Source: Thermosphaera sp. (GTDB lineage: Archaea > Thermoproteota > Thermoprotei_A > Sulfolobales > Desulfurococcaceae). From it: DNA of 64,000 nt. How positions within the stretch are numbered: position 1 is the stretch's first letter; every line of letters starts with the position of its first letter. Shown here piece after piece: positions 1 through 64,000 of the stretch. The DNA lies in NCBI GenBank assembly GCA_038827615.1, contig JAWBNK010000001.1, positions 558,290 through 622,289 on the forward strand, in the 5' to 3' direction. The notes under the pieces are model-generated. The model ran no database searches and was not told the DNA's origin. It saw only the letters and a program-made list of their open reading frames with translations. The translations under genes and the position numbers were made by a program.

Positions 1-1
1 T

Positions 2-556
2 ATTAAGAAGGTTAGAGAAGAATTCGGGTTAACTAATGTCTGGGTGATGTTCCCGTTTGTGAGGACGACTTGGGAGCTTGAGAGAGCAATTGCAATAATG
101 GAGGACGAGGGATTAAAGAGGAGCAAGGACTTCAAGGTTTGGGCAATGGCTGAAGTGCCCAGCATAGCATTACTTGCAGACAAGTTTGCAGAATACGTTG
201 ATGGATTCAGTATTGGTAGCAACGACCTCACACAGTTGGTTCTTGGAGCAGACAGAGACAGCAATATCCTCGCAGAGATGGGATACTTTGACGAGAGAGA
301 CCCCGCCGTTCTTGAGGCCATAAGAATGATCATTGAAAAGGCACACAGCAAGGGAGCGACAGTCAGTATATGCGGGCAAGCCCCGAGTGTATACCCAGAA
401 ATTGTCGAATTCCTAGTGGAAGCTGGAATAGACAGCATGAGCGTTAACCCTGACGCAGTCATATCGACAAGGAGATTAGTGGCGAGCATTGAAAGAAAAA
501 TCCTGCTAAAGCGCCTTGAAAACGTGATGAATAAGCTTAACCAATTCCAATACTAA
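2..556 (+). CDS. ppsA: Phosphoenolpyruvate synthase, C-terminal part (5' end outside window)
   Basis: This is the last ~184 residues of PEP synthase, which converts pyruvate and ATP to PEP, AMP and phosphate at the entry to gluconeogenesis in the cytosol. The frame is open from base 2, so the true start is outside the window and the Met/Val codons near base 44 are internal. Seen directly: the PEP-utilising barrel motif GSNDLTQ, a preceding EVPSIA strand, and the catalytic-cysteine loop SICGQAPS near the C-terminus. These also occur in pyruvate phosphate dikinase; the amphipathic tail with no extra domain fits PpsA. A T-rich run just after the stop (557-565) may end transcription. The next gene is on the same strand but has its own TATA-like box. 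Confidence 0.93.
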
Positions 557-582
557 TTTTTTTAAAAAACATTAGATTTCGA

Positions 583-598
583 AACATATTTTTAATGG
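583..598 (+). promoter_or_regulatory. TATA box region for the cPGS-like gene
   Basis: An AT-rich stretch, aacatatttttaatgg, lies about 35-45 bases before the ATG at 630. That would put transcription start near 618-622 and leave a short leader holding the GGTG Shine-Dalgarno core at 621. Confidence 0.45.
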
Positions 599-629
599 AG
601 TCCTTAATCAATAATTACTGGTGTTAGGC

Positions 630-1961
630 ATGCCGAGAAAAATAGTGATCTTAGGTGCTAGTGGAAGAGACTTCCACAATTTTAACACGTTCTATAGAGA
701 TAACCCAGACTATGAGGTCGTGGCTTTTCTCCAAACCCAAATTCCAGGAATAAGTGGGAGAAGATATCCACCAAGTCTCGCTGGACCCCGATATCCAGAT
801 GGAATACCCATCTTGAGCATGAATTATTTAGAGAATATTTCAAAGACCCATGGAGTTGAAGAGGCAGTTCTCTCTTTCAGCGATTTGACTTATGAGGAAC
901 TAGGTGGAATTGTTTCCAGAGTGGTGGGTGCAGGATTATCGTTCAAGATTCTGGGACCAATGGATACGATGCTGGAAAGCATTAAGCCAGTCATCGCTGT
1001 TACGGGGGTAAAAACTGGTGCTGGCAAAAGCATGGTTTCTAGAGAGTTCGCTCTTGAAATGAGAAAGAGAGGTCTCAAGGTAGGCGTAGTTAGACACCCG
1101 ATGCCGTATGGTGATTTAGAAAAGTCTGCCGTTCAAGTTTTTCACGATTTCAGCGACCTGGACAAGTATGAGGCGACGATAGAGGAGAGAGAAGAGTATG
1201 AGCATTACTTGAAAATAGGTTTTTCCGTGTACGCGGGTGTTGATTACGGGAAGATACTGAGGATTATGGAGATGGAGAATGATATAATACTTTGGGATGG
1301 AGGAAATAACGACTGGCCCTTCTATAAGCCGGACTTCATGGTCACGGTTGCTGATGCCATGAGACCCGGGATAGAAGTATCATCATTTCCAGGGGAAATC
1401 AATTTGAGAATGGCTGATGGAGTAATAATTAATAAAGCGGACCAGGCTAAACCCGGGGCAATTTTGAAAATAAAGGAAAACATATCTTCAAGGAACAAGG
1501 ATGCTCTTATAAGTGTTGCGGAGAGCGAAGTAGTTGTCGACAAGCCCGACTTGATATCTGGAAAGAAAGTACTCGTGGTTGAAGACTCTCCAACAGTCAC
1601 GCATGGCGGTGCTAGGTATGCGGCAGGCTACGTCGCAGCAGTGAAATATGGTGGCGAACCAGTCGATCCCAGGCCATTCGCTACAAACTTCTTCAAGAAA
1701 ATGTTCGAGGAATACCCGCACATGGGACCGGTTCTTCCAAGCACTGGATACAGGCCAGATCAATTGAAAGAGTTGGAGGAAACGATAAATAAGGCTCCGG
1801 TGGACACGGTCGTCTTGGGGACTCCTTCAGATATCACCAGGTTGATTAGGATAAATAAACCGGTTGTTAGGGTAGAATTTAGGTTGAAAATAATTGAAGG
1901 ACCTGACGTAAAAGACTATGTCGAAATGTTCTTAGAGAAGGCATCTAAGAAGATAGTTTAG
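630..1961 (+). CDS. Cyclic 2,3-diphosphoglycerate synthetase-like P-loop protein (COG2403 type)
   Basis: The family ligates 2,3-diphosphoglycerate intramolecularly with ATP to make cyclic 2,3-diphosphoglycerate, a thermoprotectant or phosphate store in some archaea; many crenarchaeal members are annotated only as predicted GTPases. Seen: an N-terminal Rossmann-like start (IVILGASGRDFHNFN), a P-loop GVKTGAGKS near residue 130, and DGGNND near residue 225. The 443-residue length matches the family. The start is ATG 630; the GTG at 621 belongs to the sequence GGTG-TTAGGC-ATG and reads better as the ribosome-binding site. The neighbouring PEP synthase also acts in lower glycolysis/gluconeogenesis, which fits phosphoglycerate chemistry. 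The exact nucleotide and substrate are not provable from sequence. Confidence 0.72.
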   Translation: MPRKIVILGASGRDFHNFNTFYRDNPDYEVVAFLQTQIPGISGRRYPPSLAGPRYPDGIPILSMNYLENISKTHGVEEAVLSFSDLTYEELGGIVSRVVGAGLSFKILGPMDTMLESIKPVIAVTGVKTGAGKSMVSREFALEMRKRGLKVGVVRHPMPYGDLEKSAVQVFHDFSDLDKYEATIEEREEYEHYLKIGFSVYAGVDYGKILRIMEMENDIILWDGGNNDWPFYKPDFMVTVADAMRPGIEVSSFPGEINLRMADGVIINKADQAKPGAILKIKENISSRNKDALISVAESEVVVDKPDLISGKKVLVVEDSPTVTHGGARYAAGYVAAVKYGGEPVDPRPFATNFFKKMFEEYPHMGPVLPSTGYRPDQLKELEETINKAPVDTVVLGTPSDITRLIRINKPVVRVEFRLKIIEGPDVKDYVEMFLEKASKKIV

Positions 1962-3538
1962 TGTTTTTTCAAAATCGCTAACACGCCAACTCCTATGCCA
2001 ACGATGACTAGTCCCATTATAAGTAACAACTCTGTTTTAAGTCCTTCGTTCACTTTTGAAGGTGGCGTGTGATACTCAATGGTTGTCTGAGTGGGTGTGT
2101 AAGTTGTGGGCTCACTGGTCGTACTTGTTGTAGTGGTCAAGGTTGTTATCGACGTTGTAGTTGTTTCAGAATTAAAGGTGGTAGTGACAGTGGTTGTTGT
2201 AGTTGGGGACGTTGTCTCAATACTTGTTGTCGTAGTCGTAGACGTTGCAGTTGCACTTGTGGTAGTCGTAGTCTGAGAAGTAGCCGACGTAGTGGTTTTC
2301 GTTGTTGTAGTGGTTGTAGTTGTGGTAGGGGTTGGAGATGTTAAAGATATGGGTTCGTATAAGGATATCTCTCCCTCGATCCCGTAATGAGCTAATGCTA
2401 GATTGTCGCTTGGATAAAGCACTGTTGCATTATATGGGTCACCGGTCGTAAAGTAGACGTAGAAATCAGTAGCGTTGGTTTCAACTCGGTAATTATCGGT
2501 AGGGTTAATGTTGAACATGATGGTGGAATTAGGAGGCAGCCTGGCTACTATGTAAACGTCTACGCCTCCTACTGTGTACCTTATTCTTATAGGTAGTTCA
2601 ACGGGATTTCCATAAACGTCTAATTTACTATTAACCACAATGTATGCCGTTGCGTTGAAGATCGAAACTTCTAGTGCCCCATTCTCTATCATTACGGGGG
2701 CGAACTCGTAGGTCTGATTCGGATACAGTATTAACCACATATACTGGTACTTGGAAACACACACAGCTCCTTCCTGGCAGTTTGAAGCACTGTATAATGG
2801 TGCTCCAGCACCGCCGGAAATTATCCAGTCTGTTTCATTGAATCGGTAGTAAGCCCAACCGTGCCAGTGAGCTTGGATGACAAGAGGTGGCCAACCGTGG
2901 ATGCTCGCCCACTGGTGTATGGAGGCGTTCTTATCTGCTTGAATATTATGATTTACTAAGGGGTAGACCGGCCTATGCATCAACAGGATTATTTTACGCC
3001 CATTCAAGTCGGCTACTGCCTGGTCAAGCTGGTTGTTCCAAGAATAGATATCGCTCTCAGTGTCGAGCAGAGCTAATCTCCAACCTGGAATGGCGTCTAT
3101 TATTGAATACTCGGGTCCAATATATTGTCTCCAATAGTTTCTACAGAGAGTTGGATTGTACACTAGTTCGTGGTTCCCTAGTAGGAACCAAAGGTTTTCC
3201 AATCTCGTCGAATTCATTATTTCATAAAAAACTGCATACTGAGACTCGTACCCATATCCAACATGATCCCCCAATCCTATTGTAGCTAAGAGGTTCAACG
3301 CGTCCATCTCGCCGACAAAGTAGTAGAATATGGGCGGAGGATAAGCCGAGTAAACATTACTGTTCCTATTATCTCCGAAGATCAACATCGGATACCATGG
3401 TAAATTTTGAGGAATTGGCTTCTCCCTTTGTTGCATGAGAGGAATGGGTGGAGCAGACTCCACTCTCTGTAGCAAGAAAGTGGTTGCGATGAAAGCCACC
3501 CCTATGAGCAAGAATATGATTGTAGTTTCAATCTTCAA
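1958..3538 (-). CDS. Secreted, membrane-anchored calcineurin-like phosphoesterase with Thr-rich stalk
   Basis: The protein has an N-terminal hydrophobic signal/anchor (residues ~5-24), a metallophosphoesterase core, a stalk of almost pure Thr/Ser (~400-490) and a C-terminal membrane helix followed by KKH. Core motifs seen: FGDNRN (in place of the usual DxH), GLGDHVG, LGNHELVY, LLMHRPVYP and QAHWHGW (variant of GHxH). This order is that of binuclear-metal phosphoesterases, so an extracytoplasmic phosphoester hydrolase is likely; the substrate is unknown. The architecture matches the phosphoesterase at 12915-15149, but the two are diverged. TTG start with GGGTGAAAAGTA before it. The 3' end overlaps the preceding convergent gene by four bases. 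The Thr stalk is probably glycosylated (inference). Confidence 0.85.
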   Translation of the reverse strand: MKIETTIIFLLIGVAFIATTFLLQRVESAPPIPLMQQREKPIPQNLPWYPMLIFGDNRNSNVYSAYPPPIFYYFVGEMDALNLLATIGLGDHVGYGYESQYAVFYEIMNSTRLENLWFLLGNHELVYNPTLCRNYWRQYIGPEYSIIDAIPGWRLALLDTESDIYSWNNQLDQAVADLNGRKIILLMHRPVYPLVNHNIQADKNASIHQWASIHGWPPLVIQAHWHGWAYYRFNETDWIISGGAGAPLYSASNCQEGAVCVSKYQYMWLILYPNQTYEFAPVMIENGALEVSIFNATAYIVVNSKLDVYGNPVELPIRIRYTVGGVDVYIVARLPPNSTIMFNINPTDNYRVETNATDFYVYFTTGDPYNATVLYPSDNLALAHYGIEGEISLYEPISLTSPTPTTTTTTTTTKTTTSATSQTTTTTSATATSTTTTTSIETTSPTTTTTVTTTFNSETTTTSITTLTTTTSTTSEPTTYTPTQTTIEYHTPPSKVNEGLKTELLLIMGLVIVGIGVGVLAILKKH

Positions 3539-3626
3539 TACTTTTCACCCGCTAGGAATGGTATCAATAAGATAGCTTAAAAAGTGACGGTAAACCTTAA
3601 CGTATTCTGAAGATACGGTGTTCGGT

Positions 3627-5189
3627 TTGAGTTTCAAACTAGTAGAGGAGAAGGTATATATCCCAGACTACTCGGGGATTGTCCAAGGTATCCTGGTTAG
3701 AATGATTGAGGAAGGAAAAATCATTGGGAAAATTCTAGTTCACAAGGGTTTGATCACAATTTTCGAACATCTAGCTTCTCAAGGAAAGGCCGTGGGTATG
3801 ACTGGCTTAGAGGAGGTAAGGAGACTGAGAAGCCTCTATGAAAAAGGTCTAATCACCCTTGAATTCGTTGGAGAACGACCAAGGTTTGGTTTATCCGAAG
3901 AAGAGTGGGTGAGCGAGGTAAATTACAGCATAAGGGAGCTTGCTAGGAGTCTTGGGGCGGTTTTAGTCACTGGAGATCCCATACACTACAGAATTTCCCA
4001 AGCTTACGGACTCGAAGTATTGTATGTTGCTCCTAGAGAAAAGATTAAGCTAGAATTTGAGAAGTATTTCGACGAGGACACTATGAGTGTTCACTTGAAA
4101 GAAGGGGTCGAACCTTTAGCGAAAAAAGGTAAACCCGGGGAGTGGATTTATTCTATTTTGTCAAAAACTCCGCTTTCGAAGGAAGATATTGAGAAAATGG
4201 CTAATGAGATTATTGAGGAGTCTAGGAGGAGGAGTGACGCGTTCATAGAAATTGATAGAGTTGGCTCGACGATCATACAGCTTGGAGAGTATAGGATTGT
4301 TATAACGAGACCTCCTTTGAGCGATGGATGGGAGATCACTGCTGTAAAGCCTGTTAAGAAGTTGAAGCTTGAAGACTATAATTTACCAGCGGAACTTGTC
4401 AAGAGACTTGGGGAGAGGGCCGAAGGAATACTAATAGCTGGAGCACCAGGCATGGGTAAGACTACTTTTGCACAAGCCTTAGCCGAGTACTACATGAGAC
4501 AGGGCAAGGTAGTAAAAACCGTCGAATCTCCTAGAGACATGATCCTGCCGCCCAATATAACACAATACAGTAAAAACTACGCTAACATGGGCGAACTTCA
4601 CGATATTTTGTTATTGTCGAGACCGGACTACACTGTTTTCGATGAGATGAGATATGACGAGGATTTCAAGCTGTTCGCAGACCTGAGGCTTGCGGGAATA
4701 GGAATGATAGGAGTGGTTCACGCGACAACCCCGATAGATGCGGTTCAAAGGTTTATTGGAAGAGTCGAACTGGGCATGATACCTTCCATAATCGATACAG
4801 TGATCTTCATTAAGAATGGAGTAGTTGATAAGGTTTATGATGTAAAAATGACGGTGAAGCTTCCAACAGGGTTGAAGGAAGCCGAGTTATCCAGACCAGT
4901 GATTGAAGTTAGAGATTTCCTCACCGGAGAACTCGAGTACGAGATTTACACCTTCGGAGAACAAACCGTTGTAGTTCCAGTCAAAAAGCTGAGAGGAAAA
5001 CCAAGTCTAATGGATAACATTATTGAAAACGTGAAGAAAACTCTCCCGGAGGCCGAAGTAACGATAGAAGATAATTCCATTATAGTAATAATCAGTAGGA
5101 ACTTGTTAAAGACGTACAATAAGAGAGTGAAAAAACTTAGGAGGCTCGAGGAGAAATACAACATTCCTATCAAAATCCGAATAGTCTGA
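3627..5189 (+). CDS. PIN domain - PilT-like ATPase - KH domain protein (COG1855 type)
   Basis: A 520-residue protein with three parts: an N-terminal PIN-like nuclease fold (VYIPDYSGIV opening, acidic GDPIHYR segment ~110), a central secretion-type ATPase (Walker A GAPGMGKTT with K278, Walker B-like DYTVFDEMR, His-containing GVVHATTP) and a C-terminal KH-like RNA-binding domain (ending KYNIPIKIRIV). Archaeal members of this widespread family have no settled function; RNA processing or degradation is inferred from PIN plus KH. It has no membrane segments, so pilus motor function is unlikely. Start TTG 3627 is chosen because the GTG at 3618 lies in GGTG-TTCGGT-TTG, a Shine-Dalgarno with six-base spacing. 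It reads alone, between divergent and convergent neighbours. Confidence 0.88.
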   Translation: MSFKLVEEKVYIPDYSGIVQGILVRMIEEGKIIGKILVHKGLITIFEHLASQGKAVGMTGLEEVRRLRSLYEKGLITLEFVGERPRFGLSEEEWVSEVNYSIRELARSLGAVLVTGDPIHYRISQAYGLEVLYVAPREKIKLEFEKYFDEDTMSVHLKEGVEPLAKKGKPGEWIYSILSKTPLSKEDIEKMANEIIEESRRRSDAFIEIDRVGSTIIQLGEYRIVITRPPLSDGWEITAVKPVKKLKLEDYNLPAELVKRLGERAEGILIAGAPGMGKTTFAQALAEYYMRQGKVVKTVESPRDMILPPNITQYSKNYANMGELHDILLLSRPDYTVFDEMRYDEDFKLFADLRLAGIGMIGVVHATTPIDAVQRFIGRVELGMIPSIIDTVIFIKNGVVDKVYDVKMTVKLPTGLKEAELSRPVIEVRDFLTGELEYEIYTFGEQTVVVPVKKLRGKPSLMDNIIENVKKTLPEAEVTIEDNSIIVIISRNLLKTYNKRVKKLRRLEEKYNIPIKIRIV

Positions 5190-5391
5190 AACCAAAAACA
5201 TTGATCCATTGAACTTCCTCATAAACCTTCTTATTGTAATATTTTGACGTTAAATTCTAATATAGAACTAAATCTCAAAGCAACCATATTGAGAATACTT
5301 GCTAAATAGGGATTTCTTCTGCTTATTAAAAGGGGAAAGTTTTTAAAAGCCATGCAAGTCTCCAATAGTAAGTTTTGAGTTCAAAAACGCT

Positions 5392-6036
5392 TTACTTTGA
5401 TTCGTAAATCCTTCTAAGGAATATCGCTCTCTGAGACTCTACTACATCATCGGGTAAAACGTTGACGCGTCCCATGATTTTAGCCAATATATAAATCTGT
5501 GAAACACGTTCAACGAGTGTTAACACCTCTAAGGCCTGCTCCAAGGTTTTTCCACAAGCTACTACACCATGATTAGCAAGCAAGACTGCGCTCCTATCTC
5601 TTAAAGCCTCAACAACATTCTTAGCCAACCTTTCGCTTCCGAATGGAGCATACTCGGCAACTCTGACATCCCCTCCGGTGTACATGATCATTTCTTCGAT
5701 AATCGGTGGTAAAGACTCTCTTGAAACGGCTAAAACACTAGAATACAATCCGTGGGCGTGCACAACAGCGCCCACATGTTTAAACTCTTTATAAATTGCT
5801 AAATGCATGGGCATTTCAACCGTAGGGAAAAGTGTTCCCTCCAATATCTCACCATTCGGGGAAACGACGAGAATATCCTCCACCTTCATTCTCGATTTTA
5901 CAACTCCGCTCGGAGTAATAAGAATCTTATCATCACTTACTTTAACGCTGATATTCCCTGACCTCCCGTGATTAAGGCTCTTTTCCTCCATATATTTCAT
6001 TGCTTCAACGATCTTTGATTTAACATCTTCGTACAA
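5392..6036 (-). CDS. Class II aldolase/adducin family protein (fuculose-phosphate aldolase-like)
   Basis: A 214-residue zinc-dependent class II aldolase. Seen: the phosphate-binding NISVKV and TPSGV segments (~residues 28 and 44), the zinc-binding pair HAHGLYSS (~92-94), catalytic/ligand Glu region EEMIMYTGG, and a third histidine in LLANHGVV (~155). Members cleave sugar phosphates such as L-fuculose-1-phosphate to dihydroxyacetone phosphate plus an aldehyde; in hyperthermophilic archaea the same fold has been assigned to several pentose and methylthio-sugar phosphates, so the substrate is left open. Start TTG follows GGTG-TTTTC. It appears monocistronic. The 200-base gap before it (5190-5391) shows only AT-rich sequence. 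Confidence 0.85.
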   Translation of the reverse strand: MYEDVKSKIVEAMKYMEEKSLNHGRSGNISVKVSDDKILITPSGVVKSRMKVEDILVVSPNGEILEGTLFPTVEMPMHLAIYKEFKHVGAVVHAHGLYSSVLAVSRESLPPIIEEMIMYTGGDVRVAEYAPFGSERLAKNVVEALRDRSAVLLANHGVVACGKTLEQALEVLTLVERVSQIYILAKIMGRVNVLPDDVVESQRAIFLRRIYESK

Positions 6037-6174
6037 GAAAACACCGTTATAAAATATATTACGAAATGTTTAAAGCTTTTTACTAGAAACTCGCGAGACA
6101 GATAAACACTGTGAAATTATAGTTATTATGTGAAAAGTTTACGGGATTCTCATTTTCAAATAAATCAAATAGAT

Positions 6175-6651
6175 TTACCCTCCTGGGGTCCCGTGCCATG
6201 GGCTTTCTTTCCAGATCGAGTCCCATAATACCTCTTCGCTAAGCAATTCCTTTTTTGCTAGCTTTTCTTTAATCATAGTTAATAACTGGTGATGGGTTAT
6301 TTCATCCTTATATATTGCTTCAAGAATCAACTTGCATCTCGAGTCTGAGGCTTGTTCAATTAGTTCCTGGGTTTGTCTTATCATATCGGCCTCAGTCTTG
6401 ATGTGGTGTTCTATTGATTCCGAAATCTCTCTATACTCTTCTTCAGTAAGGAATGGTGGTTCAGTTTTAATAAGCTTTACTAGGGACTCATACATTCGAG
6501 AATGTTTAAGAGAGTCGAGAGCTACTGCTGTAAACAATGCCGCTAAAACAGGGTGTCGGAACTTCTCGACAGTTCTCAATAACATCTCCGAATATTCCTT
6601 TTCCCTTAGGTTCATTTTTTCTAGCCTTTGGCTTAAATTAAGATTATTCAT
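6175..6651 (-). CDS. Ferritin-like four-helix protein, possible diiron carrier
   Basis: A 158-residue, all-helical protein. Spaced acidic/His clusters fit a ferritin/rubrerythrin-type fold: DSLKHSRMYE (~45), ESIEHHIKTEADM (~85) and LEAIYKDEITHHQLL (~115), the last resembling the ExxH metal ligand of diiron proteins. No rubredoxin domain is present; the tail is a short WHGTPGG. Iron binding or peroxide scavenging is inference; a structural role is possible if the ligands are not all present. Start ATG at 6651 is preferred to the GTG at 6660 because the latter lies in GGTG-TATTCG-ATG. It sits alone, with a long gene-free stretch upstream. Confidence 0.6.
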   Translation of the reverse strand: MNNLNLSQRLEKMNLREKEYSEMLLRTVEKFRHPVLAALFTAVALDSLKHSRMYESLVKLIKTEPPFLTEEEYREISESIEHHIKTEADMIRQTQELIEQASDSRCKLILEAIYKDEITHHQLLTMIKEKLAKKELLSEEVLWDSIWKESPWHGTPGG

Positions 6652-7169
6652 CGAATACACCGTTTTATTGTATTTACTAAAGAGTTAAAATATTTTCATG
6701 AAAAGCTACTTCTTTTTAAAAATCCAACTGTTGGTGAGAAACGATGTTGTTATTCGTTTAAAGCACTCGACTTCATTGAGAGTTTTCATTATCGTGGGTG
6801 TAAACTCTTAATGGAATCTTTTAAGACATGGAGATTTTCAGGTAACAATAAAGGTCAAGGTCTAGAGTAATCTAGGATACAATCTGGCATCTTTACGATT
6901 CATTAATCCTTCTAAGCGCGGTAGAGACGAATAAGAATGTTTCTTCCCGTAATGCCGTGAACTAGGAATTCTACATTCATTAGTTACTATTATCTTATCT
7001 ATCAATACTGAAAGGAAAGTAGTAGGATTTGTCACGCCATCCTTTGATTTACTTAACCTTCATGAAAAATGACCTGAAATATTGAAAATACTTGAAAACA
7101 ATTATTAAGTTTTTAAAATGAGCCTTTTACATAATTATGTATTAGTCAAATAGATTGGAAGGGATAATC
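6652..7169. other. Gene-free stretch with AT-rich promoter-like elements
   Basis: About 500 bases with no plausible protein gene. It holds the promoter of the ferritin-like gene (minus side), a TATA-like ctttttaaaa near 6713, a 7-bp inverted repeat AGAGTTT/AAACTCT near 6780-6810 with a 17-base loop, and at its right end the promoter of the micro-gene at 7170. I see no tRNA fold, no C/D box set and no clear gene remnant. Confidence 0.4.
7109..7120 (+). promoter_or_regulatory. TATA box of the 20-residue Lys/Glu micro-gene
   Basis: The element gtttttaaaatg lies about 26 bases before an expected transcription start near 7140, giving a ~30-base leader that carries the Shine-Dalgarno GGAAGGGAT just before ATG 7170. 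Confidence 0.45.
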
Positions 7170-7232
7170 ATGAGCCAACCACAACAACCTAAGAAGGAGG
7201 AAAAGAAAGAAGAGAAAAAGAAGAAAAAGTGA
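7170..7232 (+). CDS. 20-residue Lys/Glu-rich micro-protein
   Basis: ATG is preceded by GGAAGGGATAATC, a good Shine-Dalgarno, and by a TATA box. It encodes MSQPQQPK followed by KE-rich blocks and a run of five lysines, 20 residues in all, ending TGA. A T-rich terminator follows directly (7245-7266). The product would be disordered and strongly basic; binding to nucleic acid, ribosomes or acidic proteins is inference only. A second micro-gene with the same style (MPCKKK..., Lys/Glu repeats) lies at 53364, which makes chance less likely. I do not recognise a named family. Too short for most gene finders. Confidence 0.6.
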   Translation: MSQPQQPKKEEKKEEKKKKK

Positions 7233-7242
7233 TGATTAAATC

Positions 7243-7266
7243 ACATTTACTTTTTTATTTTTTTTT
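7243..7266 (+). terminator. Poly-T terminator after micro-gene
   Basis: Two T tracts (six and nine T) separated by single A bases occur 13 bases after the stop codon of the micro-gene. Archaeal transcription commonly ends at such T runs without a hairpin. Confidence 0.6.
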
Positions 7267-7274
7267 CAGTGCGA

Positions 7275-8516
7275 TTATTCTCTCCACTTATCTTCATTGA
7301 AATCCTTAGTGATATATTTTGAGACTATAGTGGCTCCCAACGGGTCACCAATCACGTTTAGCATGGTTTCAAATGGATCTACCGCTGGGTGTACTCCAAC
7401 CATCCACCCTGCGGCTTCAACCGGAATACCCAGAGCGGTCGCTGTTGCAACAGCAACTATCGCTGCACCCCCCGGTACTCCTGCTGCCGCGGTTGCACCG
7501 AGGAGGCCTAAGACAACAAGAGTTAGAACTTCTCCAAATCCTAAGGGGATTCCAAGTGCTTGAAGAGCGAATAAAGTGAATAACGTAATAGTCGCGCATG
7601 CTCCTTGCATGTTGATTGTGGCTGCCACGGGAAGTATCAGGGTCGCAACTTCTCTTGACACTCCTGCTTCGGTAGCTGAGTTTATTGTAACGGGTAGCGT
7701 TGCATTACTACTGGCCGTTGAAAAAGCCGTGATCATTGCTGGATAATACTTCTTCCAAAACCGTAGTGGGTTTAGCCTAGCGACTAAAATCATGATGAGA
7801 GGCTGGACTACCAATAGAACGATTAAGCCGCTAACGTAAAAAGCTAATACCAATTTCGCGAATGCTCCTACAGCTATGACTCCTACGATGGCTGCAACAT
7901 TTGCCATTAATGCAAACACACCTATGGGTCCATACCACAATATAAAGTCTAACAGCTTGTAGACCACCGAAAGGAGGGATTCGAACAGTCTTGTCAAGAA
8001 CTCTTTAACTTGTGGGTTAGTTCGTCCAATCATACCAACTGCGATGCCAATAAGGATCGCCGTGAATATTATTTGAAGCATTCGCAAATTGAGAAACATG
8101 TCAACGAAATTCGAAGGAATGATGTTCCTCAAGTAATCAACAATCGTTAAGGATACCGGGTTAACGTTTCCGCTACCTGGTAATTGCACTCCTTCGCCGG
8201 GCTTCAGCATTATTCCTATTGCATATGCTGTGCCAACAGATGCCAGTCCCGTAACCAACCAATATGGAAGGAATCCAAGGAATATCTTACCTAGTTTCAG
8301 GAGATCTCTCATGCTCATAGTAGCCCAAGCTATACATAAAAACACTAGCGGTCCAACAATAAACTTTAGTAAGGAGACATAAATGTCTCCCAGGAATGCT
8401 ATGTTTTTAATGGGTTCTCCAACCGTGACCCCTACTATAAGACCTAAGACGGCTCCTACGAGCAACAATAATGGCCGTTTCCCAAGCTTAATCTGGAATA
8501 CAAGCTCGTTACTCAT
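7275..8516 (-). CDS. DAACS-family sodium/dicarboxylate symporter homologue (GltPh fold)
   Basis: A 413-residue membrane carrier of the glutamate/aspartate transporter family. Seen: HP1 tip STASSNATLP (~266), TM7 INMQGA (~301), HP2 GVPGGAAI (~346) and TM8 VDPFETMLNVIGD (~379). Aligned from memory with GltPh: the amino-group Asp394 is kept (D380) as are Na1 ligands N387/D391, but Arg397 is Glu383, Arg276 is Ala268, Asp312 is Gln304, Tyr89 is Trp86 and Ser93 is Gly90. So the usual acidic side-chain binder and the third sodium site appear changed; substrate may be neutral or cationic and coupling may differ (inference). Start ATG after GGTG-ATGAATA. It stands alone. Confidence 0.9.
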   Translation of the reverse strand: MSNELVFQIKLGKRPLLLLVGAVLGLIVGVTVGEPIKNIAFLGDIYVSLLKFIVGPLVFLCIAWATMSMRDLLKLGKIFLGFLPYWLVTGLASVGTAYAIGIMLKPGEGVQLPGSGNVNPVSLTIVDYLRNIIPSNFVDMFLNLRMLQIIFTAILIGIAVGMIGRTNPQVKEFLTRLFESLLSVVYKLLDFILWYGPIGVFALMANVAAIVGVIAVGAFAKLVLAFYVSGLIVLLVVQPLIMILVARLNPLRFWKKYYPAMITAFSTASSNATLPVTINSATEAGVSREVATLILPVAATINMQGACATITLFTLFALQALGIPLGFGEVLTLVVLGLLGATAAAGVPGGAAIVAVATATALGIPVEAAGWMVGVHPAVDPFETMLNVIGDPLGATIVSKYITKDFNEDKWRE

Positions 8517-8624
8517 TATTCATCACCTTCTAGTATATAGACGTATGTATCATAACGATAGATAAAGTTAAAAACGTTTCTTTTATTTTCGCTTAGGCGA
8601 GAATAAGAGGTATAGGATGGAGAT

Positions 8625-8675
8625 ATGTGTAAATGCCCTGATGATATGAAGCTTTACTACTCTTGGTCTTATTGA
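8625..8675 (+). CDS. Possible 16-residue micro-ORF with CxC start
   Basis: A short open frame MCKCPDD...WSY begins at ATG after TAGGATGGAGAT, and an AT-rich agttaaaaacg lies ~55 bases upstream. The Cys-x-Cys-Pro start could bind metal, but the length is near chance expectation and no terminator is obvious. Reported because the region is otherwise empty; it may be nothing. Confidence 0.18.
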   Translation: MCKCPDDMKLYYSWSY

Positions 8676-8693
8676 ACAAAAACGTTGAAAATT

Positions 8694-9629
8694 TTAGTCG
8701 GAAGCCTGAGTCAGTATCTCAACGTCGACTAGGTGCTTGCTTGAACCTCTTTGGACTAGAAGAGTAACATATCCTTGTTCAATGCTCTCCTCCACGATTT
8801 CACGCAAATCGCTTGTTTTCCCAACGCGTTTCCCATTTGCTTCTAGTATGACATCTCCCTCCCTAACTCCTTCCATATATGCTGGAGTGCCAGGTATGCT
8901 CTTCACGACGAGCAAGCCTTCTTTAACTGGCAACCTGTAAAGAGAGGCAATGGTGGGATTTAAAGGAGCGACGTAAACCCCAATCCACGCTCTTACCGGT
9001 CTTCCATACTTCTCTATCATGGCAATAAACCTCTTTACCGTGTTAATAGGTATTGCAAACCCCAGGCCCTGAGCGAAAGGAATTATCGCCGTTGTCACTC
9101 CGACTGCCTCGCCCTCTAGATTGATAAGCGGTCCCCCGCTATTACCAGGATTTATAGCTGCATCAGTTTGAATCAAGTCCTCGAGAATTATGTTCTCGCC
9201 GACTATTGTCCTGCCCAACGCGCTGACAACACCCATCGTGACTGTATGCTGAAACATTCCTAAAGGCGAGCCAATGGCGAAAACTATCTCGCCTACCCTC
9301 AACTTACCCGAATCCCCCATTTTCAAGGGGGAGACGTGCTCATCTGTTCCTAGGAGAGCTAAATCCTTGGCAGTGTCGACAGCAAGTACCTCGGCTCTTG
9401 TTACATAGCCGTCTATAAAGCTTATGGTTACTCTGGCCGCGTTTTTAACTACATGAGCGTTAGTAACCACGTACTTCCGTGAGAATACGAAACCAGATCC
9501 GAACCCCTTCACTGGTTCAAAGCCAAACACGCTTAACGGGTGCTCTATGAGAGTTGAAACCGTAACTACAGAAGGCTTGACGTTTTCAACTATTTGAGCT
9601 ATCTCATTGCTGAGGGATTTTAAGCTCAT
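8694..9629 (-). CDS. HtrA/DegP-type serine protease with one PDZ domain, no signal peptide
   Basis: A 311-residue trypsin-fold protease with catalytic triad His59 (VTNAHVV), Asp89 (DTAKDLALL) and Ser164 (GNSGGPL), followed by a single PDZ domain (~215-305; GLLVVKSIPGTPAYMEGVREGD). HtrA proteins degrade or refold damaged proteins, normally outside the cytoplasm. Here the N-terminus is amphipathic and charged, with no hydrophobic signal or anchor, so the protein looks cytosolic. Start ATG after GGGTTTATA; no better upstream start is visible before the TATA-rich leader. It is monocistronic, 64 bases from the next gene's end region. A missed upstream exon-like start cannot exist in archaea, but a non-classical export route cannot be excluded. 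Confidence 0.92.
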   Translation of the reverse strand: MSLKSLSNEIAQIVENVKPSVVTVSTLIEHPLSVFGFEPVKGFGSGFVFSRKYVVTNAHVVKNAARVTISFIDGYVTRAEVLAVDTAKDLALLGTDEHVSPLKMGDSGKLRVGEIVFAIGSPLGMFQHTVTMGVVSALGRTIVGENIILEDLIQTDAAINPGNSGGPLINLEGEAVGVTTAIIPFAQGLGFAIPINTVKRFIAMIEKYGRPVRAWIGVYVAPLNPTIASLYRLPVKEGLLVVKSIPGTPAYMEGVREGDVILEANGKRVGKTSDLREIVEESIEQGYVTLLVQRGSSKHLVDVEILTQASD

Positions 9630-9751
9630 TATAAACCCTGACCGTATTTATCGCATAGGTAGTTTATTAAATCTATCTAGACTCTCTAGTTCAGAGTATT
9701 TAAAGAACTAGCTGATATGTAGGTAGATTGATCAAAAAGGCTCGAAAATAA

Positions 9752-10051
9752 TCATGAATTGACGACTCGTTTGACTTTATAGTCCAAGCTGATTTCCTTG
9801 TCGAATCGAAGGTCTAGCGAAATATCAATGGCGACCCTATTCACGCCCTCGCCCTTCAATATGTTGATAATCTCTCCCGTAATTTCTGCTAATTTATCTA
9901 AGCTTTCAATTTCGAAAGCGGTACTAAAGGGGGTTACAACGTAATTAATCCCATGATTTCTTAAAACTTCAACGGCCTTTTTTACATGGTCGCCTATGCT
10001 GGACGAGCATGTTCCTATCGGAATCACTCGTATGTTAGCAAGTATTCTCAT
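9752..10051 (-). CDS. Thiamine-binding-like protein of the MTH1187/YkoF family (PF01910)
   Basis: A 99-residue ferredoxin-like alpha/beta protein matching the MTH1187 family in length and pattern: N-terminal strand ILANIRVIPIGT, the SSSIGDHVKKAVEVL helix, the YVVTPFSTAFE strand with an acidic residue and a C-terminal strand rich in Lys/Asp. Relatives bind thiamine or its pyrimidine and form tetramers; some are of unknown function. No transport or thiamine gene is next to it, but a thiamine-phosphate kinase (ThiL) lies at the far end of the window. Start ATG after GTGAGATTAT. Confidence 0.82.
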   Translation of the reverse strand: MRILANIRVIPIGTCSSSIGDHVKKAVEVLRNHGINYVVTPFSTAFEIESLDKLAEITGEIINILKGEGVNRVAIDISLDLRFDKEISLDYKVKRVVNS

Positions 10052-10099
10052 ATAATCTCACTATGGTAAGTACAAAATAACTCAGTTTTTTTCATGCCT

Positions 10100-10936
10100 T
10101 TAAATTTTATCGCTTGAGAGGTTTTGAATCCATTTGAGAATATCCTCTAAGATTTTCTCCCCTCCGGGTTCGAGAAACAAGTTGTGACCAAAGTTGGAAT
10201 ATATAAGGAGTTTCTTATAGGGAGATTTTATTTTCTCAAAAGCCTTCTTAGAAGCTTCGACCGGGATAACGTTATCTTTCTCGCCGTGAATAATCAAGAC
10301 GGGTACCGATGTGTTTTCTGTGTTCCTCCAAAATAGCGAAGCAGCTGTAATCATCTCGTTGATTAGTTTGGCCGTAACCGCGGATAGAATTAAATGAGGG
10401 TCCTTTATTTTTTCGAAAGTTTCCTGTTTCTGGGGGTTATGATCACGTAATTTCAGCTTGTAGCGCGGACTTATTTTTGACAACATCTTAAGAACTATCC
10501 TGTGAGAAGTTTTTAGCGGTATTTCCAGAGCAGGCGCCAGCGCTATTACTGCGTCCACGTCGTCTTTCGCGAAAATGCTGGCAAGGAGAACTATTAATCC
10601 TCCCATGCTGTGGCCCCAATAAATTATTTTCTTTCCACCTATCCTCCATTTGATGTAGTCCGCGAATTTTTCGAGATCTGATACATAGTCAAGGAACGAG
10701 TTTACATAGCCCTTATCGTCCACGCTAGCCGTTCTTCCATGACCCCTCTGATCATGCATGCAGAAAGCAATGCCGCTTTTAGCAAAGACCTCTCCAACTG
10801 GGAGGTAGACTCCACTGTGAGCTGTCAAACCATGCGAACCTATAATTAATATGTCAAATTTCGAATCTGGCAGTAGGCAACGATAGAAAACTCTTGATCC
10901 TGTCCCTAGCAGTACGAAATCCTCAATTTCGTTCAT
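10100..10936 (-). CDS. Alpha/beta hydrolase, monoacylglycerol lipase-like
   Basis: A 278-residue serine hydrolase. Seen: oxyanion segment IGSHGLTAHSG, the family signature DQRGHGRT, nucleophile elbow WGHSMGG, acid HGEKDNVIP and catalytic His in NFGHNLF. The pattern is that of the serine-aminopeptidase S33/monoglyceride-lipase group (Hydrolase_4), acting on carboxyl esters in the cytosol; the natural ester is unknown. Start is ATG 10936, preceded by GTAGGTGGGTTG; the longer frame to 10981 would add 15 hydrophobic residues with no ribosome site before it. Confidence 0.85.
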   Translation of the reverse strand: MNEIEDFVLLGTGSRVFYRCLLPDSKFDILIIGSHGLTAHSGVYLPVGEVFAKSGIAFCMHDQRGHGRTASVDDKGYVNSFLDYVSDLEKFADYIKWRIGGKKIIYWGHSMGGLIVLLASIFAKDDVDAVIALAPALEIPLKTSHRIVLKMLSKISPRYKLKLRDHNPQKQETFEKIKDPHLILSAVTAKLINEMITAASLFWRNTENTSVPVLIIHGEKDNVIPVEASKKAFEKIKSPYKKLLIYSNFGHNLFLEPGGEKILEDILKWIQNLSSDKI

Positions 10937-11332
10937 CAACCCACCTACAGAATATACATAAATAATAATGCTCAAATCCAATTATAACACCAATGTTTAA
11001 TGCAACCGTAACCTCTGATTTGACGATTAAATTGCCGCTGGCTACGTAAACCTTTAACAGACCCGCTTGTTTTTGCAGAATATCTAGCTTTCATTAAAAT
11101 GAGATAGGGGCATGGGATTCTAGAGGACCATGATGTTGGTGAAAGGCTTGGTGCAACCCGTATCAACTGGAAGGAGTACTGGTTTGGGAACCTCAGGTGG
11201 TGAATTTGGAGGTGGACAGATTAAGCATCATATCTTATGAGCTAAGAATGCGGGATTCATAGATCTCTCATTTTATTCAAAAAATTGACTACGCGCAAAA
11301 GTCATGTTATACTATTTTAAAGGGGTGAAAGA
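10937..11332. other. Gene-free stretch with possible worn coding remnants
   Basis: About 400 bases between a hydrolase and an epimerase gene. Both upper-strand frames near 11100-11230 give short Gly/Thr-rich peptides, broken by stops, which could be the eroded tail of an older gene; I cannot name it. A TATA-like gttatactatttt near 11306 and GGGGTG before ATG 11335 could start a 12-residue peptide (MCSKTCIPRSAI) that overlaps the epimerase 3' end. No repeat, tRNA or box pattern was found. Confidence 0.3.
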
Positions 11333-12250
11333 TTATGTGCTCGAAGACCTGTATTCCTCGATCAGCAATTTAATACCTTCTTCAATGTGGATAGCGGGTT
11401 CGAAAGAGATCATGTGTTTCAATTTAGAAATATCTGCCACGCTATGTAATATGTCCCCCTTTCTCCTAGGTTTATGTATAACGACCAGATCCTTACCAAT
11501 AATCCTAGATATAACGCCTGTGAGGTCAAGAATGCTAATCGGTTGACCAGTGCCAACATTATAAATCTCGTTTGAAAAGACATCTTGAGAAATCATTTTT
11601 TCAACGATTCTAGCGACATCGAATACGTGGATGAAATCCCTTGTTTGAGTACCGTCCCCATAAACAATAAAAGGCTCTCCTCGAATCGCATTCAAAACGA
11701 ATCTTGAGACAACTCCAGCGTGCTCCATTCTCTGGCCGGGCCCATACACATTGAATAAACGTAGGATAGAGTATTTCAGTCCGTACAGCCTTCCATACAT
11801 TCTTATAATTTGCTCCCCCATATACTTACTTAAACCGTACGGTGATTTAGGATCAATAGGGTCCGCTTCAGTAATAGGTATTTTAACGGGATCCCCGTAA
11901 ACCGCCGCCGAGCTCAGGTATATCAGTTTAACCCCTTTTTTCGAGCACTCTAACCCTACTTTGCTAGTTCCCATCGTATTGACGTCGAAATATTTGTGCG
12001 GTTCTCTAACACTCTCTTCGACGTCAACATAAGCTGCCGCATGAACCACCACATCAATATCGCTATAATTTTCATAAAATCTTACATCTGCCTTAATTAT
12101 CGGGATGTTTTTCTCCTTCAGCCTCTCTAAACCCATTGGACTTGCCCTTTCAAGAGTGTCCAGTACTAGTACCTCGTATCCTTTGTTGATCAGGTAAAGT
12201 GAAATATTATGTCCGATGAATCCTGCACCACCAGTTACTAAAATCCTCAT
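11333..12250 (-). CDS. NAD-dependent sugar-nucleotide epimerase/dehydratase (GalE-like)
   Basis: A 305-residue extended short-chain dehydrogenase. Seen: NAD-binding GGAGFIG at residue 7, the D-V-V-V-H-A-A-A strand, catalytic YGLSK (Tyr/Lys pair, ~138-142) with SSAAVYG before it, and the RLFNVYGPGQ motif that contacts the nucleotide-sugar. Members of this branch epimerise UDP-glucose to UDP-galactose or act on related UDP/dTDP sugars for protein and lipid glycosylation. The window also has a glycosyltransferase (56506) and flippase (61516), but not adjacent. A TATA-like element ttattaaaacg lies near 12328, leaving a leader of about 50 bases. Confidence 0.88.
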   Translation of the reverse strand: MRILVTGGAGFIGHNISLYLINKGYEVLVLDTLERASPMGLERLKEKNIPIIKADVRFYENYSDIDVVVHAAAYVDVEESVREPHKYFDVNTMGTSKVGLECSKKGVKLIYLSSAAVYGDPVKIPITEADPIDPKSPYGLSKYMGEQIIRMYGRLYGLKYSILRLFNVYGPGQRMEHAGVVSRFVLNAIRGEPFIVYGDGTQTRDFIHVFDVARIVEKMISQDVFSNEIYNVGTGQPISILDLTGVISRIIGKDLVVIHKPRRKGDILHSVADISKLKHMISFEPAIHIEEGIKLLIEEYRSSST

Positions 12251-12415
12251 GGTTATTACCCTGATAGTACTACGATTTTCTGATCTCTTTGATGTCTCAA
12301 ACGCTTCTTAGGTTACTATTCAGCGATTATTAAAACGTTTCCATTCCAGCATACTGTGGCTTAGTCGTCAAATGTTATCTATGGTCTCATGATTCTTGTT
12401 CACGGGATGAATAAT

Positions 12416-12841
12416 TTAAAAGAAGTCCTTTAGACTTTTCACACCTTTAACTAAAGAAATCAAGTCCTCGAGTTTAAGAGCCTTAGCAATCATGTCTTTT
12501 GTTATCTTAAACGGTCTTTCTTGTAAATTTTCAATCCTCACAAACCTCCACTCTCCTGTCCCCACTATTTTAATCGCAATGAAAGCCTCTCCACCCGCTC
12601 GCCGCTTAAATTCCAAAAGTTTTTCAACCTGTTCTGGTCTGACGTAAATTGACCTTTCCTTTCTAATAGTTTTTGCTTCAATAGCTACGACTTTCCCCTG
12701 ATACACGGCGACTATATCGGGGTATAGAATCCTCCTCGCTTTTGAACCGCTAGCAGGAGCTCGAACGACAGCTAGACCATATGACCACAACTTGTAAACC
12801 AAGTCTCTCTCGTGTGAAAACCCTCTTCTCCGATTGCTCAC
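12416..12841 (-). CDS. hjc: Holliday junction resolvase Hjc
   Basis: A 141-residue archaeal resolvase that cuts four-way DNA junctions in recombination and fork repair. The nuclease active site is visible: FSHERDLVYKLW (Glu near residue 10), YPDIVAV (Asp near 43) and VAIEAKT (Glu-x-Lys near 54-56). The basic, Gly/Ser loop APASGSKARR matches the family's DNA-binding loop. Length and order match Hjc rather than Hje, but the distinction is modest. GTG start, with GGGAGTGCG upstream. The gene is divergent from the surface cluster that begins at 12915, so the short gap between them holds two promoters. Confidence 0.93.
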   Translation of the reverse strand: MSNRRRGFSHERDLVYKLWSYGLAVVRAPASGSKARRILYPDIVAVYQGKVVAIEAKTIRKERSIYVRPEQVEKLLEFKRRAGGEAFIAIKIVGTGEWRFVRIENLQERPFKITKDMIAKALKLEDLISLVKGVKSLKDFF

Positions 12842-12914
12842 GCTAACGCACTCCCTTCTCTTACATATATTATTTAAATCATCTCTATGATAAAATCATA
12901 TTTGGTGAATAAAG

Positions 12915-15149
12915 TTGAGAAGAAAAATAATCTTCATGATCGCGCTGGCAAGTATTATTCTTATAACAACAGCGAATATTCCAGCGGCTACTGCGCAAGC
13001 AAATGAGGTCCTCCCCGGCCTTATTTATGATGTAGGCGAAAACTTGTTTAATGAAATAGGGCCCGCCCTTCCAGCCATCTCGCCTCCTGGAGCGAGCATT
13101 ACTTTATCACTGACCTCTAGTTTCCAGGGACTGCAGATCTCAGGAGCCTATATGACTACAGCTAAGTCGGTCGGAGATACTACAGTATTCTTGAACTACA
13201 CGTTAATTGTTGAGAATTTGGGCAACGGCCAAGTCATAATTAGCATACCGCCTAATGTCGATGAAGGCTTATACGACCTTATAGTCATATCGAATTCTTC
13301 TAGGTACAACATTAAGAGAAGTCTATGGATCATGTCAAATTGGTCGAACACTTTGAGGATTGCTGTTATGACGGATATCCACTTCCTCACGGGTTCACCC
13401 GACACTATGACTGGTGACATAAATAGGGTGTCAGCTTTTACCCTTGCAAACCTATTAAATCCCGACCTGATTTTCTGGCTTGGCGATATTGCTGATACGG
13501 CAGCCCCTTACGAATACCTTGCAGCACAATCATATAGGTACTATCTCCTATATCGATATCCAGTGATCGGTATTCCAGGAAATCATGATGCACCGGAAGC
13601 GAATTACAAGAAGTACCTGGGTCCTACATATTGGTATAGAATACTTGGAAACAATCTTCTTGTCATTGGACTCTTCTCGGCTGAGGGAGGAACGCCGACT
13701 TGGGAGCAGATAGTCTTCCTAGAGGAAGTGTTAGCCAATTACTCCAGTATCCCCTTTAAAGCGATACTGGTACACCATCCAATGTTCTATTATCAAGGCG
13801 AATTGTATACCTGGTACAATGACACTGAAACACTAAAACCCTATTCACCCGGAGTTAACACCCCTGTTAGTAGTTATTGGAGCAACAACATGACAGCCTT
13901 CAGGTACGTGTTGAAACTCATTGAGGATTACAACGTTACATTTGTTCTCTCAGGGCATGTTCACAGGGATTTCTTTACAAAATACAACAGCATAAGAACT
14001 AATACCACAACCTATTTCATGACCTTCACGACAACCGCCCATGGAAGCGCCAGCTATTGTGGAATAGGATACTTCGAATTCAATCTATTAACCGGTGAAA
14101 TCTCCTTCCCCATAACTCCACCTACATTCATAGGGTTCAGAAACTCGACGAGCCCTCTGGCCCTAAATAGTATTCCAGTCGGACTGTATCCGCCAACCAA
14201 TAATCTAGGATGGTCTAATAGGACGTATCTTCCCGTGAATATTGTGCAATCTAATAATTCATACATTATATCATTCTACAACAATCTCAGCTGGCTAAAC
14301 TTGACTGGGAAAATAATGTGGCTACTACCTTGGAACGGCACTATGGTGGGATACATAATAAATCCTGAAAACACGGCTGGAATCAATTCAGTATTAAAAG
14401 ACGGGATCCTTTATGTAACAATCAGCGTCGATTTAAGATTTGAAAGGGCCATAGAGATATACTTATATAATGCCCTCGACCTCAGTCCACCAGATATACT
14501 AGTTAAAACGTACTCGCCTAGACCCCCCTACTTGAACAGGTCTTTCACTCTCTACCTTGGTGGAATAGATCAAGGATGGGGAATAAAGTCTGCTTCATTC
14601 ATGTTGATAGATGGTTCTAACACTACTATGTTAAAATACACTCAATCGCCTTCCTCATATACTCAAAAAATGAACGATGTAACGTTTACATTGCAATTCA
14701 CCGTTTCTTCGACAACAACCAAATCAGTACTATTGAATGCGTCCATAGCCGATTACTCCGGACGTGTCAGGATAAAAATCTTTAATATAACGTTCATACC
14801 TTATGGAGCCCAGCCTCCCGCTACACCCATAACAGTAGTCTCCGATACTATTATTGAACCAGTTACAGAAACTCCTTCCCCCACTACGACATCGCCTCCC
14901 ATGGAGACAACGACTACTACAACACTGCCTTACACAGAAACGATGACTACTACAACCACCACTGCCACGACAACTCAAACAACTACAACTCCCCAGACAG
15001 AGACGACTACAACCCCCACAACAATCCCAACCACTACCCTAGAGACAACGATGGAGGTGGAGACTAATCAATCCTTGCTCATTGGTGCATTAATCGTGGG
15101 AATAATAATTATAGCCAGCGTTATTTATGTTTTCTTCCTTAGGAAATAA
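12915..15149 (+). CDS. Secreted, membrane-anchored calcineurin-like phosphoesterase, first gene of surface cluster
   Basis: A 744-residue protein: signal peptide (residues ~4-28), an Ig-like N-terminal domain (~45-145), metallophosphoesterase core, a second beta-rich domain (~530-640), Thr-rich stalk (~660-710) and a C-terminal membrane helix ending RK. All five metal motifs are intact: MTDIHFL, WLGDIAD, PGNHDAP, LVHHPMFY and SGHVHRD. It would act outside the cell on phosphoesters (nucleotides, phospholipid head groups or sugar phosphates; not decidable). It leads a same-strand run of five genes including a complete ABC importer, so it may free a ligand for uptake (inference). Start TTG follows GGTG-AATAAAG. 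A T run follows the stop. Confidence 0.9.
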   Translation: MRRKIIFMIALASIILITTANIPAATAQANEVLPGLIYDVGENLFNEIGPALPAISPPGASITLSLTSSFQGLQISGAYMTTAKSVGDTTVFLNYTLIVENLGNGQVIISIPPNVDEGLYDLIVISNSSRYNIKRSLWIMSNWSNTLRIAVMTDIHFLTGSPDTMTGDINRVSAFTLANLLNPDLIFWLGDIADTAAPYEYLAAQSYRYYLLYRYPVIGIPGNHDAPEANYKKYLGPTYWYRILGNNLLVIGLFSAEGGTPTWEQIVFLEEVLANYSSIPFKAILVHHPMFYYQGELYTWYNDTETLKPYSPGVNTPVSSYWSNNMTAFRYVLKLIEDYNVTFVLSGHVHRDFFTKYNSIRTNTTTYFMTFTTTAHGSASYCGIGYFEFNLLTGEISFPITPPTFIGFRNSTSPLALNSIPVGLYPPTNNLGWSNRTYLPVNIVQSNNSYIISFYNNLSWLNLTGKIMWLLPWNGTMVGYIINPENTAGINSVLKDGILYVTISVDLRFERAIEIYLYNALDLSPPDILVKTYSPRPPYLNRSFTLYLGGIDQGWGIKSASFMLIDGSNTTMLKYTQSPSSYTQKMNDVTFTLQFTVSSTTTKSVLLNASIADYSGRVRIKIFNITFIPYGAQPPATPITVVSDTIIEPVTETPSPTTTSPPMETTTTTTLPYTETMTTTTTTATTTQTTTTPQTETTTTPTTIPTTTLETTMEVETNQSLLIGALIVGIIIIASVIYVFFLRK

Positions 15150-15168
15150 TTTTTTCTAAAAATTTAAG

Positions 15169-15179
15169 TTTATATATCA
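15169..15179 (+). promoter_or_regulatory. TATA box before the glucodextranase-C-like surface gene
   Basis: The element gtttatatatc lies about 40 bases before ATG 15215. It follows the T run after the previous gene, suggesting that this gene has its own promoter in addition to any readthrough. The leader holds GGTGAAACCTT before the ATG. Confidence 0.55.
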
Positions 15180-15214
15180 TGGAATAGTTAAGATAAGATG
15201 AAAGGTGAAACCTT

Positions 15215-17155
15215 ATGAAGAAGTTAATTCTAGTATTAATAGTCTCGCTGTTATTCGTCTCACTAGCACCTCTAACCTCCATTGCTATTGTAAAACCGGG
15301 TCAAACAGTAACCGTTGGCGTTGACTTGGCGCATGGAGAAAGCAATAAATATTTAGACTATATCATGGGTAACATCACTTTCGTCAACTGGAAGATAATT
15401 AACACATCTTTTACCACTGAAATACTTGCAGATGTCGATATACTCCTCATTGGACAGCCTACAGCAAGCTTGTCCCCCGAAGAACTCGACGCACTACTTG
15501 CATGGCTGGAGAAAGGAGACAAAGTATTGTATGTGGCTGGGGATAGTGACTACGGGGGCGGAATTAACTCAATATCTGCAGTTAATGGATTACTAGAGTA
15601 TATTGGTGCAAAATTGAGGCTGGAGGAAGGAGCCGTATATTCTACAACGCCATGTAGGAATTACACATACAAGGGCGTTGATTCGCCGGTATGCTGTGGA
15701 GCTTATTATCGTATGAACGCTTTCGTGGAGCCAGACGATGTGCCTGAGTTGTTCACGAGCATTTTGGATGAGGGAATACAATACCCGATACTTATGCACG
15801 GTCCGAACGCAGTGATATGGATGGATGAACTAGGAAACTACCGCGACCCGATTAACGAGACCTTCCCAGGATTAATACGGATTGCGTGGTACCGCTTATC
15901 CTACATAGGTGACAATCAACCACCAAGCCCGAGAGTCTACGATCCATTAATATATGGAACCGGAGACTGGAGTTTCGTAGCCTATGCTGCAGAGTATCAC
16001 CGTGAAAAGAACAACTTGATAGTTGTAGCTGGCGAATCCCTTTACGGAGACTATGAGCCAGCGTGGGCGTCTTTGTATTACGGAGTTCAACTGGACGGGC
16101 CGAAATTTGTTACCAACCTCATACGATGGTTCATTAAAATATTGGAAACCTATGACCCATTGATGGAAACAATAGCGGTATTCTCGGACCCCGTGGGGGA
16201 CGACAAGGGAGCTGGAACCTTACTATATCCGACTAACCCAATATTCGTTCAAGGCATATACGATCTAGTAAAATTCGGAGTACATGCAGACTCCAACTAC
16301 TTATACTTTAGAGCTACGGTTAAAAACCTCGGTGGTAATCCATGGAGCGGGCCCAATGGATTCAGCTTGCAAAATCTACAAATCTACATAAAGACAACCT
16401 CCAGCGACCTACCCACATCCAACGCATCAATAGGCTTGAATGTAAACATATGGCACGGTTGGCATTACGCGGTAGTAGCCATACCCGGATGGGGCAGCAC
16501 CCCGTACCCAGATGGAGAAGTATCAGCCCTATTTGATGGTAATATGCAGAGGGTTGCGGATGAATACAACAATCCAGACTTGTTTGACGTGTACGTTAGC
16601 GATTATGAACCGAACACTATTGAAGTAAAGATAGCCAAGTCCGTATTTCCAGACCCTGAGAGAGTTAGAGAATGGGTGGTCTTCGTCGCTCTCGCAAGTT
16701 ATGATGGTTACGGTGAGGGTAAGGTTAGAGGAGTACAAGCTGGCGATCCCGCTGAATGGGTTCTAGGAGGTGGCGATCCCTTAGCGATTCTTGCCGGAGT
16801 ACAACCTAAAGTCATAGATGTTTTAGCCCCCACACCAGAAGCACAATATAGTATGCTAGGGAGTTACGATACTGGTGCAAGAACATTAGCTAAAGTAAGC
16901 GGATTCAAGATAATAGGATTGTTAGAACCCACTATGACGGGAGTTGAGACAGTGACGGAAACTGTGACTAATGTTCAAACCGAGACGGTTACTATTACCA
17001 CCACGACCACTCAAACCCAAGAGGTAGTGACAACGAGAACAGAAACAAGCGTCATCACCGAAAGCGTTGTGGACTATACTCTCACCGGCATCGTTGCAGG
17101 CGTCCTGGTTATCATTATAGTACTCATGGGCTTCATGATGCTTAGGAAAAAGTAA
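15215..17155 (+). CDS. Surface protein: GATase-like domain plus glucodextranase C-terminal-like domain, Thr stalk and TM anchor
   Basis: A 646-residue protein with a clear signal peptide (residues 1-24), a Rossmann-like N-terminal domain (~28-310; VDILLIGQP, LYVAGDSDYGGG), a beta-rich domain (~315-560; FSDPVGDDKGAG, DLVKFGVHAD, VFVALASYDGYGEG) that resembles the C-terminal domain of glucodextranase and pullulanases, a Thr/Val/Glu stalk (~580-610) and a C-terminal membrane helix ending RKK. Two CC/Cys pairs (PCRNY, PVCCG) may form disulfides. Such proteins occur beside ABC importers in crenarchaea; a carbohydrate- or S-layer-associated binding role is inferred, not shown. ATG preceded by GGTGAAACCTT. 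Confidence 0.7.
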   Translation: MKKLILVLIVSLLFVSLAPLTSIAIVKPGQTVTVGVDLAHGESNKYLDYIMGNITFVNWKIINTSFTTEILADVDILLIGQPTASLSPEELDALLAWLEKGDKVLYVAGDSDYGGGINSISAVNGLLEYIGAKLRLEEGAVYSTTPCRNYTYKGVDSPVCCGAYYRMNAFVEPDDVPELFTSILDEGIQYPILMHGPNAVIWMDELGNYRDPINETFPGLIRIAWYRLSYIGDNQPPSPRVYDPLIYGTGDWSFVAYAAEYHREKNNLIVVAGESLYGDYEPAWASLYYGVQLDGPKFVTNLIRWFIKILETYDPLMETIAVFSDPVGDDKGAGTLLYPTNPIFVQGIYDLVKFGVHADSNYLYFRATVKNLGGNPWSGPNGFSLQNLQIYIKTTSSDLPTSNASIGLNVNIWHGWHYAVVAIPGWGSTPYPDGEVSALFDGNMQRVADEYNNPDLFDVYVSDYEPNTIEVKIAKSVFPDPERVREWVVFVALASYDGYGEGKVRGVQAGDPAEWVLGGGDPLAILAGVQPKVIDVLAPTPEAQYSMLGSYDTGARTLAKVSGFKIIGLLEPTMTGVETVTETVTNVQTETVTITTTTTQTQEVVTTRTETSVITESVVDYTLTGIVAGVLVIIIVLMGFMMLRKK

Positions 17156-17241
17156 CTTTTTTAAAACCTTTTTTTACCGAAAATCTTTTTATCGTATAAT
17201 GTTTATTACTACGTAAAAACATTCTAATGGATGGTGATAAA

Positions 17242-18951
17242 GTGAGCGGAAAAATCCCTGGGTTTGTAGGGATATTAATATTAACTCTCACGATTCTTTC
17301 AACACAACTGACCATTGTTAGTAGTGAGTGGCCATGGGGGCAGGCAAGCGAACCATATCCATGGCTTGACTATCTGAAAGGTTTGACCACTGAAAGAGGC
17401 ATCGTGTTGAGAGTAATCACACGTCATGAGCAATCAATCTTATCGCTCACTAAGTCACAGTTCCTGAGTAGCAGAGTAGCCCAAGAACTTGGTATAAGTG
17501 ATATACAGTTCCTTTATGTTGCTGCCGAATCGTGGCCTGATTATATTGAAAGGGCAAAAAGCTTGGGAACACCGATCGACGTGGCATGGGGAGGAGGGCC
17601 AACCCTCTTCAACAACATGTATACTATGGGTTATCTTCAAAGCATTAATTACACAATACATCCATCTCACTATGCCATACTGTACGAATTATCAAAGATA
17701 CCATCAAGAATAGCGGGTGCCGAGTCTTACATAGTTGACTCGGAAGGAAACATAGTGTGGATAGGGGCAAGCGTAAGTAGCTTTGGTTTTACGGTAAACA
17801 AGGATGTCCTAAACCGGTATCAAGTACCTATACCGAGAAAATGGGCCGATCTTGCATCTCCAGAATACGCGAAATTCCTTCCTGACGCTCACATCATAGG
17901 GACTGCAGATCCGACGATGAGTACCAGCAATACTAGAATTTTCGAAATCATACTACAAGCTAAGGGATGGGAAGAGGGGTGGAAAATCTTAACTCTTCTA
18001 GCGGCTAACGCTATAATATACTCAGGGAGTGGCGACGTAAGAGATGCTGTAATCAGAGGAGAGATCGGTGTAGGGACAACTATAGACTTTTACGGATATA
18101 TGGCCATGAACACTAATCCATCGTGTGAATACGTTATCCCTGCTAATGAGTCCATCGTTAACGCAGATCCCATAGCTTTACTTAAAGACTCGAGATATCC
18201 TGTTCATGCAGCCGCGTTTGTAGCTTGGGTTCTCAGCGAATATGGTGGTCAACAAATATGGTTAGATAATGATATAAACAGACTGCCGATAAATCCCAAT
18301 GTTTTCAACACTCCGGCAGGTCAACAGAGGCAAGACCTATACCAAGCCCTTCAGAACATACAGCAGGCGGGTGGCATAATTTTCAATGAAACCCTCTCTG
18401 CTAAATGGGTTGATTCTGTAGTTAACTATTTCAAAGCCACTCTCGTTAACGCTCACGGAGATCTTACGCCTGTTTGGGGTCAGATAGCCAGTGCCTATTT
18501 GCAAGGAAGGATTTCAAAGGAATGGTTTGATTACCTAGTATGGTACATATCCAAGCCCCTGGAGTTCACTGACCCATTAACTAACAATACCGTTACTTTC
18601 ACCGTAGACTACGCAATAGCAATAAATCCGTATATGTCTCAAGCAGCCATTCAAGGAACTCTTAGGAGAATGTGGGAGGACCTTGCAAGACAGAGGTATC
18701 GAGAAGCTTTAGACCTACTCCAGCAGGCATTGAGTGGTGCGCCTGTACCTACGACAACTACGCCAACGACTACCCCTTCCCCAACGGAAACAACTCCAAC
18801 TACGATAATTGAGACTACTACGACAACTACGCCAACGACTCCAGCAACTCAGCAACAAGCAGGGGAAGGTTTCTCAGTACCGGTAAGTCTAGTGATTTTA
18901 GTGGTTGTTATCGGATTAGTAATAGTCTACTTCTTCCTTAAGAAGAGATAA
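17242..18951 (+). CDS. ABC transporter substrate-binding protein, Fe/thiamine/phosphonate type, membrane-tethered
   Basis: A 569-residue extracellular solute-binding protein of the family-1 group that includes iron(III), thiamine and 2-aminoethylphosphonate binders. Seen: signal peptide (~6-28), AWGGGPTLFNNM (~100), a hinge strand FGFTVNKDVL, STSNTRIFEI and GSGDVRDAVIRGEIGVG (~265), then an unusual extra helical segment (~380-500), a Thr/Pro linker with an exact duplication and a C-terminal membrane helix ending KKR. Being tethered rather than lipid-anchored is usual in crenarchaea. GTG 17242 is preferred (GGTG-ATAAA-GTG); ATG 17227 would add five charged residues. Permease and ATPase follow, completing the importer. 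Confidence 0.88.
   Translation: MSGKIPGFVGILILTLTILSTQLTIVSSEWPWGQASEPYPWLDYLKGLTTERGIVLRVITRHEQSILSLTKSQFLSSRVAQELGISDIQFLYVAAESWPDYIERAKSLGTPIDVAWGGGPTLFNNMYTMGYLQSINYTIHPSHYAILYELSKIPSRIAGAESYIVDSEGNIVWIGASVSSFGFTVNKDVLNRYQVPIPRKWADLASPEYAKFLPDAHIIGTADPTMSTSNTRIFEIILQAKGWEEGWKILTLLAANAIIYSGSGDVRDAVIRGEIGVGTTIDFYGYMAMNTNPSCEYVIPANESIVNADPIALLKDSRYPVHAAAFVAWVLSEYGGQQIWLDNDINRLPINPNVFNTPAGQQRQDLYQALQNIQQAGGIIFNETLSAKWVDSVVNYFKATLVNAHGDLTPVWGQIASAYLQGRISKEWFDYLVWYISKPLEFTDPLTNNTVTFTVDYAIAINPYMSQAAIQGTLRRMWEDLARQRYREALDLLQQALSGAPVPTTTTPTTTPSPTETTPTTIIETTTTTTPTTPATQQQAGEGFSVPVSLVILVVVIGLVIVYFFLKKR
18750..18840 (+). repeat. Exact 22-bp direct repeat in the linker of the binding protein
   Basis: The same 22 bases (beginning tacgacaactacg) occur at 18750-18771 and 18819-18840, 69 bases apart, i.e. 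23 codons, so the frame is kept. It encodes a Thr/Pro linker and suggests that the stalk grew by in-frame duplication. Confidence 0.85.
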
Positions 18952-18998
18952 AATTTAATTATCTTTTTTAAAATCCATTATTGGTAAGGTTGATATTG

Positions 18999-21272
18999 AT
19001 GAGAGGAGCAAGACTATTAGATGTCTTTATATGGGGGCTTATCCTAGGAGTGGTTTACATAACACTCCCCGACTTAAACCTCCCTCAAACAGACCGTTTC
19101 ATTGTAGAAACGGCTTTATGGGTAATAGCTTTCGCTCTCGGCCCTTTATTTCTTCATCAGGGATTCGATTTCAGAAGAATTAAATTCAGTTCCTCCCTAA
19201 GTTTTCTATCTGTGGCAGGTTTCCTCTACATTTTCTTCATACTTGTATTATCGATTTCGGGCATTCCCTCCGCGCTCGCTTTAGGGATAACCCCATTCGT
19301 TTCTCTTTCCTTTTCCGGGTTCATTTACGAGAGATTGAAAAGGAGAATTATATCGATCGAGATAAGAAGGGAGAGGTCTTATGGCGTAACCAGAAGGATT
19401 AAATCAACGATTGCTCAACTTGATAGGACGATGTGGGTTTTCCTATTGTTCGGATTTACTTATTTGACGTTATTCCTACTGGTGCCCATATTATCCGTTT
19501 TAATTTATGCATTCACACCACCTGTTGGTGGCGAGTGGTGGAGCAATTTTGAAACGATTCTGAGAGGGCATTTAAGGCCCCAGTACCCAACTTTAACTTA
19601 TGTTAATTTAAACCCCTTAGATCAAAACCCTGTCAGAGTTATTGAGCCCTTGAAGCTTGTAATATTGAAAGGAGTAGACTATGGATCATTAATCAATAGC
19701 CTTCTTGTTTCTGCCATAGTCACCATAATCGCAACCATCCTAGGTACAATAGTAGCATTCGTCCTCGCTAGATATGATTTCAAAGGGAAAATGTTTCTGA
19801 GAATCCTTGCGATGGTCCCATTATTTGTAACCCCATTCGTGAACGCCTACGTGATCAGGTTATTATGGGGGGAAGGTGGCCCTATATCTCAACTTTACCG
19901 GGCAATAACGGGGTATACGTTGAGGGTCGAAGGATTGGCCGGAGTCATCATTTCGCAGATTATGACTTTCTATCCAATAGTATATTTGAACGCCTACGCT
20001 AGCTTCATTAATGTAGATCCTTCAACCGAAGAACAGGCTGAAAACCTTGGTGCTAAAGGTTTAAAACTCTTTTTGAATGTAACTCTTCCATTGGCTCTTC
20101 CAGGTATAGTCGCGGGATCAATTATCGTCTTCATCTTTAGTCTTGAAGACCTAGCTGCACCAATAGTTTTCAACTACAAGAATTTGATAAGTTACCAAAT
20201 TTATGATGGCATAGTTAATGCAAGAGGGGCGGTCTCACCGGAGAAAGCTGCTTTGGGATTGATTCTACTCTTCATATCCCTCACCGGTTTCGTAGCAATA
20301 AGGAATTACGTGGGTATGAGGACGTACGCAATGATTAGTAGGGGAGGGAGATGGCAAAAGAGAGAACATAAGCTGGGAGTCCTCGGAAAACTTGCAGTAT
20401 ATCTAGGCGTCTTTCCACTAGTTCTGTATACTGCTTTTCCTCAAATCGGCGTGGTTCTCATGTCGCTTAATATTCTACAGCCTTACACTAGAGTGGAGCA
20501 GGGTCAGGTTCAGGGACTCGTTATCCAAATTCCGTCTTCCATGTATGATTTGACAATCTACATGAGCAGGGCGTTAACCGATCCTAACATATTGAATTAT
20601 CTAAAGAACACTTTTCTTTACGCATCAGTATCTGTGGTTATTGCCGTGATACTGGCTGTAAGCGTTGGGTACAGTGTGAGCAGACTTAAAATAAAATGGT
20701 TGAGCAACTTACTAGACTCGTTGGCGACAGCACCACTGGCGATTCCCGGATTGGTCGTAGCCCTAGGCTATTACATTCTATTCTCGCATCTGGGAGAGTT
20801 AAACCCAGCATTGCTCGGTTTCCTTCACCCCGCTAACCCAGGGTTCCAGGCATGGATTGTATTCATAATAGCGTTCAGCGTGCGCAGGCTTCCGTACGTC
20901 GTGAGATCGGTGTTTGCAGGTTTCCAGCAGGTCCATGAAAACCTCGAAGAAGCTGCCATGAATCTTGGGGCATCAAGAATGAAAGTTGTATTTGGAGTCA
21001 TATTTCCATTTATAATTGGATACGTTATGAGCGGCGCGCTACTAGGCTTTATCTACATGTCTACCGAGGTAAGCACAAGTATAACCTTTGGCGGAATAAA
21101 CGAAGCTCAAGCTCCCCTCACATACTATATGAGGCAGTATTACAGTGGCGGAGCTGGCATTGGACCCCAAGTAACTGCCGCCATGGGCACTATCCTCATA
21201 TTCCTTCAACTCATTGCGGTTTTAATAGTTGTATATGTATTTAAGCAAAAATACGCATTCATAGGTGCTTAA
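18999..21272 (+). CDS. ABC transporter permease, two fused MetI-type domains (FbpB-like)
   Basis: A 757-residue integral membrane protein. After a helical N-terminal region of about four segments come two permease domains, each with its EAA loop that docks to the ATPase: EEQAENLGAKG (~345) and EEAAMNLGASR (~650). Fused duplicated permeases are typical of the iron(III)/thiamine importer class, in agreement with the binding protein just upstream (47-base gap) and ATPase just downstream (overlapping Shine-Dalgarno region). The extra N-terminal ~110 residues are unusual for FbpB. Start ATG 18999 is chosen with AAGGTTG ahead of it; TTG 18981 and TTG 18990 are alternatives in frame. Confidence 0.9.
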   Translation: MRGARLLDVFIWGLILGVVYITLPDLNLPQTDRFIVETALWVIAFALGPLFLHQGFDFRRIKFSSSLSFLSVAGFLYIFFILVLSISGIPSALALGITPFVSLSFSGFIYERLKRRIISIEIRRERSYGVTRRIKSTIAQLDRTMWVFLLFGFTYLTLFLLVPILSVLIYAFTPPVGGEWWSNFETILRGHLRPQYPTLTYVNLNPLDQNPVRVIEPLKLVILKGVDYGSLINSLLVSAIVTIIATILGTIVAFVLARYDFKGKMFLRILAMVPLFVTPFVNAYVIRLLWGEGGPISQLYRAITGYTLRVEGLAGVIISQIMTFYPIVYLNAYASFINVDPSTEEQAENLGAKGLKLFLNVTLPLALPGIVAGSIIVFIFSLEDLAAPIVFNYKNLISYQIYDGIVNARGAVSPEKAALGLILLFISLTGFVAIRNYVGMRTYAMISRGGRWQKREHKLGVLGKLAVYLGVFPLVLYTAFPQIGVVLMSLNILQPYTRVEQGQVQGLVIQIPSSMYDLTIYMSRALTDPNILNYLKNTFLYASVSVVIAVILAVSVGYSVSRLKIKWLSNLLDSLATAPLAIPGLVVALGYYILFSHLGELNPALLGFLHPANPGFQAWIVFIIAFSVRRLPYVVRSVFAGFQQVHENLEEAAMNLGASRMKVVFGVIFPFIIGYVMSGALLGFIYMSTEVSTSITFGGINEAQAPLTYYMRQYYSGGAGIGPQVTAAMGTILIFLQLIAVLIVVYVFKQKYAFIGA

Positions 21273-21282
21273 GGGGAGAGGT

Positions 21283-22368
21283 TTGACCAGGGTTCGACTC
21301 GAAAAAATAACCAAAACCTACGCAAACGTCATCGCGGTTGACGATCTCTCACTGACTATTGAGAAAGGGGAACTATTCACTTTCTTGGGTCCTAGTGGAT
21401 GCGGTAAAACAACTACGTTAAGGATTATCGCAGGATTTGAGATACCAGATTCTGGAAGATTATACTTTGACGACGAAGACGTCACTTTTCAGAAACCATA
21501 CAAAAGAAACACAGCTATGGTTTTTCAAAACTATGCCTTATGGCCCCACATGACAGTATTCGAAAACGTTGCTTATGGATTGAAAATTAAGAAGAAACAA
21601 CTGGGACTTTCAGACGATGATATAAAGAAAATGGTGTTAGAGGCGCTAGAGCTCGTAAAGTTAGCGGGATTAGAGGATAGATACCCGCTTCAACTAAGTG
21701 GGGGACAGCAACAGAGGGTTGCTCTTGCCAGGGCATTAGTGGTGAAGCCTCGGGTACTCCTTCTTGACGAGCCCTTAAGTAACCTGGATGCTAAACTTCG
21801 AATAGAGATGAGGGAGGAGATAAAGAGGATTCAAAAGAAACTTGGGATTACAACTATATACGTTACACATGATCAATTGGAGGCATTGAGCATTAGTGAT
21901 AGAATTGGAATAATGAATAAGGGACGCTTAGTCCAGGTTGGGTCGCCTCAAGAATTGTATTTCAAGCCCAAGAACGTCTTTGTGGCTGATTTCCTAGGGA
22001 GAAGCAGTATTTACTATGGAGAACTGATATCTAAGAATAAAGAATACGTCTCGGTAAGGCTTGAGGGCACCGACATAATAATAGAGGGAACCACGCCGTT
22101 CGAGGGCCTGCCTAACAAGGTTGCAGTTGTAATCCGCCCGGAGGTGATTAGGCTCGCTACATCCGAGTCATTGGGCCGTGAGAATATTGTTAAAGGAGTT
22201 GTTGATTTCGCTATGTTTATGGGCGAGAAGATTGAAAGTCGTGTGAAACTAGGAGAGCTATCGCTTCTCGTTTACTTCCCGAATACAATGTCCATTAGAG
22301 TAGGGGAAGAGGTACTCCTTCAGATACCTCGGGAACACGCTATTGTAGTACCTCCTGTCTACGAGTGA
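21283..22368 (+). CDS. ABC transporter ATP-binding protein (FbpC/MalK class)
   Basis: A 361-residue ATPase that powers the importer encoded just upstream. All motifs are intact: Walker A GPSGCGKTT, Q-loop VFQNYALWP, signature LSGGQQQR, Walker B VLLLDEPLSNLD and switch VTHDQ. The last ~120 residues form the TOBE-type regulatory/oligosaccharide-binding-fold domain usual in this class. TTG 21283 is chosen because AAGGGGAGAGG sits directly upstream; the GTG at 21265 overlaps the permease stop and lacks its own site. The following convergent gene ends ten bases away. Confidence 0.95.
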   Translation: MTRVRLEKITKTYANVIAVDDLSLTIEKGELFTFLGPSGCGKTTTLRIIAGFEIPDSGRLYFDDEDVTFQKPYKRNTAMVFQNYALWPHMTVFENVAYGLKIKKKQLGLSDDDIKKMVLEALELVKLAGLEDRYPLQLSGGQQQRVALARALVVKPRVLLLDEPLSNLDAKLRIEMREEIKRIQKKLGITTIYVTHDQLEALSISDRIGIMNKGRLVQVGSPQELYFKPKNVFVADFLGRSSIYYGELISKNKEYVSVRLEGTDIIIEGTTPFEGLPNKVAVVIRPEVIRLATSESLGRENIVKGVVDFAMFMGEKIESRVKLGELSLLVYFPNTMSIRVGEEVLLQIPREHAIVVPPVYE

Positions 22369-22378
22369 GTCATCAATC

Positions 22379-22966
22379 CTATTTCTCCATGGGATAAACG
22401 AACCATCTATCCTTCTTTTCCAGCACGTAAGTAGTGTGCTTGAGAACATCCTGTGAAACGTATATGATGCTTGCTCTAAGGACGTTCTTCTCGATATCCA
22501 TAACTATTAATGATGGAGGGCCTGACTCTAGCTCACCACTCCACGCGCCTGTCGCTGAACCAGGATTTATTAATAGAACTTTCCCCGTCACATCGGTCCT
22601 AATGAAGGATAAGTGAGTATGACCTGAAGCAAGTAAATCTACTCCTAATCCTAATCCTATTCTCGCTAATCCATCGATATTTCCTCTCGGATATATTCCA
22701 TGTCCGTGGTACACACCAAGAGTGACTTCTTCTATGACTATTTTCTCGTGTAATGGAAGGGGAAGATAATCCATGTTTCCTCTGACTAATACTACTCTCT
22801 CTCCTAGGTTTTCAACCCATGATCTAACCTCGGGAGAAGTTAGATCACCCGTAAATATGACGTAATCCCAGTATTCTCTTTCGATGAGATTGGAGAGATT
22901 TTGCGGAACTCTGCGAGCTCTGTCTGGTATATGAGTGTCACCGAGGACCAAAACCCTGTTCAACAT
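22379..22966 (-). CDS. YfcE/MJ0936-type metallophosphoesterase
   Basis: A 195-residue cytosolic phosphodiesterase fold with the compact motif set: LGDTHIPD, FTGDLTS, VRGNMDYLP, VYHGHGIYP and SGHTHLSF. Relatives from Methanocaldococcus and E. coli hydrolyse model phosphodiesters with divalent metals; the cellular substrate is unknown. Start ATG 22966 or TTG 22963; GGTGG immediately upstream favours either closely spaced. Its ribosome-binding region abuts the D box of a predicted C/D box sRNA on the same strand, so leader and sRNA may share transcripts. Confidence 0.88.
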   Translation of the reverse strand: MLNRVLVLGDTHIPDRARRVPQNLSNLIEREYWDYVIFTGDLTSPEVRSWVENLGERVVLVRGNMDYLPLPLHEKIVIEEVTLGVYHGHGIYPRGNIDGLARIGLGLGVDLLASGHTHLSFIRTDVTGKVLLINPGSATGAWSGELESGPPSLIVMDIEKNVLRASIIYVSQDVLKHTTYVLEKKDRWFVYPMEK

Positions 22967-22971
22967 ACCAC

Positions 22972-23026
22972 CATCAGCTGGGTATGTTTAAATCACCGAT
23001 CTGTCCGGGAGTAACTCATCATCGAT
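22972..23026 (-). ncRNA. Predicted C/D box guide sRNA (copy A)
   Basis: On the minus strand: C box ATGATGA (23022-23016), 12-nt guide GTTACTCCCGGA, D' box CAGA (23003-23000), 3-nt spacer, C' box GTGATTT (22996-22990), 12-nt guide AAACATACCCAG, D box CTGA (22977-22974). The spacing is that of archaeal C/D box sRNAs, which bind L7Ae, Nop5 and fibrillarin to direct 2'-O-methylation five bases upstream of D or D'. By that rule the targets would read TCCGGGAGTAAC (fifth base G) and CTGGGTATGTTT (fifth base G). A TATA-like stretch at 23051-23062, inside the 3' end of the kinase-like gene, would start transcription near 23028. Targets were not identified. Confidence 0.75.
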
Positions 23027-23047
23027 TATGTTATTAATCTTGTATCT

Positions 23048-23782
23048 CTAATAATATTTTATGTGGGCTTCTTTCCAGCTATTTAGAAATGCTTTGTTAA
23101 AGGGATATGGAATTAATATTAAGGTTATTGTTTTGAGACTTGGCTTTTCTAAAGCATCTATTATTTCACTGAGTCTAATCGCGCCCCCGGATGCGTAACC
23201 CTCAGCTAGCGCTTTGAAAATTTTTTTCAGATCCTTTCCACCATTCATGATCTGTTCTAATCCAAAGAAGACGATCGTTGATCCTAAGACAATCAAATCC
23301 CAAACATAATGTTGAATATTATCTGTTCTTATAGCTTGCTCCGAGTCTATTAAATAAATGGAGTCTCTGGATAAAATAAAATTCGAGATCTTACTGTCTC
23401 CTAGAGCCCACCCTTCTCCATGAAGCTGATTAAGGTGTGCTCCAAGCTTTAGAAATTCATCTTCATTATTAATTTTGGGGAAGGGTAATCCATCAACGTA
23501 TTCCCTGACCATTGAAAGGTTTAAGAAGTCGACAAGGTATAAAACTGGTTTTTTAAAGCTCTTGGATCCATCTTTATAGAAACATACTTCCCTCTCTAGT
23601 CTCTTGAAAGGTTGAAATGCAAACGGATATATGTTAATTGAGAGATTTGAGGCGTTAATCAACAGCCATTTTAAAATTCCTGTCTCTTTTTTATATTTTT
23701 TTACCACAAGTTTCTTGCCCTGGACCTCATGGATTTCTATTTGACTCGAGAATTCGTCGAGATATTCTAATATGCTTAGCAA
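23048..23782 (-). CDS. RIO/Bud32-like small protein-kinase-fold protein
   Basis: A 244-residue protein that resembles lipopolysaccharide-kinase/Bud32/RIO-type small kinases. Seen: candidate ATP-anchoring Lys in GKKLVVKKYKK (~23-31), hinge-like VREYVDGLP, catalytic-loop-like LHGEGWALGDSKISNFIL (Asp, Lys and Asn in the order DxKxxN, ~133) and metal-binding LIDSEQA (~147) in place of DFG. A kinase acting on protein or small molecule is inferred; the loop lacks the usual His. The C-terminal ~60 residues are helical and unplaced. The start TTG overlaps the end region of the DUF211 gene (6 bases apart), so the two are probably cotranscribed. Confidence 0.6.
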   Translation of the reverse strand: MLSILEYLDEFSSQIEIHEVQGKKLVVKKYKKETGILKWLLINASNLSINIYPFAFQPFKRLEREVCFYKDGSKSFKKPVLYLVDFLNLSMVREYVDGLPFPKINNEDEFLKLGAHLNQLHGEGWALGDSKISNFILSRDSIYLIDSEQAIRTDNIQHYVWDLIVLGSTIVFFGLEQIMNGGKDLKKIFKALAEGYASGGAIRLSEIIDALEKPSLKTITLILIPYPFNKAFLNSWKEAHIKYY

Positions 23783-23788
23783 ACCTCC

Positions 23789-24073
23789 TCACTCGAAAAG
23801 ATACGAAGGAGGTTCTATTATTCTTGTTCCTGCGGAGACTTGATCGACACTATGAATAACGCCGCCATGTTTCTCTAAAACCTCCCTAATTTCCTCGAAA
23901 CTTATGTTTTTCCCTTCTACGACGATTAATATATTTTGTGTGTCAACATCGACTTCTTTAACCGTTATATTTACCGCTTCAACCCCTTCTACCTTGCTTA
24001 GATGGAGTGACAATTCAATAATAGACTCGCCACGTACCGGATACAACACATCAAGTATTAGCCTACGTAACAC
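23789..24073 (-). CDS. DUF211 family protein (PF02680)
   Basis: A 94-residue ferredoxin-like archaeal protein matching DUF211: opening RRLILDVL, paired strands VEAVNITVKEVDVDTQNILIVVEG and the closing GGVIHSVDQVSAG segment. Relatives form oligomers in crystals and have no established function. GTG 24073 is taken as the start (GGTG-TGCAAG-GTG); the frame extends three codons further to 24082. It precedes the kinase-like gene with a 6-base gap, an arrangement suggesting a shared transcript. Confidence 0.82.
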   Translation of the reverse strand: MLRRLILDVLYPVRGESIIELSLHLSKVEGVEAVNITVKEVDVDTQNILIVVEGKNISFEEIREVLEKHGGVIHSVDQVSAGTRIIEPPSYLFE

Positions 24074-24137
24074 CTTGCACACCCCTTATAATCATTGTGG
24101 AACGAAAGTTATTAAACATGATTTGCCCAGGGGAGTC

Positions 24138-24178
24138 CCTCCTGCTCATTCTCCCTCAAGCGAGGGCGTTGCAGGAGG
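24138..24178. ncRNA. GC-rich nested hairpin, possible structured RNA
   Basis: In an AT-rich gap, an outer perfect 8-bp inverted repeat (CCTCCTGC at 24138-24145 with GCAGGAGG at 24171-24178) encloses an inner perfect 5-bp hairpin (CCCTC at 24153-24157, GAGGG at 24162-24166, loop AAGC). The two stems are separated by a 7/4 internal loop. High GC in an AT-rich hyperthermophile gap often marks stable RNA. TATA-like elements exist on both sides (agttattaaac near 24107 for plus; gcttatatacc near 24210 for minus), so the strand is undecided. It lacks recognisable C/D boxes and a convincing ACA tail. Confidence 0.4.
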
Positions 24179-24367
24179 CATATCATAGTATTACTTAGGT
24201 TTAACAGGTATATAAGCTAAGAATTTGAGAAAATTAAAAATAATTTTTTTGTATATTGAAGAAATTATTCATTGTTGCTTATAAATTTTATCCAAGTGGA
24301 TAAAATGTGGGAAAGAAGAGGTTATTTATTAGCTTTGAGAGAGAAAATTGAATAAAGGGGTTGATCA

Positions 24368-24670
24368 ATGTCCGTTGATGTTGCCGATAAGATCCTGAAA
24401 TACCCATCATCTCGAACATTTATTGTAGAGATACCGTTGAAATCGAAAAAAAGGGTAGTATCGCTGAGAATCGACGAGGACGCTCTTGCAATAATCGATA
24501 AATTCGTTGCCAAGAAAGGAGTAGGTTCGCGAACACTACTGATAAGTAAGTTGATTGAAGCGCTCGCAGAGGGATTGAAAGAAAACCCAGAGAATATTGA
24601 TAAAGTAGCCTTATCGATAAGGAGTCGAAGCGGAAAAGACTTTACTGCCTATATTTCCTTGAATTCCTAG
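24368..24670 (+). CDS. Small ribbon-helix-helix-like DNA-binding protein
   Basis: A 100-residue protein. Residues ~30-65 (VVSLRIDEDALAIIDKFV, then two helices with SRTLLISKLIEALAEGL) fit the ribbon-helix-helix pattern: a short basic strand followed by two helices, as in CopG/Arc regulators. The flanks are not assigned. Start ATG after GGGGTTGATCA. It converges with, and overlaps by four bases, a winged-helix gene on the other strand; both are small and the gap upstream has no other gene. Targets and ligand are unknown. Confidence 0.6.
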   Translation: MSVDVADKILKYPSSRTFIVEIPLKSKKRVVSLRIDEDALAIIDKFVAKKGVGSRTLLISKLIEALAEGLKENPENIDKVALSIRSRSGKDFTAYISLNS

Positions 24671-25044
24671 GCCTTTCCCAATCTTATCATTTCTACAATT
24701 ATCCTAGCTATGTCGGCTGGAATGCTTATTTGATGAGCTACTTGTTCAATATTAAACTCGTAGCCAAATTTCTCCACGTAACGTTTCAAAGCAGATACAG
24801 GTTCTAGATAGAAAATTCTTCTTCCTTCCCTCTCTTTCCCTATAATGCCTATTTTATTTAGTTGAGCCAAATACCTAGATTCGATAGTTCTCGGCCTTTT
24901 TGTATACCTTGCTACATCATCAGCTGTGGCCCTCTTCAATGTTATTACGGCTTCTAGGCTCCGCATTAACGTTGGTGTTAGAAAAATGTTCTTTTTTATT
25001 AGAAATCGAATGTCATATATGCTGCAATATTCGATTTCACTCAT
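24667..25044 (-). CDS. Winged-helix transcription regulator, ArsR-like
   Basis: A 125-residue protein with an N-terminal ~35 residues of unclear role, then a winged helix-turn-helix (~38-95: LTPTLMRSLEAVITLKRATADD, ARYTKRPRTIESRYLAQL as recognition helix, wing GKEREGRRIFYLEP) and a helical tail. It resembles ArsR/MarR-class regulators but has no metal-binding cysteine cluster (only one Cys, near the start). Start ATG after GGGGGATCGCA. A gene-free stretch of ~230 bases separates it from the DUF47 gene. Confidence 0.65.
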   Translation of the reverse strand: MSEIEYCSIYDIRFLIKKNIFLTPTLMRSLEAVITLKRATADDVARYTKRPRTIESRYLAQLNKIGIIGKEREGRRIFYLEPVSALKRYVEKFGYEFNIEQVAHQISIPADIARIIVEMIRLGKA

Positions 25045-25283
25045 TGCGATCCCCCTTCTACATTTATTAATTGATTAAACTATATTATAAATTTGCTTGC
25101 TGATAAATTATCTGAAACAGTGATAATGAACATGCATTCACTAAAAGTTACTTCAAAACAGAGAATTATCCCAATACTATGTAAACTACTGAGCATTTAT
25201 GATAAATATAAACGGATTTTTAAGTAGTATTGCCTCAAAGTTATAATTGAGCATTACGATTAATATTAGAAAAGGTGCTTGGC
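25045..25283. other. AT-rich divergent promoter region
   Basis: About 240 bases without a gene between the winged-helix regulator (minus) and the DUF47 gene (plus). It is very AT-rich with several TATA-like runs; I see no repeats, RNA boxes or terminators beyond that. Confidence 0.4.
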
Positions 25284-25937
25284 TTGACTGTGTTAAGTAA
25301 GTTCATTGAAGAAGTCTTTGAGAAGGTGAAAACTCATTCAAAAGATGTATTGAATGGAGTTGAGGCTTTAGATAAGTTGTTGAAAGCTTTGATTAATAAC
25401 GAGTTAAAGACCGCCGAGGAAAAATTTAATGAAATAATGATGATTGAGAAACATGCAGATGATGTTAAAAGGGAAGTGATAGAAGAGCTTCATAGTAGCT
25501 TTCTCCATCCGGACGATCGCGAAGATATACTGAGATTGATTCTTGAACTCGACAAGGTCTTAGGATTTGCTAAATCGGCTGCTAAAAGATTGATGATATT
25601 ACGCCACGTGGGTATTAGCATCCCGTCAGAATACCATAACTTGTTGGATGAAATAATGCTTCACACCATTAAGGCGAGTCAAGATCTAGTTGCTATGATC
25701 GAACACATTACTAAAGATCCTTCGAAAGCACTAGAGTATTCAATAGTGATTGAAAAACATGAAGAAAGTGTTGACGAACTTCGTTTTAAACTTATGGAAA
25801 AGTTATATAGTAACTGTGCAAAAAACATGGCTCCCCTATGCTTATTTCTACCTGAAATAGTTGACGATTTAGAGGAAATAACTGATAGGGCTGAAGACGT
25901 TGGAGACATTTATAAGCTGTTTATCATAGGAAAATAA
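25284..25937 (+). CDS. DUF47/PhoU-like helical protein (COG1392 type)
   Basis: A 217-residue all-helical protein of the DUF47 group, distant relatives of PhoU that often accompany PiT phosphate transporters and modulate phosphate uptake. Seen: repeated acidic pairs typical of the family's metal sites, MMIEKHADDVKREVIEEL (~45) and VIEKHEESVDELRFKL (~155), and the DDLEEITDRAEDVGD closing motif (~195). No phosphate transporter is next to it here; instead it heads a tight run with MobA-like, HypD and radical-SAM genes (gaps of 2, 3 and 17 bases). TTG 25284 is preferred to GTG 25275 (GGTG-CTTGGC-TTG). Confidence 0.85.
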   Translation: MTVLSKFIEEVFEKVKTHSKDVLNGVEALDKLLKALINNELKTAEEKFNEIMMIEKHADDVKREVIEELHSSFLHPDDREDILRLILELDKVLGFAKSAAKRLMILRHVGISIPSEYHNLLDEIMLHTIKASQDLVAMIEHITKDPSKALEYSIVIEKHEESVDELRFKLMEKLYSNCAKNMAPLCLFLPEIVDDLEEITDRAEDVGDIYKLFIIGK

Positions 25938-25939
25938 CA

Positions 25940-26566
25940 GTGTTAATTATGCTACCCTGTATAATCACAGCGGCCGGGCTTAGCAAAAGATTCGAAGGTA
26001 ACAAGCTACTTTTTAAATACGACAAACTCCCTCTCATAATTCAAACAATCAATAACGCAGTCTTAGCAAAGTCGATCGATAAAATAATCGTAGTTACAGG
26101 TTACATGAGAAGCGAAATCGAAGACGTAATCAGAAAAACAATACACGATGAAAGATTAATTTTTGTACACAACCCGGAATACGACAAAGGAATGAGTAGT
26201 AGCATTAAGACCGGATTATCCTACCTCATGGAGACTTCCTACAACCCGGAAGCCGTGATGATAAATCCAGGCGACTCAGCCTGGATCCCATCCTACGTTT
26301 ATGATTACTTGGTCTACTACTTTGAGAAGAATCGATCTCTCATAACGGTAGCAGGTTATCGAGGGAAAAAAGGGCATCCGATATTGTTCTCAAAACTTTT
26401 ATTAAAAGAACTTCTTAAAATAGATGAATCCTCCAAAGGATTAAAAAAGATACTAGAAAAATATTCCTTAGACATCAGCATAGTTGAAACTTTTTATCCT
26501 GGTGTACTTTTGGATTTCGATGAGTATCTTGATTACATGAGAGTGAAGAATACACTAATGAGGTGA
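25940..26566 (+). CDS. MobA/MocA-like nucleotidyltransferase
   Basis: A 208-residue NTP-transferase. Seen: the N-terminal LITAAGLS-type loop as IITAAGLSKRFEGNKLL with the Lys that binds the nucleotide phosphates, KIIVVTGYM, GMSSSIKTGL (MocA-like) and NPGDSAW with the metal-binding Asp. Relatives add CMP or GMP to molybdopterin, or make other activated cofactors. The gene is two bases after DUF47 and three before hypD. MoeA is present elsewhere in the window (60318), so molybdenum/tungsten cofactor use is plausible; a role linked to HypD is inference. Start GTG 25940; ATG 25949 is an alternative. Confidence 0.75.
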   Translation: MLIMLPCIITAAGLSKRFEGNKLLFKYDKLPLIIQTINNAVLAKSIDKIIVVTGYMRSEIEDVIRKTIHDERLIFVHNPEYDKGMSSSIKTGLSYLMETSYNPEAVMINPGDSAWIPSYVYDYLVYYFEKNRSLITVAGYRGKKGHPILFSKLLLKELLKIDESSKGLKKILEKYSLDISIVETFYPGVLLDFDEYLDYMRVKNTLMR

Positions 26567-26569
26567 TGA

Positions 26570-27682
26570 GTGCTGAATCCAGGAATGGAATTAAGAAGCA
26601 AGCAGTATGCTTCGACCCTGGCCTCTTTAATCAATGATAAGGCTCGGGAAATATCCAAAATGATGGGGCGTTCTTTGAAAATCATGAATTTCTGCGGTAC
26701 ACATGAATGGACGATCACCCATTATGGGATAAGAAGCCTGCTGACTCGAGATATCGAATTAATACCGGGACCTGGATGTCCAGTATGCATTACGCCAGGC
26801 TACTACGTGGACGTGCTTGTTAATTTAAGCTTCAATGGTTACACTATCTTGACATATGGGGATGCGTTCAAACTACCCGGGAGCAGGGGCCTAAGACCGA
26901 GGAGTCTTTTCCACGCTGCTAGTATTGGAGGTGACGTTAAGGTAGTTTACAGTTTCAATGACGCTATTAGGATCGCCCAAGGAAGCCCCTCTAAAAAATT
27001 CATATTTTTCGCTGTAGGTTTTGAAACCACCATGCCATCGACGGCTATTCCCCTTTTCTATGATCGAGTCCCCAACAACCTCCTTTTACTAATAGCCTAC
27101 AGGTATACGCCGCCGATAGTAAAGCATATGTTAGCGAATCATAGGGAAATACAGATCGATGGAATAATAGCACCTGGACACGTTTCAGCAGTAATAGGTT
27201 CAGACTCGTGGATTTTTGTACCTAGGGATTTCAGAATACCGATAGTTGTATCTGGATTTGAGCCCGTTGACGTATTAACATCTATATACTTAATCCTCAA
27301 AATGATCGAGAAAAACCAGCCTGAACTGGTTAACGAGTACTCTAGAGTCGTGAAACCATCGGGCAACGAAAATGTAAAAAAGATCATGAATCACGTATTC
27401 TCGGCAGTTAAAAGCTACTGGAGAGGAATAGGCGAGATCCCTGAGAGCGGTGCAAAATTGTCTGACGAGTATGCCGAATTTGATGTTTTCAACCATCTTG
27501 GAATAGAGGAAAAAATCGCCGAGGACAAGCTACCTGGCTGTTTATGTGATAGAGTTGTCCTCGGAGCGTCGAAACCCTCTGACTGTCCATTATTCCTGAA
27601 GGGATGTACTCCTCAATCACCTTATGGTCCTTGCATGGTGAGTAATGAAGGAGCGTGCAGGATTTGGGCTGAAAGCGTATAG
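26570..27682 (+). CDS. hypD: Hydrogenase maturation protein HypD
   Basis: A 370-residue iron-sulfur protein that, with HypC, assembles the Fe(CN)2CO group of [NiFe] hydrogenases. Conserved motifs are intact: FCGTHEW (~42) with the active cysteine, GPGCPVC (~66), and the C-terminal cluster-binding region GCLCDRV, SDCPLF, GPCMVSNEGACRI. No HypA, B, C, E or F is found in the window. Start GTG follows GAGGTGATGA, which overlaps the stop of the MobA-like gene, so translation is coupled. Presence implies a [NiFe] hydrogenase elsewhere in the genome, in agreement with NikR at 37295. Confidence 0.97.
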   Translation: MLNPGMELRSKQYASTLASLINDKAREISKMMGRSLKIMNFCGTHEWTITHYGIRSLLTRDIELIPGPGCPVCITPGYYVDVLVNLSFNGYTILTYGDAFKLPGSRGLRPRSLFHAASIGGDVKVVYSFNDAIRIAQGSPSKKFIFFAVGFETTMPSTAIPLFYDRVPNNLLLLIAYRYTPPIVKHMLANHREIQIDGIIAPGHVSAVIGSDSWIFVPRDFRIPIVVSGFEPVDVLTSIYLILKMIEKNQPELVNEYSRVVKPSGNENVKKIMNHVFSAVKSYWRGIGEIPESGAKLSDEYAEFDVFNHLGIEEKIAEDKLPGCLCDRVVLGASKPSDCPLFLKGCTPQSPYGPCMVSNEGACRIWAESV

Positions 27683-27699
27683 GTGGGTGGAGCGAGGAA

Positions 27700-29256
27700 T
27701 TGTTAAATAAAATTATTATTTTCGATGGATACACGGATGAGCCCGCGGGGTTAGGAGTTCCCCCTTACATAAATGTTTACCCCAGATTAATTGCAGGAGC
27801 TATCCTATCCGTTAGAAAAGACGTAAAGGTATATTATTGGACGGCAGACAGTTATCGCGAAAACGTCGAACAATTTTTCAAACAAGCGCGCGAGAGCGAT
27901 CTAATAGTTTTCATAGCTGGTATGGAAGTGCCCGGGAAATACATCGGAGGGAAACCATTATCCCTGAACGAGCTTGAACATATTTCGATTAGATTGAAGG
28001 ATAAGGATCTAATACTCACAGGACCCGTTGCCAAATTCGGCTTTGGTACGGGAGGAGGGACGGTTGCCCAACCAACACGGATTATGAGAAAATATTTCAG
28101 GGAGGTCGTAAGCGGAGATGTTGAAATATATTTCAACGAACTCTTTAAGTATGGGTTTGAAAAAGCCGATCCAAGGAAAATGAGGGAAGATTACTCCATA
28201 GCTGACGAGGCCCTCGTGAAAGGCGCAGAAATTGTTAAACAACATCCCAACTACTCTTTTAATCTAATTGCTGAAATAGAGACCTATCGAGGATGTCCAA
28301 GATGGGTTACGGGAGGCTGTAGTTTCTGTATCGAGCCTAGGTACGGGAGTCCCATTATGAGAACCCCCGAGGCAATCGCAAGAGAAGTAGAAAGACTATA
28401 TTCTCTAGGTGTGAAGCATATTAGGCTGGGTAAGCAACCAGATATTCTGGTCTACGGCTCTAACCAGATGGGAAGAGAAGAATTCCCTGAGCCTAATCCA
28501 GAGGTCTTAGAGAAACTTTTCCGTGGAATAAGGAACAAAGCACCCGGTTTGAGAACAATTCACATTGACAATGTTAACCCTGGAACTATTGCAAGACACC
28601 AAGAAAAATCGATACAAGCGTTAAAAGTTATCATTAACTACCACACTCCTGGAGATGTAGCGGCTCTCGGAATAGAGAGCTTTGACGAAAGAGTGATAAA
28701 ACTTAATAATTTAAAAGTCTACCCTGAAGATGCGCTAACAGCCCTTAGAATTATTAACATAGTTGGGAGAGTACGAGGTTGGAACGGTCTTCCTCATCTC
28801 CTTCCAGGAATCAATTTACTATATGGATTGCTAGGGGAGACTCGTGATACTTACAGAATTAACGAAGATTATCTCAAGACAATACTTCAAGAAGGAATCC
28901 TTGTTAGAAGAGTAAACGTGAGAAAGGTAAGCGTCTTGGAAAACACGCCACTGTGGTTGAGGAAAAATCAAGTATTCAGTATTTTAAAAAAGCATCACCA
29001 TATTTACAAAACCCATAGACTATGGGTTATGAGTTCTTTCGACAAAATCATGCTTAAGAAGGTGGTTCCACCCGGCACTCTCCTTCCTTATCTATACGTG
29101 GAGAAAACAGGTAAGAGCATCTCTATAGCTAGATTCCCTGGAAGTTACCCTATAGCTGTTAAATTCAAAGAGAGGCTTCCCAAACACACGCTTGTTTCGG
29201 GAATTGTGAAAAAATATTCTTCGAAAAGCGTTTTGGCCTCTCAGGTTACCATCTAA
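27700..29256 (+). CDS. Radical-SAM enzyme of COG1031 type
   Basis: A 518-residue protein with an N-terminal Rossmann-like domain (~1-185; GVPPYINVYPRL, GTGGGTVAQP) and a radical-SAM core whose cluster loop is C-x7-C-x2-C (CPRWVTGGCSFC, ~195) rather than CxxxCxxC, followed by a barrel (HIRLGKQPDIL, IHIDNVNPG, LGIESFDE) and a TRAM-like/OB tail (~445-518). The widened loop and tail match archaeal COG1031 proteins, which resemble RNA-modifying methylthiotransferase relatives; the reaction is unknown. Follows hypD by 17 bases. Confidence 0.82.
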   Translation: MLNKIIIFDGYTDEPAGLGVPPYINVYPRLIAGAILSVRKDVKVYYWTADSYRENVEQFFKQARESDLIVFIAGMEVPGKYIGGKPLSLNELEHISIRLKDKDLILTGPVAKFGFGTGGGTVAQPTRIMRKYFREVVSGDVEIYFNELFKYGFEKADPRKMREDYSIADEALVKGAEIVKQHPNYSFNLIAEIETYRGCPRWVTGGCSFCIEPRYGSPIMRTPEAIAREVERLYSLGVKHIRLGKQPDILVYGSNQMGREEFPEPNPEVLEKLFRGIRNKAPGLRTIHIDNVNPGTIARHQEKSIQALKVIINYHTPGDVAALGIESFDERVIKLNNLKVYPEDALTALRIINIVGRVRGWNGLPHLLPGINLLYGLLGETRDTYRINEDYLKTILQEGILVRRVNVRKVSVLENTPLWLRKNQVFSILKKHHHIYKTHRLWVMSSFDKIMLKKVVPPGTLLPYLYVEKTGKSISIARFPGSYPIAVKFKERLPKHTLVSGIVKKYSSKSVLASQVTI

Positions 29257-29262
29257 TGCGCT

Positions 29263-31029
29263 CTAGAGATAGCTTTTTTTACCGTGTTTCAGGACTCTTA
29301 CGATGGGCTTGCCAGCACCATTTAAGTCTATGACTATCTCGGGTGCTCCATATATTAAATTGTGCTTCATGGCGAGCGGATCCTGATACGCTCCTGTATC
29401 GAGGAAGGCTATGTAATAGTCCTCCTCCTTACTCGGAAGATGCAGTGGAATCCCGCCCAGCTTCAGATATCTCCTTGGAACATGATTTATCCTGAAGTCC
29501 ATCCTGTTAAACCATTCATCTACAGGTGTCTCAGCTTCTACATAGCTGATGAACTCTCTTATCTCACCCATACTGTCACACGTTAGATCGCCTATCACAG
29601 CCAACACGTCAGGTTTCTCATTGAGTCGTTGAACCGGTGTGATTTGGAAATACTGATTGACGAGCACTGAGTCGGGGATATCGGCAAATAGAGAGATGTT
29701 TACTATAAACCTTTTCGAAGGTGAAGTTAGTATCTTATACAAGAAAGGATCATTAATCACTCTTTCAATAAGGCTTGGTTCCAAGCGGAGCATTTCAATT
29801 AATTTCACAATTATGTTTTCTCTGTAATGCGTGATAATATCTTCAACTTTTTCTCTCTCAAAAAGTGACAGAGTCTTAGTTTTAACTTTAGTTTGCAAGT
29901 CCCTGGTTAATTGAAGAACCTTCTTAACGTCTTCAAGAGAAGATATATTCGTTAATTCCACGCTATCATTTGAAACATCGAAGGGCTTGTATTCGGTTGA
30001 GTATGGTCTGACGTCAACGACCTTGGCTACGACTATTCTATGAGCTGCAACAATATACCTTCCGCCCTCGAAAACGAGCGTCGGGTGAGGATGAACATCC
30101 TTAAACTTTTTAATCAGCATGTTAATATAGTCAACAATCGTGTAGTTCGGGGATTCAGGAGTTCCTTTTTTGTGATCGTGATACGGGTATGCCATTCCTC
30201 CCCCGGTGTCTATTATTGATATGTTGTGGAATCCGATGGATTTTAAATCGTTAAATAGGGTTCGCGCCTCCTCAATGATGTTAGCAATATGCTTTAATTC
30301 ATATATTTGAGAACCGCCATGAACGTGAATCAAAACAGATCTCTCAGACAGCCATGCATATTCTTTGGCTAATTTCAAGAGAGTGTTAACAGTTAATCCG
30401 AATTTCCCATCAACCCCTGCAGAATGAGCCCATTTCCCGCCTCCTCTGTGGAATGGTTTAATTCTAATCCCAATATCTAAGTCTCTAAACTTTGAGAGAA
30501 CCTGGAGGTCGTGCTCGCCTTCAACATCAACAATAACGTTCCATCCCGCTTTTTTAAACTCAAGCAGAAATTCCGCAATGTTTTCGGATACTACTCCATC
30601 ATAAACTAGAAACCTGCTTCCCTTACTCAAGTACCTTGATATTAATTTAAGCTCACCGAGCGAGCCAGCATTAAAACCCCAATTAAATTCTTCACCATAT
30701 CTCCAGATTGCATCAACCACCATGGGAGTCGGATTAACCTTCATAGGAAAGATAGGTTGAAACCTCCCAGTGTATCCGTGAACTTGGGCTAAAGTCTTAA
30801 ACGTTTCAAAAACCTTTTTCATAGAGATTTTTATAGCTGGGAGGAACCGGAAATATGCTACTTCGAAACCGTGTCTCTTCATCAAATCTTTTATGCTTAG
30901 AGTGTGTTCTCCAATCCTGAAAACCAATGAACCAGTATCATCCACTGTCAAGAATTCCCCACGGATAGAATGCTCGATCCCATACAGCTTTTTAGCAATG
31001 TCAATGTTCCAACCTAGCGGAGTTGACAT
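29263..31029 (-). CDS. speA: SpeA-type biosynthetic arginine decarboxylase (PLP-dependent)
   Basis: A 588-residue fold-III decarboxylase that would make agmatine and CO2 from arginine for polyamine synthesis. Seen: PLP lysine in FPMKVNPTP (~95), the Gly-rich phosphate loop TGGGMAYPY (~275), HVHGGSQIY (~247), FEGGRYIVA (~322) and a C-terminal catalytic cysteine segment LTCDSMGE (~486). Length is a little below bacterial SpeA. Most crenarchaea use a pyruvoyl arginine decarboxylase derived from AdoMet decarboxylase, so this enzyme is unusual and may be acquired. Start ATG after GGGAGAAATTACAG. Diaminopimelate decarboxylase is an alternative but the size and CD motif favour SpeA. Confidence 0.8.
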   Translation of the reverse strand: MSTPLGWNIDIAKKLYGIEHSIRGEFLTVDDTGSLVFRIGEHTLSIKDLMKRHGFEVAYFRFLPAIKISMKKVFETFKTLAQVHGYTGRFQPIFPMKVNPTPMVVDAIWRYGEEFNWGFNAGSLGELKLISRYLSKGSRFLVYDGVVSENIAEFLLEFKKAGWNVIVDVEGEHDLQVLSKFRDLDIGIRIKPFHRGGGKWAHSAGVDGKFGLTVNTLLKLAKEYAWLSERSVLIHVHGGSQIYELKHIANIIEEARTLFNDLKSIGFHNISIIDTGGGMAYPYHDHKKGTPESPNYTIVDYINMLIKKFKDVHPHPTLVFEGGRYIVAAHRIVVAKVVDVRPYSTEYKPFDVSNDSVELTNISSLEDVKKVLQLTRDLQTKVKTKTLSLFEREKVEDIITHYRENIIVKLIEMLRLEPSLIERVINDPFLYKILTSPSKRFIVNISLFADIPDSVLVNQYFQITPVQRLNEKPDVLAVIGDLTCDSMGEIREFISYVEAETPVDEWFNRMDFRINHVPRRYLKLGGIPLHLPSKEEDYYIAFLDTGAYQDPLAMKHNLIYGAPEIVIDLNGAGKPIVRVLKHGKKSYL

Positions 31030-31133
31030 CTCTGTAATTTCTCCCTCGGCGAATCCTAATGGAATCTAATATGTAATGGGTTTTTAAACTAGACTCCCGC
31101 TATTCCTTTTACCTGTGGAATGGTGATGTTTTC

Positions 31134-31856
31134 GTGGAGAAGGATTTTTACCATGAGAAAATCAAGGCCTACATATTCAATTTAGAACAAGCCTTGAATT
31201 CCCTAGAAAAGACCGTCATAAGCGATAAGAGAGCTTGCGAATTAATCAACTTAGCGAAATCTTATCTCTCCGACTCAAAATACTACCTGGATAAAGGGGA
31301 TCATTTCACGTCTCTTGCATGTATAGGTTATGCTGAGGGTTTACTTGATTCTTTGAGATTCATGGGGTTAATCTCAATTGCTTGGAAGCCTCTCACCGAG
31401 ATCTACAAAAGAAAACGCGTTTTAGTAGCTGGAAGTTTCGAGTTTCTACATCCAGGACACTTACACTTGCTAAGAAAGGCGTGGGAGATCGGAAGAGTCA
31501 CCGTCATAGTTTCTCGAGATATTAATTTCGAGAAATTTAAGAAGAGAAGACCGATTCTTTCGGAGAACGATAGGAAAGAAGTGCTTCAAGCGGTTAAATA
31601 TGTTGATAGCGTTGTGTTAGGGGATGAAGATGATTTTCTCAAACCAATTCTCGAGTCAAAACCGGATGTTATCTTGCTAGGCCCTGACCAATGGATCACG
31701 CCGGACGAGCTGAAGAAAAGACTACGTGAAAGAGGGCTCGAGAATGTGGAGGTCTACAAGCTGGAAGAAAGAGTGGGAACATGGAGTTCTTCCCAAATCT
31801 CCAGCGACTTAAAGAAGATCATCTGTGATCAGAAAGAAGAAGATCTTGACAACTGA
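31134..31856 (+). CDS. DUF357 domain fused to cytidylyltransferase (FAD-synthase-like)
   Basis: A 240-residue fusion. Residues ~1-85 form a helical DUF357 domain (LINLAKSYLSDSKYYLDKGDHFTSLACIGYAEGLLD). Residues ~95-230 are a nucleotidyltransferase: GSFEFLHPGHLHLLRKA with HxGH (~108), VIVSRDINF, and the WSSSQIS motif (usually ISSS) at ~221. Relatives make FAD, CDP-glycerol or CoA intermediates with CTP or ATP; archaeal RibL is closest in size of the catalytic part. GTG start, GGTGATG upstream. Its end overlaps a convergent reductase gene by 28 bases. Confidence 0.82.
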   Translation: MEKDFYHEKIKAYIFNLEQALNSLEKTVISDKRACELINLAKSYLSDSKYYLDKGDHFTSLACIGYAEGLLDSLRFMGLISIAWKPLTEIYKRKRVLVAGSFEFLHPGHLHLLRKAWEIGRVTVIVSRDINFEKFKKRRPILSENDRKEVLQAVKYVDSVVLGDEDDFLKPILESKPDVILLGPDQWITPDELKKRLRERGLENVEVYKLEERVGTWSSSQISSDLKKIICDQKEEDLDN

Positions 31857-32560
31857 TCTTCAAGCCATTGAATCCTTTCCATTTTGTCCTTCTTTAGTGA
31901 ATCAACGTATTTTCTCACTACATCCACGAGCTCTGCTATATTCACCCTAGGTTCGTACCCCACATGCTCACTGTTCTTCAAGATCTTTGCCGTCTTTGCT
32001 ACGATCAGACCCACGTTGTACGCGTCACGAAGAGCCTGTTCATCTTTAGTAACATCTTCGAGATGAGAGTAAGCCATCGACCATGGGACAATGTGAGCCC
32101 CCATGCTGTTTAGCGTTATTGTCAAGTAAGAGATAGCCATCATTACCCCGCTATCCAATCCTGTTGCGATAAATCCAACTACTTTGCCTTCTAGAAGGCT
32201 TCTCCCCTTATGAAATATCATGTGCTCCATGCTTGTTAATCTATCTATGAAGTTTTTCAACACACCGCTCGGCGCATACCAATAGACTGGGGTTGAAATT
32301 ATTAATCCGTCGGAATCCAATATCCTTTTAGCGATCTCGTTGAAATCATCATTTATTATGCATGGAAATACGCAGTATTTGTTCCCATCCGAGACGCATC
32401 CTATACAAGGCCTTATGTCTTTTTCATACAAGTTGATATATTCTGGAATGCCGCCTCCATCGCTTACTCCCTTAGCCGCCACAAAGGTTAGTTGATTTGA
32501 AGAACCATATATTCTGGGAGATGCGTTCAACATCAGTATTTTCGGTCTTGAAGTCTCCAT
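31829..32560 (-). CDS. Flavodoxin-like NADPH-dependent FMN reductase/iron-sulfur flavoprotein
   Basis: A 243-residue flavodoxin-fold protein. Seen: FMN phosphate loop NASPRIYGSSN (~11), CIGCVSDGNKYCVFPC (~52) with the cysteine pair of this group, STPVYWYAPSG (~90) and FIATGLDSG. The Cys arrangement suggests an iron-sulfur flavoprotein, although the compact CxxC-x(6)-C-x(3)-C spacing should be checked. Start ATG after GGTG-ATTTT. The predicted C/D box sRNA lies 50 bases upstream on the same strand and may share its promoter. Confidence 0.8.
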   Translation of the reverse strand: METSRPKILMLNASPRIYGSSNQLTFVAAKGVSDGGGIPEYINLYEKDIRPCIGCVSDGNKYCVFPCIINDDFNEIAKRILDSDGLIISTPVYWYAPSGVLKNFIDRLTSMEHMIFHKGRSLLEGKVVGFIATGLDSGVMMAISYLTITLNSMGAHIVPWSMAYSHLEDVTKDEQALRDAYNVGLIVAKTAKILKNSEHVGYEPRVNIAELVDVVRKYVDSLKKDKMERIQWLEDQLSRSSSF

Positions 32561-32611
32561 AAAATCACCAATTTAAAAGAAGAGTGCTGTGTGGCGGTAT
32601 TAAAACTATTC

Positions 32612-32666
32612 CTTCAGCAACGCCAACCGTCTTCACGAATCTGACACGGGTTCGCTCATCATCTAA
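32612..32666 (-). ncRNA. Predicted C/D box guide sRNA (copy B)
   Basis: On the minus strand: C box ATGATGA (32662-32656), 12-nt guide GCGAACCCGTGT, D' box CAGA (32643-32640), 3-nt spacer, C' box GTGAAGA (32636-32630), 12-nt guide CGGTTGGCGTTG, D box CTGA (32617-32614). Spacing is identical, base for base, to the element at 22972-23026, with unrelated guides. By the N+5 rule the targets would read ACACGGGTTCGC (fifth base G) and CAACGCCAACCG (fifth base G). A TATA-like taatttttaatc (minus, ~32698-32687) puts transcription start near 32666, four bases before the C box. Targets were not identified. Confidence 0.82.
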
Positions 32667-32686
32667 AGTTGGATAATGTCTTATTA

Positions 32687-32708
32687 GGGATTAAAAATTA
32701 GTTATATT
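32687..32708. promoter_or_regulatory. Shared AT-rich promoter core between sRNA B and taw1
   Basis: The stretch gattaaaaattagttatatt holds TATA-like sequence on both strands. On minus it is ~26 bases from the sRNA start; on plus, the left half is ~26 bases from 32720, close to the Taw1 start. The divergent pair may share this core. Confidence 0.45.
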
Positions 32709-32726
32709 TGGATTCACGTGATCGAA

Positions 32727-33815
32727 ATGACATTAAACTTCAACGAGATAAGGAAAAAACGGGAAGCCTTCTGGGATAGTAGCCCCGTTTATAAGGCGAT
32801 CTATAACAAGCTTGTGAAGCAAGGCTATCATTTAATAGGGACTGTTGGCGCGGTCAAAAGATGTCACTGGACCAAAGAAGCTGTAACGAGAAAGAGGTTC
32901 TGCTACAAATGCTTATGGTATGGAATAGAGAGCCATAGATGCATTCAAATGACTCCGGTTGTAGCATGGTGCTGGAATAGATGTCTGCATTGCTGGAGAA
33001 TACAGCCGGAGGATATTGGAATGCCCTGGGATGATACCCGGCCTCCCGTAGTGGATGATCCCGAGGTATTGGTTGAAGAGAGCATTAGAGTGCACAAGGA
33101 GATCATGGCAGGCTACAAGGGAAATCCCCACGCCGATCCAGCTATGGTGGAGGAGGCGCTAAACCCTAAGCACGCTGCCATCAGCTTGACCGGTGAGCCC
33201 CTCTTATATCCTCGATTATCTGAACTCATCGAGGAATATCATAAGCGAGGACTTACCACCTTTCTCGTTACACATGGTACTAGACCTGATGTGTTAAAGT
33301 CATTAACGGTTGAACCATCTCAACTCTACATAAGCATTGAGTCTTGGAACAAGGAGTCTTATGAACAATTCAATAGACCTCTTGTTCCTAGAGCCTGGGA
33401 GCTGTTCCAGGAGACATTAGAATTGATCCCCTCATTCAGGGCGCCAACAGTTTTCAGAATAACGTTGGTCAAGGGATACAATGATAGCGAAAAAGCTCTA
33501 GAAGGCTTTTCCAAGATTGTTGAGAAGGCTCAACCAACTTACATAGAGTTGAAAGCGTACATGTTCTTGGGAGGAAGTAGGGGACGTTTACAACATTTTA
33601 ACATGCCAATTCACGAGGAGGTCCGTAAAACTGCGGAGATTCTAGCGAGCAAGACTGGGTACAAAATATTAAGCGAAAGCGTTCCCAGTAGAATCGTCCT
33701 GCTTAGCAGAGTGGACAAACCAATAAGACACGGAAAAGGTTGTCCAGACGGTGTTGAGCATCCGGAGAAATACGCTCCTGCATTGACCCGAGATTACGAG
33801 GAAATCGAAGACTGA
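32727..33815 (+). CDS. taw1: 4-demethylwyosine synthase Taw1 (TYW1)
   Basis: A 362-residue radical-SAM enzyme that condenses pyruvate carbon onto N1-methylguanosine-37 of tRNA-Phe to form the tricyclic wyosine base. Seen: radical-SAM cluster WCWNRCLHCW (C82, C86, C89), and upstream cysteines for the second cluster (KRCHW, FCYKC, HRCIQ), followed by LTGEPLLYPRL and ISIESWNKESYEQF. This set is diagnostic of TYW1/Taw1. ATG 32727 is preferred, with GTGATC ahead of it; the GTG 32718 would add three residues. The 3' end overlaps a convergent gene by 22 bases. Confidence 0.96.
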   Translation: MTLNFNEIRKKREAFWDSSPVYKAIYNKLVKQGYHLIGTVGAVKRCHWTKEAVTRKRFCYKCLWYGIESHRCIQMTPVVAWCWNRCLHCWRIQPEDIGMPWDDTRPPVVDDPEVLVEESIRVHKEIMAGYKGNPHADPAMVEEALNPKHAAISLTGEPLLYPRLSELIEEYHKRGLTTFLVTHGTRPDVLKSLTVEPSQLYISIESWNKESYEQFNRPLVPRAWELFQETLELIPSFRAPTVFRITLVKGYNDSEKALEGFSKIVEKAQPTYIELKAYMFLGGSRGRLQHFNMPIHEEVRKTAEILASKTGYKILSESVPSRIVLLSRVDKPIRHGKGCPDGVEHPEKYAPALTRDYEEIED

Positions 33816-34573
33816 AATATTTTCCTACACGCTTCTTTAGTAAAGATATCTTCTATCATCTCAGCCCGTTCGACGATTCCTATCTTGGTCCCGTCAAGAG
33901 TGAAGACGATTGCTAAAATCCTCTCTCGATCTAATAGCAGGTTTTTGCAAACCCTCTTATGCCCGTCTACCACATAGTAGGAGCCCCTGTAATTGTAGAC
34001 AAGTATTGGCTCATCAACAATCGCTTGAACCCCTGCCATTGCATCCACAAGCCTCTGGGTGGGTTTGAGTTCTGTTAATTTTATATCTTCAAACCACAAG
34101 TGAGCAATGAGATCATGAACCTCTTCGAGAAAATGTATTGTGTTAACCATATGCCTCCAAACCATAAGTTCCCGAGGAGTGTCCGCGGGATTAATAAACT
34201 TCACCTTGTGTAGCGATGTTGAAAAACCAGGTATGTAAGCGGGCGTATTTATCAAGAATGCTTTTACGGGTTGTCGAAGCCACAGGGAGACTAAGGCCCT
34301 GTGATGACCGTCAATAATATATTTCGTTGCATTTTTTCCCACAACAACCACAATTGGCGCTGAATACTTTTCAAATAAAGTTTTCTTTAGAACAAGCCCA
34401 AGCTTGTCCGATTCAATATGCGTCTGTGTTGTTTTTAACTCTAACGGATCTACGATAAACTCTCCCATTACAACAGGGGTGTAACCCCGCTCCCTGAGTA
34501 TTGAAGCTATTTCCAGAGTTCGTCGTTCTATGTCCCTTCTATCGGATAATCTCAATCTTTCACTTCTCGACAA
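33794..34573 (-). CDS. ParB/SerK-like protein with two DGHxR motifs
   Basis: A 259-residue protein of the ParB/sulfiredoxin fold. Two copies of the core motif are present: YIIDGHHRALVSL (D88-R92) and YVVDGHKRVCKNL (D203-R207). In Thermococcus the related free-serine kinase SerK uses this fold and a DGHHR loop to bind ADP; in bacteria ParB uses the fold to bind CTP and DNA. Residues 41-46 (VDPLEL) resemble the SerK active-site Glu region. So it may be a small-molecule kinase, or a DNA-associated NTP-binding protein; the duplication is unusual for SerK. The TTG start lies inside the end of the preceding winged-helix gene (14-base overlap), implying coupled translation. Confidence 0.62.
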   Translation of the reverse strand: MSRSERLRLSDRRDIERRTLEIASILRERGYTPVVMGEFIVDPLELKTTQTHIESDKLGLVLKKTLFEKYSAPIVVVVGKNATKYIIDGHHRALVSLWLRQPVKAFLINTPAYIPGFSTSLHKVKFINPADTPRELMVWRHMVNTIHFLEEVHDLIAHLWFEDIKLTELKPTQRLVDAMAGVQAIVDEPILVYNYRGSYYVVDGHKRVCKNLLLDRERILAIVFTLDGTKIGIVERAEMIEDIFTKEACRKIFQSSISS

Positions 34574-35312
34574 GCCTCAGCTCCCTGCCAGCGTAAAGTA
34601 TCACTAGTGCCTCCCTTCTCATCTCCTCCAGCAATATTTTTTCAGCATCCGATAGTTTTTCTATATCGCTCGTTTTCAATGGGAATTTTTTCTTAAATTC
34701 TTCGAAAAAGGCTTTATCGACAATGAGCCTTCCGACCCTAATTAATCTGCCCTCATAAAGCATTCTTTCAAATAAGTTTCCCAATAGATTCTGTGCATCG
34801 CTATATGTCATTACTGGGGAAGATAATGGCTTGCTTTCTCTCTTCATCTCGCCCAGCCCTGACAGGGCTTTCTTCACTTCTTCGATTTCCTTCTCCAGTC
34901 TAAGCAATCTCTTCTCTAATGCCTCCACCCTAGAGGTTAAATCGTAGGTGAACATTTTCCTCTCAACAGGGGTTTCGACCTTCTCCGTACCACTAGGGGT
35001 CTCGGAAACTTCTAACTCCTTATGGTTTTTAACCGGCTCAACATCACTATTCTTTCTCTGATCCCGATCTTGAGACAAACTTTTTGATGAAATATAGTTG
35101 AGAAGCCCCTGGCCTTTTTGAGTTAAGATATATCCTTTCCCCGACTTCTCTACATAATTGTCGTTTTTTAATCTATACAATATCTTCCTCACTATTAACT
35201 GTGGCAAACCCGTTGACTTAGATACGTCTTTGATGCTGGCACCCGGATATGTTGAAAGGTACTCCAAAATAATGTGGGTATATGTTTTCTTACTGTTCAC
35301 TATTTTTCCCAT
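34560..35312 (-). CDS. Winged-helix protein with coiled coil, partner of the ParB/SerK-like gene
   Basis: A 250-residue protein with an N-terminal winged helix (~5-72; SIKDVSKSTGLPQLIVRKILYRLKND, wing SGKGYILTQ), a charged Ser/Glu linker (~75-120), a ~30-residue coiled coil (TSRVEALEKRLLRLEKEIEEVKKAL, broken heptads) and a C-terminal helical domain (~170-250). It would dimerise or oligomerise and bind DNA. A TATA box at 35332-35341 lies ~26 bases from the ATG and there is no Shine-Dalgarno, so the mRNA is probably leaderless. The downstream ParB/SerK-like gene overlaps it by 14 bases. No family name recognised. Confidence 0.65.
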   Translation of the reverse strand: MGKIVNSKKTYTHIILEYLSTYPGASIKDVSKSTGLPQLIVRKILYRLKNDNYVEKSGKGYILTQKGQGLLNYISSKSLSQDRDQRKNSDVEPVKNHKELEVSETPSGTEKVETPVERKMFTYDLTSRVEALEKRLLRLEKEIEEVKKALSGLGEMKRESKPLSSPVMTYSDAQNLLGNLFERMLYEGRLIRVGRLIVDKAFFEEFKKKFPLKTSDIEKLSDAEKILLEEMRREALVILYAGRELRLVEK

Positions 35313-35331
35313 GATGTATTTTTGTGGAAAA

Positions 35332-35341
35332 ACTTATATAT
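35332..35341 (-). promoter_or_regulatory. TATA box for leaderless winged-helix gene
   Basis: On minus the element tatataagtt is centred ~25 bases before ATG 35312, with no ribosome-binding site between. This is the standard crenarchaeal arrangement for a leaderless first gene. Confidence 0.6.
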
Positions 35342-35433
35342 GAATATCATACCTTCTCACCAGCTATCAACATGTAGATTTAAAAAGCAAGAACGCGTTA
35401 ATTTATGTTAGATAAACCTAACAGGTGCTTAAA

Positions 35434-36156
35434 ATGTGCGCATTATTCGATCCGGATACGGAGGCCGAGTTAAAAAACATATTTTTCAAATGGCCAAGAG
35501 GGTTGAAAGACGTCCTTATAATAGATGAAGATAAGCACGGCGAGCATCACTCGCATGAAAATCCATTAGACCACTGCCACACTTGTGGAGAAGCAGTAAC
35601 CTTAGCCCAAGAATTGAGCAGAATAAGTGAAGGAAAGCTAGGGTTCATAGTGATGAGAAAGCATGAGGCAGCAGACCTTAAACCCCGGTATCTCCCTACA
35701 TTCATCTATGATACGCCATCGAGGAACATAAGGTACTACGGACTTCCCAGCGGCCAGGAGTTTGCTCCATTCATATACGCTCATGAATATATTGCGACTA
35801 AGACTTTGAAGCTGCCCGAAGAAGTCCTCGAAGAGTTGGATTCCATAGAGACACCTCTCCACATCAAAGTCTTCGTAACCCCGGAATGCCCCTATTGCTC
35901 AATAGTAGTAGACTTCGTAAATCAGGCAGGTATCAGAAACCCTAATCTATTGGTTGAAACCATAGAAGCTATGGAGAACCCGCTTGAAGCGGACTATTAT
36001 GGCGTTCAATATGTTCCATATGTAGCGATCACGAGGATCGAGGATTACAGCAAGTATGGAGCAAAACCTCTAGAAGTAATACCGGGTTATCTCCCACCAG
36101 AGGAAGCCGTGAAGATCATTTCAAGAGCTGCTAGAAAGGCTAGGAGGGTCTCCTGA
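35434..36156 (+). CDS. Protein disulfide oxidoreductase-like protein (PDO family), His-rich N-terminal half
   Basis: A 240-residue protein with two thioredoxin-fold units, as in archaeal PDO, which makes and isomerises disulfides in the cytosol. The C-terminal unit has the normal CPYC site (ECPYCSIV, ~151). The N-terminal site is CHTC (HCHTCGEA, ~49) preceded by HGEHHSHEN, a His-rich stretch not typical of PDO and possibly metal-binding. ATG 35434 is chosen because GTG 35425 lies in AGGTG-CTTAAA-ATG. A DtxR-type metal regulator follows 15 bases later on the same strand, so a link to metal handling is plausible. Confidence 0.78.
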   Translation: MCALFDPDTEAELKNIFFKWPRGLKDVLIIDEDKHGEHHSHENPLDHCHTCGEAVTLAQELSRISEGKLGFIVMRKHEAADLKPRYLPTFIYDTPSRNIRYYGLPSGQEFAPFIYAHEYIATKTLKLPEEVLEELDSIETPLHIKVFVTPECPYCSIVVDFVNQAGIRNPNLLVETIEAMENPLEADYYGVQYVPYVAITRIEDYSKYGAKPLEVIPGYLPPEEAVKIISRAARKARRVS

Positions 36157-36171
36157 AGGGGAGTAAATATA

Positions 36172-36546
36172 ATGGAGATTTCAATAAGAGAAGAAGAATA
36201 CCTCGAGATTATATATGAGCTACAGGAATGTGGAAAACTAAAGGTGCGGGAAATAGCTAGAAGACTGGGCGTGAAGCCAAGTAGCGTTGTAGAGTTTTTG
36301 AGAAAGCTTAGAGATAGAGGGCTAATAGAATATGAGAAGGGTGGAAAAATCTCGCTCACGAGCAAGGGGTTGGAAATAGCGAAAGGCCTAGAATCCAAGC
36401 ACAAGCTTCTATATTCATTTCTTGTATCTCTTGGAGTTCCGAAAGAAATAGCCTTCAGAGATGCGTGTAAAATGGAACACTACCTGCACCCTGAAACCTT
36501 ATCAAAGATCAAGGAGTTCCTAGTTAAATGCGAGACTGCGCCGTAA
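36172..36546 (+). CDS. DtxR/MntR-type metal-dependent transcription repressor
   Basis: A 124-residue regulator. The winged helix (~1-62; EEYLEIIYELQE, LKVREIARRLGVKPSSVVEFLRKL) matches the iron-dependent repressor family opening exactly in layout. The dimer region (~70-118) contains DACKMEHYLHPE, whose Cys/Glu/His residues fit the metal site (the family motif CxxEH...). No SH3 domain, as in MntR. Such proteins repress metal uptake when loaded with Fe or Mn. It is 15 bases after the PDO-like gene. It converges with the NikR-partner gene, ending one base apart. Confidence 0.85.
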   Translation: MEISIREEEYLEIIYELQECGKLKVREIARRLGVKPSSVVEFLRKLRDRGLIEYEKGGKISLTSKGLEIAKGLESKHKLLYSFLVSLGVPKEIAFRDACKMEHYLHPETLSKIKEFLVKCETAP

Positions 36547-37311
36547 CTACTTAGTTTTTTCCTCAAGAGTTTTTTCAGCTTCTACTACCAGTTTAACAGG
36601 ATCTCCTCCCATCAGGCAAAACCACTTGTCACCATTAAACTCCAACTGGGTTAGATTTTCCTGAAAGGGCTTCTCGAAACATAAGAGTGATGTAACCCCA
36701 TTTTTAAACGGAGATCCTGGGGACTTGTTTAACCTGATAATAGTTCGAAATTGCTTATCGAAATAGAGAACTATTTCATAGAGCAATTTTTCTTCTTCGA
36801 TGCAAGCAACTAAAACGTTACCCTGAATAAACTTCGAGAATGTGGAGTGGGTCGTCAGCCGCTCAACGGAACTGAAGAGACGGTCTAGACACTTAAACAA
36901 TCTCAACCGTTTCCAGAGGGTATTTGATAAGTTAGCCATTTGATATTCGTACATTTCTCCAATGAATCTGATTGAATCGTTGATTGACATACCCTTCAAC
37001 AAAGAAGCTGCAAGCAAGCCCACGAAGAGTCTATCATCAATTTTTTCCCTTGTTATGAAACCCGTCATAGCATCAGATAATAGACCCGTGTAATATGAAC
37101 CGTTAAAAAACCTATTCACTACAACATGGCCTCCCTCTCCCACCATGTATTCTTGACCCATGGCTTTTATAATCCATAAGTCTCCAATCCGGTATATCTC
37201 TCCTGTTGAAGACTCACAGTTGGAAATCATAGGTTGTAAGCCTAATATTAACACCCCGTGAGAAACATATATTAAATCTTCCAATCCTAGCCCTTTAATG
37301 CAAATGCTCAT
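36547..37311 (-). CDS. Unknown 254-residue protein coupled to NikR
   Basis: No family recognised. Predicted soluble, mixed alpha/beta: an N-terminal strand-rich region (~1-65; HGVLILGLQ, DLWIIKAMGQEY, GGHVVVNRFF), a helical middle (~70-125), and another strand-rich part (FIQGNVLVACIEEEKLLYEIVLYF). Five Cys and several His are scattered, with no obvious metal motif. It begins inside the 3' end of nikR (17-base overlap with ATG 37311, which follows GGTG-AGTGAAA), so the two proteins are made together. A role in nickel or hydrogenase handling is inferred from position only. Confidence 0.6.
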   Translation of the reverse strand: MSICIKGLGLEDLIYVSHGVLILGLQPMISNCESSTGEIYRIGDLWIIKAMGQEYMVGEGGHVVVNRFFNGSYYTGLLSDAMTGFITREKIDDRLFVGLLAASLLKGMSINDSIRFIGEMYEYQMANLSNTLWKRLRLFKCLDRLFSSVERLTTHSTFSKFIQGNVLVACIEEEKLLYEIVLYFDKQFRTIIRLNKSPGSPFKNGVTSLLCFEKPFQENLTQLEFNGDKWFCLMGGDPVKLVVEAEKTLEEKTK

Positions 37312-37726
37312 TTTCACTCACCTCCTTCTTAACCCTGTGGATGAATGGATGGCAAACCTGTACTCCATGGAGACTTCTTATTTTCTTTACCAGACCACTT
37401 ACCTCTTTGCCACGTCCTTTAACAATTATGTTGAGTAAGCAAGTTTTTTCGTCTACGTGTACATGGATTGTTGAAGATATGAGATCAATAAAATCGTGCT
37501 GAATGTTTGTGAGCTCTCGATCAATATTCTTCTTAGTGTGATCATAAATCACTAAAACGGTTCCAATGAATTCATCATCAGTAACCGGTTGAATAGAACC
37601 GAGGTAATACCTCAAGGCTTCTTGAATAATGTTGCTTAAGCTACGGTAATTCATTTCTTTCATTGATTTCGCGACTTCTTCGTAGAGATCCATAGGGAGG
37701 TATATACCGATTTTAACTCCCTTCAT
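37295..37726 (-). CDS. nikR: Nickel-responsive regulator NikR
   Basis: A 143-residue regulator: an N-terminal ribbon-helix-helix (KIGIYLPMDLYEEV, then SLSNIIQEALRYYL) and a C-terminal ACT-type nickel-binding domain with HVHVDEKTCL, which supplies the two His and one Cys of the square-planar nickel site. A further His/Glu-rich tail ENEHLH may bind metal. NikR represses nickel uptake when nickel is ample. The presence of hypD in the window agrees with nickel use in hydrogenase. Start ATG after GGATCTGTC; TATA-like ctttataata near 37755. No perfect GTATGA-N16-TCATAC operator was found in the leader. Confidence 0.92.
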   Translation of the reverse strand: MKGVKIGIYLPMDLYEEVAKSMKEMNYRSLSNIIQEALRYYLGSIQPVTDDEFIGTVLVIYDHTKKNIDRELTNIQHDFIDLISSTIHVHVDEKTCLLNIIVKGRGKEVSGLVKKIRSLHGVQVCHPFIHRVKKEVSENEHLH

Positions 37727-37920
37727 GACAGATCCTCATACTATGATAGATATTATAAAGCACTTCCCCATATTTATCCATAGGGATGACCGCAGCCCTC
37801 CTAAAAGAATTGAAAGATGTTTGATTCACGGACCGGGGGACCGAAAATATTTCTCCAGTAATACTCTCTAAACTGGTTTATAAGAAATACCCAGGGGATT
37901 AGCCCATGGTGGATTGATTG
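37727..37920. other. Divergent promoter gap with a GC-rich core
   Basis: About 190 bases between nikR and the next gene. It holds a minus-side TATA near 37755, a plus-side TATA (ggtttataag, ~37876) and between them a GC-rich patch (~37784-37850) with AGGG...CCCT and repeated GGACCG units. The GC patch could be an operator or the trace of a structured RNA; I see no complete C/D box set. Confidence 0.35.
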
Positions 37921-38178
37921 ATGGATGTTCAAGAAAGAATAGTATCAAGAGCCGCTGATTTAACTAATCTCTTAATGCTAAGATATATCAGCATGTTAGA
38001 GGACTTGAAGGTTTATGAAGCAGAAGTTGAACACTCTGACATGCCCCCTGAAGATAAAGAGGCGACTTTATCGATGATTAATTTCTTGAAGAACGTGGTG
38101 GTGAAGGAGATCTACTCTTTAGCCGCAGAGGGACTATACTCCGGTGCTCAGAACAAGCAAGATATAAGTACTTTTTAA
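37921..38178 (+). CDS. Small helical protein of unknown function upstream of the candidate CARF-PIN gene
   Basis: An 85-residue protein, predicted to be almost all helical and acidic (long helices around VSRAADLTNLLMLRYISMLEDLKVYEAEV and a second around MINFLKNVVVKEIYSLAAEGL). No known motif. Start ATG 37921, preceded by GGTGGATTGATTG; the in-frame TTG 37918 is less likely. A TATA box at ~37876 gives a short leader. It is 42 bases before the next gene, which has its own promoter. Confidence 0.6.
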   Translation: MDVQERIVSRAADLTNLLMLRYISMLEDLKVYEAEVEHSDMPPEDKEATLSMINFLKNVVVKEIYSLAAEGLYSGAQNKQDISTF

Positions 38179-38192
38179 TTGTCAAGAACTCA

Positions 38193-38203
38193 ATCTTTTT
38201 ATT
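38193..38203 (+). promoter_or_regulatory. TATA box of the candidate CARF-PIN gene
   Basis: The sequence ctttttattaa lies ~24 bases before ATG 38221; no Shine-Dalgarno is present, so the mRNA is probably leaderless. Confidence 0.5.
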
Positions 38204-38220
38204 AATGTCTTCAAAATATC

Positions 38221-39864
38221 ATGATCCTTAGTATCAAAGAGGTGTACAATTTGGAGTCTTTTGTAGACATTTTACTGAAAGGAGAGATAGATCCTCTAAA
38301 AACTATGTTAATACCGGTTGACTCATATCCATCGGTTGTTTCCACAGTGATAAACAGAGTTCAAGAGGAGCTGGATATAAATGATTTCATAATAGTCACT
38401 AGAAGAGAAACAGCCGAAATAGTGAAAAACGTAATGGGAAATGTCTCATCAACTGTAAACATTTATTTCGACAATATACTATTCAAAAGTCTATTAAAAG
38501 ATAACGTATTTGAGAACCTATTCATCATTGGAAATCTAATCAAGGGTATAAGGGATAGACTTAGCAGAATTTATATAGATATATCGGCATCATCGGGTCC
38601 CTTAGTTGCAGGACTTATGGGAGAAAAAAATCAATTGAATCTCGATGTTGTCTTTACTCATGTTGACATTATTCCGCTACCTGCAATTCCCTCATATCCT
38701 TATAGTCCCAGGTGGATTCACAAGGTGTATGTCCACGATAAATTCGATTTTTCGACAAAGGACGTGGTGAATCGTGATGGGGGAATAACGACTGAGTACC
38801 TGGAGTGGCAGGGCAGTAAACACATCTTCATGGAGATCTCGAGGATTCTTAATAAGATAACTAATAGCGGTTTAGTGGAGGCATTCTATGATGGTCAAAG
38901 ACACTCTTTTGACGAAGTAGATAAGATCAACATATACGCGTCTTTGCCTGGAGGAGGGGAAAAGAGGCTACTAATATCAATGGATATTAAGACTGGCCCT
39001 TCCGATGAAACAGTAACTATGATGTACGATAGTTGGAAGGTTCTTTCAAACTTGATCCACGAGCAAAACAGCGATATAGATAAGACGCTATTAGACCGCG
39101 TATTGATGCAAATTCAAAGATACACTGGGTCTGTTGATTTAGTTGTTAAAGAGATTAAATCCTCCGAAAAAGAGTTTTCAAACTACAGGGGTTGGAAAAT
39201 CCACAGCTTCTTAATCGATATAGTTAGAAGAACAAAGAAACCCATAGCCCTACTACCCGACACTAACATGTATTATCAGGGATTCCATATTACACTGCTT
39301 AAAGCAAGCATCAAAAACGGCCACCCATGGTCGTCTATCGATGGCTTAAGAATTTACACACCTATTTGCGCGGAGGCGGAAATAAATGGAAAGGTAGCTG
39401 AATCTGCCGGTGAGACAAAGGGCCTTTCGCTATACTCATACATCATGGCTCTACTTGCTAATCGCGCGATCGATGAAGTTAAAAGATACTATGGAAGCTT
39501 CCAAATCCCTGCAGTAAGCCCGCCCTGCGAGGCCTCTATAGCTGTGGTGGCTCAGAACATTCTCGAGGAAAAAGCCATTCTTATGACAGCCGATAGGAAG
39601 GCTTACAATGCTTGGCAAACAATAAATGTCTGTAGAGACAGAGTTTTATGCGTTTACGTTGGCCACCAACAGAAAACTTTGAACATAGATGGAATGTTCT
39701 CAAAATATTATGCCAGCATTGTGTTGGCTAACTTATTGTATGTAGCAAGCTTATTTGCAAATATCGATATTGTTTCATCAAAGGATAAAATCCGTATGAG
39801 CCTGGAAAACTTAAAGGGCAGTAATGCACCGGTCATAAAAATTTCTAGAATATTTACTCACTGA
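38221..39864 (+). CDS. Candidate CARF-like sensor fused to a PIN nuclease domain
   Basis: A 547-residue protein. Residues ~25-160 have a Rossmann layout resembling CARF domains: a strand then Pro/Val helix (MLIPVDSYPSVVSTVI), second strand IIVTRRET, and the ligand-loop-like IYIDISASSGP (~115-126). A middle part (~170-335) is unassigned. Residues ~340-490 fit a PIN ribonuclease: D347 (LLPDTNMYY), E385/E387 (CAEAEINGK), E437 (PPCEAS) and D458 (MTADRK). CARF domains bind cyclic oligoadenylate in type III CRISPR signalling and CARF-PIN fusions are known; here no cas genes or arrays are visible. The PIN part is the firmer call; the CARF part is inference. Confidence 0.6.
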   Translation: MILSIKEVYNLESFVDILLKGEIDPLKTMLIPVDSYPSVVSTVINRVQEELDINDFIIVTRRETAEIVKNVMGNVSSTVNIYFDNILFKSLLKDNVFENLFIIGNLIKGIRDRLSRIYIDISASSGPLVAGLMGEKNQLNLDVVFTHVDIIPLPAIPSYPYSPRWIHKVYVHDKFDFSTKDVVNRDGGITTEYLEWQGSKHIFMEISRILNKITNSGLVEAFYDGQRHSFDEVDKINIYASLPGGGEKRLLISMDIKTGPSDETVTMMYDSWKVLSNLIHEQNSDIDKTLLDRVLMQIQRYTGSVDLVVKEIKSSEKEFSNYRGWKIHSFLIDIVRRTKKPIALLPDTNMYYQGFHITLLKASIKNGHPWSSIDGLRIYTPICAEAEINGKVAESAGETKGLSLYSYIMALLANRAIDEVKRYYGSFQIPAVSPPCEASIAVVAQNILEEKAILMTADRKAYNAWQTINVCRDRVLCVYVGHQQKTLNIDGMFSKYYASIVLANLLYVASLFANIDIVSSKDKIRMSLENLKGSNAPVIKISRIFTH

Positions 39865-39957
39865 AATCCTCTTTTTCAAACATTGACTATTCGAATAGAT
39901 TATGTTTGAAAAATTCTTAAATTACCGAACATTCGTAATTATATATAGGGATCATGC

Positions 39958-40314
39958 ATGAAGATTTGGATAAAGCTTATGACTGCTTTGGGGTTTCCAC
40001 CGGTTGCAGGGGTTGTACTTGCCGCGCTCATTACAAGTAAAACCCCGTTGAATTTAACTGAGCTCTCAAGGAGAACAGGTTATGCAAAGAGTCATTTGTC
40101 TCAAACATTAAAGCTGATGCACGCCCGTAACGTCGTTGAATCCTATGTTGAGAAGAAAAAGAAATATTATGTGTTGAACATGAAGGGATTGCTAAAGGAG
40201 CTTGAACAACACATTGATAATATTCTGGATTCTCTTCACCATCTCTCAAATAATACCAACGAAATAGAGTTTGCAGAGTTTTATGAAAAATTATCCAGAA
40301 AATTCAAGGTGTAG
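39958..40314 (+). CDS. MarR/GbsR-type winged-helix regulator
   Basis: A 118-residue protein with a winged helix (~14-72): KTPLNLTELSRRTGYAKSHLSQTLKLM as helix-turn-helix, wing VEKKKKYYVLN, followed by a long helix likely used for dimerising. It belongs to the GbsR/MarR-like set. ATG 39958 is the annotated start; a strong TATA-like aattatatata at ~39938-39948 would place transcription start near 39970 and favour ATG 39979 instead. Tightly followed by the next gene (3 bases). It may regulate the adjacent candidate CARF-PIN gene or its own operon. Confidence 0.65.
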   Translation: MKIWIKLMTALGFPPVAGVVLAALITSKTPLNLTELSRRTGYAKSHLSQTLKLMHARNVVESYVEKKKKYYVLNMKGLLKELEQHIDNILDSLHHLSNNTNEIEFAEFYEKLSRKFKV

Positions 40315-40317
40315 TTT

Positions 40318-40674
40318 ATGATCGAGGGAAAGATTTTAATCATTATTCAACCCCGCGGGGACGGGTTGAAAATTTACAATACACTGTGGAAAATAAGCCA
40401 AAGAGAGAATGTCAAGCGTTTGAACATTTGCTTACTAGCCGATTCCGGAAACACTGGAGGTGAACTGGAGAAGATCCGGGTGATTACATCGTACAATCAT
40501 TTGCTGACGTTGAATATCTACCTATGCAAGGAAGCCGATATCTTAGAGATCATGAAGAACGGGAAGGTCTACATAGTTTATTTCAAAGAAGACGAGGACA
40601 AAGTGAAACGCGTCATCCAGTCGCTAGTGCATCAGGGTATGTCGATAGAGGAGGTGGTTCTAGATGAATTATGA
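40318..40674 (+). CDS. Unknown 118-residue alpha/beta protein
   Basis: A small, predicted Rossmann-like alpha/beta protein (ILIIIQPRGDGLKIYNTL, LNICLLADSGNTGGELEKI, VYIVYFKED). No catalytic motif recognised; the Gly-rich GDSGNTGG-like turn may bind a phosphate. Start ATG follows GGTG-TAGTTT. It ends inside the start of the radical-SAM gene (11-base overlap), so the products are translationally coupled. I cannot assign a function. Confidence 0.55.
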   Translation: MIEGKILIIIQPRGDGLKIYNTLWKISQRENVKRLNICLLADSGNTGGELEKIRVITSYNHLLTLNIYLCKEADILEIMKNGKVYIVYFKEDEDKVKRVIQSLVHQGMSIEEVVLDEL

Positions 40675-42181
40675 GATCATTCTAACAACTGACAGAACTA
40701 TGATGAGTAATCACCATGGAAAGGAGTTCTTGGGCTTCATTACAACTGGTCCACCCATCGCAATGCCGGAGGCCCTGTGGATGTTCATATCTTCGCCGAA
40801 GGTTAAGGTGGATAGAGATGGACGCCCGCGTGAAGCACCGTATGGGATGAGAAAGATCGAAGCCATTCTTCAAGACCACGGGTTCAATGCAGCAATAATC
40901 GACCCAGATCACTTGAAAAAACATTTGAAGTCGATGAAGCTGTTGATGCTGAGCCATCACGATTATTTCGGGTATGGACCACCCAGTAGCGAGTGGTGGA
41001 GTCTAACCGGTAAAGAACCGTTGAACCGTAGAAGCTTTGAAAAACTAATGAACAAGCCGGAGATTAAACATGCAAAATCAAAAGGAGTTACTATCTTTGC
41101 AGGAGGGCCCGCAGCATGGCAATGGCTGTATGAAACGAAGAAAATATTTGAATGGGGTGTTGATACCATTGTTGATGGCGAGGCAGAAAGGATTATCGTT
41201 AGACTAGTTGAAAAAGCCTTAAACAACGAGCCCTTGCCAAAATACGTGTACGTAGGAGTTGATGATACTCCATCAACGGAAGAAATACCCGTTATAAAGG
41301 CTGCCAGCGTAAACGGACTGGTCGAGATAATGAGAGGATGCCCCAGAGGATGTAAATTCTGCAGCGTAACTCTTAAACCATTACGGTATATCCCGCTTGA
41401 AAAAATCCTAGCAGAAGTGAAAACGAATCTATCATATGGGATAAGAAGCACGATCCTGCACAGCGAGGATGTTCTTCTATACCATGCTGATGGCGTCAAG
41501 CCCCGTCCCGACCCAATAATCAAACTTCATAGCGAAGTATTGAAGCTAATAGGGGAAAAAGGCTCTCTCGCCTGGTCCCATGTCAGCCTCTCGGCTTTAA
41601 AATACGCCGAGGAAAATTACAGACTAATCACAAAATTAATGAATGAATACATCCTGAACGGGCACCGTAGGTTTTTAGGTGTGGAGGTTGGCATAGAAAC
41701 CGGATCCCCGAGGCTTGCTCGCGAGATTATGCGGGCCAAATCTCTCCCATATCAATTAGAAGAGTGGCCAAACATTGTGGAAGATGCTTTTAAGATAATG
41801 CATGAGAATTCGATAATACCAGCCGCCACGATCATTCTTGGTATGCCAGGAGAAACAAGCGATGATGTGATTAAAACGATTGAACTTCTGGATAGACTCA
41901 GGGGTTATAGGAGCATCATTGTTCCCATGTTCTTCGTCCCGATGGGTTCAATGAAGGAAAGAAGGTGGTTTATAAAGGATAATCTTAAGAAAGAACACGT
42001 TGATGCCCTCATCAGGATGTACGAGCATACTGTCTTCTGGGCTGAGGACATTATAAACAATTACTATCTCAAGAACCCTGCGTCCTACCCAGTGCGATTC
42101 TTGCTAAAATATTTCATCAGGTATGTTAAGAAACAAGTAAACAAATATATCAAAATCATTGAAGAGAATATAAGACAGTAG
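40664..42181 (+). CDS. Radical-SAM protein with B12-binding-like N-terminal domain (COG1032 type)
   Basis: A 505-residue radical-SAM enzyme. The N-terminal ~190 residues resemble a cobalamin-binding-like Rossmann domain (GPPIAMPEALW, YGMRKIEAIL, TIFAGGPAAWQW, DTIVDGEAERI), though the usual DxHxxG cobalamin ligand is not visible. The cluster loop is CPRGCKFC (~225), followed by LHSEDVLLY, GVEVGIETGSPRL and a TIILGMPGET segment. Tail helices are basic (FIRYVKKQVNKYIKII). Relatives modify RNA or small molecules; substrate unknown. It overlaps the preceding gene by 11 bases. Confidence 0.85.
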   Translation: MNYEIILTTDRTMMSNHHGKEFLGFITTGPPIAMPEALWMFISSPKVKVDRDGRPREAPYGMRKIEAILQDHGFNAAIIDPDHLKKHLKSMKLLMLSHHDYFGYGPPSSEWWSLTGKEPLNRRSFEKLMNKPEIKHAKSKGVTIFAGGPAAWQWLYETKKIFEWGVDTIVDGEAERIIVRLVEKALNNEPLPKYVYVGVDDTPSTEEIPVIKAASVNGLVEIMRGCPRGCKFCSVTLKPLRYIPLEKILAEVKTNLSYGIRSTILHSEDVLLYHADGVKPRPDPIIKLHSEVLKLIGEKGSLAWSHVSLSALKYAEENYRLITKLMNEYILNGHRRFLGVEVGIETGSPRLAREIMRAKSLPYQLEEWPNIVEDAFKIMHENSIIPAATIILGMPGETSDDVIKTIELLDRLRGYRSIIVPMFFVPMGSMKERRWFIKDNLKKEHVDALIRMYEHTVFWAEDIINNYYLKNPASYPVRFLLKYFIRYVKKQVNKYIKIIEENIRQ

Positions 42182-42240
42182 TTATTTTAAAGAATCATCA
42201 GTATAAGATAAGAACAAAACATTAAAACACGGGGAAAATA

Positions 42241-43752
42241 ATGAACACGTTTTACATTACAACACCCATATATTATCCGAACGGTCCCCCGCACATAGGA
42301 CATGCTTATACAACTGTATACGCTGACGTTTTAGCCAGATTTGCTAGATTGATTGAGAAAGACGTGTTTTTCCTTACCGGAAACGATGAACACGGGTTGA
42401 AAATTCAAAGATACGCTGAAAAAGTTGGAAAAACGCCAAAAGAAGTGGTTGATGAGATGGCGGTTGTGTATAGGGATTACTGGCTAAAGCTTAACATCTC
42501 ATACGACTACTTCATCCGGACTACTGATACAGTCCACGAGAGGGTTGTATCAGAGTGTTTCCAAAAACTTTACAAAAAAGGATATGTTTACAAGGATAAA
42601 TATGGTGGATTATATTGCGTGGAGTGTGAAAAATACTATACGCCTGGAGAATACCTGGAGATTGAAGGTAAGCCTTATTGCCCGATTCATAATAAGCCTT
42701 TAGAGTTCTTAGAAGAGGAGACCTATTACTTCAAGCTCAGCGATTTTAAGGATTATTTACTCCACGTATTAAAGAACAATGAAATAGTTTACCCGCCCGA
42801 GTACTCGGTGGAAGTTGCATCGCGAATCGAGAGAGAGGGGCTAAGAGACCTCTCAATAGCTAGACCCGTCGAGAGAGTTTCCTGGGGGATTAGGGTTCCA
42901 TTCGACCCTAACTACGTTATATATGTCTGGTTTGACGCCCTCCTCAATTATATAACGGGATCAGGATACCTGCAGGAACCCGCAAGGTTTGAAAAGTATT
43001 GGGGTAGCGTTCACCACGTGGTGGGAAAGGACATTCTATGGTTTCACACAGCAGTGTGGTTTTCTATTTTGAAGGCGTTGGACCTACCATTGCCTCGCAG
43101 AGTGCTCGTTCACGCCTTCCTCGTAAATAAAGGCTTGAAGATAGGGAAAAGTGCTGGAAATGTTATTTCCATAGACGACCTACTCGTGAGATATAATGGA
43201 TCAGATGGTGTGAGATATGTACTCTCTCGCGTATTCAATATGAACAAAGACAGCGAGGTATCGTTTGAACTAATGGACTCCATATACAATGACGAACTGG
43301 CCGACACCTATGGAAACCTTGTCAGAAGGGTCGGAGCCTTAGCCTTGAAAAAGTTGAGGGGCAAGATTTATCGTAGAGAAATAGATAAGAAACTATCGGA
43401 GTTAATTACCGTTAAAATAAGCAATTACCTGGAGAAGATGGAAGCATACGACGTCTCAGGTGCCATTGTTCAAATAATGGATCTACTGAGAGAGGGCAAC
43501 GCCTACGTCAATGAAGTGAAACCCTGGGAAAAAGAAGACCCAAGCAAGGAACTTTATGGTCTATTAGAATTAATTCGAGCATCAACGATAGCATTAAGTC
43601 CTTTCATTCCCAACTCGGCAGTAAAAGTCGCCGAAAACTTCGGGTTTAAAATTGAAAACCCTGCAAAGCTACAACTAGGTAGCCTTGAAAGATACAGCAT
43701 TAGGGATGCCCCAATACTATTTAAAAAAGTGCTACCGCAACAAGCAACATAG
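42241..43752 (+). CDS. metG: Methionyl-tRNA synthetase, bacterial MetRS1-type
   Basis: A 503-residue class I synthetase. Seen: TPIYYPNGPPHIGHAYTT (HIGH), a single zinc knuckle YCVECEKYY...YCPIHN, catalytic FDALLNYITG, KMSKS-equivalent KIGKSAGNVIS (~300) and a C-terminal anticodon-binding helical domain (NAYVNEVKPWEKE). The sequence follows the bacterial/organellar form rather than the archaeal form, whose signature is FxKMSKSRGN; so horizontal origin is likely. No C-terminal tRNA-binding (Arc1p-like) domain. Start ATG after GGGGAAAATA. ROK kinase follows 12 bases later. It may be the main MetRS or an extra copy; only a whole-genome check can tell. Confidence 0.93.
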   Translation: MNTFYITTPIYYPNGPPHIGHAYTTVYADVLARFARLIEKDVFFLTGNDEHGLKIQRYAEKVGKTPKEVVDEMAVVYRDYWLKLNISYDYFIRTTDTVHERVVSECFQKLYKKGYVYKDKYGGLYCVECEKYYTPGEYLEIEGKPYCPIHNKPLEFLEEETYYFKLSDFKDYLLHVLKNNEIVYPPEYSVEVASRIEREGLRDLSIARPVERVSWGIRVPFDPNYVIYVWFDALLNYITGSGYLQEPARFEKYWGSVHHVVGKDILWFHTAVWFSILKALDLPLPRRVLVHAFLVNKGLKIGKSAGNVISIDDLLVRYNGSDGVRYVLSRVFNMNKDSEVSFELMDSIYNDELADTYGNLVRRVGALALKKLRGKIYRREIDKKLSELITVKISNYLEKMEAYDVSGAIVQIMDLLREGNAYVNEVKPWEKEDPSKELYGLLELIRASTIALSPFIPNSAVKVAENFGFKIENPAKLQLGSLERYSIRDAPILFKKVLPQQAT

Positions 43753-43764
43753 GATTGGAAACCT

Positions 43765-44739
43765 ATGGAGACAGGACTTTACATAGCCGTAGATCTAGGG
43801 GCCTCTAAAACTAGAATCGCACTGTGTTCGAGGGACTCTATTATCGAGAAAATAGTCGAACCCACACCTAGGAGCGGCGATGAGAATACAATAGCAGAGT
43901 TTATTTGGAAAAAAGTCAATCATCGCTTCGAAACCTATCTGAACAAAGTTAAAGCCATAGGAGTAGCCACAATAGGCCCTCTGAACATTGAAAAAGGAAG
44001 AGTCGTAAACACTCCCAACCTCCCTTTTAAGGAAATAAATCTCTTGGAGCCTCTAACAGAATTCTCGGGACGCCAAGTATTCGTTGCAAACGATGCAGTT
44101 GCTGCTGCCTGGGGCGAAAAACACTATGGTTTAGGGAGGGGTTTTAAAAATATAATATATTTAACACTGAGCACGGGTGTTGGAGCGGGTGTTATCGTGG
44201 ATGATCATTTATTGATCGGTAAGAACGGTAACGCTCATGAAATCGGTCATATTATTGTTGATTTCGACTCTGAGCTTGAATGCGGATGTGGCGGAAAAGG
44301 GCACTGGGAGGCCTACGCAGGCGGCAAAAACCTTCCTAGAGTTGCATTATGGGTTTCCTCAAAATACAAAATCAGATCCACCCTTTATGAATATTTAACT
44401 AAAAACCCTGAAGCCTCTGCTAAGGAAATATTTCAATATTATAAGGAGGGAGACCCGCTAGCCATTCATGTTGTGAACTTATTTGTAAAAGCATCGAGGG
44501 CAGGTATCGCATCTATTATTAATTCATACGATCCTGAGATTCTAATTCTCGGAGGAGGGATTATCTTGAATAATAGAGACATTTTAATAGAAAAACTCTT
44601 AGATAACCTCCACGCTGACCTTGTCACAGCAATGCCCATTGTGAAAATCACTGGGTTTGGAGATGATGTCGGATTATATGGAGCGCTGGCGCTTGCAACT
44701 CACCCACCAGAGGAGCTCTTAAAGGTTCAACATCTCTAG
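43765..44739 (+). CDS. ROK-family sugar kinase (hexokinase-like)
   Basis: A 324-residue ROK kinase, which phosphorylates sugars such as glucose with ATP (or ADP in some archaea). Seen: N-terminal phosphate loop VDLGASKTRIAL, FVANDAVAAAWGE with catalytic Asp (~110), the ROK zinc motif HEIGHIIVD...CGCGGKGHWEAYAGG (~150-185), and ILILGGGIIL near the end. Length and motifs match archaeal hexokinases. It follows MetRS by 12 bases; the two could share a transcript. Its end overlaps a convergent gene by four bases. Confidence 0.93.
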   Translation: METGLYIAVDLGASKTRIALCSRDSIIEKIVEPTPRSGDENTIAEFIWKKVNHRFETYLNKVKAIGVATIGPLNIEKGRVVNTPNLPFKEINLLEPLTEFSGRQVFVANDAVAAAWGEKHYGLGRGFKNIIYLTLSTGVGAGVIVDDHLLIGKNGNAHEIGHIIVDFDSELECGCGGKGHWEAYAGGKNLPRVALWVSSKYKIRSTLYEYLTKNPEASAKEIFQYYKEGDPLAIHVVNLFVKASRAGIASIINSYDPEILILGGGIILNNRDILIEKLLDNLHADLVTAMPIVKITGFGDDVGLYGALALATHPPEELLKVQHL

Positions 44740-46058
44740 CCTAAAATTTTTATTGATAGAGCCTCTACTACAGCCGCCAAGCCGAGTGTCAACAGTCCCA
44801 CGATGATAAGCCTTAAGGCCCTAGACGTTTTTAACTCGAAAGCTGAAGTCACGAAAAAAGAATATGCAAGTAGCTCTAAAATAGCGTGCGGCATGATGTA
44901 AATTAGAAGCGGGGTGTAATCGCCGATGGCTAACCTCTCCGGTATAATTGCCCCTATCAATACCCCCGCATTGCCAACGCCCATAGTCATCGGAATTGTT
45001 CCAATGAAGGGGACAATAGATGCCAAGGCTATTCCTGCATTGTTGAAAAATATTCTCATTGAAAGCTCATGAATTGTTGCATTCCTAAGGGTTTCCGCAC
45101 TCTCCATAAACCCTTCGAAAATGGCTCCATATATCCTGTAGCCGAGTATACCTATAAATGTTGAAAAAATTATCAAAAAGTAAATTATCAGGAAGTTCAT
45201 TAATAAGAGCCGTCTGCGGCTGAGGGACCTTAACCTGTAGTTCAAAAAACTCCATAAGAGCCCCACCCCGTAGTACATTATGAAAATAGATGGAATACCC
45301 AGGTAACCAAGAACCCCATGCATGGCTCCAAAAACAATTAATGTCCCCAGGAAAAACGCTATTGGCCTCGAAACCTCCACTCGGGTCTGCTCGGTTTTAG
45401 GTGTTGAGGGCGGATTCGGGTGAGAAGAATGTATCAATTCAATATGTGCATTGAAACTTTTAACAACCCTAAAGGATTGATAGATTAAATACATTCCCAG
45501 CGTGAAGAACGTCAAAGCAACATCGATTAACAATCGCTCACCATAGTAATAAGGGGAGACCCTTTGTTTCAATAAGACCTCTTCCTCGTCTATCATGTGG
45601 TCTCTCAGAGTCTTCTCAACGAGGCTCAAAATCACTGGATACGCAAGTCCCATTGTCATAAGGGATAAGATAAGCCCTGTAGCCGGGGAAGGAAGTTTGT
45701 TCTTCGAAAGCCTATTTTTTAAATAATATAACCCCGCTACAAAGGAGTTGCCTCCTACAAAATAATATGTGGCGACTCCACTGATGTATAAATGATTAAG
45801 CACCCTATCGAGAAGAATATAAGAGCTTATGCCCGAAGCAAGCATTGCCCCTATCATAAATGAGGAAACAGAAGACGCAGTAATCAAACCAATATTGAGG
45901 GACGTTATCTCGAGAATACTCATCAATGCCGTAAGCAAGAATCCTGTTATAAAAATGCCCGGGAAAAGGTGAACATAAACATTAATTGGTTCGAAGGTAA
46001 ACGTCTTGACCAGCGCCTCTAAATCTCCTCCTGTCTGCTGGGGAACATTTTCGGACAT
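44736..46058 (-). CDS. Membrane protein with SpoIIM-like (DUF95) C-terminal half
   Basis: A 440-residue integral membrane protein with about nine to ten hydrophobic segments. The last ~170 residues resemble SpoIIM/DUF95: a five-helix module with NNAGIALASIVPFIG, GNAGVLIGAI and PHAILELLAYSFF. The first half contains LLIDVALTFFTLGMYLIYQSFRVV, reminiscent of DUF4234, and a hydrophilic loop (~210-230) with Pro/Ser. SpoIIM-like proteins partner peptidoglycan hydrolases in bacteria and RDD-type proteins elsewhere; in archaea the role is unknown. ATG follows GGTG-AGATA. Divergent from the asparaginase gene. Confidence 0.75.
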   Translation of the reverse strand: MSENVPQQTGGDLEALVKTFTFEPINVYVHLFPGIFITGFLLTALMSILEITSLNIGLITASSVSSFMIGAMLASGISSYILLDRVLNHLYISGVATYYFVGGNSFVAGLYYLKNRLSKNKLPSPATGLILSLMTMGLAYPVILSLVEKTLRDHMIDEEEVLLKQRVSPYYYGERLLIDVALTFFTLGMYLIYQSFRVVKSFNAHIELIHSSHPNPPSTPKTEQTRVEVSRPIAFFLGTLIVFGAMHGVLGYLGIPSIFIMYYGVGLLWSFLNYRLRSLSRRRLLLMNFLIIYFLIIFSTFIGILGYRIYGAIFEGFMESAETLRNATIHELSMRIFFNNAGIALASIVPFIGTIPMTMGVGNAGVLIGAIIPERLAIGDYTPLLIYIMPHAILELLAYSFFVTSAFELKTSRALRLIIVGLLTLGLAAVVEALSIKILG

Positions 46059-46115
46059 TATCTCACCTACTTTTAAAGTAAAGATAGTTTAATATTAAAG
46101 CTTGGTGAAGCATAG

Positions 46116-47087
46116 ATGGTTAGAGCCCTAATCCTTCACGGGGGAGCTGGGTCTTGGAGAGACTCAAGGATACGTGAGAAAGCAATTGAAGCGGTCAGGC
46201 ATTGTGTAGAAATGGGTTGGGAGAGATTAAAAAACACTAATAATAGCTTAGAAGCAGTCGTCTCCTCGGTTTCCTGCATGGAGGACTCGGGCTACCTCAA
46301 CGCCGGCGTGGGGTCGGTCCTAGATCTCAACGGAGGTAGGAGTCTTGATGCTGGGATAATGAGTTCCACGGGTATTTTAGGAGCAGTTGCAGGGGTTAAG
46401 AAAATCAGGAACCCTGTTAAATTAGCATTATTCATCGCTCAGGAGACACCGCATGTCTTAATGGTTGGGGATGATGCAGATAAATATGGCTTGCTTAAAA
46501 ACCTTCCTCTCCTGCCACCCCCACCCCTTCATGTCTATGAAAGATACCTGGAGGGTTTGAAGAAAATCCTAGCAAATGAAGCGAAAACCGAATATGGTTT
46601 TCAAATAATAAGGTTTCTAGAGAAAAATCTCTCCTTTAAGGATTCGCTCATTAAGGTCGTCGGAGATACCGTTGGGGCTGTGGCCATAGACGATAATAAT
46701 GTCCTCTCGGCAGCGACAAGCACGGGAGGCGTCTCTTTTAAACTACCGGGAAGAGTCGGGGATTCCCCAATACCGGGAGCAGGCTTCTATGCGTCTAACA
46801 ACATCGCATGTAGCGCCACCGGCATCGGGGAATATATCATCAGGTCGATGCCGTGTTTGCTCGCCGACCTCTACTATCCTAATTACAACGATCCATGGAA
46901 AACTGCAGAGCATGTGTTGAGAAGAGCAACTGAACTGGTTGGAAAGGATACAATGGGTTTCATCATGGTAGATCGCAATGGCAGGATAGCATATGCTTAC
47001 AATACTGAGGCCATGTTAGTTGGATATGTTAACGAGGCCAATGAGATAGTGATAGAAACAGAGCCCTCTCTGCCTTTTAGAATCTGA
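46116..47087 (+). CDS. Plant-type L-asparaginase/isoaspartyl peptidase (Ntn hydrolase)
   Basis: A 323-residue precursor that would self-cleave at Thr of GDTVGAVAID (~184) to form alpha and beta subunits with Thr as nucleophile. Other family marks: LHGGAGSW at the N-terminus, LNAGVGSVLDLNG, SLDAGIM, STGGVSFKLPGRVGDSPIPGAG and CSATGIGEYIIR. Such enzymes hydrolyse isoaspartyl peptides or asparagine, relieving protein damage at high temperature. It begins a run of same-strand genes. ATG start with GGTG-AAGCATAG before it. Confidence 0.94.
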   Translation: MVRALILHGGAGSWRDSRIREKAIEAVRHCVEMGWERLKNTNNSLEAVVSSVSCMEDSGYLNAGVGSVLDLNGGRSLDAGIMSSTGILGAVAGVKKIRNPVKLALFIAQETPHVLMVGDDADKYGLLKNLPLLPPPPLHVYERYLEGLKKILANEAKTEYGFQIIRFLEKNLSFKDSLIKVVGDTVGAVAIDDNNVLSAATSTGGVSFKLPGRVGDSPIPGAGFYASNNIACSATGIGEYIIRSMPCLLADLYYPNYNDPWKTAEHVLRRATELVGKDTMGFIMVDRNGRIAYAYNTEAMLVGYVNEANEIVIETEPSLPFRI

Positions 47088-47101
47088 CATGGTGCTTGGT
47101 T

Positions 47102-47671
47102 TTGAAATATACTCTAATTTTCGATGTCGATGGTACCATCATCCCTTTGTTGGTTGACTTTGATTCTCTACGAGAAAAGATAAAGAGGTTCTTGGGTGTT
47201 AAAGAAGAATTAAAGCCGCTTGGCCTCTCGCTGGAGAAACTCCAGCTCGACTCTGCGCTAAAAGCTCGAGCTTGGGAACTAATTGAAGAAGAAGAAATAG
47301 ACTCGATTGAGAGGTTGAGAGAGGAGGATTACAAGGGAAATGTTGACCTGATCTGTGATCTTCACAACTCTGGATTTAGCATAGTACTGGTGACAAATAG
47401 ATCCCAGCGTAGCTTAGAGCTATTACTAAGGAAAACGGGGTTAAACAGGTGTGTTGACTTAACAATTACCAGGGAGTTCAGCCTCGATAGACGGAGGCAG
47501 CTGGAGAGTGCGCTCAAAACTGTAAATGGGATTTGCCTAGGGTTCTTCGGTGACACCATATACGATGAGACAGCGGCGCGAGAACTTGGGCTACGTTTTA
47601 GAAGAGTGAATTCGTATAAGGATTTGTCAGTGCATGTTAGGGAAATTCTCAATACTTACGGCAATTCATAA
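47102..47671 (+). CDS. HAD-superfamily phosphatase
   Basis: A 189-residue HAD hydrolase: motif I FDVDGTIIP (nucleophile Asp near residue 7), motif II VLVTNRSQRS (~95), Lys region and motif IV FFGDTIYDETAARELG (~150-156). Helical cap of ~75 residues. Substrate unknown; it probably cleaves a small phosphomonoester in the cytosol. TTG 47102 is preferred to TTG 47096 because GGTG lies seven bases before it. It follows the asparaginase by 14 bases, so it is likely cotranscribed. Confidence 0.85.
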   Translation: MKYTLIFDVDGTIIPLLVDFDSLREKIKRFLGVKEELKPLGLSLEKLQLDSALKARAWELIEEEEIDSIERLREEDYKGNVDLICDLHNSGFSIVLVTNRSQRSLELLLRKTGLNRCVDLTITREFSLDRRRQLESALKTVNGICLGFFGDTIYDETAARELGLRFRRVNSYKDLSVHVREILNTYGNS

Positions 47672-47725
47672 AGTTCATTTAAATACAGATTCTCGCCTTA
47701 TCAAATTAAACGGGGAGAATTAGTC

Positions 47726-48283
47726 ATGGTTACGTTGTTGGAGCTGTTCTTGGAATTCCTTAAAATAGGTGCTATAATGTTTGGAGGAGGCTATGGTGGA
47801 ATATCATTAATGTACAAGGAACTCGTAGAGTTGAAAGGGTGGATTCGAGAACAAGAGTTTGTCGAGATTCTAGGAGTTGCAGAGAGCACGCCGGGTCCCA
47901 TAGCAATCAACTCTGCAACATGGATCGGGTTTAAACTGGGCGGTATACCTGGCTCCATACTGGCAACATTGGGTGTTGTTACAGTCCCCTATCTTGTGAT
48001 AATATCTATCGTTCTAGCTCTCCATCCATATATGGACCATGAAATTATCAGAACAGCTTTCAGAGGTATAAACGCGGCTGTGGTGGCATTGATTCTCTAC
48101 GCGCTTATAAATGTTGCTAGAGCTACTTTGATCGACAAGACCTCGGGGTTTGTAGATTATGTTTCCCTAGGCATATTCTTGCTTGCGTTTGTGATCCTGT
48201 ATTTCCTTAGGCAACACCCAATAGTCTCTATAGTGGTTTCAGCAACTATTAGCTTAGTTTTAAAATTTCTACTAGGTATATAG
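47726..48283 (+). CDS. chrA: Chromate-transporter-family (CHR) single-domain membrane protein
   Basis: A 185-residue protein with about six hydrophobic segments and the CHR domain signature FGGGYGGISLM, ESTPGPIAINSATWIG and GSILATLG. Long-chain ChrA has two such domains; short-chain forms usually come as adjacent pairs. Here a single short gene is present with no second copy next door, which is unusual; it may work as a homodimer. Chromate efflux is the founding activity, but other anions are possible. Start ATG after GGGGAGAATTAGTC. Confidence 0.85.
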   Translation: MVTLLELFLEFLKIGAIMFGGGYGGISLMYKELVELKGWIREQEFVEILGVAESTPGPIAINSATWIGFKLGGIPGSILATLGVVTVPYLVIISIVLALHPYMDHEIIRTAFRGINAAVVALILYALINVARATLIDKTSGFVDYVSLGIFLLAFVILYFLRQHPIVSIVVSATISLVLKFLLGI

Positions 48284-48399
48284 AAGGTCTTCGTTTCTTT
48301 CTTTATGTTAAGAAATAAATTTTCTCAAGGTGCTTGTGAGCTACTCATCAATGCGTTTTTATACTTTGTTAAATCATATATATAGAGCGGAGAGCTAGA

Positions 48400-49839
48400 A
48401 TGTTGGATGAATCTCTTCTACACGCCAGCATAGAATATGCTAAAAGTCTAGGAGCAGAATATGCTGAAACAAGGTATCAAAAAGATTATGGATTTCAATT
48501 GAGTATGCGCAACGGGAAAATCTTAGGTGCAGGATCCTACAGGAAAGTAGGAGTGGGGATTAGGGTATTAATAGGCGGATCATTGGGATTCGCCGCAACA
48601 AACATATTGGATAGAGAAAACATTCTACAGGCTGTTGAGAGGGCTGTTTCAAGGGCTAAGTCCTCGAGCGTTTTACGTAGGAAACCAATAAAGTTTTCTC
48701 AAGAGAGAGTTGGTAGGGCTACTTACGAGGTAGTTACCAAGAAGGACCCAAATCAGATTCAGTTGGAGAGTATTATCGAAATGGGGGCATCGTTATATAG
48801 TACTTTACTTGAAGTGATTAATAAAGTGAAAATCCCAGTGTCAACCTTCAGTTTTGAAACACATCTTCAAGAAAAATTCATAGCTACAAGTGAAGGAGCG
48901 CTCGTTCGATCAATGATACCCAGAATATATCTTGACTCTAACAACGTTTTGTACCACCCGGAAAAGGGTACATTGCAACGAATGATCAGTTTTGCCGCAT
49001 CCGGAGGGCTAGAGCTGATAGACGAGTGGAATCCTGTTGAGAAAATCATAGATGAGGTGAAAAGGCTTGAAAACGTACTAGTGAATGGAAAAGCCCCTCC
49101 TAAAGAAAAGGTAGATGTAGTCGTAGGTTCCGAGATAGTGGGTCTTCTGGTCCACGAGTCGGCCGGCCACCCAATGGAGGCTGATAGAATATTAGGGAGG
49201 GAAGCCGCCCAGGCAGGAGAATCTTACGTCAAACCTGAATTCATCGGTAGTTTCAGAGTTGGAAACGAGTATGCCACCGTTATCGAGGATCCAACTATCC
49301 CAGGAAGTAATGGTTTCTACTTATATGATGATGAAGGAGTCCCAGCTAGAGCTAGATACTTATATAGAGAAGGGTTAGTCAATGAGCCACTACATAATAG
49401 GCACACGGCCTACTTGTTCGGCACGAACAGTAACGGGGCGGCTAGGGCTATGGATTTCGCATCAGAACCCATTATTAGAATGAGCAATACGTACCTTAAA
49501 CCAGGAGACATGGAGTTCGATGAACTAATAGAGGATATCGAGCTTGGTGTTTACATGAAATCCTATATGGAGTGGAACATTGACGACGTTAGATGGAATC
49601 AGAGATACGTTGGATTGGAGGCCTACATTATCAGGAATGGTGAGCTCGCGGAACCTGTGAGAGACCCAATCTTAGAGATAACTACTCAAGGATTTTATAG
49701 CAATATAGTGGCTGTTGACAAAAATCTAGCATTTTATCCGGGAACCTGCGGCAAGGGAGAGCCTTCTCAAGGCGTACCCGTGTGGTTTGGCGGTCCAAAT
49801 GTTAGATTGAAGAAAATCGTGCTTGGGGTGAGGGCCTAG
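48400..49839 (+). CDS. tldD: TldD-type metalloprotease subunit
   Basis: A 479-residue subunit of the TldD/TldE peptidase. The zinc motif HESAGH (in LVHESAGHPMEADRILG, ~255-260) fits HExxxH. Other marks: GSNGFYLYDDEGV, HNRHTAYL and the C-terminal FYPGTCGKGEPSQGVPVWFGG. With its partner it trims unstructured peptides threaded into the heterodimer; in bacteria it matures microcins and CcdA. It is followed immediately by the tldE gene, whose start overlaps its last base. Start ATG after GGAGAGCTAGA; TATA-like sequence near 48370. Confidence 0.93.
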   Translation: MLDESLLHASIEYAKSLGAEYAETRYQKDYGFQLSMRNGKILGAGSYRKVGVGIRVLIGGSLGFAATNILDRENILQAVERAVSRAKSSSVLRRKPIKFSQERVGRATYEVVTKKDPNQIQLESIIEMGASLYSTLLEVINKVKIPVSTFSFETHLQEKFIATSEGALVRSMIPRIYLDSNNVLYHPEKGTLQRMISFAASGGLELIDEWNPVEKIIDEVKRLENVLVNGKAPPKEKVDVVVGSEIVGLLVHESAGHPMEADRILGREAAQAGESYVKPEFIGSFRVGNEYATVIEDPTIPGSNGFYLYDDEGVPARARYLYREGLVNEPLHNRHTAYLFGTNSNGAARAMDFASEPIIRMSNTYLKPGDMEFDELIEDIELGVYMKSYMEWNIDDVRWNQRYVGLEAYIIRNGELAEPVRDPILEITTQGFYSNIVAVDKNLAFYPGTCGKGEPSQGVPVWFGGPNVRLKKIVLGVRA

Positions 49840-51170
49840 TGAGCTTTGACCTTGATTTGGCAAGGAAAATCGTTGAAAGACTAAGTAGTAAATTCGACGA
49901 AGTGGCCGTGAGCATAACTACTCGGGACGAGGTAATGGTTAAACTCTGGAATACTGAACCTTCGATTATTCAGAGTTGGAAGGTCAGCGAGATAGCACTT
50001 AGACTTGCGAAAAACAAAAGACTATTCCTTCTCGAATTCACCACCAGGGATCCTGAATCATTGATGAAGGATGTTGAAGAACTTCCGAAAATGACGGAGA
50101 GAATGGATGAAGCTGAGATTTATGCACCACTCCCGGAACCGTCGAAGGTTAAGTTGGTAGAAGGAGGAGTTGACCCAAAGGTATTGGACGCAATGAATGA
50201 CCCCGGAAAAATAGCAGGTAAGATGATAGATTCTTCTCTCTCACACAAAGTGGACAGGGTTGCTGGAACAATAACTCTTAAACACGAGACGAGAACTGTC
50301 GCAACGAGCAAGGGGTTCGAGGCGTTCGAACCAAGGACCAGCGTGGAAGCTTACTTAAGAGCTTTCAAAAACGAATTTAGCGGGCATTGGGCATACGGAG
50401 GAACCAGGCTCGAGGAATCACGACTTCTCGAAGTGGGCGATAAAGCGGGATATCTCGCCACTATATCCACCAATAGGATCAACTTAACACCAGGTAAATA
50501 CACGGTGATCTTATCCCCCCTTGTCGTAGGAAACCTAGTTAACTACCTAACCTTTATGGCTTCAGCAATGGCAGTAATCCTTGGATTCTCAATGTTCCTG
50601 AAGTATAAGCCAGGGGATAAAATCGGAGCCGATACGATAACACTTATGGACAAGCCTAGGGATTCAACGCTACCCGGGTTCGCATCGTTTGACGATGAAG
50701 GTGTTGAAACCTATGATAAACCGATCATCGAAGCCGGAAGACTAAGAAGCCTACTCCACAACACTGCCACTGCGAGCAAAACCGGTGGAAAATCCACAGG
50801 TAACGCAGGGTGGATGTTTCCCCATCCATGGAACCTTGAATTAGCGCCCGGAAGCCTGAGCGAGAAAAGCTTATTTGAGGACGTGAAACAAGGAGTCTTC
50901 TTCTCTAACAACTGGTATACGAGGTATCAAAACTATACAGAGGGCACGTTTTCAACCGTGTCTAGGGATGCAACACTCTACATTGAAAACGGAGAGATCG
51001 TGGGCCAAGTCGGGAGAGTTAGATTGTCGACATCATTCCCCATCCTTATGAACAACACTGTTGACTGCACTAAGGAAAGATACGACATAATGTGGTGGGA
51101 AGTTAGACATCCTTCGAGAATTCCATACTTAGTCGCTAAAGATATAATGGTTACCCGTCCAGAACTATAA
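49839..51170 (+). CDS. tldE: TldE/PmbA-type partner subunit
   Basis: A 443-residue TldE/PmbA paralogue lacking the HExxxH motif, as expected of the non-catalytic half. Seen: SPLVVGNLVNYLTF region, the conserved DEGVETYDKPIIEAG, NTATASKTGGKSTGNAG and GEIVGQVGRVRLS. It shares the fold of TldD (48400) and forms the active heterodimer with it. GTG start within the tail of tldD (one-base overlap), with GGGGTGAGGG upstream. It overlaps a convergent HAD gene by 20 bases at the 3' end. Confidence 0.92.
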   Translation: MSFDLDLARKIVERLSSKFDEVAVSITTRDEVMVKLWNTEPSIIQSWKVSEIALRLAKNKRLFLLEFTTRDPESLMKDVEELPKMTERMDEAEIYAPLPEPSKVKLVEGGVDPKVLDAMNDPGKIAGKMIDSSLSHKVDRVAGTITLKHETRTVATSKGFEAFEPRTSVEAYLRAFKNEFSGHWAYGGTRLEESRLLEVGDKAGYLATISTNRINLTPGKYTVILSPLVVGNLVNYLTFMASAMAVILGFSMFLKYKPGDKIGADTITLMDKPRDSTLPGFASFDDEGVETYDKPIIEAGRLRSLLHNTATASKTGGKSTGNAGWMFPHPWNLELAPGSLSEKSLFEDVKQGVFFSNNWYTRYQNYTEGTFSTVSRDATLYIENGEIVGQVGRVRLSTSFPILMNNTVDCTKERYDIMWWEVRHPSRIPYLVAKDIMVTRPEL

Positions 51171-51657
51171 TTCCCTTATCTTCAATACATTTTTTAATCC
51201 TCAAGAACGCTTCTGAAATGTTTGAGAAATCTCTATGGGCCCTTATGAAGCACGCCTCGGGCAGTACTTTCAACATGTCGTCAAGGTGTATCTCCCGATC
51301 ATCGATATAGACCACTTTAAAAGCATCACATCCAAAGGCCTGCATGAAATGCCTCAGGGCTTTTAACGCCAGGATATCCTTTCTCGGATGGTCCTCAATT
51401 GCGTGGTAATGAAATGAGTCACGAAGCCTGAACGCGCTTAAAGCCTGAAGAGCTATTTCTGGGTTGTTCCAGCTGAGGGTAGACAGTATAAATCCGTTTT
51501 CCGCGGCCCTCCTCATGATCTCCATCATTAATTCGTAAACCCTCACTCTTACTCCTTTCGAGTCGACTATTGTAAGATCATCGATTTTTTGAAAAGGAGG
51601 ATGAAGTTGCGAGATATCCTCATGATCCCACAGCGTTCCATCCAGATCTAAAAACAA
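51151..51657 (-). CDS. MDP-1-like HAD phosphatase
   Basis: A 168-residue HAD phosphatase of the Mg-dependent phosphatase-1 type: opening FLDLDGTLWDHE (motif I within four residues of the start), LSTLSWNNPEI (motif II) and VVYIDDREIHLDDM (motif IV). No large cap. MDP-1 acts on sugar phosphates or phosphotyrosine-like groups; target unknown. TTG 51657 is the only usable start; GTGAT lies just before it. It lies 24 bases after the small gene at 51682 on the same strand, suggesting a two-gene unit. Confidence 0.8.
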   Translation of the reverse strand: MFLDLDGTLWDHEDISQLHPPFQKIDDLTIVDSKGVRVRVYELMMEIMRRAAENGFILSTLSWNNPEIALQALSAFRLRDSFHYHAIEDHPRKDILALKALRHFMQAFGCDAFKVVYIDDREIHLDDMLKVLPEACFIRAHRDFSNISEAFLRIKKCIEDKGIIVLDG

Positions 51658-51681
51658 TACATCACAAATTCTTCTGAAACC

Positions 51682-51915
51682 TCATCCCCTCTGTTGCTCC
51701 CTCTTCACGAACTTAAGTTTGAAGACATTGTCTTGTGACTCAATCAATTCAACTTGATATCCCTTCTTATCCGCTATAAGTTTTGCGAAGTCGAGAGGGA
51801 TCACGTCCTTTCGAGCTATTACTACGAATTCCTCGACATTTTCGTTCATTATACCGATCAGTCTTGACACGGGATTGTCGCTACAGCTTGAAGACTTCGT
51901 TAAATCTATCTCCAT
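51682..51915 (-). CDS. Small TusA-like protein without the catalytic Cys-Pro motif
   Basis: A 77-residue protein with a beta-alpha-beta layout (EEFVVIARKDVIPLDFAKLIADKKGYQVELIES, KLKFVKR) that fits the TusA/SirA sulfur-carrier fold. The usual N-terminal CPxP is missing; one Cys (SSSCSDN) precedes the fold, so sulfur transfer is not supported. Start ATG after a short leader. Precedes the MDP-1-like gene by 24 bases. Function unknown. Confidence 0.55.
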   Translation of the reverse strand: MEIDLTKSSSCSDNPVSRLIGIMNENVEEFVVIARKDVIPLDFAKLIADKKGYQVELIESQDNVFKLKFVKREQQRG

Positions 51916-52103
51916 TTGTGACTCCCATCTTATTATTAGAGTAATGGGATTTATTAGTTATATGTAAGGAGGTGTGAAGAGATCCTTCATAAAACTCAAT
52001 AGGATTGTCCTGCATAAAAACCTGTTACTATCTACTTTGACCTCCACAATCAATGGTAAGGTTTAATAACAATGTTATTGATAATAAATCTTGGAGGATA
52101 ACA

Positions 52104-52529
52104 TTGAAGGCACAAATACCTAAAATCGTCGTATCAGCCTCGTTTCTTCAGCCTAATGCTAACATCGTGGTTAGGGCGAGAGACGTTAAAGCAGAGGTTA
52201 GCGAATTACCAGAGTACGGTGGACTGGGCAATGCGCTAACACCTCTTGAATACATGTTGGCTTCACTTGCATCTTGCGAAGCATTCATGTTCGGCATGAT
52301 ATCTAGTATGCTGGGGACAAATCGCCCTCGCGTGGAAATCACGGTGGAAGGCGAGTTCGAGATGGGGATCGGACTTAAATCAGTAAAAATCGTATATCAC
52401 GTGAAGGGGGTTGACGAAGCAGAAGCGGCAGAGTTACTACGACGAGTTAGGTCTACCTGCCCAGTGTACAATACTCTGGCCAAAGCTTGTGACAAGATAG
52501 AGGAGACACTTATTGTTGATACAGATTAA
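52104..52529 (+). CDS. OsmC-family peroxiredoxin-like protein
   Basis: A 141-residue OsmC/Ohr-type protein. Seen: a Cys in ASLASCEAFM (~58) and a second in STCPVYNTLAKAC (~120), with TPLEYMLASL between, as in thiol peroxidases that reduce organic hydroperoxides. The start is set at TTG 52104, preceded by GGAGGATAACA; the longer frame from ATG 52053 would add 17 residues that are not family-like and lies over a TATA-like tttaataac. It precedes DUF2258 by 45 bases, though that gene has its own TATA. Confidence 0.85.
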   Translation: MKAQIPKIVVSASFLQPNANIVVRARDVKAEVSELPEYGGLGNALTPLEYMLASLASCEAFMFGMISSMLGTNRPRVEITVEGEFEMGIGLKSVKIVYHVKGVDEAEAAELLRRVRSTCPVYNTLAKACDKIEETLIVDTD

Positions 52530-52534
52530 TAAAG

Positions 52535-52554
52535 TTTATATAAGTATATAAAGA
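52535..52554 (+). promoter_or_regulatory. TATA box for the DUF2258 gene
   Basis: The sequence gtttatataagtatataaag gives two overlapping TATA elements 20-40 bases before TTG 52575; the ribosome site GGGGGCGAT follows. Among the strongest core promoters in the window by eye. Confidence 0.6.
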
Positions 52555-52574
52555 CATTTTTAAAAGGGGGCGAT

Positions 52575-53282
52575 TTGCCTAAAATAAGCACAGGACTAGT
52601 TCCTGCTGCTATTTACGCAACAAAGACGCGTAGGGCTGTATACAGGCTTTTGCAATCCTATATAAAAAAGGATAAAGAGTGGGGTAAAGTTATAAATGAC
52701 GAGATAGGTAAGCTGAATAGAGCATTATTCCACTTATTCACGGTTGACTTGAAAATAAATAAGACCGACGTTATCAGGCTTAGGATCGAGTTCGACGTAG
52801 ATGAAGAATCCAGGAAAATTATATGGAAATGGGATACCCTTGAGCTCGAGGTGTACAGGAAGCTACCTTCAGAGGAAGTCAAGAAGTATCTAGACCACTT
52901 TATATCCAAGGTCCAAGAACTCATGGTGAAACCTATTAACTATTCCATCGAGAAAGTGGCCACAACCCCAGATGGAGATGAAGTGTATGTCGTTAGACTT
53001 GATCACGAGGAGGTAGGAGCCGCGCTGATCCTAGTCGTTGATGAAAACACTTTTGTCATGAAGAAGGCTGGGATTCTCCACCCTGTCTCCGTTATTTACG
53101 AGAAAACGAAAGTTTTGTTGGATGGTAGATCGATTGAGCAGGCCCTACAGGACGAATTTTCTGGAGCTGTTAGGAAGGGAGTTCAGGTAGAGTTCTCAGA
53201 AGTATTGAAAACCATTAATATGATCAGGGAGAAAGCATCCTTAAAACCGATTGAGAAGCCCGAGGACCTTGAGGAATTGTAA
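52575..53282 (+). CDS. DUF2258 archaeal protein (PF10015)
   Basis: A 235-residue crenarchaeal protein of DUF2258: the N-terminal STGLVPAAIYATKTRRAVY followed by a mixed alpha/beta core with paired strands VVRLDHEEVGAALILVVD. It is common in Desulfurococcales and related orders and has no firm function; a nucleic-acid role is sometimes suggested. A T-rich run follows the stop (near 53290). Strong promoter upstream suggests high expression. Confidence 0.8.
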   Translation: MPKISTGLVPAAIYATKTRRAVYRLLQSYIKKDKEWGKVINDEIGKLNRALFHLFTVDLKINKTDVIRLRIEFDVDEESRKIIWKWDTLELEVYRKLPSEEVKKYLDHFISKVQELMVKPINYSIEKVATTPDGDEVYVVRLDHEEVGAALILVVDENTFVMKKAGILHPVSVIYEKTKVLLDGRSIEQALQDEFSGAVRKGVQVEFSEVLKTINMIREKASLKPIEKPEDLEEL

Positions 53283-53288
53283 TTTATC

Positions 53289-53303
53289 ACACATCTTTTT
53301 TAA
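53289..53303 (+). terminator. Poly-T terminator after DUF2258 gene
   Basis: The tract acatcttttttaatt follows the stop codon by a few bases and precedes the promoter of the next micro-gene. Confidence 0.5.
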
Positions 53304-53319
53304 TTTTCCGAACCATGTG

Positions 53320-53330
53320 GTTTAAATACC
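53320..53330 (+). promoter_or_regulatory. TATA box of the 17-residue micro-gene
   Basis: The element gtttaaatacc lies ~26 bases before an expected start near 53350, leaving a short leader with AGGTGTATCGT before ATG 53364. Confidence 0.5.
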
Positions 53331-53363
53331 ATCACCCAACATAATATTATGTAGGTGTATCGT

Positions 53364-53417
53364 ATGCCGTGTAAGAAGAAGGCGTCGGAAAAGAAGAAGG
53401 AAGAGAAGAAGCAGTAA
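53364..53417 (+). CDS. 17-residue Lys/Glu-rich micro-protein
   Basis: ATG with GGTG-TATCGT before it and a TATA box 40 bases upstream encodes MPCKKKASEKKKEEKKQ, 17 residues, ending TAA with a short T run. Half the residues are Lys. It resembles in style the micro-gene at 7170, though the N-terminus differs and it carries one Cys. It sits between the DUF2258 gene and the 3' end of the Dpo2 gene (convergent). Function unknown; nucleic acid or ribosome binding is inference from charge. Confidence 0.6.
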   Translation: MPCKKKASEKKKEEKKQ

Positions 53418-53432
53418 TTTTCGAAGCTGTCC

Positions 53433-55331
53433 TCAGACTAGGTTAACGTCGACGAAGGATGGGAGTTCTTTTTTCGCCTTTTCTAACAGCTTAATGTATT
53501 TGTAAATATCAATCATTTTTGAGTATCTTTCACTAAAAGATCTTAGAGCCCCAGAGACGTAGATCAGCCTGTAGGGAGGTTTCCCCTCTAGAGCATACTG
53601 CGGCGGATTAATATAACCTCCTCTATCAGGTGAGCGCGTTATTAGTAGATCACGTATCTCGAAGTCCCCGTGTCTAAGCTTTTCAATGTAGCCGTTGATG
53701 ACCGCGTAGGCCTTGTAAAGCCTTTCAACCATTTCATCAGGGTTAACCGCTTTCGACAGCTCCCTTAATGCTTCATACTGGGCCTTCTTGACTAAGACGG
53801 GTGTATCTCTCCTCACTAACAATATCCCTTTAACCTTTACAGTATTGTTTGAGAGTAATCCGTAGTATTTATTGGCGACCCCCCTCGATCCTGAAACGTC
53901 TCGAGGTATGTAGAGCCATACATAGTGAGCCTCTACCTTCGCTCTAAAACCTGTTGAATCCTCTATAATTTCTTTAATGACTCTGCACTCATCCTCTGAC
54001 CTGACTCCCTCGATGAAAATACTGTCCACTATGGCGTGTACGACTCTGTATCCATATCTCTCCGTGATCAATCTAGCCTGTCTCATCACTTCTCTGCTAC
54101 TACTAGTGACGACTTCGTGAGCCATTACCGACCCGAATAAGCTGTTCCTATAACCCAAGTAACCGAAGCTGGCAACTAGGATCCATTTCACAGCGCTCTT
54201 CCTATACTCGTATAAGCTTTTCCCGGTCTTCTTGGCCAACTCATCGTAAACCTCTTTCAACTCGATTAGCTTCTTAATGCTCCCGGGTACAATGCCTTCT
54301 TCATCCATGCACACGGTGTGGGGAGTCCAGTCAAATTTGCTTTTCCCAGCACAGAAGGGATTATCCACTGTTTCACCGGAGATGTTATATTTCACTATGA
54401 TGTTCGGATAGAGGCTCTTAAAATCTACTTGGCAAACCCTCCAGTAAAGACCGGGTTTAGGCTGGTATACCACACCTCCCCTGTCGTACACGATTAGCTC
54501 TCTAATGGTTCTCCACGGCTCCTTCCTCCCGTAAGTCTTATCGACAAGCAATCTTCTCTCCCTGGACAGTAACGCCTCAATGGTTGTGAGAATCCTACCG
54601 ATGCTAATAGTCCTCATTAAGCTCAGTGGAGTATAACTCAGCCTGCTCCACTCGAAGTACTCGGAGGGGTGGAATCCTCCCCCAGTAATCCATCTATATA
54701 CTTTGGCGTTGAGTCTGGAATCGACTTCCATGAGATTCGCGTAAATGGAATCATCTGAAAAAACCAAGTGGAAATTGTTGGAGATGATGAAATCAGCCAC
54801 GTCTTCCGGCCTCCAAAAGAAAAACCTCTCCCCGCGGGTTTCAGCTACATAGTATCCGTGCTCGCTGGTTAACACGGCATAGTCGATTAATGGATCTTTA
54901 TCCGCCGGGTTCATCTCGCTCGTTATCGGAACTTCTTTCTCGAAGCCAGCAACGCGTGTTAAGGGACGGATTCCTGCTCTATAGAGTGATTCCACCAGGG
55001 GATGGGGATAGTTGTTCACTGTTCTTAAACCCCTCAGCATGCTGATGCTCTGCAGTTTTTTCAATAGCCTATAACTCTTGGTCTTGAATACTACGACATC
55101 TACAGTGCTAGCATAGTATGGTGGAGCTCTATATTTTTCGATCCAAGCCTCTGAGACTCCATCTAGATCCGCAATCTCTTTCGCTACCAGGGATGGTTTA
55201 TCAGTAAGAATATAGCCGTAGAAGTCGAGAAGAACCTCCTTTTCCCGAATGGTACGGCTTTTTTCATCATATAAGGATATCACTGTCTTATCGTTTGCCA
55301 GTGAAACGTCTAAAACCCACGTCTCACTCAC
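53433..55331 (-). CDS. dpo2: B-family DNA polymerase of the Dpo2 type (degenerate active site)
   Basis: A 632-residue polymerase. Motif A is intact (QVDFKSLYPNII, D303), motif B is recognisable (KSAVKWILVASFGYLGYRN), but motif C reads AIVDSIF in place of YGDTDS, so the first catalytic Asp is replaced while D436 is kept. No normal 3'-5' exonuclease motifs (DxE) are visible in the N-terminal half, which is short. This matches Dpo2 (PolB2) of crenarchaea, thought to act in damage-tolerant synthesis. GTG start after GGGTTGATTA. The small gene at 55395-55625 lies just upstream on the same strand and a RadA-like gene is divergent, as in known dpo2 neighbourhoods. Confidence 0.85.
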   Translation of the reverse strand: MSETWVLDVSLANDKTVISLYDEKSRTIREKEVLLDFYGYILTDKPSLVAKEIADLDGVSEAWIEKYRAPPYYASTVDVVVFKTKSYRLLKKLQSISMLRGLRTVNNYPHPLVESLYRAGIRPLTRVAGFEKEVPITSEMNPADKDPLIDYAVLTSEHGYYVAETRGERFFFWRPEDVADFIISNNFHLVFSDDSIYANLMEVDSRLNAKVYRWITGGGFHPSEYFEWSRLSYTPLSLMRTISIGRILTTIEALLSRERRLLVDKTYGRKEPWRTIRELIVYDRGGVVYQPKPGLYWRVCQVDFKSLYPNIIVKYNISGETVDNPFCAGKSKFDWTPHTVCMDEEGIVPGSIKKLIELKEVYDELAKKTGKSLYEYRKSAVKWILVASFGYLGYRNSLFGSVMAHEVVTSSSREVMRQARLITERYGYRVVHAIVDSIFIEGVRSEDECRVIKEIIEDSTGFRAKVEAHYVWLYIPRDVSGSRGVANKYYGLLSNNTVKVKGILLVRRDTPVLVKKAQYEALRELSKAVNPDEMVERLYKAYAVINGYIEKLRHGDFEIRDLLITRSPDRGGYINPPQYALEGKPPYRLIYVSGALRSFSERYSKMIDIYKYIKLLEKAKKELPSFVDVNLV

Positions 55332-55394
55332 TAATCAACCCTTAAGTGGGTTGCGAGTTTCTAGCGGAGGGTTAAGCGAAACTAATGGTTGACC

Positions 55395-55625
55395 TCAATC
55401 ACTCCCGCAGTCTTCCCTTCCTAATTTCCTAATGAAGTGAATGAGTAAAACCTCGAGAGGGTCTGCAACGCCGGTGTGCATGCACAGGGAAATTGTTGAC
55501 TCAATATCCTCGAGCAGGCAATTCATAAATTCTTTCTCCTTTGACGGGAGCATCTCGGAAATCTTCCTCAGTCTCTCAACGTATTCGCTGACGCTGGACC
55601 ATAGAGAAGGCGTCGTACGCCCCAT
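55395..55625 (-). CDS. Small helical protein upstream of dpo2
   Basis: A 76-residue protein, helical throughout (VSEYVERLRKISEMLPSKEKEFMNCLLEDIESTISL...LEVLLIHFIRKLG). ATG 55625 is preferred, since AAGGTG lies seven bases before it and a TATA box (atttttaaagg, minus) lies ~26 bases away; the longer frame to GTG 55703 would cover the promoter. A small gene next to dpo2 has been seen in Sulfolobales, so this may be its equivalent; not verified. It is 63 bases before dpo2 on the same strand. Confidence 0.6.
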   Translation of the reverse strand: MGRTTPSLWSSVSEYVERLRKISEMLPSKEKEFMNCLLEDIESTISLCMHTGVADPLEVLLIHFIRKLGREDCGSD

Positions 55626-55761
55626 ATTGGAGCACCTTATCCCTTTAAAAATCTTTCTGACAGATGTTTTAACCCCCGGGTCTCGTGGAGAAGCAATCCT
55701 CACTTAATACTTTCGGAGTGCTCTCCACCGTTTACTCTCCATTAAATTATTGGAGGGTGGT
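55626..55761. promoter_or_regulatory. Divergent promoter of the dpo2 locus with an ACTTTC motif
   Basis: A 136-base gap between the small dpo2-linked gene and the RadA-like gene. It holds a minus TATA (~55657-55647) and a plus-side TATA-like cttaatac (~55703). On plus, ACTTTC at 55709-55714 equals the hexamer bound by Orc1-2 in the DNA-damage response of Sulfolobus. One hexamer is weak evidence on its own; the locus makes it worth noting. Confidence 0.45.
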
Positions 55762-56412
55762 ATGAAAGTAACAGGGGTCAAACCATTAGATGAGCTGGTA
55801 AGCCCCGTAGAAAGACACTGGATAGTGGAATTCTACGGTGACCCCTCCGTGCTAGCGTTGTTGATTCACTACACTATAGTTTCGCAGAGCAGTTCAAACA
55901 ATGTCTACCTAGTCAATAACATAGAGTTCGGCGGGTTGGATACGGCACTGCTAGTGAGGCTCTGCAGGATTTTCAACTGCATAATGGATAATATAATGGT
56001 TTCAAGGTCTTTCAGGCTGAACGATACAGTCAGAGTACTGGAGGATCTCACCGCTGTTAAAGACTCCGTAGTAGTGCTCGCGTTTCCATACAACTACCTC
56101 CCGAAAGATCCTTCAAAATATAGTGATGCAACAAGGATAACGGGACTCTTATCGAAACTTTCGTCATCAAACCAGGTAATAGTGTTCAATACCGTTTCAA
56201 AATACGGCTACTTCATGCCCGAGGGGGGTAGCATGCACCACCACACCGTGAAGATCATAGTGAGGATCACTCGGAGGAGCGGGAGAATAGTTTCACAAAT
56301 CCTCAAGCACCCGGTTAAACATTGGGATGCGAGAATTTTCTCGGAGAAAATCCTTGAAACAGGGGTCTCAGCTAATAGTTCAAAAACCCTTTTAGCATGG
56401 ATTAAGTACTGA
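55762..56412 (+). CDS. Inactivated RadA/RecA-like protein divergent from dpo2
   Basis: A 216-residue protein with the layout of a RecA-fold core: GVKPLDELV, then EFYGDPSVLALLIHY at the Walker A position but without GKT, and VVVLAFPYNYL at the Walker B position without the Asp. Catalysis of ATP is therefore unlikely. Such RadA relatives with lost active sites accompany dpo2 in crenarchaea and are thought to work with it in repair. ATG 55762 is chosen (GGAGGGTGGT before it), not TTG 55750. It ends before an AT-rich gap of ~90 bases. Confidence 0.7.
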   Translation: MKVTGVKPLDELVSPVERHWIVEFYGDPSVLALLIHYTIVSQSSSNNVYLVNNIEFGGLDTALLVRLCRIFNCIMDNIMVSRSFRLNDTVRVLEDLTAVKDSVVVLAFPYNYLPKDPSKYSDATRITGLLSKLSSSNQVIVFNTVSKYGYFMPEGGSMHHHTVKIIVRITRRSGRIVSQILKHPVKHWDARIFSEKILETGVSANSSKTLLAWIKY

Positions 56413-56505
56413 GCTCTTTTCTAGGTTATAGTTTTAAATTTTAATGCTATTATTATAATTGTCAATAACCTCTCCGAGAATCAATGATTAAGAGATGACT
56501 CTAAA

Positions 56506-57606
56506 GTGGGGCAGGATTTACTTAGCGATGTGATTACTGGGCTCTGGCTAGCATACATGACTATCGTCATAGCTGGCGGAGTCGGCTACCTTCTTTATAG
56601 GCCTGGGAAAAGCCTGTTTAAAACAAGCAATTATGAAATAGTCGTCGTATCAAAAGCTGACGAGAAGGTCAAAAATAGTCTCCTAGAAGTAGTCAAATAC
56701 CATTTGAAAAAGTATGGAAAACTCACCGTCGTAATAGATGAAGGAGCCCCCTTGACTAACACGTTAAAATCCATTAAAGCTTTAAATCTCGTGATCGTTC
56801 CATCATCCTACAGGAGAGATCTAATCGGGAAAGGGAGGGCTTTAAGCTATTTCATCGAAAACCATGTCGAGAATGATAAATGGTATGTATTCATAGATGA
56901 TGATAATTTGATACTAGACGATAATTTCCTCTACGAGATCCCCTATTATGAGGAAAAAGGATATGTTGCTGGAAATGGCTTATTGCTTCCCAGACCGGGG
57001 AGAAGTAAAATTGCATATGTCATGGATTGGGTAAGGTATATTGATGATCTAACCTTGTACAGGTTCTTCACGGGACTTCTCTCTCGACCTCTCCTCGGGC
57101 TACATGGAGAACTATTGATAGTGAAGGGGGGCGTGCTCAAGGAAATCGGTTTCACGTTCAGATCGATCACCGAGGACTTCCGGTTCGCCACAGAACTGAT
57201 AAAGAAGGGATACAAGACCTGGCAGTCCAGTACAAGAGTCTCTATCAAAAGCCCTCACAGTATCAAGGATCTCATGAAGCAGAGAGGACGCTGGTTCAAA
57301 GGAATGCTCTCAGATATTCGGCATAGTCCTTTTCCTATGAATATCATTGTTGGCTTTAGATCAATCATATGGAGCTTCAATTTCGCGTCAACCATCCTTA
57401 TAGGACCCCTCCTAGCCTACATGGGTTTACTATGGATACTTATCCCGGGAAGTATTTACTATTTGACTTCTTACACCTATGGAGTCTACAGGTCTGGAAA
57501 GCTCCATATGTTGTTGCTCATACCTGTCTTCGGCTTTATAGAGGCCTCTTCAAGAGTTTACGGATTAATTAGCGTTAATGATTTCGTGGTTATAGATAAA
57601 AACTAA
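56506..57606 (+). CDS. Membrane-bound family-2 glycosyltransferase
   Basis: A 366-residue enzyme with a membrane helix at the N-terminus (~8-30) and about two to three near the C-terminus. The catalytic core shows FIDDDNLIL (donor-binding DDD), ITEDFRFA (base) and QRGRWFKG (QxxRW, product strand). It would transfer a sugar from a nucleotide or dolichol donor to a lipid or polysaccharide at the membrane. GTG start. Gene downstream is an Fe-type dehydrogenase with an 18-base gap; the flippase at 61516 could handle the product but is not adjacent. Confidence 0.85.
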   Translation: MGQDLLSDVITGLWLAYMTIVIAGGVGYLLYRPGKSLFKTSNYEIVVVSKADEKVKNSLLEVVKYHLKKYGKLTVVIDEGAPLTNTLKSIKALNLVIVPSSYRRDLIGKGRALSYFIENHVENDKWYVFIDDDNLILDDNFLYEIPYYEEKGYVAGNGLLLPRPGRSKIAYVMDWVRYIDDLTLYRFFTGLLSRPLLGLHGELLIVKGGVLKEIGFTFRSITEDFRFATELIKKGYKTWQSSTRVSIKSPHSIKDLMKQRGRWFKGMLSDIRHSPFPMNIIVGFRSIIWSFNFASTILIGPLLAYMGLLWILIPGSIYYLTSYTYGVYRSGKLHMLLLIPVFGFIEASSRVYGLISVNDFVVIDKN

Positions 57607-57623
57607 TTTTCAATTATTTCTTA

Positions 57624-58793
57624 ATGGTGGCCCCCTTGATCTCCCCCCTAAAGAAATTCAGGCTCAGATACGGCGAGACAAGGCTGTCGTTCGGCAACGG
57701 GGCTGTCGAAGACCTCGCAGATTGGATTAAAACGGCAAAAAAGGTAGGCCTCGTCACGAGCAAGAGTGCGGCCGAAAAGTCCGGAGCTCTGAAGGATGTA
57801 TTGAATATCCTATCTAAGCATGGAACTGACTACACGGTATTCGCTAACGTCTCTCCAAACCCCACCTCCTCTATGGTCCTTTCGTGCGCCGAGTCTTTCA
57901 GGTCTGAAAAAGTGGAGGCAATTATAGCTATTGGAGGGGGAAGCGTGATCGATGTTGCGAAAGCAGTCTCGTTAATCGTGAGGAACAAGCTACTTCCAGA
58001 ACAACTACTAGAGGGGGTTAAGCCCCCTGAAGTCCTACCATTGGTTGCCATAAACTTAACTCATGGAACAGGTAGCGAAATAGACAGGTATGCCGTTTTA
58101 ACCTTCGAGGAAACAATGGAGAAGAGAGGTTTTACGGCAAGGTACGTGGACCTAGCAATTGACGAACCCAAATACACTCTGTCTTTGCCAAGGGATCAAA
58201 CCCTTTATACTTCACTAGATGCCTTCTACCATGCATATGAAGCCGCGACATCTAAGTATGCCAACTCGTTCGTCCTAACTCTTGCCGTCGAGGCTTCAAA
58301 AATCATTGCTGAAAACCTTCCCAACCTCCTCAACAACCTCGACTCGCTTGAATTGAGAGCCAGGCTACTTTACTCGTCCATGCTAGCTGGGATTAGCATT
58401 GACATCGCAATGACGCATTTGAATCACGCCTTAGAACACTCTTTTAGCGGGGTAAACCCGAAACTGCCACATGGAGAGGGTCTAGCAATCCTTGGCCCGA
58501 GAGTTATCTACCATGTTCACAAACACGTTCCCGAGGAGTCGGCATTGGTATTGAGAAGCATAGATCCCATGATAAGACCAATTTCCGATGATGCTGAGAG
58601 GGCTTACAGGGCATTAAGGGAGTTCCAGTCAAGCTTAGGTTTGAATAAAAGGTTAAGTGACTATGGGTTTGGAAAAGACGACATAAAATTCATCATCGAG
58701 CGCACGTTAAAGATGTTAAAGGAAAGATACAAGGGGATGCCTCTAGAGGCGGACGAAGGCGTTATTAGGGATATCATCACGGACGCGTTATGA
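57624..58793 (+). CDS. Iron-containing alcohol dehydrogenase family protein
   Basis: A 389-residue group III dehydrogenase. Seen: GGGSVIDVAKAV (NAD(P) binding, ~95), THGTGSE, DAFYHAYEA and the metal-binding segments MTHLNHALEHSF and LPHGEGLAI with Asp and three His. Family members oxidise primary alcohols or reduce aldehydes with Fe or Zn. Glycerol-1-phosphate dehydrogenase is a distant alternative but length and motifs fit ADH better. ATG 57624 is annotated; TTG 57636 with GGTGGCCCCC before it is an equally likely start. Convergent with elp3, ending two bases apart. Confidence 0.88.
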   Translation: MVAPLISPLKKFRLRYGETRLSFGNGAVEDLADWIKTAKKVGLVTSKSAAEKSGALKDVLNILSKHGTDYTVFANVSPNPTSSMVLSCAESFRSEKVEAIIAIGGGSVIDVAKAVSLIVRNKLLPEQLLEGVKPPEVLPLVAINLTHGTGSEIDRYAVLTFEETMEKRGFTARYVDLAIDEPKYTLSLPRDQTLYTSLDAFYHAYEAATSKYANSFVLTLAVEASKIIAENLPNLLNNLDSLELRARLLYSSMLAGISIDIAMTHLNHALEHSFSGVNPKLPHGEGLAILGPRVIYHVHKHVPEESALVLRSIDPMIRPISDDAERAYRALREFQSSLGLNKRLSDYGFGKDDIKFIIERTLKMLKERYKGMPLEADEGVIRDIITDAL

Positions 58794-58795
58794 CT

Positions 58796-60235
58796 TCACC
58801 CAAGATACTTCCACATGTAAGGGCTCTCTGGAGGTCTAAAATACCCCATTCTTCTATAGTATTCCCGAGCCCCAACACCACTAATTATCAGCACTTTCTT
58901 AGCACCATACTCTCTCACGGCTATCTCTTCAGCATACGAGAGCAACTTCCTTCCCCAGCCCATGTGCTGCCACCATGCACCCTTATCGCCCACCGGCGTT
59001 TCCGGCCCATACACGTGAAGCTCCCTGATTATTAAAGTATTAGAATCTACCTCCCATCTGTGAGCCCTCTCACTAGGCACTCTCATCCTTAGGAACCCTA
59101 TGAGAATATTTGTCTCTAAATCTTCAACGCTCAAGTATTCCTCGATCCCTCCCGAAGCTTCGTAAGTAAGCCTTTTAATTACGGTTCTCGAGGGGTCCGG
59201 TAGCCTTCCGAATTTATACGATTGAAGGCCGACCTCGCGAAACCTTATCTCGTTGATCTTAATATTTTTCTCCAAAGCTCTCTTCTCCACCAATTCTCTC
59301 AAATTGGCCTTCCTCGTTCCATCCACCACTTCATTGGCGGGTATATCCCTCCTAATTCTCATTACTCTCACATATTCAGGAATATACTTGTACGCCTCGC
59401 TAACGAGTTCGACTACTTCATCATCATTATATGGTTTGTAAAGCCCTTTGCTCCACCACTCGTGGAGTACGGTTCCTTCGATCACTTCAGTCGGATATAT
59501 TTTGAGCATGTCGGGTCTTAAATCAGGGTCTTCGAACAAGGTCTTGAACATTTCAATGTCTCTATCAAAATTACTGCCCGGTAAGCCCAGCATTACGTGA
59601 TAACATACCTTAAATCCTGAATCCTTAAGAATCCTCGTCGCCTCCACGGATTCCCTCACATTGTGTCCTCTATTCACCTTATCTAAAACGTCGTCATAGA
59701 TGCTCTGCACGCCCAGCTCGACCTTGGTGGCACCATACGATAGCATCTCATCGGCATGCTTCTCTCTACCGTAGTCCGGCCTGGTCTCTATGGTTAACCC
59801 CACGACCCTGTGGGGCGATGTTTCATTTCTCAGCATGGCTTCCTCTAAGTTTATCTTCCAAGGAGGCGTTTTAACCGGATACCTATTAAAGGCTTCATAG
59901 ATGCTCGTTACAAACCATCTCTTGTATGATTCTGGAAGCGAGAGAAAAGTTCCACCCATTATTATGACCTCTATCTTGCTGGGTTTATGACCCATAGCCT
60001 CATACTGTTTAAGCCTTTCAAACACCTGGTAAAACGGGTGAAACCTGTTTCTACGGGCCCTTCTGACAGCGGGCTCGTTGCCGAAGTAGCTCTTAGGTGC
60101 ATTGTACCCTATTCCACCGGGGCAGTAGTAGCATCCGCCAGGGCACGGTAAAGGATGAGTCATTACTGCAACCACGGTGATACCGCTAAGCATTCTTGAT
60201 GGCTTTCTCACGGTCAACAATGGATTATCAACCAT
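58796..60235 (-). CDS. elp3: Elp3 tRNA wobble-uridine acetyltransferase (radical SAM + GNAT)
   Basis: A 479-residue enzyme. Radical-SAM cluster loop is CPGGCYYCPGG (~31-41), with TIETRPDYG and GVQSIYDDVLD in the barrel, and a C-terminal GNAT acetyltransferase (RMRVPSERAH..., ending REYYRRMGYFRPPESPYMWK). It would form carboxymethyl-uridine at tRNA position 34 from acetyl-CoA. Archaeal Elp3 works alone without the Elp1-6 complex. The N-terminus is a little shorter than many homologues, but PSRMLSGITVVAVMTHP is typical. ATG follows GGGATTAGCGGA. Confidence 0.95.
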   Translation of the reverse strand: MVDNPLLTVRKPSRMLSGITVVAVMTHPLPCPGGCYYCPGGIGYNAPKSYFGNEPAVRRARRNRFHPFYQVFERLKQYEAMGHKPSKIEVIIMGGTFLSLPESYKRWFVTSIYEAFNRYPVKTPPWKINLEEAMLRNETSPHRVVGLTIETRPDYGREKHADEMLSYGATKVELGVQSIYDDVLDKVNRGHNVRESVEATRILKDSGFKVCYHVMLGLPGSNFDRDIEMFKTLFEDPDLRPDMLKIYPTEVIEGTVLHEWWSKGLYKPYNDDEVVELVSEAYKYIPEYVRVMRIRRDIPANEVVDGTRKANLRELVEKRALEKNIKINEIRFREVGLQSYKFGRLPDPSRTVIKRLTYEASGGIEEYLSVEDLETNILIGFLRMRVPSERAHRWEVDSNTLIIRELHVYGPETPVGDKGAWWQHMGWGRKLLSYAEEIAVREYGAKKVLIISGVGAREYYRRMGYFRPPESPYMWKYLG

Positions 60236-60317
60236 TCCGCTAATCCCGTGATCTGATGGATATCTATTAGGATTTTAATATTTCCGACAATGATATTAGT
60301 TTGAAAGGATGTGGTGA

Positions 60318-61535
60318 ATGAAGACTCTCAAAGAACTGATCGAGGTAGAAAAAGCTGTTGAAATCTTGACAGATAAGCTCAAAACGATTCAATATGAAGA
60401 AGAAAATCTTCCTTTATGGATGGCCCTGGGTCGAATTTTAAACGAAGACGTTGTGGCACTACATGATCTACCAGACGTCGATAGGAGCGCAGTAGATGGT
60501 TTCGCAGTTATTGCTGAGGATACTTATCACGCCACTCACTACAATCCTGTCGAGTTGAAGTTGGTGAAGCAACTTGAGAAGGGAAAATGCATCGAAAGGG
60601 GAGAAGCCTTCGAAGTACACACAGGTTGGTCAATACCATGCGGAGCGAACTCCGTGGTCATGAAAGAAGACGTGATTGCCGGCGAGAAAACCATACACGT
60701 TCTTAAACCAGCATCTGTTGGAGGGAATGTTTCAAGGAGGGGCGAAGACTATGCAAAAGGGTCTGTGATAGCTAGGAGGGGGACTATTCTCGGACCATTC
60801 CACCTCGCAATACTCTCCAGCAATGGAATAGGCAGCGTTAAAGTCCTGAGGAAGATCAAAGTCGGCATCATAGCAACTGGAGACGAGATCATCAGACCAG
60901 GGTTTAAAAGAAGAGAGGGAGCATACTTCGACTCCTCAGGTATCCTAATACAAATGTTACTCGCGAATGACGGTTTTTACGATGTAAAATACTACGGTGT
61001 TTTCCCCGACGATGTTAAGCTTGTCAATGAAGTCTTAAACGAAGCAACACTAGTCAATGATATAGTTCTAACCGTTGGAGGGACTGGTGTCAGCAACAGT
61101 GATGTAACAGTCGAAGCCGCTGAGGATTTAGGAGAGATACTCTTCCGTGGAGTCAGAATGCGCCCCGGGAGGCCGACTAGCGCATCCCTTGTGAACGGTA
61201 GGCTCGTGCTACATTTATCTGGATATCCTGTCGCGGCTTGGACTGGCTACGAAATGCTCTTGAGGAGGGCTGTTGCACAGGCGCTAGGCTTAGTGAATTA
61301 CGATAGAAAATTCACATACGCTAGGTTAAGTAAGAGGTTGCCCAACCAAGTCGGATACCACACTATTATTAGAGCCCGTTTGAACGAAGTGAACGGGGAG
61401 ATTTTGGCAGAGCCTTACATGATTCGAGGTAGCGGGGTTTTAACCTCCTTAGTTTTCTCTCAAGGTTTCATCGAAATACCATCCTACGTTGAAGGCTTCG
61501 AAAAGGGTAATGTGGTCAAGGTTTTTCTCTTCTAG
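60318..61535 (+). CDS. moeA: Molybdopterin molybdenumtransferase MoeA
   Basis: A 405-residue enzyme that inserts molybdate (or tungstate) into adenylylated molybdopterin. Seen: N-terminal region PDVDRSAVDGFAV (~53), domain-III segment VGIIATGDEI and TVGGTGVSNSDVTVE (~255), GVRMRPGRPTS and LSGYPVAAW, and the C-terminal beta-domain. All motifs appear intact, so the organism uses Mo/W cofactor. ATG start after GGATGTGGTGA. Convergent with the flippase gene (20-base overlap). Confidence 0.95.
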   Translation: MKTLKELIEVEKAVEILTDKLKTIQYEEENLPLWMALGRILNEDVVALHDLPDVDRSAVDGFAVIAEDTYHATHYNPVELKLVKQLEKGKCIERGEAFEVHTGWSIPCGANSVVMKEDVIAGEKTIHVLKPASVGGNVSRRGEDYAKGSVIARRGTILGPFHLAILSSNGIGSVKVLRKIKVGIIATGDEIIRPGFKRREGAYFDSSGILIQMLLANDGFYDVKYYGVFPDDVKLVNEVLNEATLVNDIVLTVGGTGVSNSDVTVEAAEDLGEILFRGVRMRPGRPTSASLVNGRLVLHLSGYPVAAWTGYEMLLRRAVAQALGLVNYDRKFTYARLSKRLPNQVGYHTIIRARLNEVNGEILAEPYMIRGSGVLTSLVFSQGFIEIPSYVEGFEKGNVVKVFLF

Positions 61536-63141
61536 AATCCGAGATGACCCTATAGTAAATTGATTTGTAAATTTTGATTAATGATGGGGCAATAACGCTT
61601 ACGATTTTAACACGAATGAGCATTTTCTCTATAAAGGCAACGTCTATCTCATCTAAACTCCTTAATAAGGCCATTATAATAGCGTAAAGAAGTAAAAGTA
61701 GGAGTATAGACGAGATCAGTGAGAACATGTTCAACACGAAAACTTGAGTAATTCTGAATCGGAGGATTTCTAAAAGTTTTTCGAGAAGAACAATGTTGAA
61801 AGCTAGAACTATTAAGTTCGCGACGATGGATGCGAGTATTGTTTTCGCAACTTTTGAAAAAATTAGGGTAATCTGGTACTTTAATCTAGCATAAACGAGG
61901 AAAAATACATGGGAAAAGACCTGATACAAACCAACTGTTAATGCTATTCCGTTTATCCCCATTAATTTTGAGGAAGCCTCTAACATGATTACCCCAACGA
62001 CGAATGTCGCGAGACCGTTGATCGTTATAATCCTCTTGTCGTTAATAACTTGAAAGTATGCAGATAATATCATCCCATAATTATAAGTAATGAGGGGGAG
62101 GGCCATTAGCGTGAAGAATAGGGGCGCTAGACCATATTTTGCTCCGTAGACGATCCCCAATATCTTGTCTGAGAAGAAAAGGGCAAAGATAGAAAGTGGA
62201 AGGAGGGTTGAATTGAAGATCACAGCCAACCTCTCAACCGATTTTGCATGCGCATTATTTACCGAGACTTGGTAGGAGAGATATGGCAGAAGAGGTGTCG
62301 CTAGTGAAGCATAAATAGATAGTAAGGCCCCAATAAAGGCGGAACTTGCGTTAAAGTTTCCCACTATATAATTGCCTAGCTCGCCTAACCCGGCAGTCAT
62401 GTAAGCGAGTTTTATTGAAATCATTCTCCCAAGAACTCCCATCAGAAAGCTTGGGATAAACATTGAGAAGGCGAATCTAACGTAGTCGCCGTATGCGAGA
62501 TAGCATCGCCCTGGACTCTTATAAAACGGCTTAATAATTACCATGCTAATCGTCGCTATCACTATGTAACTTAATACGTATGATATGATTACCCCCTCTA
62601 TTAAAAAGCCAAGCGATATTAATACGACCGCAGACGCTAGTTTAATGAGGCTTTGAGAAACTTGTAGAATAGCTCTTTTCCTGGCATCCCCTATTGCCGC
62701 GAGGAGTGAGATCGTCATTCCCGATAAAGCTGAGGGAAGAGGAGTTAGAGCTGTCATCATCACATACTTTTCAATCTCGTTCCTCTGCGTCATCAAGGTG
62801 CTCAACTCGCCAGGGATGAGTAAGAGGATCATTGTCAAGACCGCGTTGACAAATACTAATACTTTAGACGTAAGTAGAAGCGATTCACGAAGAGTGCACG
62901 AATCTCCTCTGGAATGGCTTATCGAAGAATACCTGAACAAGGCTGCGTTAAAACCCAGGTCTGAGAACATTAAGAGGAATGAGAGGGGGATGAGAGATAA
63001 GTTGTAAAGACCATATAATTCGGGGCCAAGGGCCCTTGAAACATACATCATTGTCGCAACCTGAAGTAATATCTGCAGGAGGGTTGCCACACCGTAGACG
63101 AAGGCCTGAACTGAGATGCTTTCTATACCCTCATCGCTCAT
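61516..63141 (-). CDS. Polysaccharide/lipid-linked oligosaccharide flippase (Wzx/MATE-like)
   Basis: A 541-residue membrane protein with about 12-14 hydrophobic helices, of the polysaccharide-transporter group of the MOP superfamily. N-terminal helix carries YVSRALGPELYGLYNL, typical of the family, and the internal repeat of six-helix bundles is visible. It would flip lipid-linked sugars across the membrane for surface glycan or S-layer glycosylation. No glycosyltransferase is adjacent. ATG start after GGGTTGAATA. Overlaps moeA by 20 bases. Confidence 0.86.
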   Translation of the reverse strand: MSDEGIESISVQAFVYGVATLLQILLQVATMMYVSRALGPELYGLYNLSLIPLSFLLMFSDLGFNAALFRYSSISHSRGDSCTLRESLLLTSKVLVFVNAVLTMILLLIPGELSTLMTQRNEIEKYVMMTALTPLPSALSGMTISLLAAIGDARKRAILQVSQSLIKLASAVVLISLGFLIEGVIISYVLSYIVIATISMVIIKPFYKSPGRCYLAYGDYVRFAFSMFIPSFLMGVLGRMISIKLAYMTAGLGELGNYIVGNFNASSAFIGALLSIYASLATPLLPYLSYQVSVNNAHAKSVERLAVIFNSTLLPLSIFALFFSDKILGIVYGAKYGLAPLFFTLMALPLITYNYGMILSAYFQVINDKRIITINGLATFVVGVIMLEASSKLMGINGIALTVGLYQVFSHVFFLVYARLKYQITLIFSKVAKTILASIVANLIVLAFNIVLLEKLLEILRFRITQVFVLNMFSLISSILLLLLLYAIIMALLRSLDEIDVAFIEKMLIRVKIVSVIAPSLIKIYKSIYYRVISDSRREKP

Positions 63142-63230
63142 TATTCAACCCTACTTGTTCCATGAGAGAACTGATTAGTTAATAATTAATGGTTCTAGTA
63201 TTAAAATAATGTAGTTAAAAGGGTTGCTAG

Positions 63231-64000
63231 ATGATACCTCAATCGCTTAGGGATATCGGGGAGAGAAACGTTATTGAAGAGATGATTAAAATAATTGGGA
63301 GTAGGATCGAGTCCGGCGAGATCCTCACGTATCCTGATGATGCTAAGGACGTGTTACCCAGAGGACCTAGGATAATCGTAAGTATAGATGGATACGGAAT
63401 ATTCAAGCTTAGATTACCCTGGCGAGACCTTAGAGATGTGGGATGGTGTGCCATCACTGGTTCTGTAAGTGATGTAATAGTGAAAGGCGCGTTCCCCGAG
63501 TTCGTGTTATTAGCGCTGGGGCTCCCCCCAGACCTCTCAACCTCCGAATTGAGGGAGTTAAGCGAGGGGATCAAGGACGGTCTCGAACATTACGGCGTTA
63601 GGTTGATAGGCGGAGACACAAATGTTTCGGATGATCCATGGATCGCTGTAGCGACAATAGGCTTCACCCCCGCAAAGAAGCCGCCTTCTAGGAACGGCTT
63701 GAGGAACGGTGATGTTCTAATAGTTACAGGATTCTACGGTGCAATGGGGCTTGTAGCAGAAAAAGGATTAGAGGAATCCAAGAAGCGTGAATGGGTTGTC
63801 GAGGTTACCAGACGCCCCACGGCGTTTAAAAGCCTTGCATCAGTAGTCTCTTCGAACTATAGATGGATAACCGCATCCATGGATGTTAGCGACGGATTAG
63901 GATATACTCTCCTATCTCTTGCCAAGGCGAGCGGGGTAAAGATAGCTCTTAACTCGCTCCCACTCTACTATCCTCAACTAAGGGATGAGTGTGGTATGGA
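63231..64000 (+). CDS. thiL: Thiamine-monophosphate kinase ThiL, 5' part (runs off window)
   Basis: The first ~256 residues of a PurM/AIR-synthase-fold kinase. Seen: TYPDDAKDVLP near the N-terminus (ThiL DDA motif), GSVSDVIVKGAFPEF, the GGDTN loop (~125), VTGFYGAMG and MDVSDGLGYTLLS (~225), all in the order expected of ThiL, which makes thiamine diphosphate from the monophosphate. The gene continues past the last base. ATG 63231 follows AAAAGGGTTGCTAG. SelD and HypE have the same fold but different N-terminal motifs. Confidence 0.85.
   Translation, partial: MIPQSLRDIGERNVIEEMIKIIGSRIESGEILTYPDDAKDVLPRGPRIIVSIDGYGIFKLRLPWRDLRDVGWCAITGSVSDVIVKGAFPEFVLLALGLPPDLSTSELRELSEGIKDGLEHYGVRLIGGDTNVSDDPWIAVATIGFTPAKKPPSRNGLRNGDVLIVTGFYGAMGLVAEKGLEESKKREWVVEVTRRPTAFKSLASVVSSNYRWITASMDVSDGLGYTLLSLAKASGVKIALNSLPLYYPQLRDECGM

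Follow-up and report, generated by a model that had tools for sequence, protein, structure and literature searches.

The window analyzed here is a 64,000-nucleotide stretch of a Thermosphaera sp. contig. On its minus strand, a gene for a kinase-like protein is followed by a gene for a YfcE-family phosphodiesterase, and a small element lies between them. Read directly on the minus strand from position 23022 to 22974, this element is ATGATGA-GTTACTCCCGGA-CAGA-TCG-GTGATTT-AAACATACCCAG-CTGA (Table 1), the arrangement of boxes and guides that had been described in the original prediction of a C/D box guide sRNA at this site. The C (RUGAUGA), D' (CUGA-like), C', and D (CUGA) boxes are all present and in the correct order, and the RNA has the 50–60 nt size of such sRNAs. 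Both guides are 12 nt long, where 10–12 nt is expected, and lie directly upstream of D' or D, their ends being set by boxes that are conserved in relatives. A degenerate C' box, such as this element has, is common. The span 22972–23026 comprises the C-to-D core plus a short terminal stem, which is weak, as UGGU opposite AUCG gives one G-C, one A-U, and two G-U pairs. The fold energy of the sRNA stretch was not unusual (z of -0.67), which is normal for this class of RNA.

Table 1. Features at and around the C/D box element, in window coordinates.
Feature	Position	Strand	Basis or remark
YfcE-family phosphodiesterase gene, flank	22379..22966	-	TIGR00040, E 3.4e-31; Pfam Metallophos_2
Kinase-like gene, flank	23048..23782	-	Bud32-like, below all cut-offs
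C/D box dual-guide sRNA core, C box to D box (putative)	22974..23022, 49 nt	-	Direct reading; relatives conserved exactly over this span
C box ATGATGA	23016..23022	-	TGA of the box invariant in 12 homologs
D' guide GTTACTCCCGGA, 12 nt	23004..23015	-	Pairing with own 23S rRNA
D' box CAGA	23000..23003	-	GA invariant in relatives
K-loop spacer TCG, 3 nt	22997..22999	-	Longer, often hairpin-forming spacer in many relatives
C' box GTGATTT, degenerate	22990..22996	-	TGA invariant in relatives
D guide AAACATACCCAG, 12 nt	22978..22989	-	Pairing with own 23S rRNA
D box CTGA	22974..22977	-	Direct reading and relatives
Weak terminal stem, 3' half (inferred)	22970..22973	-	Direct reading
Weak terminal stem, 5' half (inferred)	23023..23026	-	Direct reading
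Second C/D element	32614..32662	-	ATGATGA GCGAACCCGTGT CAGA TTC GTGAAGA CGGTTGGCGTTG CTGA
Match to Rfam PyrR205 (Pyrobaculum H/ACA-like sRNA)	24122..24180	-	35.1 bits, gathering score 35.6

Conservation of the Element in the Order

The strict layout of boxes and guides occurs twice in the window, and neither it nor the version used in the original prediction was found in any of 150 simulated 64-kb sequences of the same dinucleotide content, in which even a much looser layout occurred only 0.03 times per 64 kb. The earlier argument that two equally spaced elements would be unlikely to arise by chance is thus upheld, as is the observation that one geometry is used twice, although the 3-nt spacing between D' and C' is not general, the spacer in relatives being 3 to about 27 nt long. 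Many relatives have a longer spacer, often with CC at its start and GG at its end directly before C', and such a CC...GG spacer would be expected to convert the K-loop to a stem. For the guides of the second element, the pairing runs found in the genome's own rRNA were at most 8 bp.

DNA comparison with 40 relatives gave matches in several genera and families over query positions 37–87, that is, over the C-to-D core, and no match outside that stretch. An alignment of 12 homologs shows no variation in the TGA triplets of the C and C' boxes, in TACTCCCGG, in the GA of D', or in the D-guide core AAC..ACC, and it is in the guides that the element is most conserved. A sequence model built from the homologs matched 114 of the 197 genomes of the order, mostly once per genome, including members of the Desulfurococcaceae, the Pyrodictiaceae, and other families; about 83 of these matches, as counted by hand from the rows of the search output, span both guides. 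A scan of named genomes added 20 further stretches, labelled Desulfurococcales, Desulfurococcaceae, Pyrodictiaceae, Staphylothermus, Thermogladius, and Thermoproteota, together with one Thermofilales MAG. It had been proposed that absence of the boxes from close relatives with conserved flanking genes would tell against a guide RNA; instead, both congeners and one other genus retain boxes and guides between the same two flanking genes. The possibility that the boxes, which are short and partly degenerate, are chance motifs in an AT-rich intergenic gap has in our estimation practically no probability left, given the simulation, the conservation, and the paired targets with compensatory changes described below, and it is already refuted by the conservation of the element at non-homologous genomic positions.

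Comparison with Known Guide RNAs

No Rfam family matched at its gathering score. At relaxed thresholds, the archaeal C/D families sR28, sR10, and sR7 matched exactly positions 22972–23026. The closest resemblance in a guide is to sR10 of Pyrococcus (RF01149), whose D' guide (ACUACUCCCGG) is almost the same as ours and would likewise have CCGGGAGUA in 23S rRNA as its target. The sR10 match is full-length, but its scores, 23.7 bits for the window and 34.2 bits for the congener G002, are below the gathering score of 45, so the element is not a member by score, and the D guide of the model, ACCACCUACCGG, differs. In some relatives the best Rfam score was obtained with sR7 (RF01310; 35.4 bits, gathering score 37); that score is carried by the boxes, whereas both guides differ.

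The dual-guide sRNA sets of the Crenarchaeota Ignicoccus, Sulfolobus, and Pyrobaculum described by Dennis et al. (2015, PMC4644070) share with our element the box layout, the 12-nt guides, the placing of two targets within 100 nt of 23S rRNA in the helix 68–71 hotspot, and the overlap with a neighboring ORF end, although the main text of that paper mentions neither the present locus nor this combination of guides. The paper lists helices 68, 69, and 71 as hotspots of methylation, and it counts about half of the archaeal C/D sRNAs as double guides whose targets lie within 100 nt.

Predicted Targets in 23S rRNA

The D' guide forms 11 contiguous Watson-Crick base pairs with positions 2067–2077 (CCGGGAGUAAC) of the organism's own 23S rRNA (L022), where at least 9 consecutive pairs with rRNA or tRNA across the N+5 nucleotide are expected of a guide. 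Only 25 of 20,000 random 12-mers of the window reached at least 11 bp. By the N+5 rule, the predicted methylation site is G2070. We take the paired stretch to be helix 69 (Escherichia coli 1904–1914) and G2070 to be E. coli G1907, which lies in helix 69 beside the intersubunit contact A1912. The E. coli numbering was obtained with 23S anchors (U1911, U1939, and C1962) and a gap-free offset of 163.

The D guide pairs less perfectly. Its best match in the organism's own 23S rRNA is at 2109–2119, CCGGGUAAGUU, within the GGGUAAGUU stretch, with mismatches at guide positions -8 (A:A) and -2 (A:C), while the pairs from -3 to -7 around the predicted site, G2113, are intact. This site is 43 nt from G2070, and we take the target stretch to be E. 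coli 1946–1956 and the site itself to be G1950. Taken alone in this genus, the D guide has no Watson-Crick run longer than 6 nt in rRNA; a strict 9-bp rule rejects it here, and the relaxed double-guide rule, with one mismatch, accepts it. Other families show longer pairing, and in six other genomes (G005, G020, G041, G050, G060, and G082) the D-guide duplex at this 23S site is 9 to 12 bp long. Methylation of G2113 is less certain in this genus, because the duplex is mismatched three positions from the predicted site. The A:A mismatch, at window position 22982, persists in several genera, and the adjacent position -7 covaries with the target. Candidate tRNA targets for the D guide were rejected, since near matches in the loci of 30 of the 45 tRNA genes fell outside the tRNA genes themselves.

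Covariation and Re-pairing of Guides

We obtained the 23S rRNA sequences of other genomes and compared guides and targets pair by pair. In two genomes of genus g6 (G007 and G158), an A-to-G change in the D' target is matched by a T-to-C change at the guide position opposite it. In three genomes of genera g5 and g14 (G018, G015, and G023), the D target has changed from A to G (GGGUGAGUU) and the guide from T to C at position -7. The A-to-G change at the D' target recurs in family f11, where the guide is ATTACCCTCGG or ATTACCCCCGAG. Three A-to-G changes in the targets have been answered by T-to-C changes in the guides, and these compensatory changes are the strongest evidence for the assigned targets. 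Together with the conservation in relatives, they bear out the identification of the element as a C/D box guide sRNA.

The covariation at position -7 also bears on whether both guides are in use. The RNA may act as a single guide in this genus, the D' guide methylating G2070 while a decayed D guide only anchors or chaperones its 23S segment. We regard this as unlikely, though still deserving of some weight, as the -8 mismatch was present in all three g1 genomes read and is also retained in the related genera g5 and g14. In those two genera, however, position -7 changes together with the target despite the mismatch, so pairing at the D site appears to be still under selection. The unbroken pairing from -3 to -7 around the predicted site also speaks against a decayed guide, and one mismatch is tolerated in published double-guide predictions (PMC4644070).

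In family f11, the two guides are split onto separate sRNAs (L134–L138). There the guide to GGGUAAGUU shares its RNA with a guide to GAGGUCCC/CGUGGUCCC, whereas the partner of the helix 69 guide is AAGGCATTTG, the complement of CAAAUGCCUU. A genome of genus g10 (G011, L125) also combines the helix 69 guide with AAGGCATTTG. All targets of the re-paired guides fall inside about 110 nt of 23S rRNA. Re-pairing of guides of this kind has already been described (PMC4644070).

During the comparison of the targets, we noted that some 23S rRNA genes appear to have insertions, probably introns, inside the guide targets (L146 in G001, L140 in G124, and L147 in G019). G001 and G019 would carry one immediately ahead of AGUUCCGG, and GGGGGUAA would be interrupted in G124 and G019. 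If these insertions are introns, full pairing of the guides there would be possible only after splicing.

Gene Neighborhood and a Possible Leader Role

The start codon of the phosphodiesterase gene (ATG at 22966) is 7 nt downstream of the D box, and the stop of the kinase-like ORF is 25 nt upstream of the C box, in agreement with the earlier statement that the element overlaps the leader of the first gene and lies about 20 bases from the second. The order kinase, sRNA, and phosphodiesterase is shared by both congeners, G001 and G002, and by genus g6. In genera g5, g15, and g16 the kinase-like gene still adjoins the sRNA and the phosphodiesterase gene is more distant, and in g8 and other families the sRNA is found at other genomic places. 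A candidate independent promoter, an AT-rich upstream stretch that overlaps the end of the kinase gene, is without conservation. According to PMC7994747, most archaeal C/D sRNA genes are without a promoter of their own, overlap or abut ORFs, and are processed from longer transcripts, and a 5' ORF overlap is found in about 7% of them; the location of the present sRNA is therefore unusual only in degree.

The closeness of the D box to the start codon, in an arrangement kept in genera g1 and g6, and the finding that Sulfolobus L7Ae represses its own mRNA via a K-turn in the leader (PMC5539422) raise the possibility of a cis-regulatory leader, in which the boxes would form an L7Ae-binding K-turn controlling translation of the phosphodiesterase, besides or instead of guiding. 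We consider this improbable, as most families keep the sRNA without an adjoining phosphodiesterase gene, the guides are the most conserved part of the element even though a plain K-turn needs none, and the 5' overlap is one shared by other archaeal C/D sRNA genes, at the frequency given above. As the D box lies 7 nt from the start codon here, and at a comparable distance in a second genus, we also propose, as a decidedly slim prospect, a second role in cis, in which assembly of the RNP on the nascent leader would trade production of the sRNA against translation of the phosphodiesterase. Modification of the ribosome would then be linked to phosphodiesterase expression. A start-codon hairpin formed by the inverted repeat AACATACC/GGTATGTT, which runs from the D guide to the phosphodiesterase start, was considered and rejected; the complement is absent in the congeners, the fold is no better than that of shuffled sequences, and we attribute the repeat to chance.

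The kinase-like gene adjoins the sRNA in several genera. Its product scored 47.6 bits against a Bud32 cut-off of 125 bits and had no Pfam match, and it possibly represents a separate kinase family. Elsewhere in the window, the PyrR205-like match is situated directly upstream of a DUF211 gene, and there is a weaker match at the corresponding place in G124 (L152 2091–2125). If the match is true, H/ACA and C/D guides would stand side by side in one cluster.

Proposed Mechanism and Significance

Overall, we interpret the element as the gene of an archaeal C/D box dual-guide sRNA for 2'-O-methylation with predicted targets G2070 and G2113, a reading to which we assign a probability of about 0.93. 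The RNA would probably be cut and trimmed from a longer transcript that extends through the kinase-like gene to that of the phosphodiesterase, its release taking place as the RNP forms. Based on what is known of the class, the C and D boxes would form a K-turn and the C' and D' boxes a K-loop, both of which would bind L7Ae, and Nop5 and fibrillarin, the latter encoded in this genome, would join the L7Ae-bound RNA. During methylation, the nascent 23S rRNA would be held by the two guides at two neighboring segments. With the D' guide on the 5' strand of helix 69, fibrillarin would 2'-O-methylate G2070, and with the D guide 43 nt downstream, around GGGUAAGUU, G2113 would probably be methylated.

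The class of guide RNAs to which the element is assigned is well known, and its function would otherwise be ordinary housekeeping. The element adds a well-supported dual guide to the methylation hotspot around helix 69 and the intersubunit bridge, and it gives exact predicted methylation sites. In addition, the guides of its relatives have been re-paired and track changes in the rRNA, which makes this family of sRNAs useful for the study of guide-target co-evolution.

Follow-up and report, generated by a model that had tools for sequence, protein, structure and literature searches.

A conserved archaeal C/D box guide sRNA with a predicted target in the tRNA T-arm

The short segment described here, located within a window of 64,000 nucleotides (the whole stretch of DNA that was analysed), raises the question of whether four boxes on its minus strand belong to a C/D box guide sRNA and, if so, which RNA its guides address. 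Read directly on the minus strand from 32662 to 32614, the segment has the order ATGATGA-12-CAGA-3-GTGAAGA-12-CTGA, and the core from box C to box D (32614–32662) was delimited by this reading together with chance statistics and homologues. Box C (ATGATGA, 32656–32662) is an exact match to RUGAUGA and is found as RTGANGA in all 30 homologues, while box D (CTGA, 32614–32617) matches CUGA exactly, and both boxes vary little among the homologues. The inner boxes depart from their consensus by one mismatch each: box D' (CAGA, 32640–32643) is degenerate and occurs as CRGA in 28 of the 30 homologues, and box C' (GTGAAGA, 32630–32636) was assigned by direct reading and homologue comparison, the pair being conserved as RTGAWG and CNGA. 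Between box C and box D' lies the D' guide GCGAACCCGTGT (32644–32655), followed after box D' by a D'-C' spacer of 3 nt (TTC, 32637–32639), and between box C' and box D lies the D guide CGGTTGGCGTTG (32618–32629). A TATA-like promoter element, AATTTTTAAT, is present on the same strand at 32690–32699, 27 nt before box C, and AATTTATAAT occupies the same distance from box C in two relatives of the genus (G027 and G028); a bacterial promoter scan is uninformative at this archaeal locus. The sequence-only reading of this DNA had given the same boxes, spacings and coordinates, which proved exact, had written out two 12-mers that are the correct complements of both guides, and had placed a TATA-like element about 26 bases before box C, in line with the one found.

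The four-box arrangement is not expected by chance. A relaxed four-box pattern matched once in the 64 kb, both strands considered, and this single match was the present locus, while 300 simulated first-order Markov windows returned no match to the same pattern. A looser scan, for which about 0.017 chance matches are expected per window, additionally recovered another candidate C/D box sRNA on the minus strand at 22974–23022, which shares the 12-3-12 spacing, reads ATGATGA GTTACTCCCGGA CAGA TCG GTGATTT AAACATACCCAG CTGA and lies within an 81-base gap flanked by two ORFs on the same strand; this second candidate is presumably the 'copy A' of the earlier annotation. Its D' guide finds a site of 11 Watson-Crick pairs in 23S rRNA (GCCGGGAGTAAC, position 2066 in the rRNA's own numbering), which served as an internal control for the target-search method. 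No Rfam family reached its gathering score over the span of the present sRNA, the best being sR5 with 34.6 bits against a required 40. With an E-value threshold, archaeal C/D families matched the span end to end, mainly through the boxes (sR5, 34.6 bits, E 8e-7; sR2, 29.1 bits, E 5e-5). Because Rfam families are defined per guide, these scores below gathering exclude the listed families and nothing more.

The comparison with homologues gave further evidence on the nature of the locus. When a 68-base query was used to search the family, the best alignments started at box C and stopped at box D. A total of 30 distinct homologues could be parsed, and a sequence-only model built from 20 of them scored at least 42 bits in 31 of the 40 family genomes, most of the genomes lacking a match being incomplete. 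Both guides measure 12 nt here and likewise in the 30 homologues, among which positions 2-9 and 11 of the D' guide (nine of the twelve) and the core GGTYGGCG of the D guide are invariant. The deviations of the inner boxes are themselves conserved (CRGA and RTGAAGA). The length of the D'-C' spacer, in contrast, ranges between 3 and 48 nt, and the spacer often folds into a hairpin, as in GCCCCCTATTTTTATAGGGGGCT (-17.6 kcal/mol). Taken together, conserved guides, a variable spacer and conserved box deviations are what would be expected of a functional RNA with two guides. These comparisons indicate that the locus is almost certainly a genuine C/D box guide sRNA, so that the earlier assignment to this class is borne out by anatomy, chance statistics and C-to-D conservation across the family. 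A homologue may already have been described among the Pyrobaculum or Ignicoccus sets; Lui is said to have reported 110 Pyrobaculum families in 2018.

Two further features of the core were observed. In several genera (loci L050-L052, L054, L058, L060 and L061) the spacer forms a strong hairpin of up to 48 nt and -28 kcal/mol, which would turn the k-loop into a full k-turn with a stem. The two guides (32618-32655, minus strand) are also partly complementary to each other, with AACC in the D' guide and GGTT in the D guide, replaced by ACCC and GGGT in other genera, which could reflect either targets that pair with one another or chance.

The rRNA and tRNA sequences of the genome, collected by family search, were compared with both guides. 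The D' guide pairs with the T-arms of tRNA-Ser(CGA), tRNA-Ser(GGA) and tRNA-Cys(GCA) through nucleotides 48-57 (C48 to G57), forming 10-11 contiguous pairs of which one or two are G-U, and guide position 5 falls opposite G51, inside the duplex. None of 200 shuffled D' guides scored as high on the tRNA set, and the match is to be read as partly generic because all tRNAs share GTTC; with the core of the guide given, 25% of random guides score at least 9.5 against one T-arm or another. Each of the 40 family genomes contains a T-arm of the class CNYGGGTTYGA, usually in the form CGCGGGTTCGA. Weaker homologues from outside the family keep the guide core GAACCCG in the same register and at the same distance from box D'.

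Variation in the guide bears on this assignment. In family f7 the guide reads GTGAACCCGGGC/T, and the changed guide of genome G152 forms 10 Watson-Crick pairs with the T-arms of its own tRNA-Glu, tRNA-Gly(CCC) and tRNA-Ala. In G029, a C at guide position 3 would convert the G-U pair with G49 into G-C, and complementarity is kept when this guide is tested against the tRNAs of the present genome. An A at the same position in G017, G018 and G210 mismatches tRNA nucleotide 49 and leaves 7-8 contiguous pairs with the tRNAs seen. One tRNA-like match in G017 carries T49 and would give perfect pairing; it was left uncounted as a probable degenerate tRNA. Overall, these observations point to the tRNA T-arm, rather than rRNA, as the best-supported target, with G51 as the predicted methylation site, and we place the probability of this reading at roughly 0.65. 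The sequence-only reading had proposed that it would be supported if at least 10 bases matched in 16S, 23S or tRNA at a site with the right base; its tRNA part held, with at least 10 bases paired to the D' guide at a G, while its rRNA part failed in the comparative test described below. It had also taken the lack of any rRNA or tRNA match as evidence against itself, a result that was not obtained given the tRNA match of the D' guide.

For the D guide the evidence also leads to tRNA, and the assignment is weaker than that of the D' guide. Its core pairs with tRNA nucleotides 25-32 (CGCCGGCC), placing G26 opposite guide position 5, and this pairing is seen in tRNA-Arg, tRNA-Gly, tRNA-Thr and tRNA-Ser(GCU). 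In this genome alone, the match was equalled by 130 of 200 shuffles, while none of 100 shuffles did as well in two genomes taken jointly; family f7 is without the D guide core. The D guide may address G26 of several tRNAs. Both sites, G51 and G26, are carried by tRNA-Thr(UGU), tRNA-Thr(CGU) and tRNA-Ser(GCU) in this genome, which suggests the possibility, though a rather doubtful one, of a double-guide sRNA with both guides directed to tRNAs and even to the same tRNA, G51 through the D' guide and G26 through the D guide. If this were true, the sRNA would bridge the T-arm and the junction of the D and anticodon arms, and could help folding besides making Gm51 and m2,2Gm26. The tRNA-directed sRNAs treated in a 2021 review have one tRNA guide, with the other guide lacking a target (PMC7994747).

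An alternative is that the sRNA guides methylation of rRNA, for example at position 937 of 16S rRNA (own numbering), within CAACGCCGG, through the D guide. In this genome the site 933-941 forms nine contiguous pairs with that guide (seven Watson-Crick and two G-U), and the 16S segment containing position 937 is identical in 12 genomes. Against this, the invariant positions 10-11 of the D guide stay unpaired at the site, and pairing at guide positions 2-3 is lost in G017 and G019. More generally, the best rRNA sites in this genome offer 9 pairs in 23S to the D' guide, at sites that are not retained in relatives, and 9 to 12 pairs, many of them G-U, to the D guide. When aligned rRNAs of 11 genomes each were searched with 60 shuffled guides, the best conserved site of the D' guide was equalled by more than half of them (36 of 60 in 23S and 39 of 60 in 16S), and that of the D guide by 6 of 60 in 23S and 9 of 60 in 16S. 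Targets in rRNA are therefore not supported, since no 16S or 23S site was conserved clearly above shuffled guides, and we consider the rRNA explanation unlikely.

The conserved guides could otherwise address another stable RNA, such as RNase P RNA, SRP RNA or the 16S-23S spacer. The D' guide forms 10 contiguous pairs, eight of them Watson-Crick, with a segment of RNase P RNA close to its 3' end in this genome (ATACGGGTTT), and 8 of 500 shuffled guides did as well; yet the segment deviates from the archaeal consensus at this site, and the match scores 9.0 against 10.5 for the T-arm. SRP RNA and the spacer each offer two adjacent partial matches, and both candidates were rejected because the matches are lost in relatives: that in SRP RNA is absent from them and that in the spacer is full within the genus only, in a comparison that leaves out G002, G017 and G034. 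Altogether, a target in one of these RNAs appears quite improbable. As a separate observation, the spacer contains a hairpin, ACACGGG...CCCGTGT (L001, L122 and L126-L129), which is kept in several genera while its loop changes, and the D' guide ends with the sequence of one of its strands (CCCGTGT).

The genomic context raises a last alternative. The sRNA sits in a 157-base gap between an FMN-reductase gene (PF03358), which is on the minus strand with its start codon at 32560 and thus begins 54 nt downstream of the sRNA on the same strand, and the radical-SAM wyosine synthase gene TYW1 (PF08608), which is on the plus strand from 32718. Archaeal mRNA leaders with k-turns bound by L7Ae are known (PMC6298567, PMC5539422), and the position of the FMN-reductase gene, on the same strand 54 nt from the boxes, would suit such an element in its leader; nevertheless, conservation extends to two complete box pairs with two 12-nt guides, and the sRNA persists while the downstream gene varies among genera, so that this reading was rejected as extremely improbable. 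In 19 of 30 loci the distance between the sRNA and TYW1 is no more than about 1.5 kb; around 32560-32718, it was observed that most members of the family retain the sRNA close to this gene for tRNA modification, whereas the opposite neighbour changes. The host assembly is archaeal and measures 1.36 Mb, and the named relatives of its TYW1 are from Thermogladius and Desulfurococcaceae.

Returning to the guide sRNA directed to tRNA, the locus would encode an archaeal C/D box sRNA that guides methylation and is transcribed from its own promoter. Boxes C and D would form a k-turn and boxes C' and D' a k-loop, to which L7Ae and then Nop5 and fibrillarin would bind, and each guide would pair with its target RNA so that 2'-O-methylation falls on the nucleotide facing the fifth guide base upstream of box D' or D. 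The D' guide would most likely act on the T-arm (C48 to G57), leading to methylation of G51 in tRNA-Ser and tRNA-Cys, while the D guide probably pairs with tRNAs as well (nucleotides 25-32, G26) or has no working target.

The sRNA is of a known kind, and the present analysis adds a well-supported and unusually conserved member. It shares with the archaeal sR families (PMC4644070, PMC7994747) the RUGAUGA and CUGA boxes with a C'/D' pair, the 12-nt guides, a core of about 50 nt and a weak terminal stem. It differs from them in that a conserved rRNA target is absent, in its degenerate box D' (CRGA) and in a spacer that has grown into a hairpin in several genera; moreover, its guides are nearly frozen across the family, whereas fast guide evolution is stressed in a review (PMC7994747). 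With the guides unchanged, the D'-C' loop is enlarged in some lineages from 3 nt to a complete hairpin, and the family therefore provides a natural experiment on k-loop versus k-turn architecture. C/D guides directed to tRNA are known, among them a Pyrobaculum guide for Cm56 and a proposed guide for T-arm position 50 (PMC7912444), and complementarity to the T-arm is common to these and the D' guide described here, although the register differs, with guide position 5 opposite G51 instead of C56 or nucleotide 50. In Pyrococcus furiosus, predicted guides address G26 in tRNA-Val and tRNA-Gly, ribose-methylated G26 (m2,2Gm26) has been observed, and in hyperthermophilic archaea several ribose methylations of tRNA have yet to be assigned to an enzyme or a guide (PMC7668247). 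The D guide would address the same site, G26, tentatively here and in a crenarchaeal host, and the sRNA as a whole predicts ribose methylation at tRNA G51, and perhaps at G26, in hyperthermophilic archaea.

Follow-up and report, generated by a model that had tools for sequence, protein, structure and literature searches.

A CARF-PIN protein kept in Desulfurococcaceae genomes with and without detectable type III CRISPR genes

CARF domains are generally regarded as receivers of messengers made by Cas10, so a gene that joins such a domain to a nuclease away from any visible Cas10 raises the question of what it is kept to sense. One gene of this kind lies in the stretch of Thermosphaera sp. DNA analysed here (64,000 nucleotides, hereafter the window), and no CRISPR genes were seen among the open reading frames around it. 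An earlier note, made from the letters of the window alone, had read the gene as a candidate CARF-PIN nuclease without visible CRISPR genes.

Architecture and conserved residues

The gene (38221-39864, + strand) begins with ATG and encodes 547 amino acids. PADLOC profile PDLC01979, CARF_m12--CARF_PIN, matches residues 13-542 of the protein over positions 5-529 of its 533 (E 5.6e-199), and the CARF_m3--CARF_PIN profile gives weaker matches to the same protein. The family is thus already catalogued, as minor CARF clade m12, in a PADLOC entry that gives no ligand or function. The protein matched nothing in Pfam, NCBIfam or the sequences of the PDB, and since the Pfam PIN profile matched neither it nor any of 28 relatives, its C-terminal part is assigned to PIN by fold only.

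An AlphaFold (AF2) model of the full protein, computed from an alignment of 22 orthologs, has a mean pLDDT of 88.8 and a pTM of 0.89. Its best fold match in the PDB by Foldseek is Sulfolobus islandicus SiRe_0806, apo and cA4-bound (9jxw; 9jxx with cA4), at E values of 4e-10 to 1e-8 and TM-scores by target of 0.54-0.59, and this match spans the whole protein. CARF structures of Csm6, Can2 and Cam1 rank next, those of Cam1 and Can2 with probability 1.00 and E 0.0046-0.03. The Rossmann-type sensor, or CARF domain, covers approximately residues 9-172 (38245-38736, + strand), as delimited by the order of strands and helices in the model, by the Cam1 and Can2 matches and by invariant residues. The PIN nuclease domain and a C-terminal extension occupy residues 336-547 (39226-39861, + strand). 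Modelled alone, this part has a pLDDT of 77.9 and matches 5f4h, 3ix7, 1v8p and 2fe1, which we take to be PIN proteins, as well as T5 FEN and, again, SiRe_0806; the names carried by these matches include PIN-containing archaeal ATPase (5f4h), PAE2754, PAE0151 and T5 flap endonuclease. Between the two domains lies an alpha/beta region of approximately residues 190-335 (38788-39225, + strand), confident in the model. It had been proposed that the middle, about 170-335, might be a new domain; as the SiRe_0806 match runs across it and the family as a whole conserves N211 and G303, we regard it instead as a shared part of the family, not as a domain new to this gene.

The acidic residues D347, E387, E437 and D458 occur in PIN order on sequence comparison, at the positions the earlier note gave, and are invariant in all 22 orthologs. 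The comparison was extended to 28 diverse CARF-PIN proteins, which outside the clade of the query share only about 15-20% identity with it. Here D347, E387, D458, P160, P163 and N211 never vary, either D or E stands at position 437, and G303, C383 and C436 almost never vary; judged from these alignments, the conservation of the acids over such divergence is far beyond chance. As a separate observation, C383 and C436 stand beside catalytic acids, are nearly invariant in CARF-PINs of hyperthermophiles, and might form a disulfide near the active site.

Within the CARF domain, D120, G126, P160, P163, R164, W165 and H167 are invariant among the 22 orthologs, the prolines and the three residues after them belonging to a YPxSPRWxHK motif at 159-168. 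The loop IYIDISASSGP, which had been picked out as resembling a CARF ligand loop in a Rossmann layout, does follow a strand of the N-terminal alpha/beta domain (strand 116-120, helix 126-134), and its core, D120-I-S-A-S-S-G126, is of the ligand type. Most of the remaining CARF-PINs have SxAGR, SxGSR or similar following that strand, and one has DITGGTK; the window clade has D(I/L)(S/T)xxxG, without R or K, in an alignment at about 18% identity. The loop without R or K suggests a changed ligand pocket. Taken together, the PADLOC match, the likeness in fold to SiRe_0806, Cam1 and Can2, and the PIN folds matched by the C-terminal part support the identity first proposed: a CARF-PIN protein in which a connecting domain joins the CARF sensor, at the N-terminus, to a C-terminal PIN domain whose acidic site is intact.

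Type III CRISPR, descent and selection

The absence of CRISPR genes holds for the window and not for the genome, which measures 1.36 Mb in six contigs, is 99.98% complete and has two congeners (Thermosphaera, family Desulfurococcaceae) among the compared genomes. Another contig (G000:C4) carries a complete-looking III-A operon with Csm2, Csm3, Csm4, Csm5, a Cas10 that is apparently active to judge by its GGDD motif, and a CARF9-HEPN protein of the Csx1/Csm6 type (1113-9174 of locus L044); the adjoining CRISPR array (9350-12914) contains more than 40 copies of the 24-nt repeat CTTTCAATTTTTCTCTATTGTTTC. The gene for Cas1 lies on C1, with about 450 kb between it and the CARF-PIN gene. VapC-type PIN proteins, sought in this genome for comparison, were not found.

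Full-length orthologs of the clade occur in 23 of 40 Desulfurococcaceae genomes and only in that family. The CARF_m3 profile matches 71 of 229 genomes of the class, across the order, a count that includes the weak matches of the window clade itself. Scanning genome contigs with the single protein returned no relatives; scanning them with the alignment returned 16 loci, all from Desulfurococcales or unclassified Thermoproteota MAGs, and viral contigs scanned with the ortholog alignment contained none. One relative, at 6002-7432 of L116 (G174:C1:306109-307432), has a frame change inside the PIN domain and is either a frameshifted copy or a sequencing error.

To compare this distribution with that of type III systems, we used the 23 family genomes with a completeness of 90% or more and a contamination of 5% or less; CARF-PIN is present in 15 of them. 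Five of these 15 (G000, G077, G085, G090 and G091) have Cas10 or RAMP proteins. The other 10 showed neither Cas10 nor a type III RAMP protein in searches with a Cas10 palm profile, the Cas10 protein of the Thermosphaera genome and a RAMP profile, and five of them (G070, G072, G075, G094 and G097) also lack Cas1 and Csx1. Csx1 was found in 5 of the 7 type III genomes and in 0 of the 16 others (p = 0.0006), CARF-PIN in 5 of 7 and 10 of 16 (p = 1), these p-values being descriptive, as species are not independent and the absence of Cas10 was scored on one genome per species. Outside the family, CARF-PIN tracks Cas10 (21/30 versus 30/69, p = 0.017, from counts made by hand), and in three genomes there (G174, G200 and G201) the two genes lie 6-12 kb apart. 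Within the family they are never side by side, being on different contigs or more than 400 kb apart in every genome with both. CARF-PIN in Desulfurococcaceae thus shows neither of two features expected of an ancillary type III effector, proximity to a type III locus and regular co-occurrence with Cas10; the Thermosphaera genome itself has both genes. Type III is patchy within genera, being present in 1 of 3 Thermosphaera and 1 of 4 Thermogladius genomes, and all three Desulfurococcus genomes were negative in both type III tests and kept CARF-PIN. Searches of the 40 family genomes for two other messenger synthases, the c-di-AMP synthase DAC and mCpol, found neither in any genome.

Thermosphaera and Thermogladius share the chromosomal neighbourhood of CARF-PIN, which lies between a group of NikR-like, glutaredoxin-like and HTH genes and a group with radical SAM, metG and sugar kinase genes; the Desulfurococcus gene is flanked by two genes that are situated 6 kb away in Thermosphaera; and each genus forms its own group in the CARF-PIN tree. 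CARF-PIN is inherited vertically in Desulfurococcaceae. Among pairs in which both members lack Cas10, dN/dS was 0.046 (G096-G097), 0.095 (G070-G071), 0.046 (G092-G094) and 0.083 (G075-G079), and 0.03-0.11 for the CARF domain where defined, with several pairs saturated at synonymous sites and G075-G079 unsaturated. By this codon measure, CARF-PIN, its CARF domain included, is under purifying selection in lineages without Cas10. The copy in G097 was considered as a pseudogene and retained as intact, its apparent in-frame stop being located upstream of the true start.

Explanations for retention, and the neighbouring genes

We suggest, with a probability of about 0.55, that the gene encodes a CARF-PIN nuclease under the control of a ligand, and that the signal for which it is kept is probably not just the cyclic oligoadenylate of type III. 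This follows from the combination of a gene kept by selection in genomes without a detectable cyclic oligoadenylate (cOA) synthase and an altered ligand loop, which together make an input from type III, at least as the sole one, improbable. On balance, the comparative data favour the view that within Desulfurococcaceae the gene is sustained by a role outside type III. The stricter proposal that the protein has left type III CRISPR altogether, and, passed on vertically, serves as a regulator of the host or an innate sensor of viruses with a ligand not made by Cas10, we hold at somewhat short of even odds; its ligand would possibly be RNA ends or the product of a yet-undiscovered nucleotide synthase of hyperthermophilic archaea. 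Messenger synthases other than DAC and mCpol may exist. Weighing against our preferred explanation are the apparently active Cas10 and the Csx1-type effector encoded in the same genome, the binding of cA4 by the closest solved relative, and the coming and going of type III loci between strains.

Several of these points also speak for the main rival, in which patchy type III systems maintain the gene at the level of populations: CARF-PIN would be an ordinary cOA effector with a fixed place in the chromosome, type III operons would come and go around it, and it would be selected whenever one is present. It is a serious possibility, if clearly the less probable one: it accounts for the cA4-bound SiRe_0806 structure as best fold match, the III-A operon of the Thermosphaera genome, the association of CARF-PIN with Cas10 in other families, and the patchiness of type III in Thermosphaera and Thermogladius. 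It fits less well with the behaviour of Csx1, the standard effector, which unlike CARF-PIN is lost together with type III in Desulfurococcaceae, or with the strong constraint on CARF-PIN in the three type III-negative Desulfurococcus genomes and the distance that it keeps from Cas10 throughout the family. A 2025 survey moreover reports that loss of cOA synthesis accompanies loss of cOA-binding effectors (PMC12669027).

Retention without CRISPR at a conserved chromosomal position, through vertical descent and with loss of the R or K of the ligand loop, would also suit a PIN ribonuclease with a housekeeping task, such as RNA processing or the quality control of tRNA, whose CARF fold is only a dimerisation or RNA-binding module and receives no signal molecule; the divergent CARF domain of RtcR does bind tRNA fragments (PMC7790460). 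We consider this unlikely. The gene is missing from the near-complete family genomes G086, G088 and G102-G105 and is thus not essential, and the invariant D120 and G126 of the loop, with the low dN/dS of the CARF domain, suggest a working pocket.

The immediate neighbours that the earlier note had mentioned, a small helical protein and an HTH protein, are real and conserved in the genus, but the former is not a dedicated partner. Its gene (37918-38178, + strand), with 11 nearby homologues, ends 42 nt upstream of CARF-PIN on the same strand, and its family, of 86-110 amino acids, is almost confined to Desulfurococcaceae, has R11, Y23, L27, E28 and E34 invariant and has no family assignment. It was rejected as an obligate partner or antitoxin because 31 of the 40 family genomes encode it, some of them lacking CARF-PIN, and because in several the two genes are far apart. 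That the two form a toxin-antitoxin-like pair, as the frequency of PIN domains among toxins and the closeness of the two genes might lead one to expect, is on these grounds, and because their relative orientation is not conserved, very improbable.

Downstream, the HTH gene (39958-40314, + strand) encodes a MarR/ArsR-like protein of 118 amino acids (Pfam MarR_2, E 6.7e-6; HTH_IclR also above the cut-off), and is followed by a gene for another protein of 118 amino acids (40318-40674, + strand) that has no family hit. Among the compared loci, both genes occur in Thermosphaera only, and the second evolves fast, with 33-35% identity within the genus against 59-75% for flanking genes. Directly after the CARF-PIN stop codon is an inverted repeat (39872-39913, + strand) of two adjoining 21-nt arms, 86% complementary, that folds as RNA better than 200 of 200 shuffles (z = -3.4) and might act as a 3' hairpin or as operator for the HTH gene. 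Outside Thermosphaera, loci of Staphylothermus and Thermogladius encode, immediately downstream of CARF-PIN, a helical protein of 285-291 amino acids with no assigned family (L051 5648-6523, L052 6248-7120 and L057 10941-11798); its gene overlaps the CARF-PIN stop codon in one locus, making it a candidate partner there.

Proposed action and comparison with known systems

If the gene does encode a ligand-gated nuclease, as we suggest, the protein would be a CARF-linked dimer, by analogy with SiRe_0806 and other CARF effectors, and could plausibly be gated by a nucleotide. Once its CARF pocket had bound a nucleotide or a short RNA, both PIN sites would be switched on, and these would presumably cut RNA. 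The III-A Cas10 of the Thermosphaera genome could in principle supply cyclic oligoadenylate, and our leading candidate for the ligand is an RNA end or another host-derived nucleotide produced under stress. If true, a CARF-nuclease fusion kept by selection where Cas10 is not detectable would mean either that hyperthermophilic archaea possess a further messenger synthase or that damage to RNA, or infection, is sensed directly.

Among known systems, the CARF_m12--CARF_PIN family of PADLOC has the same architecture and a full-length match, and the window protein is a member of it with no structural difference. SiRe_0806, its best fold match both over the whole length and for the PIN part alone, is only about 10% identical in sequence and has been solved with cA4, whereas the ligand loop of the window protein departs from that of other CARF-PINs. 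The CARF_m3--CARF_PIN proteins of Aeropyrum, Sulfolobaceae and others share the domain order, D347/E387/D458, YPxxP and N211, but their loop is usually SxAGR or SxGSR, with an R, and their occurrence is statistically tied to Cas10. Csx1/Csm6 proteins, one of which is encoded beside Cas10 in the Thermosphaera genome, likewise fuse a CARF sensor to an RNase, which is however HEPN and not PIN, and in Desulfurococcaceae their occurrence strictly follows type III. The use of CARF independently of CRISPR is not new in itself, as CARF homologues outside CRISPR-Cas are abundant (PMC12669027) and RtcR, the characterised case, which binds 5' tRNA fragments with a cyclic phosphate, works without CRISPR (PMC7790460). 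RtcR resembles the window protein, on our reading, in putting a divergent CARF domain to use outside CRISPR, and differs from it in being a bacterial transcription activator with no nuclease domain.
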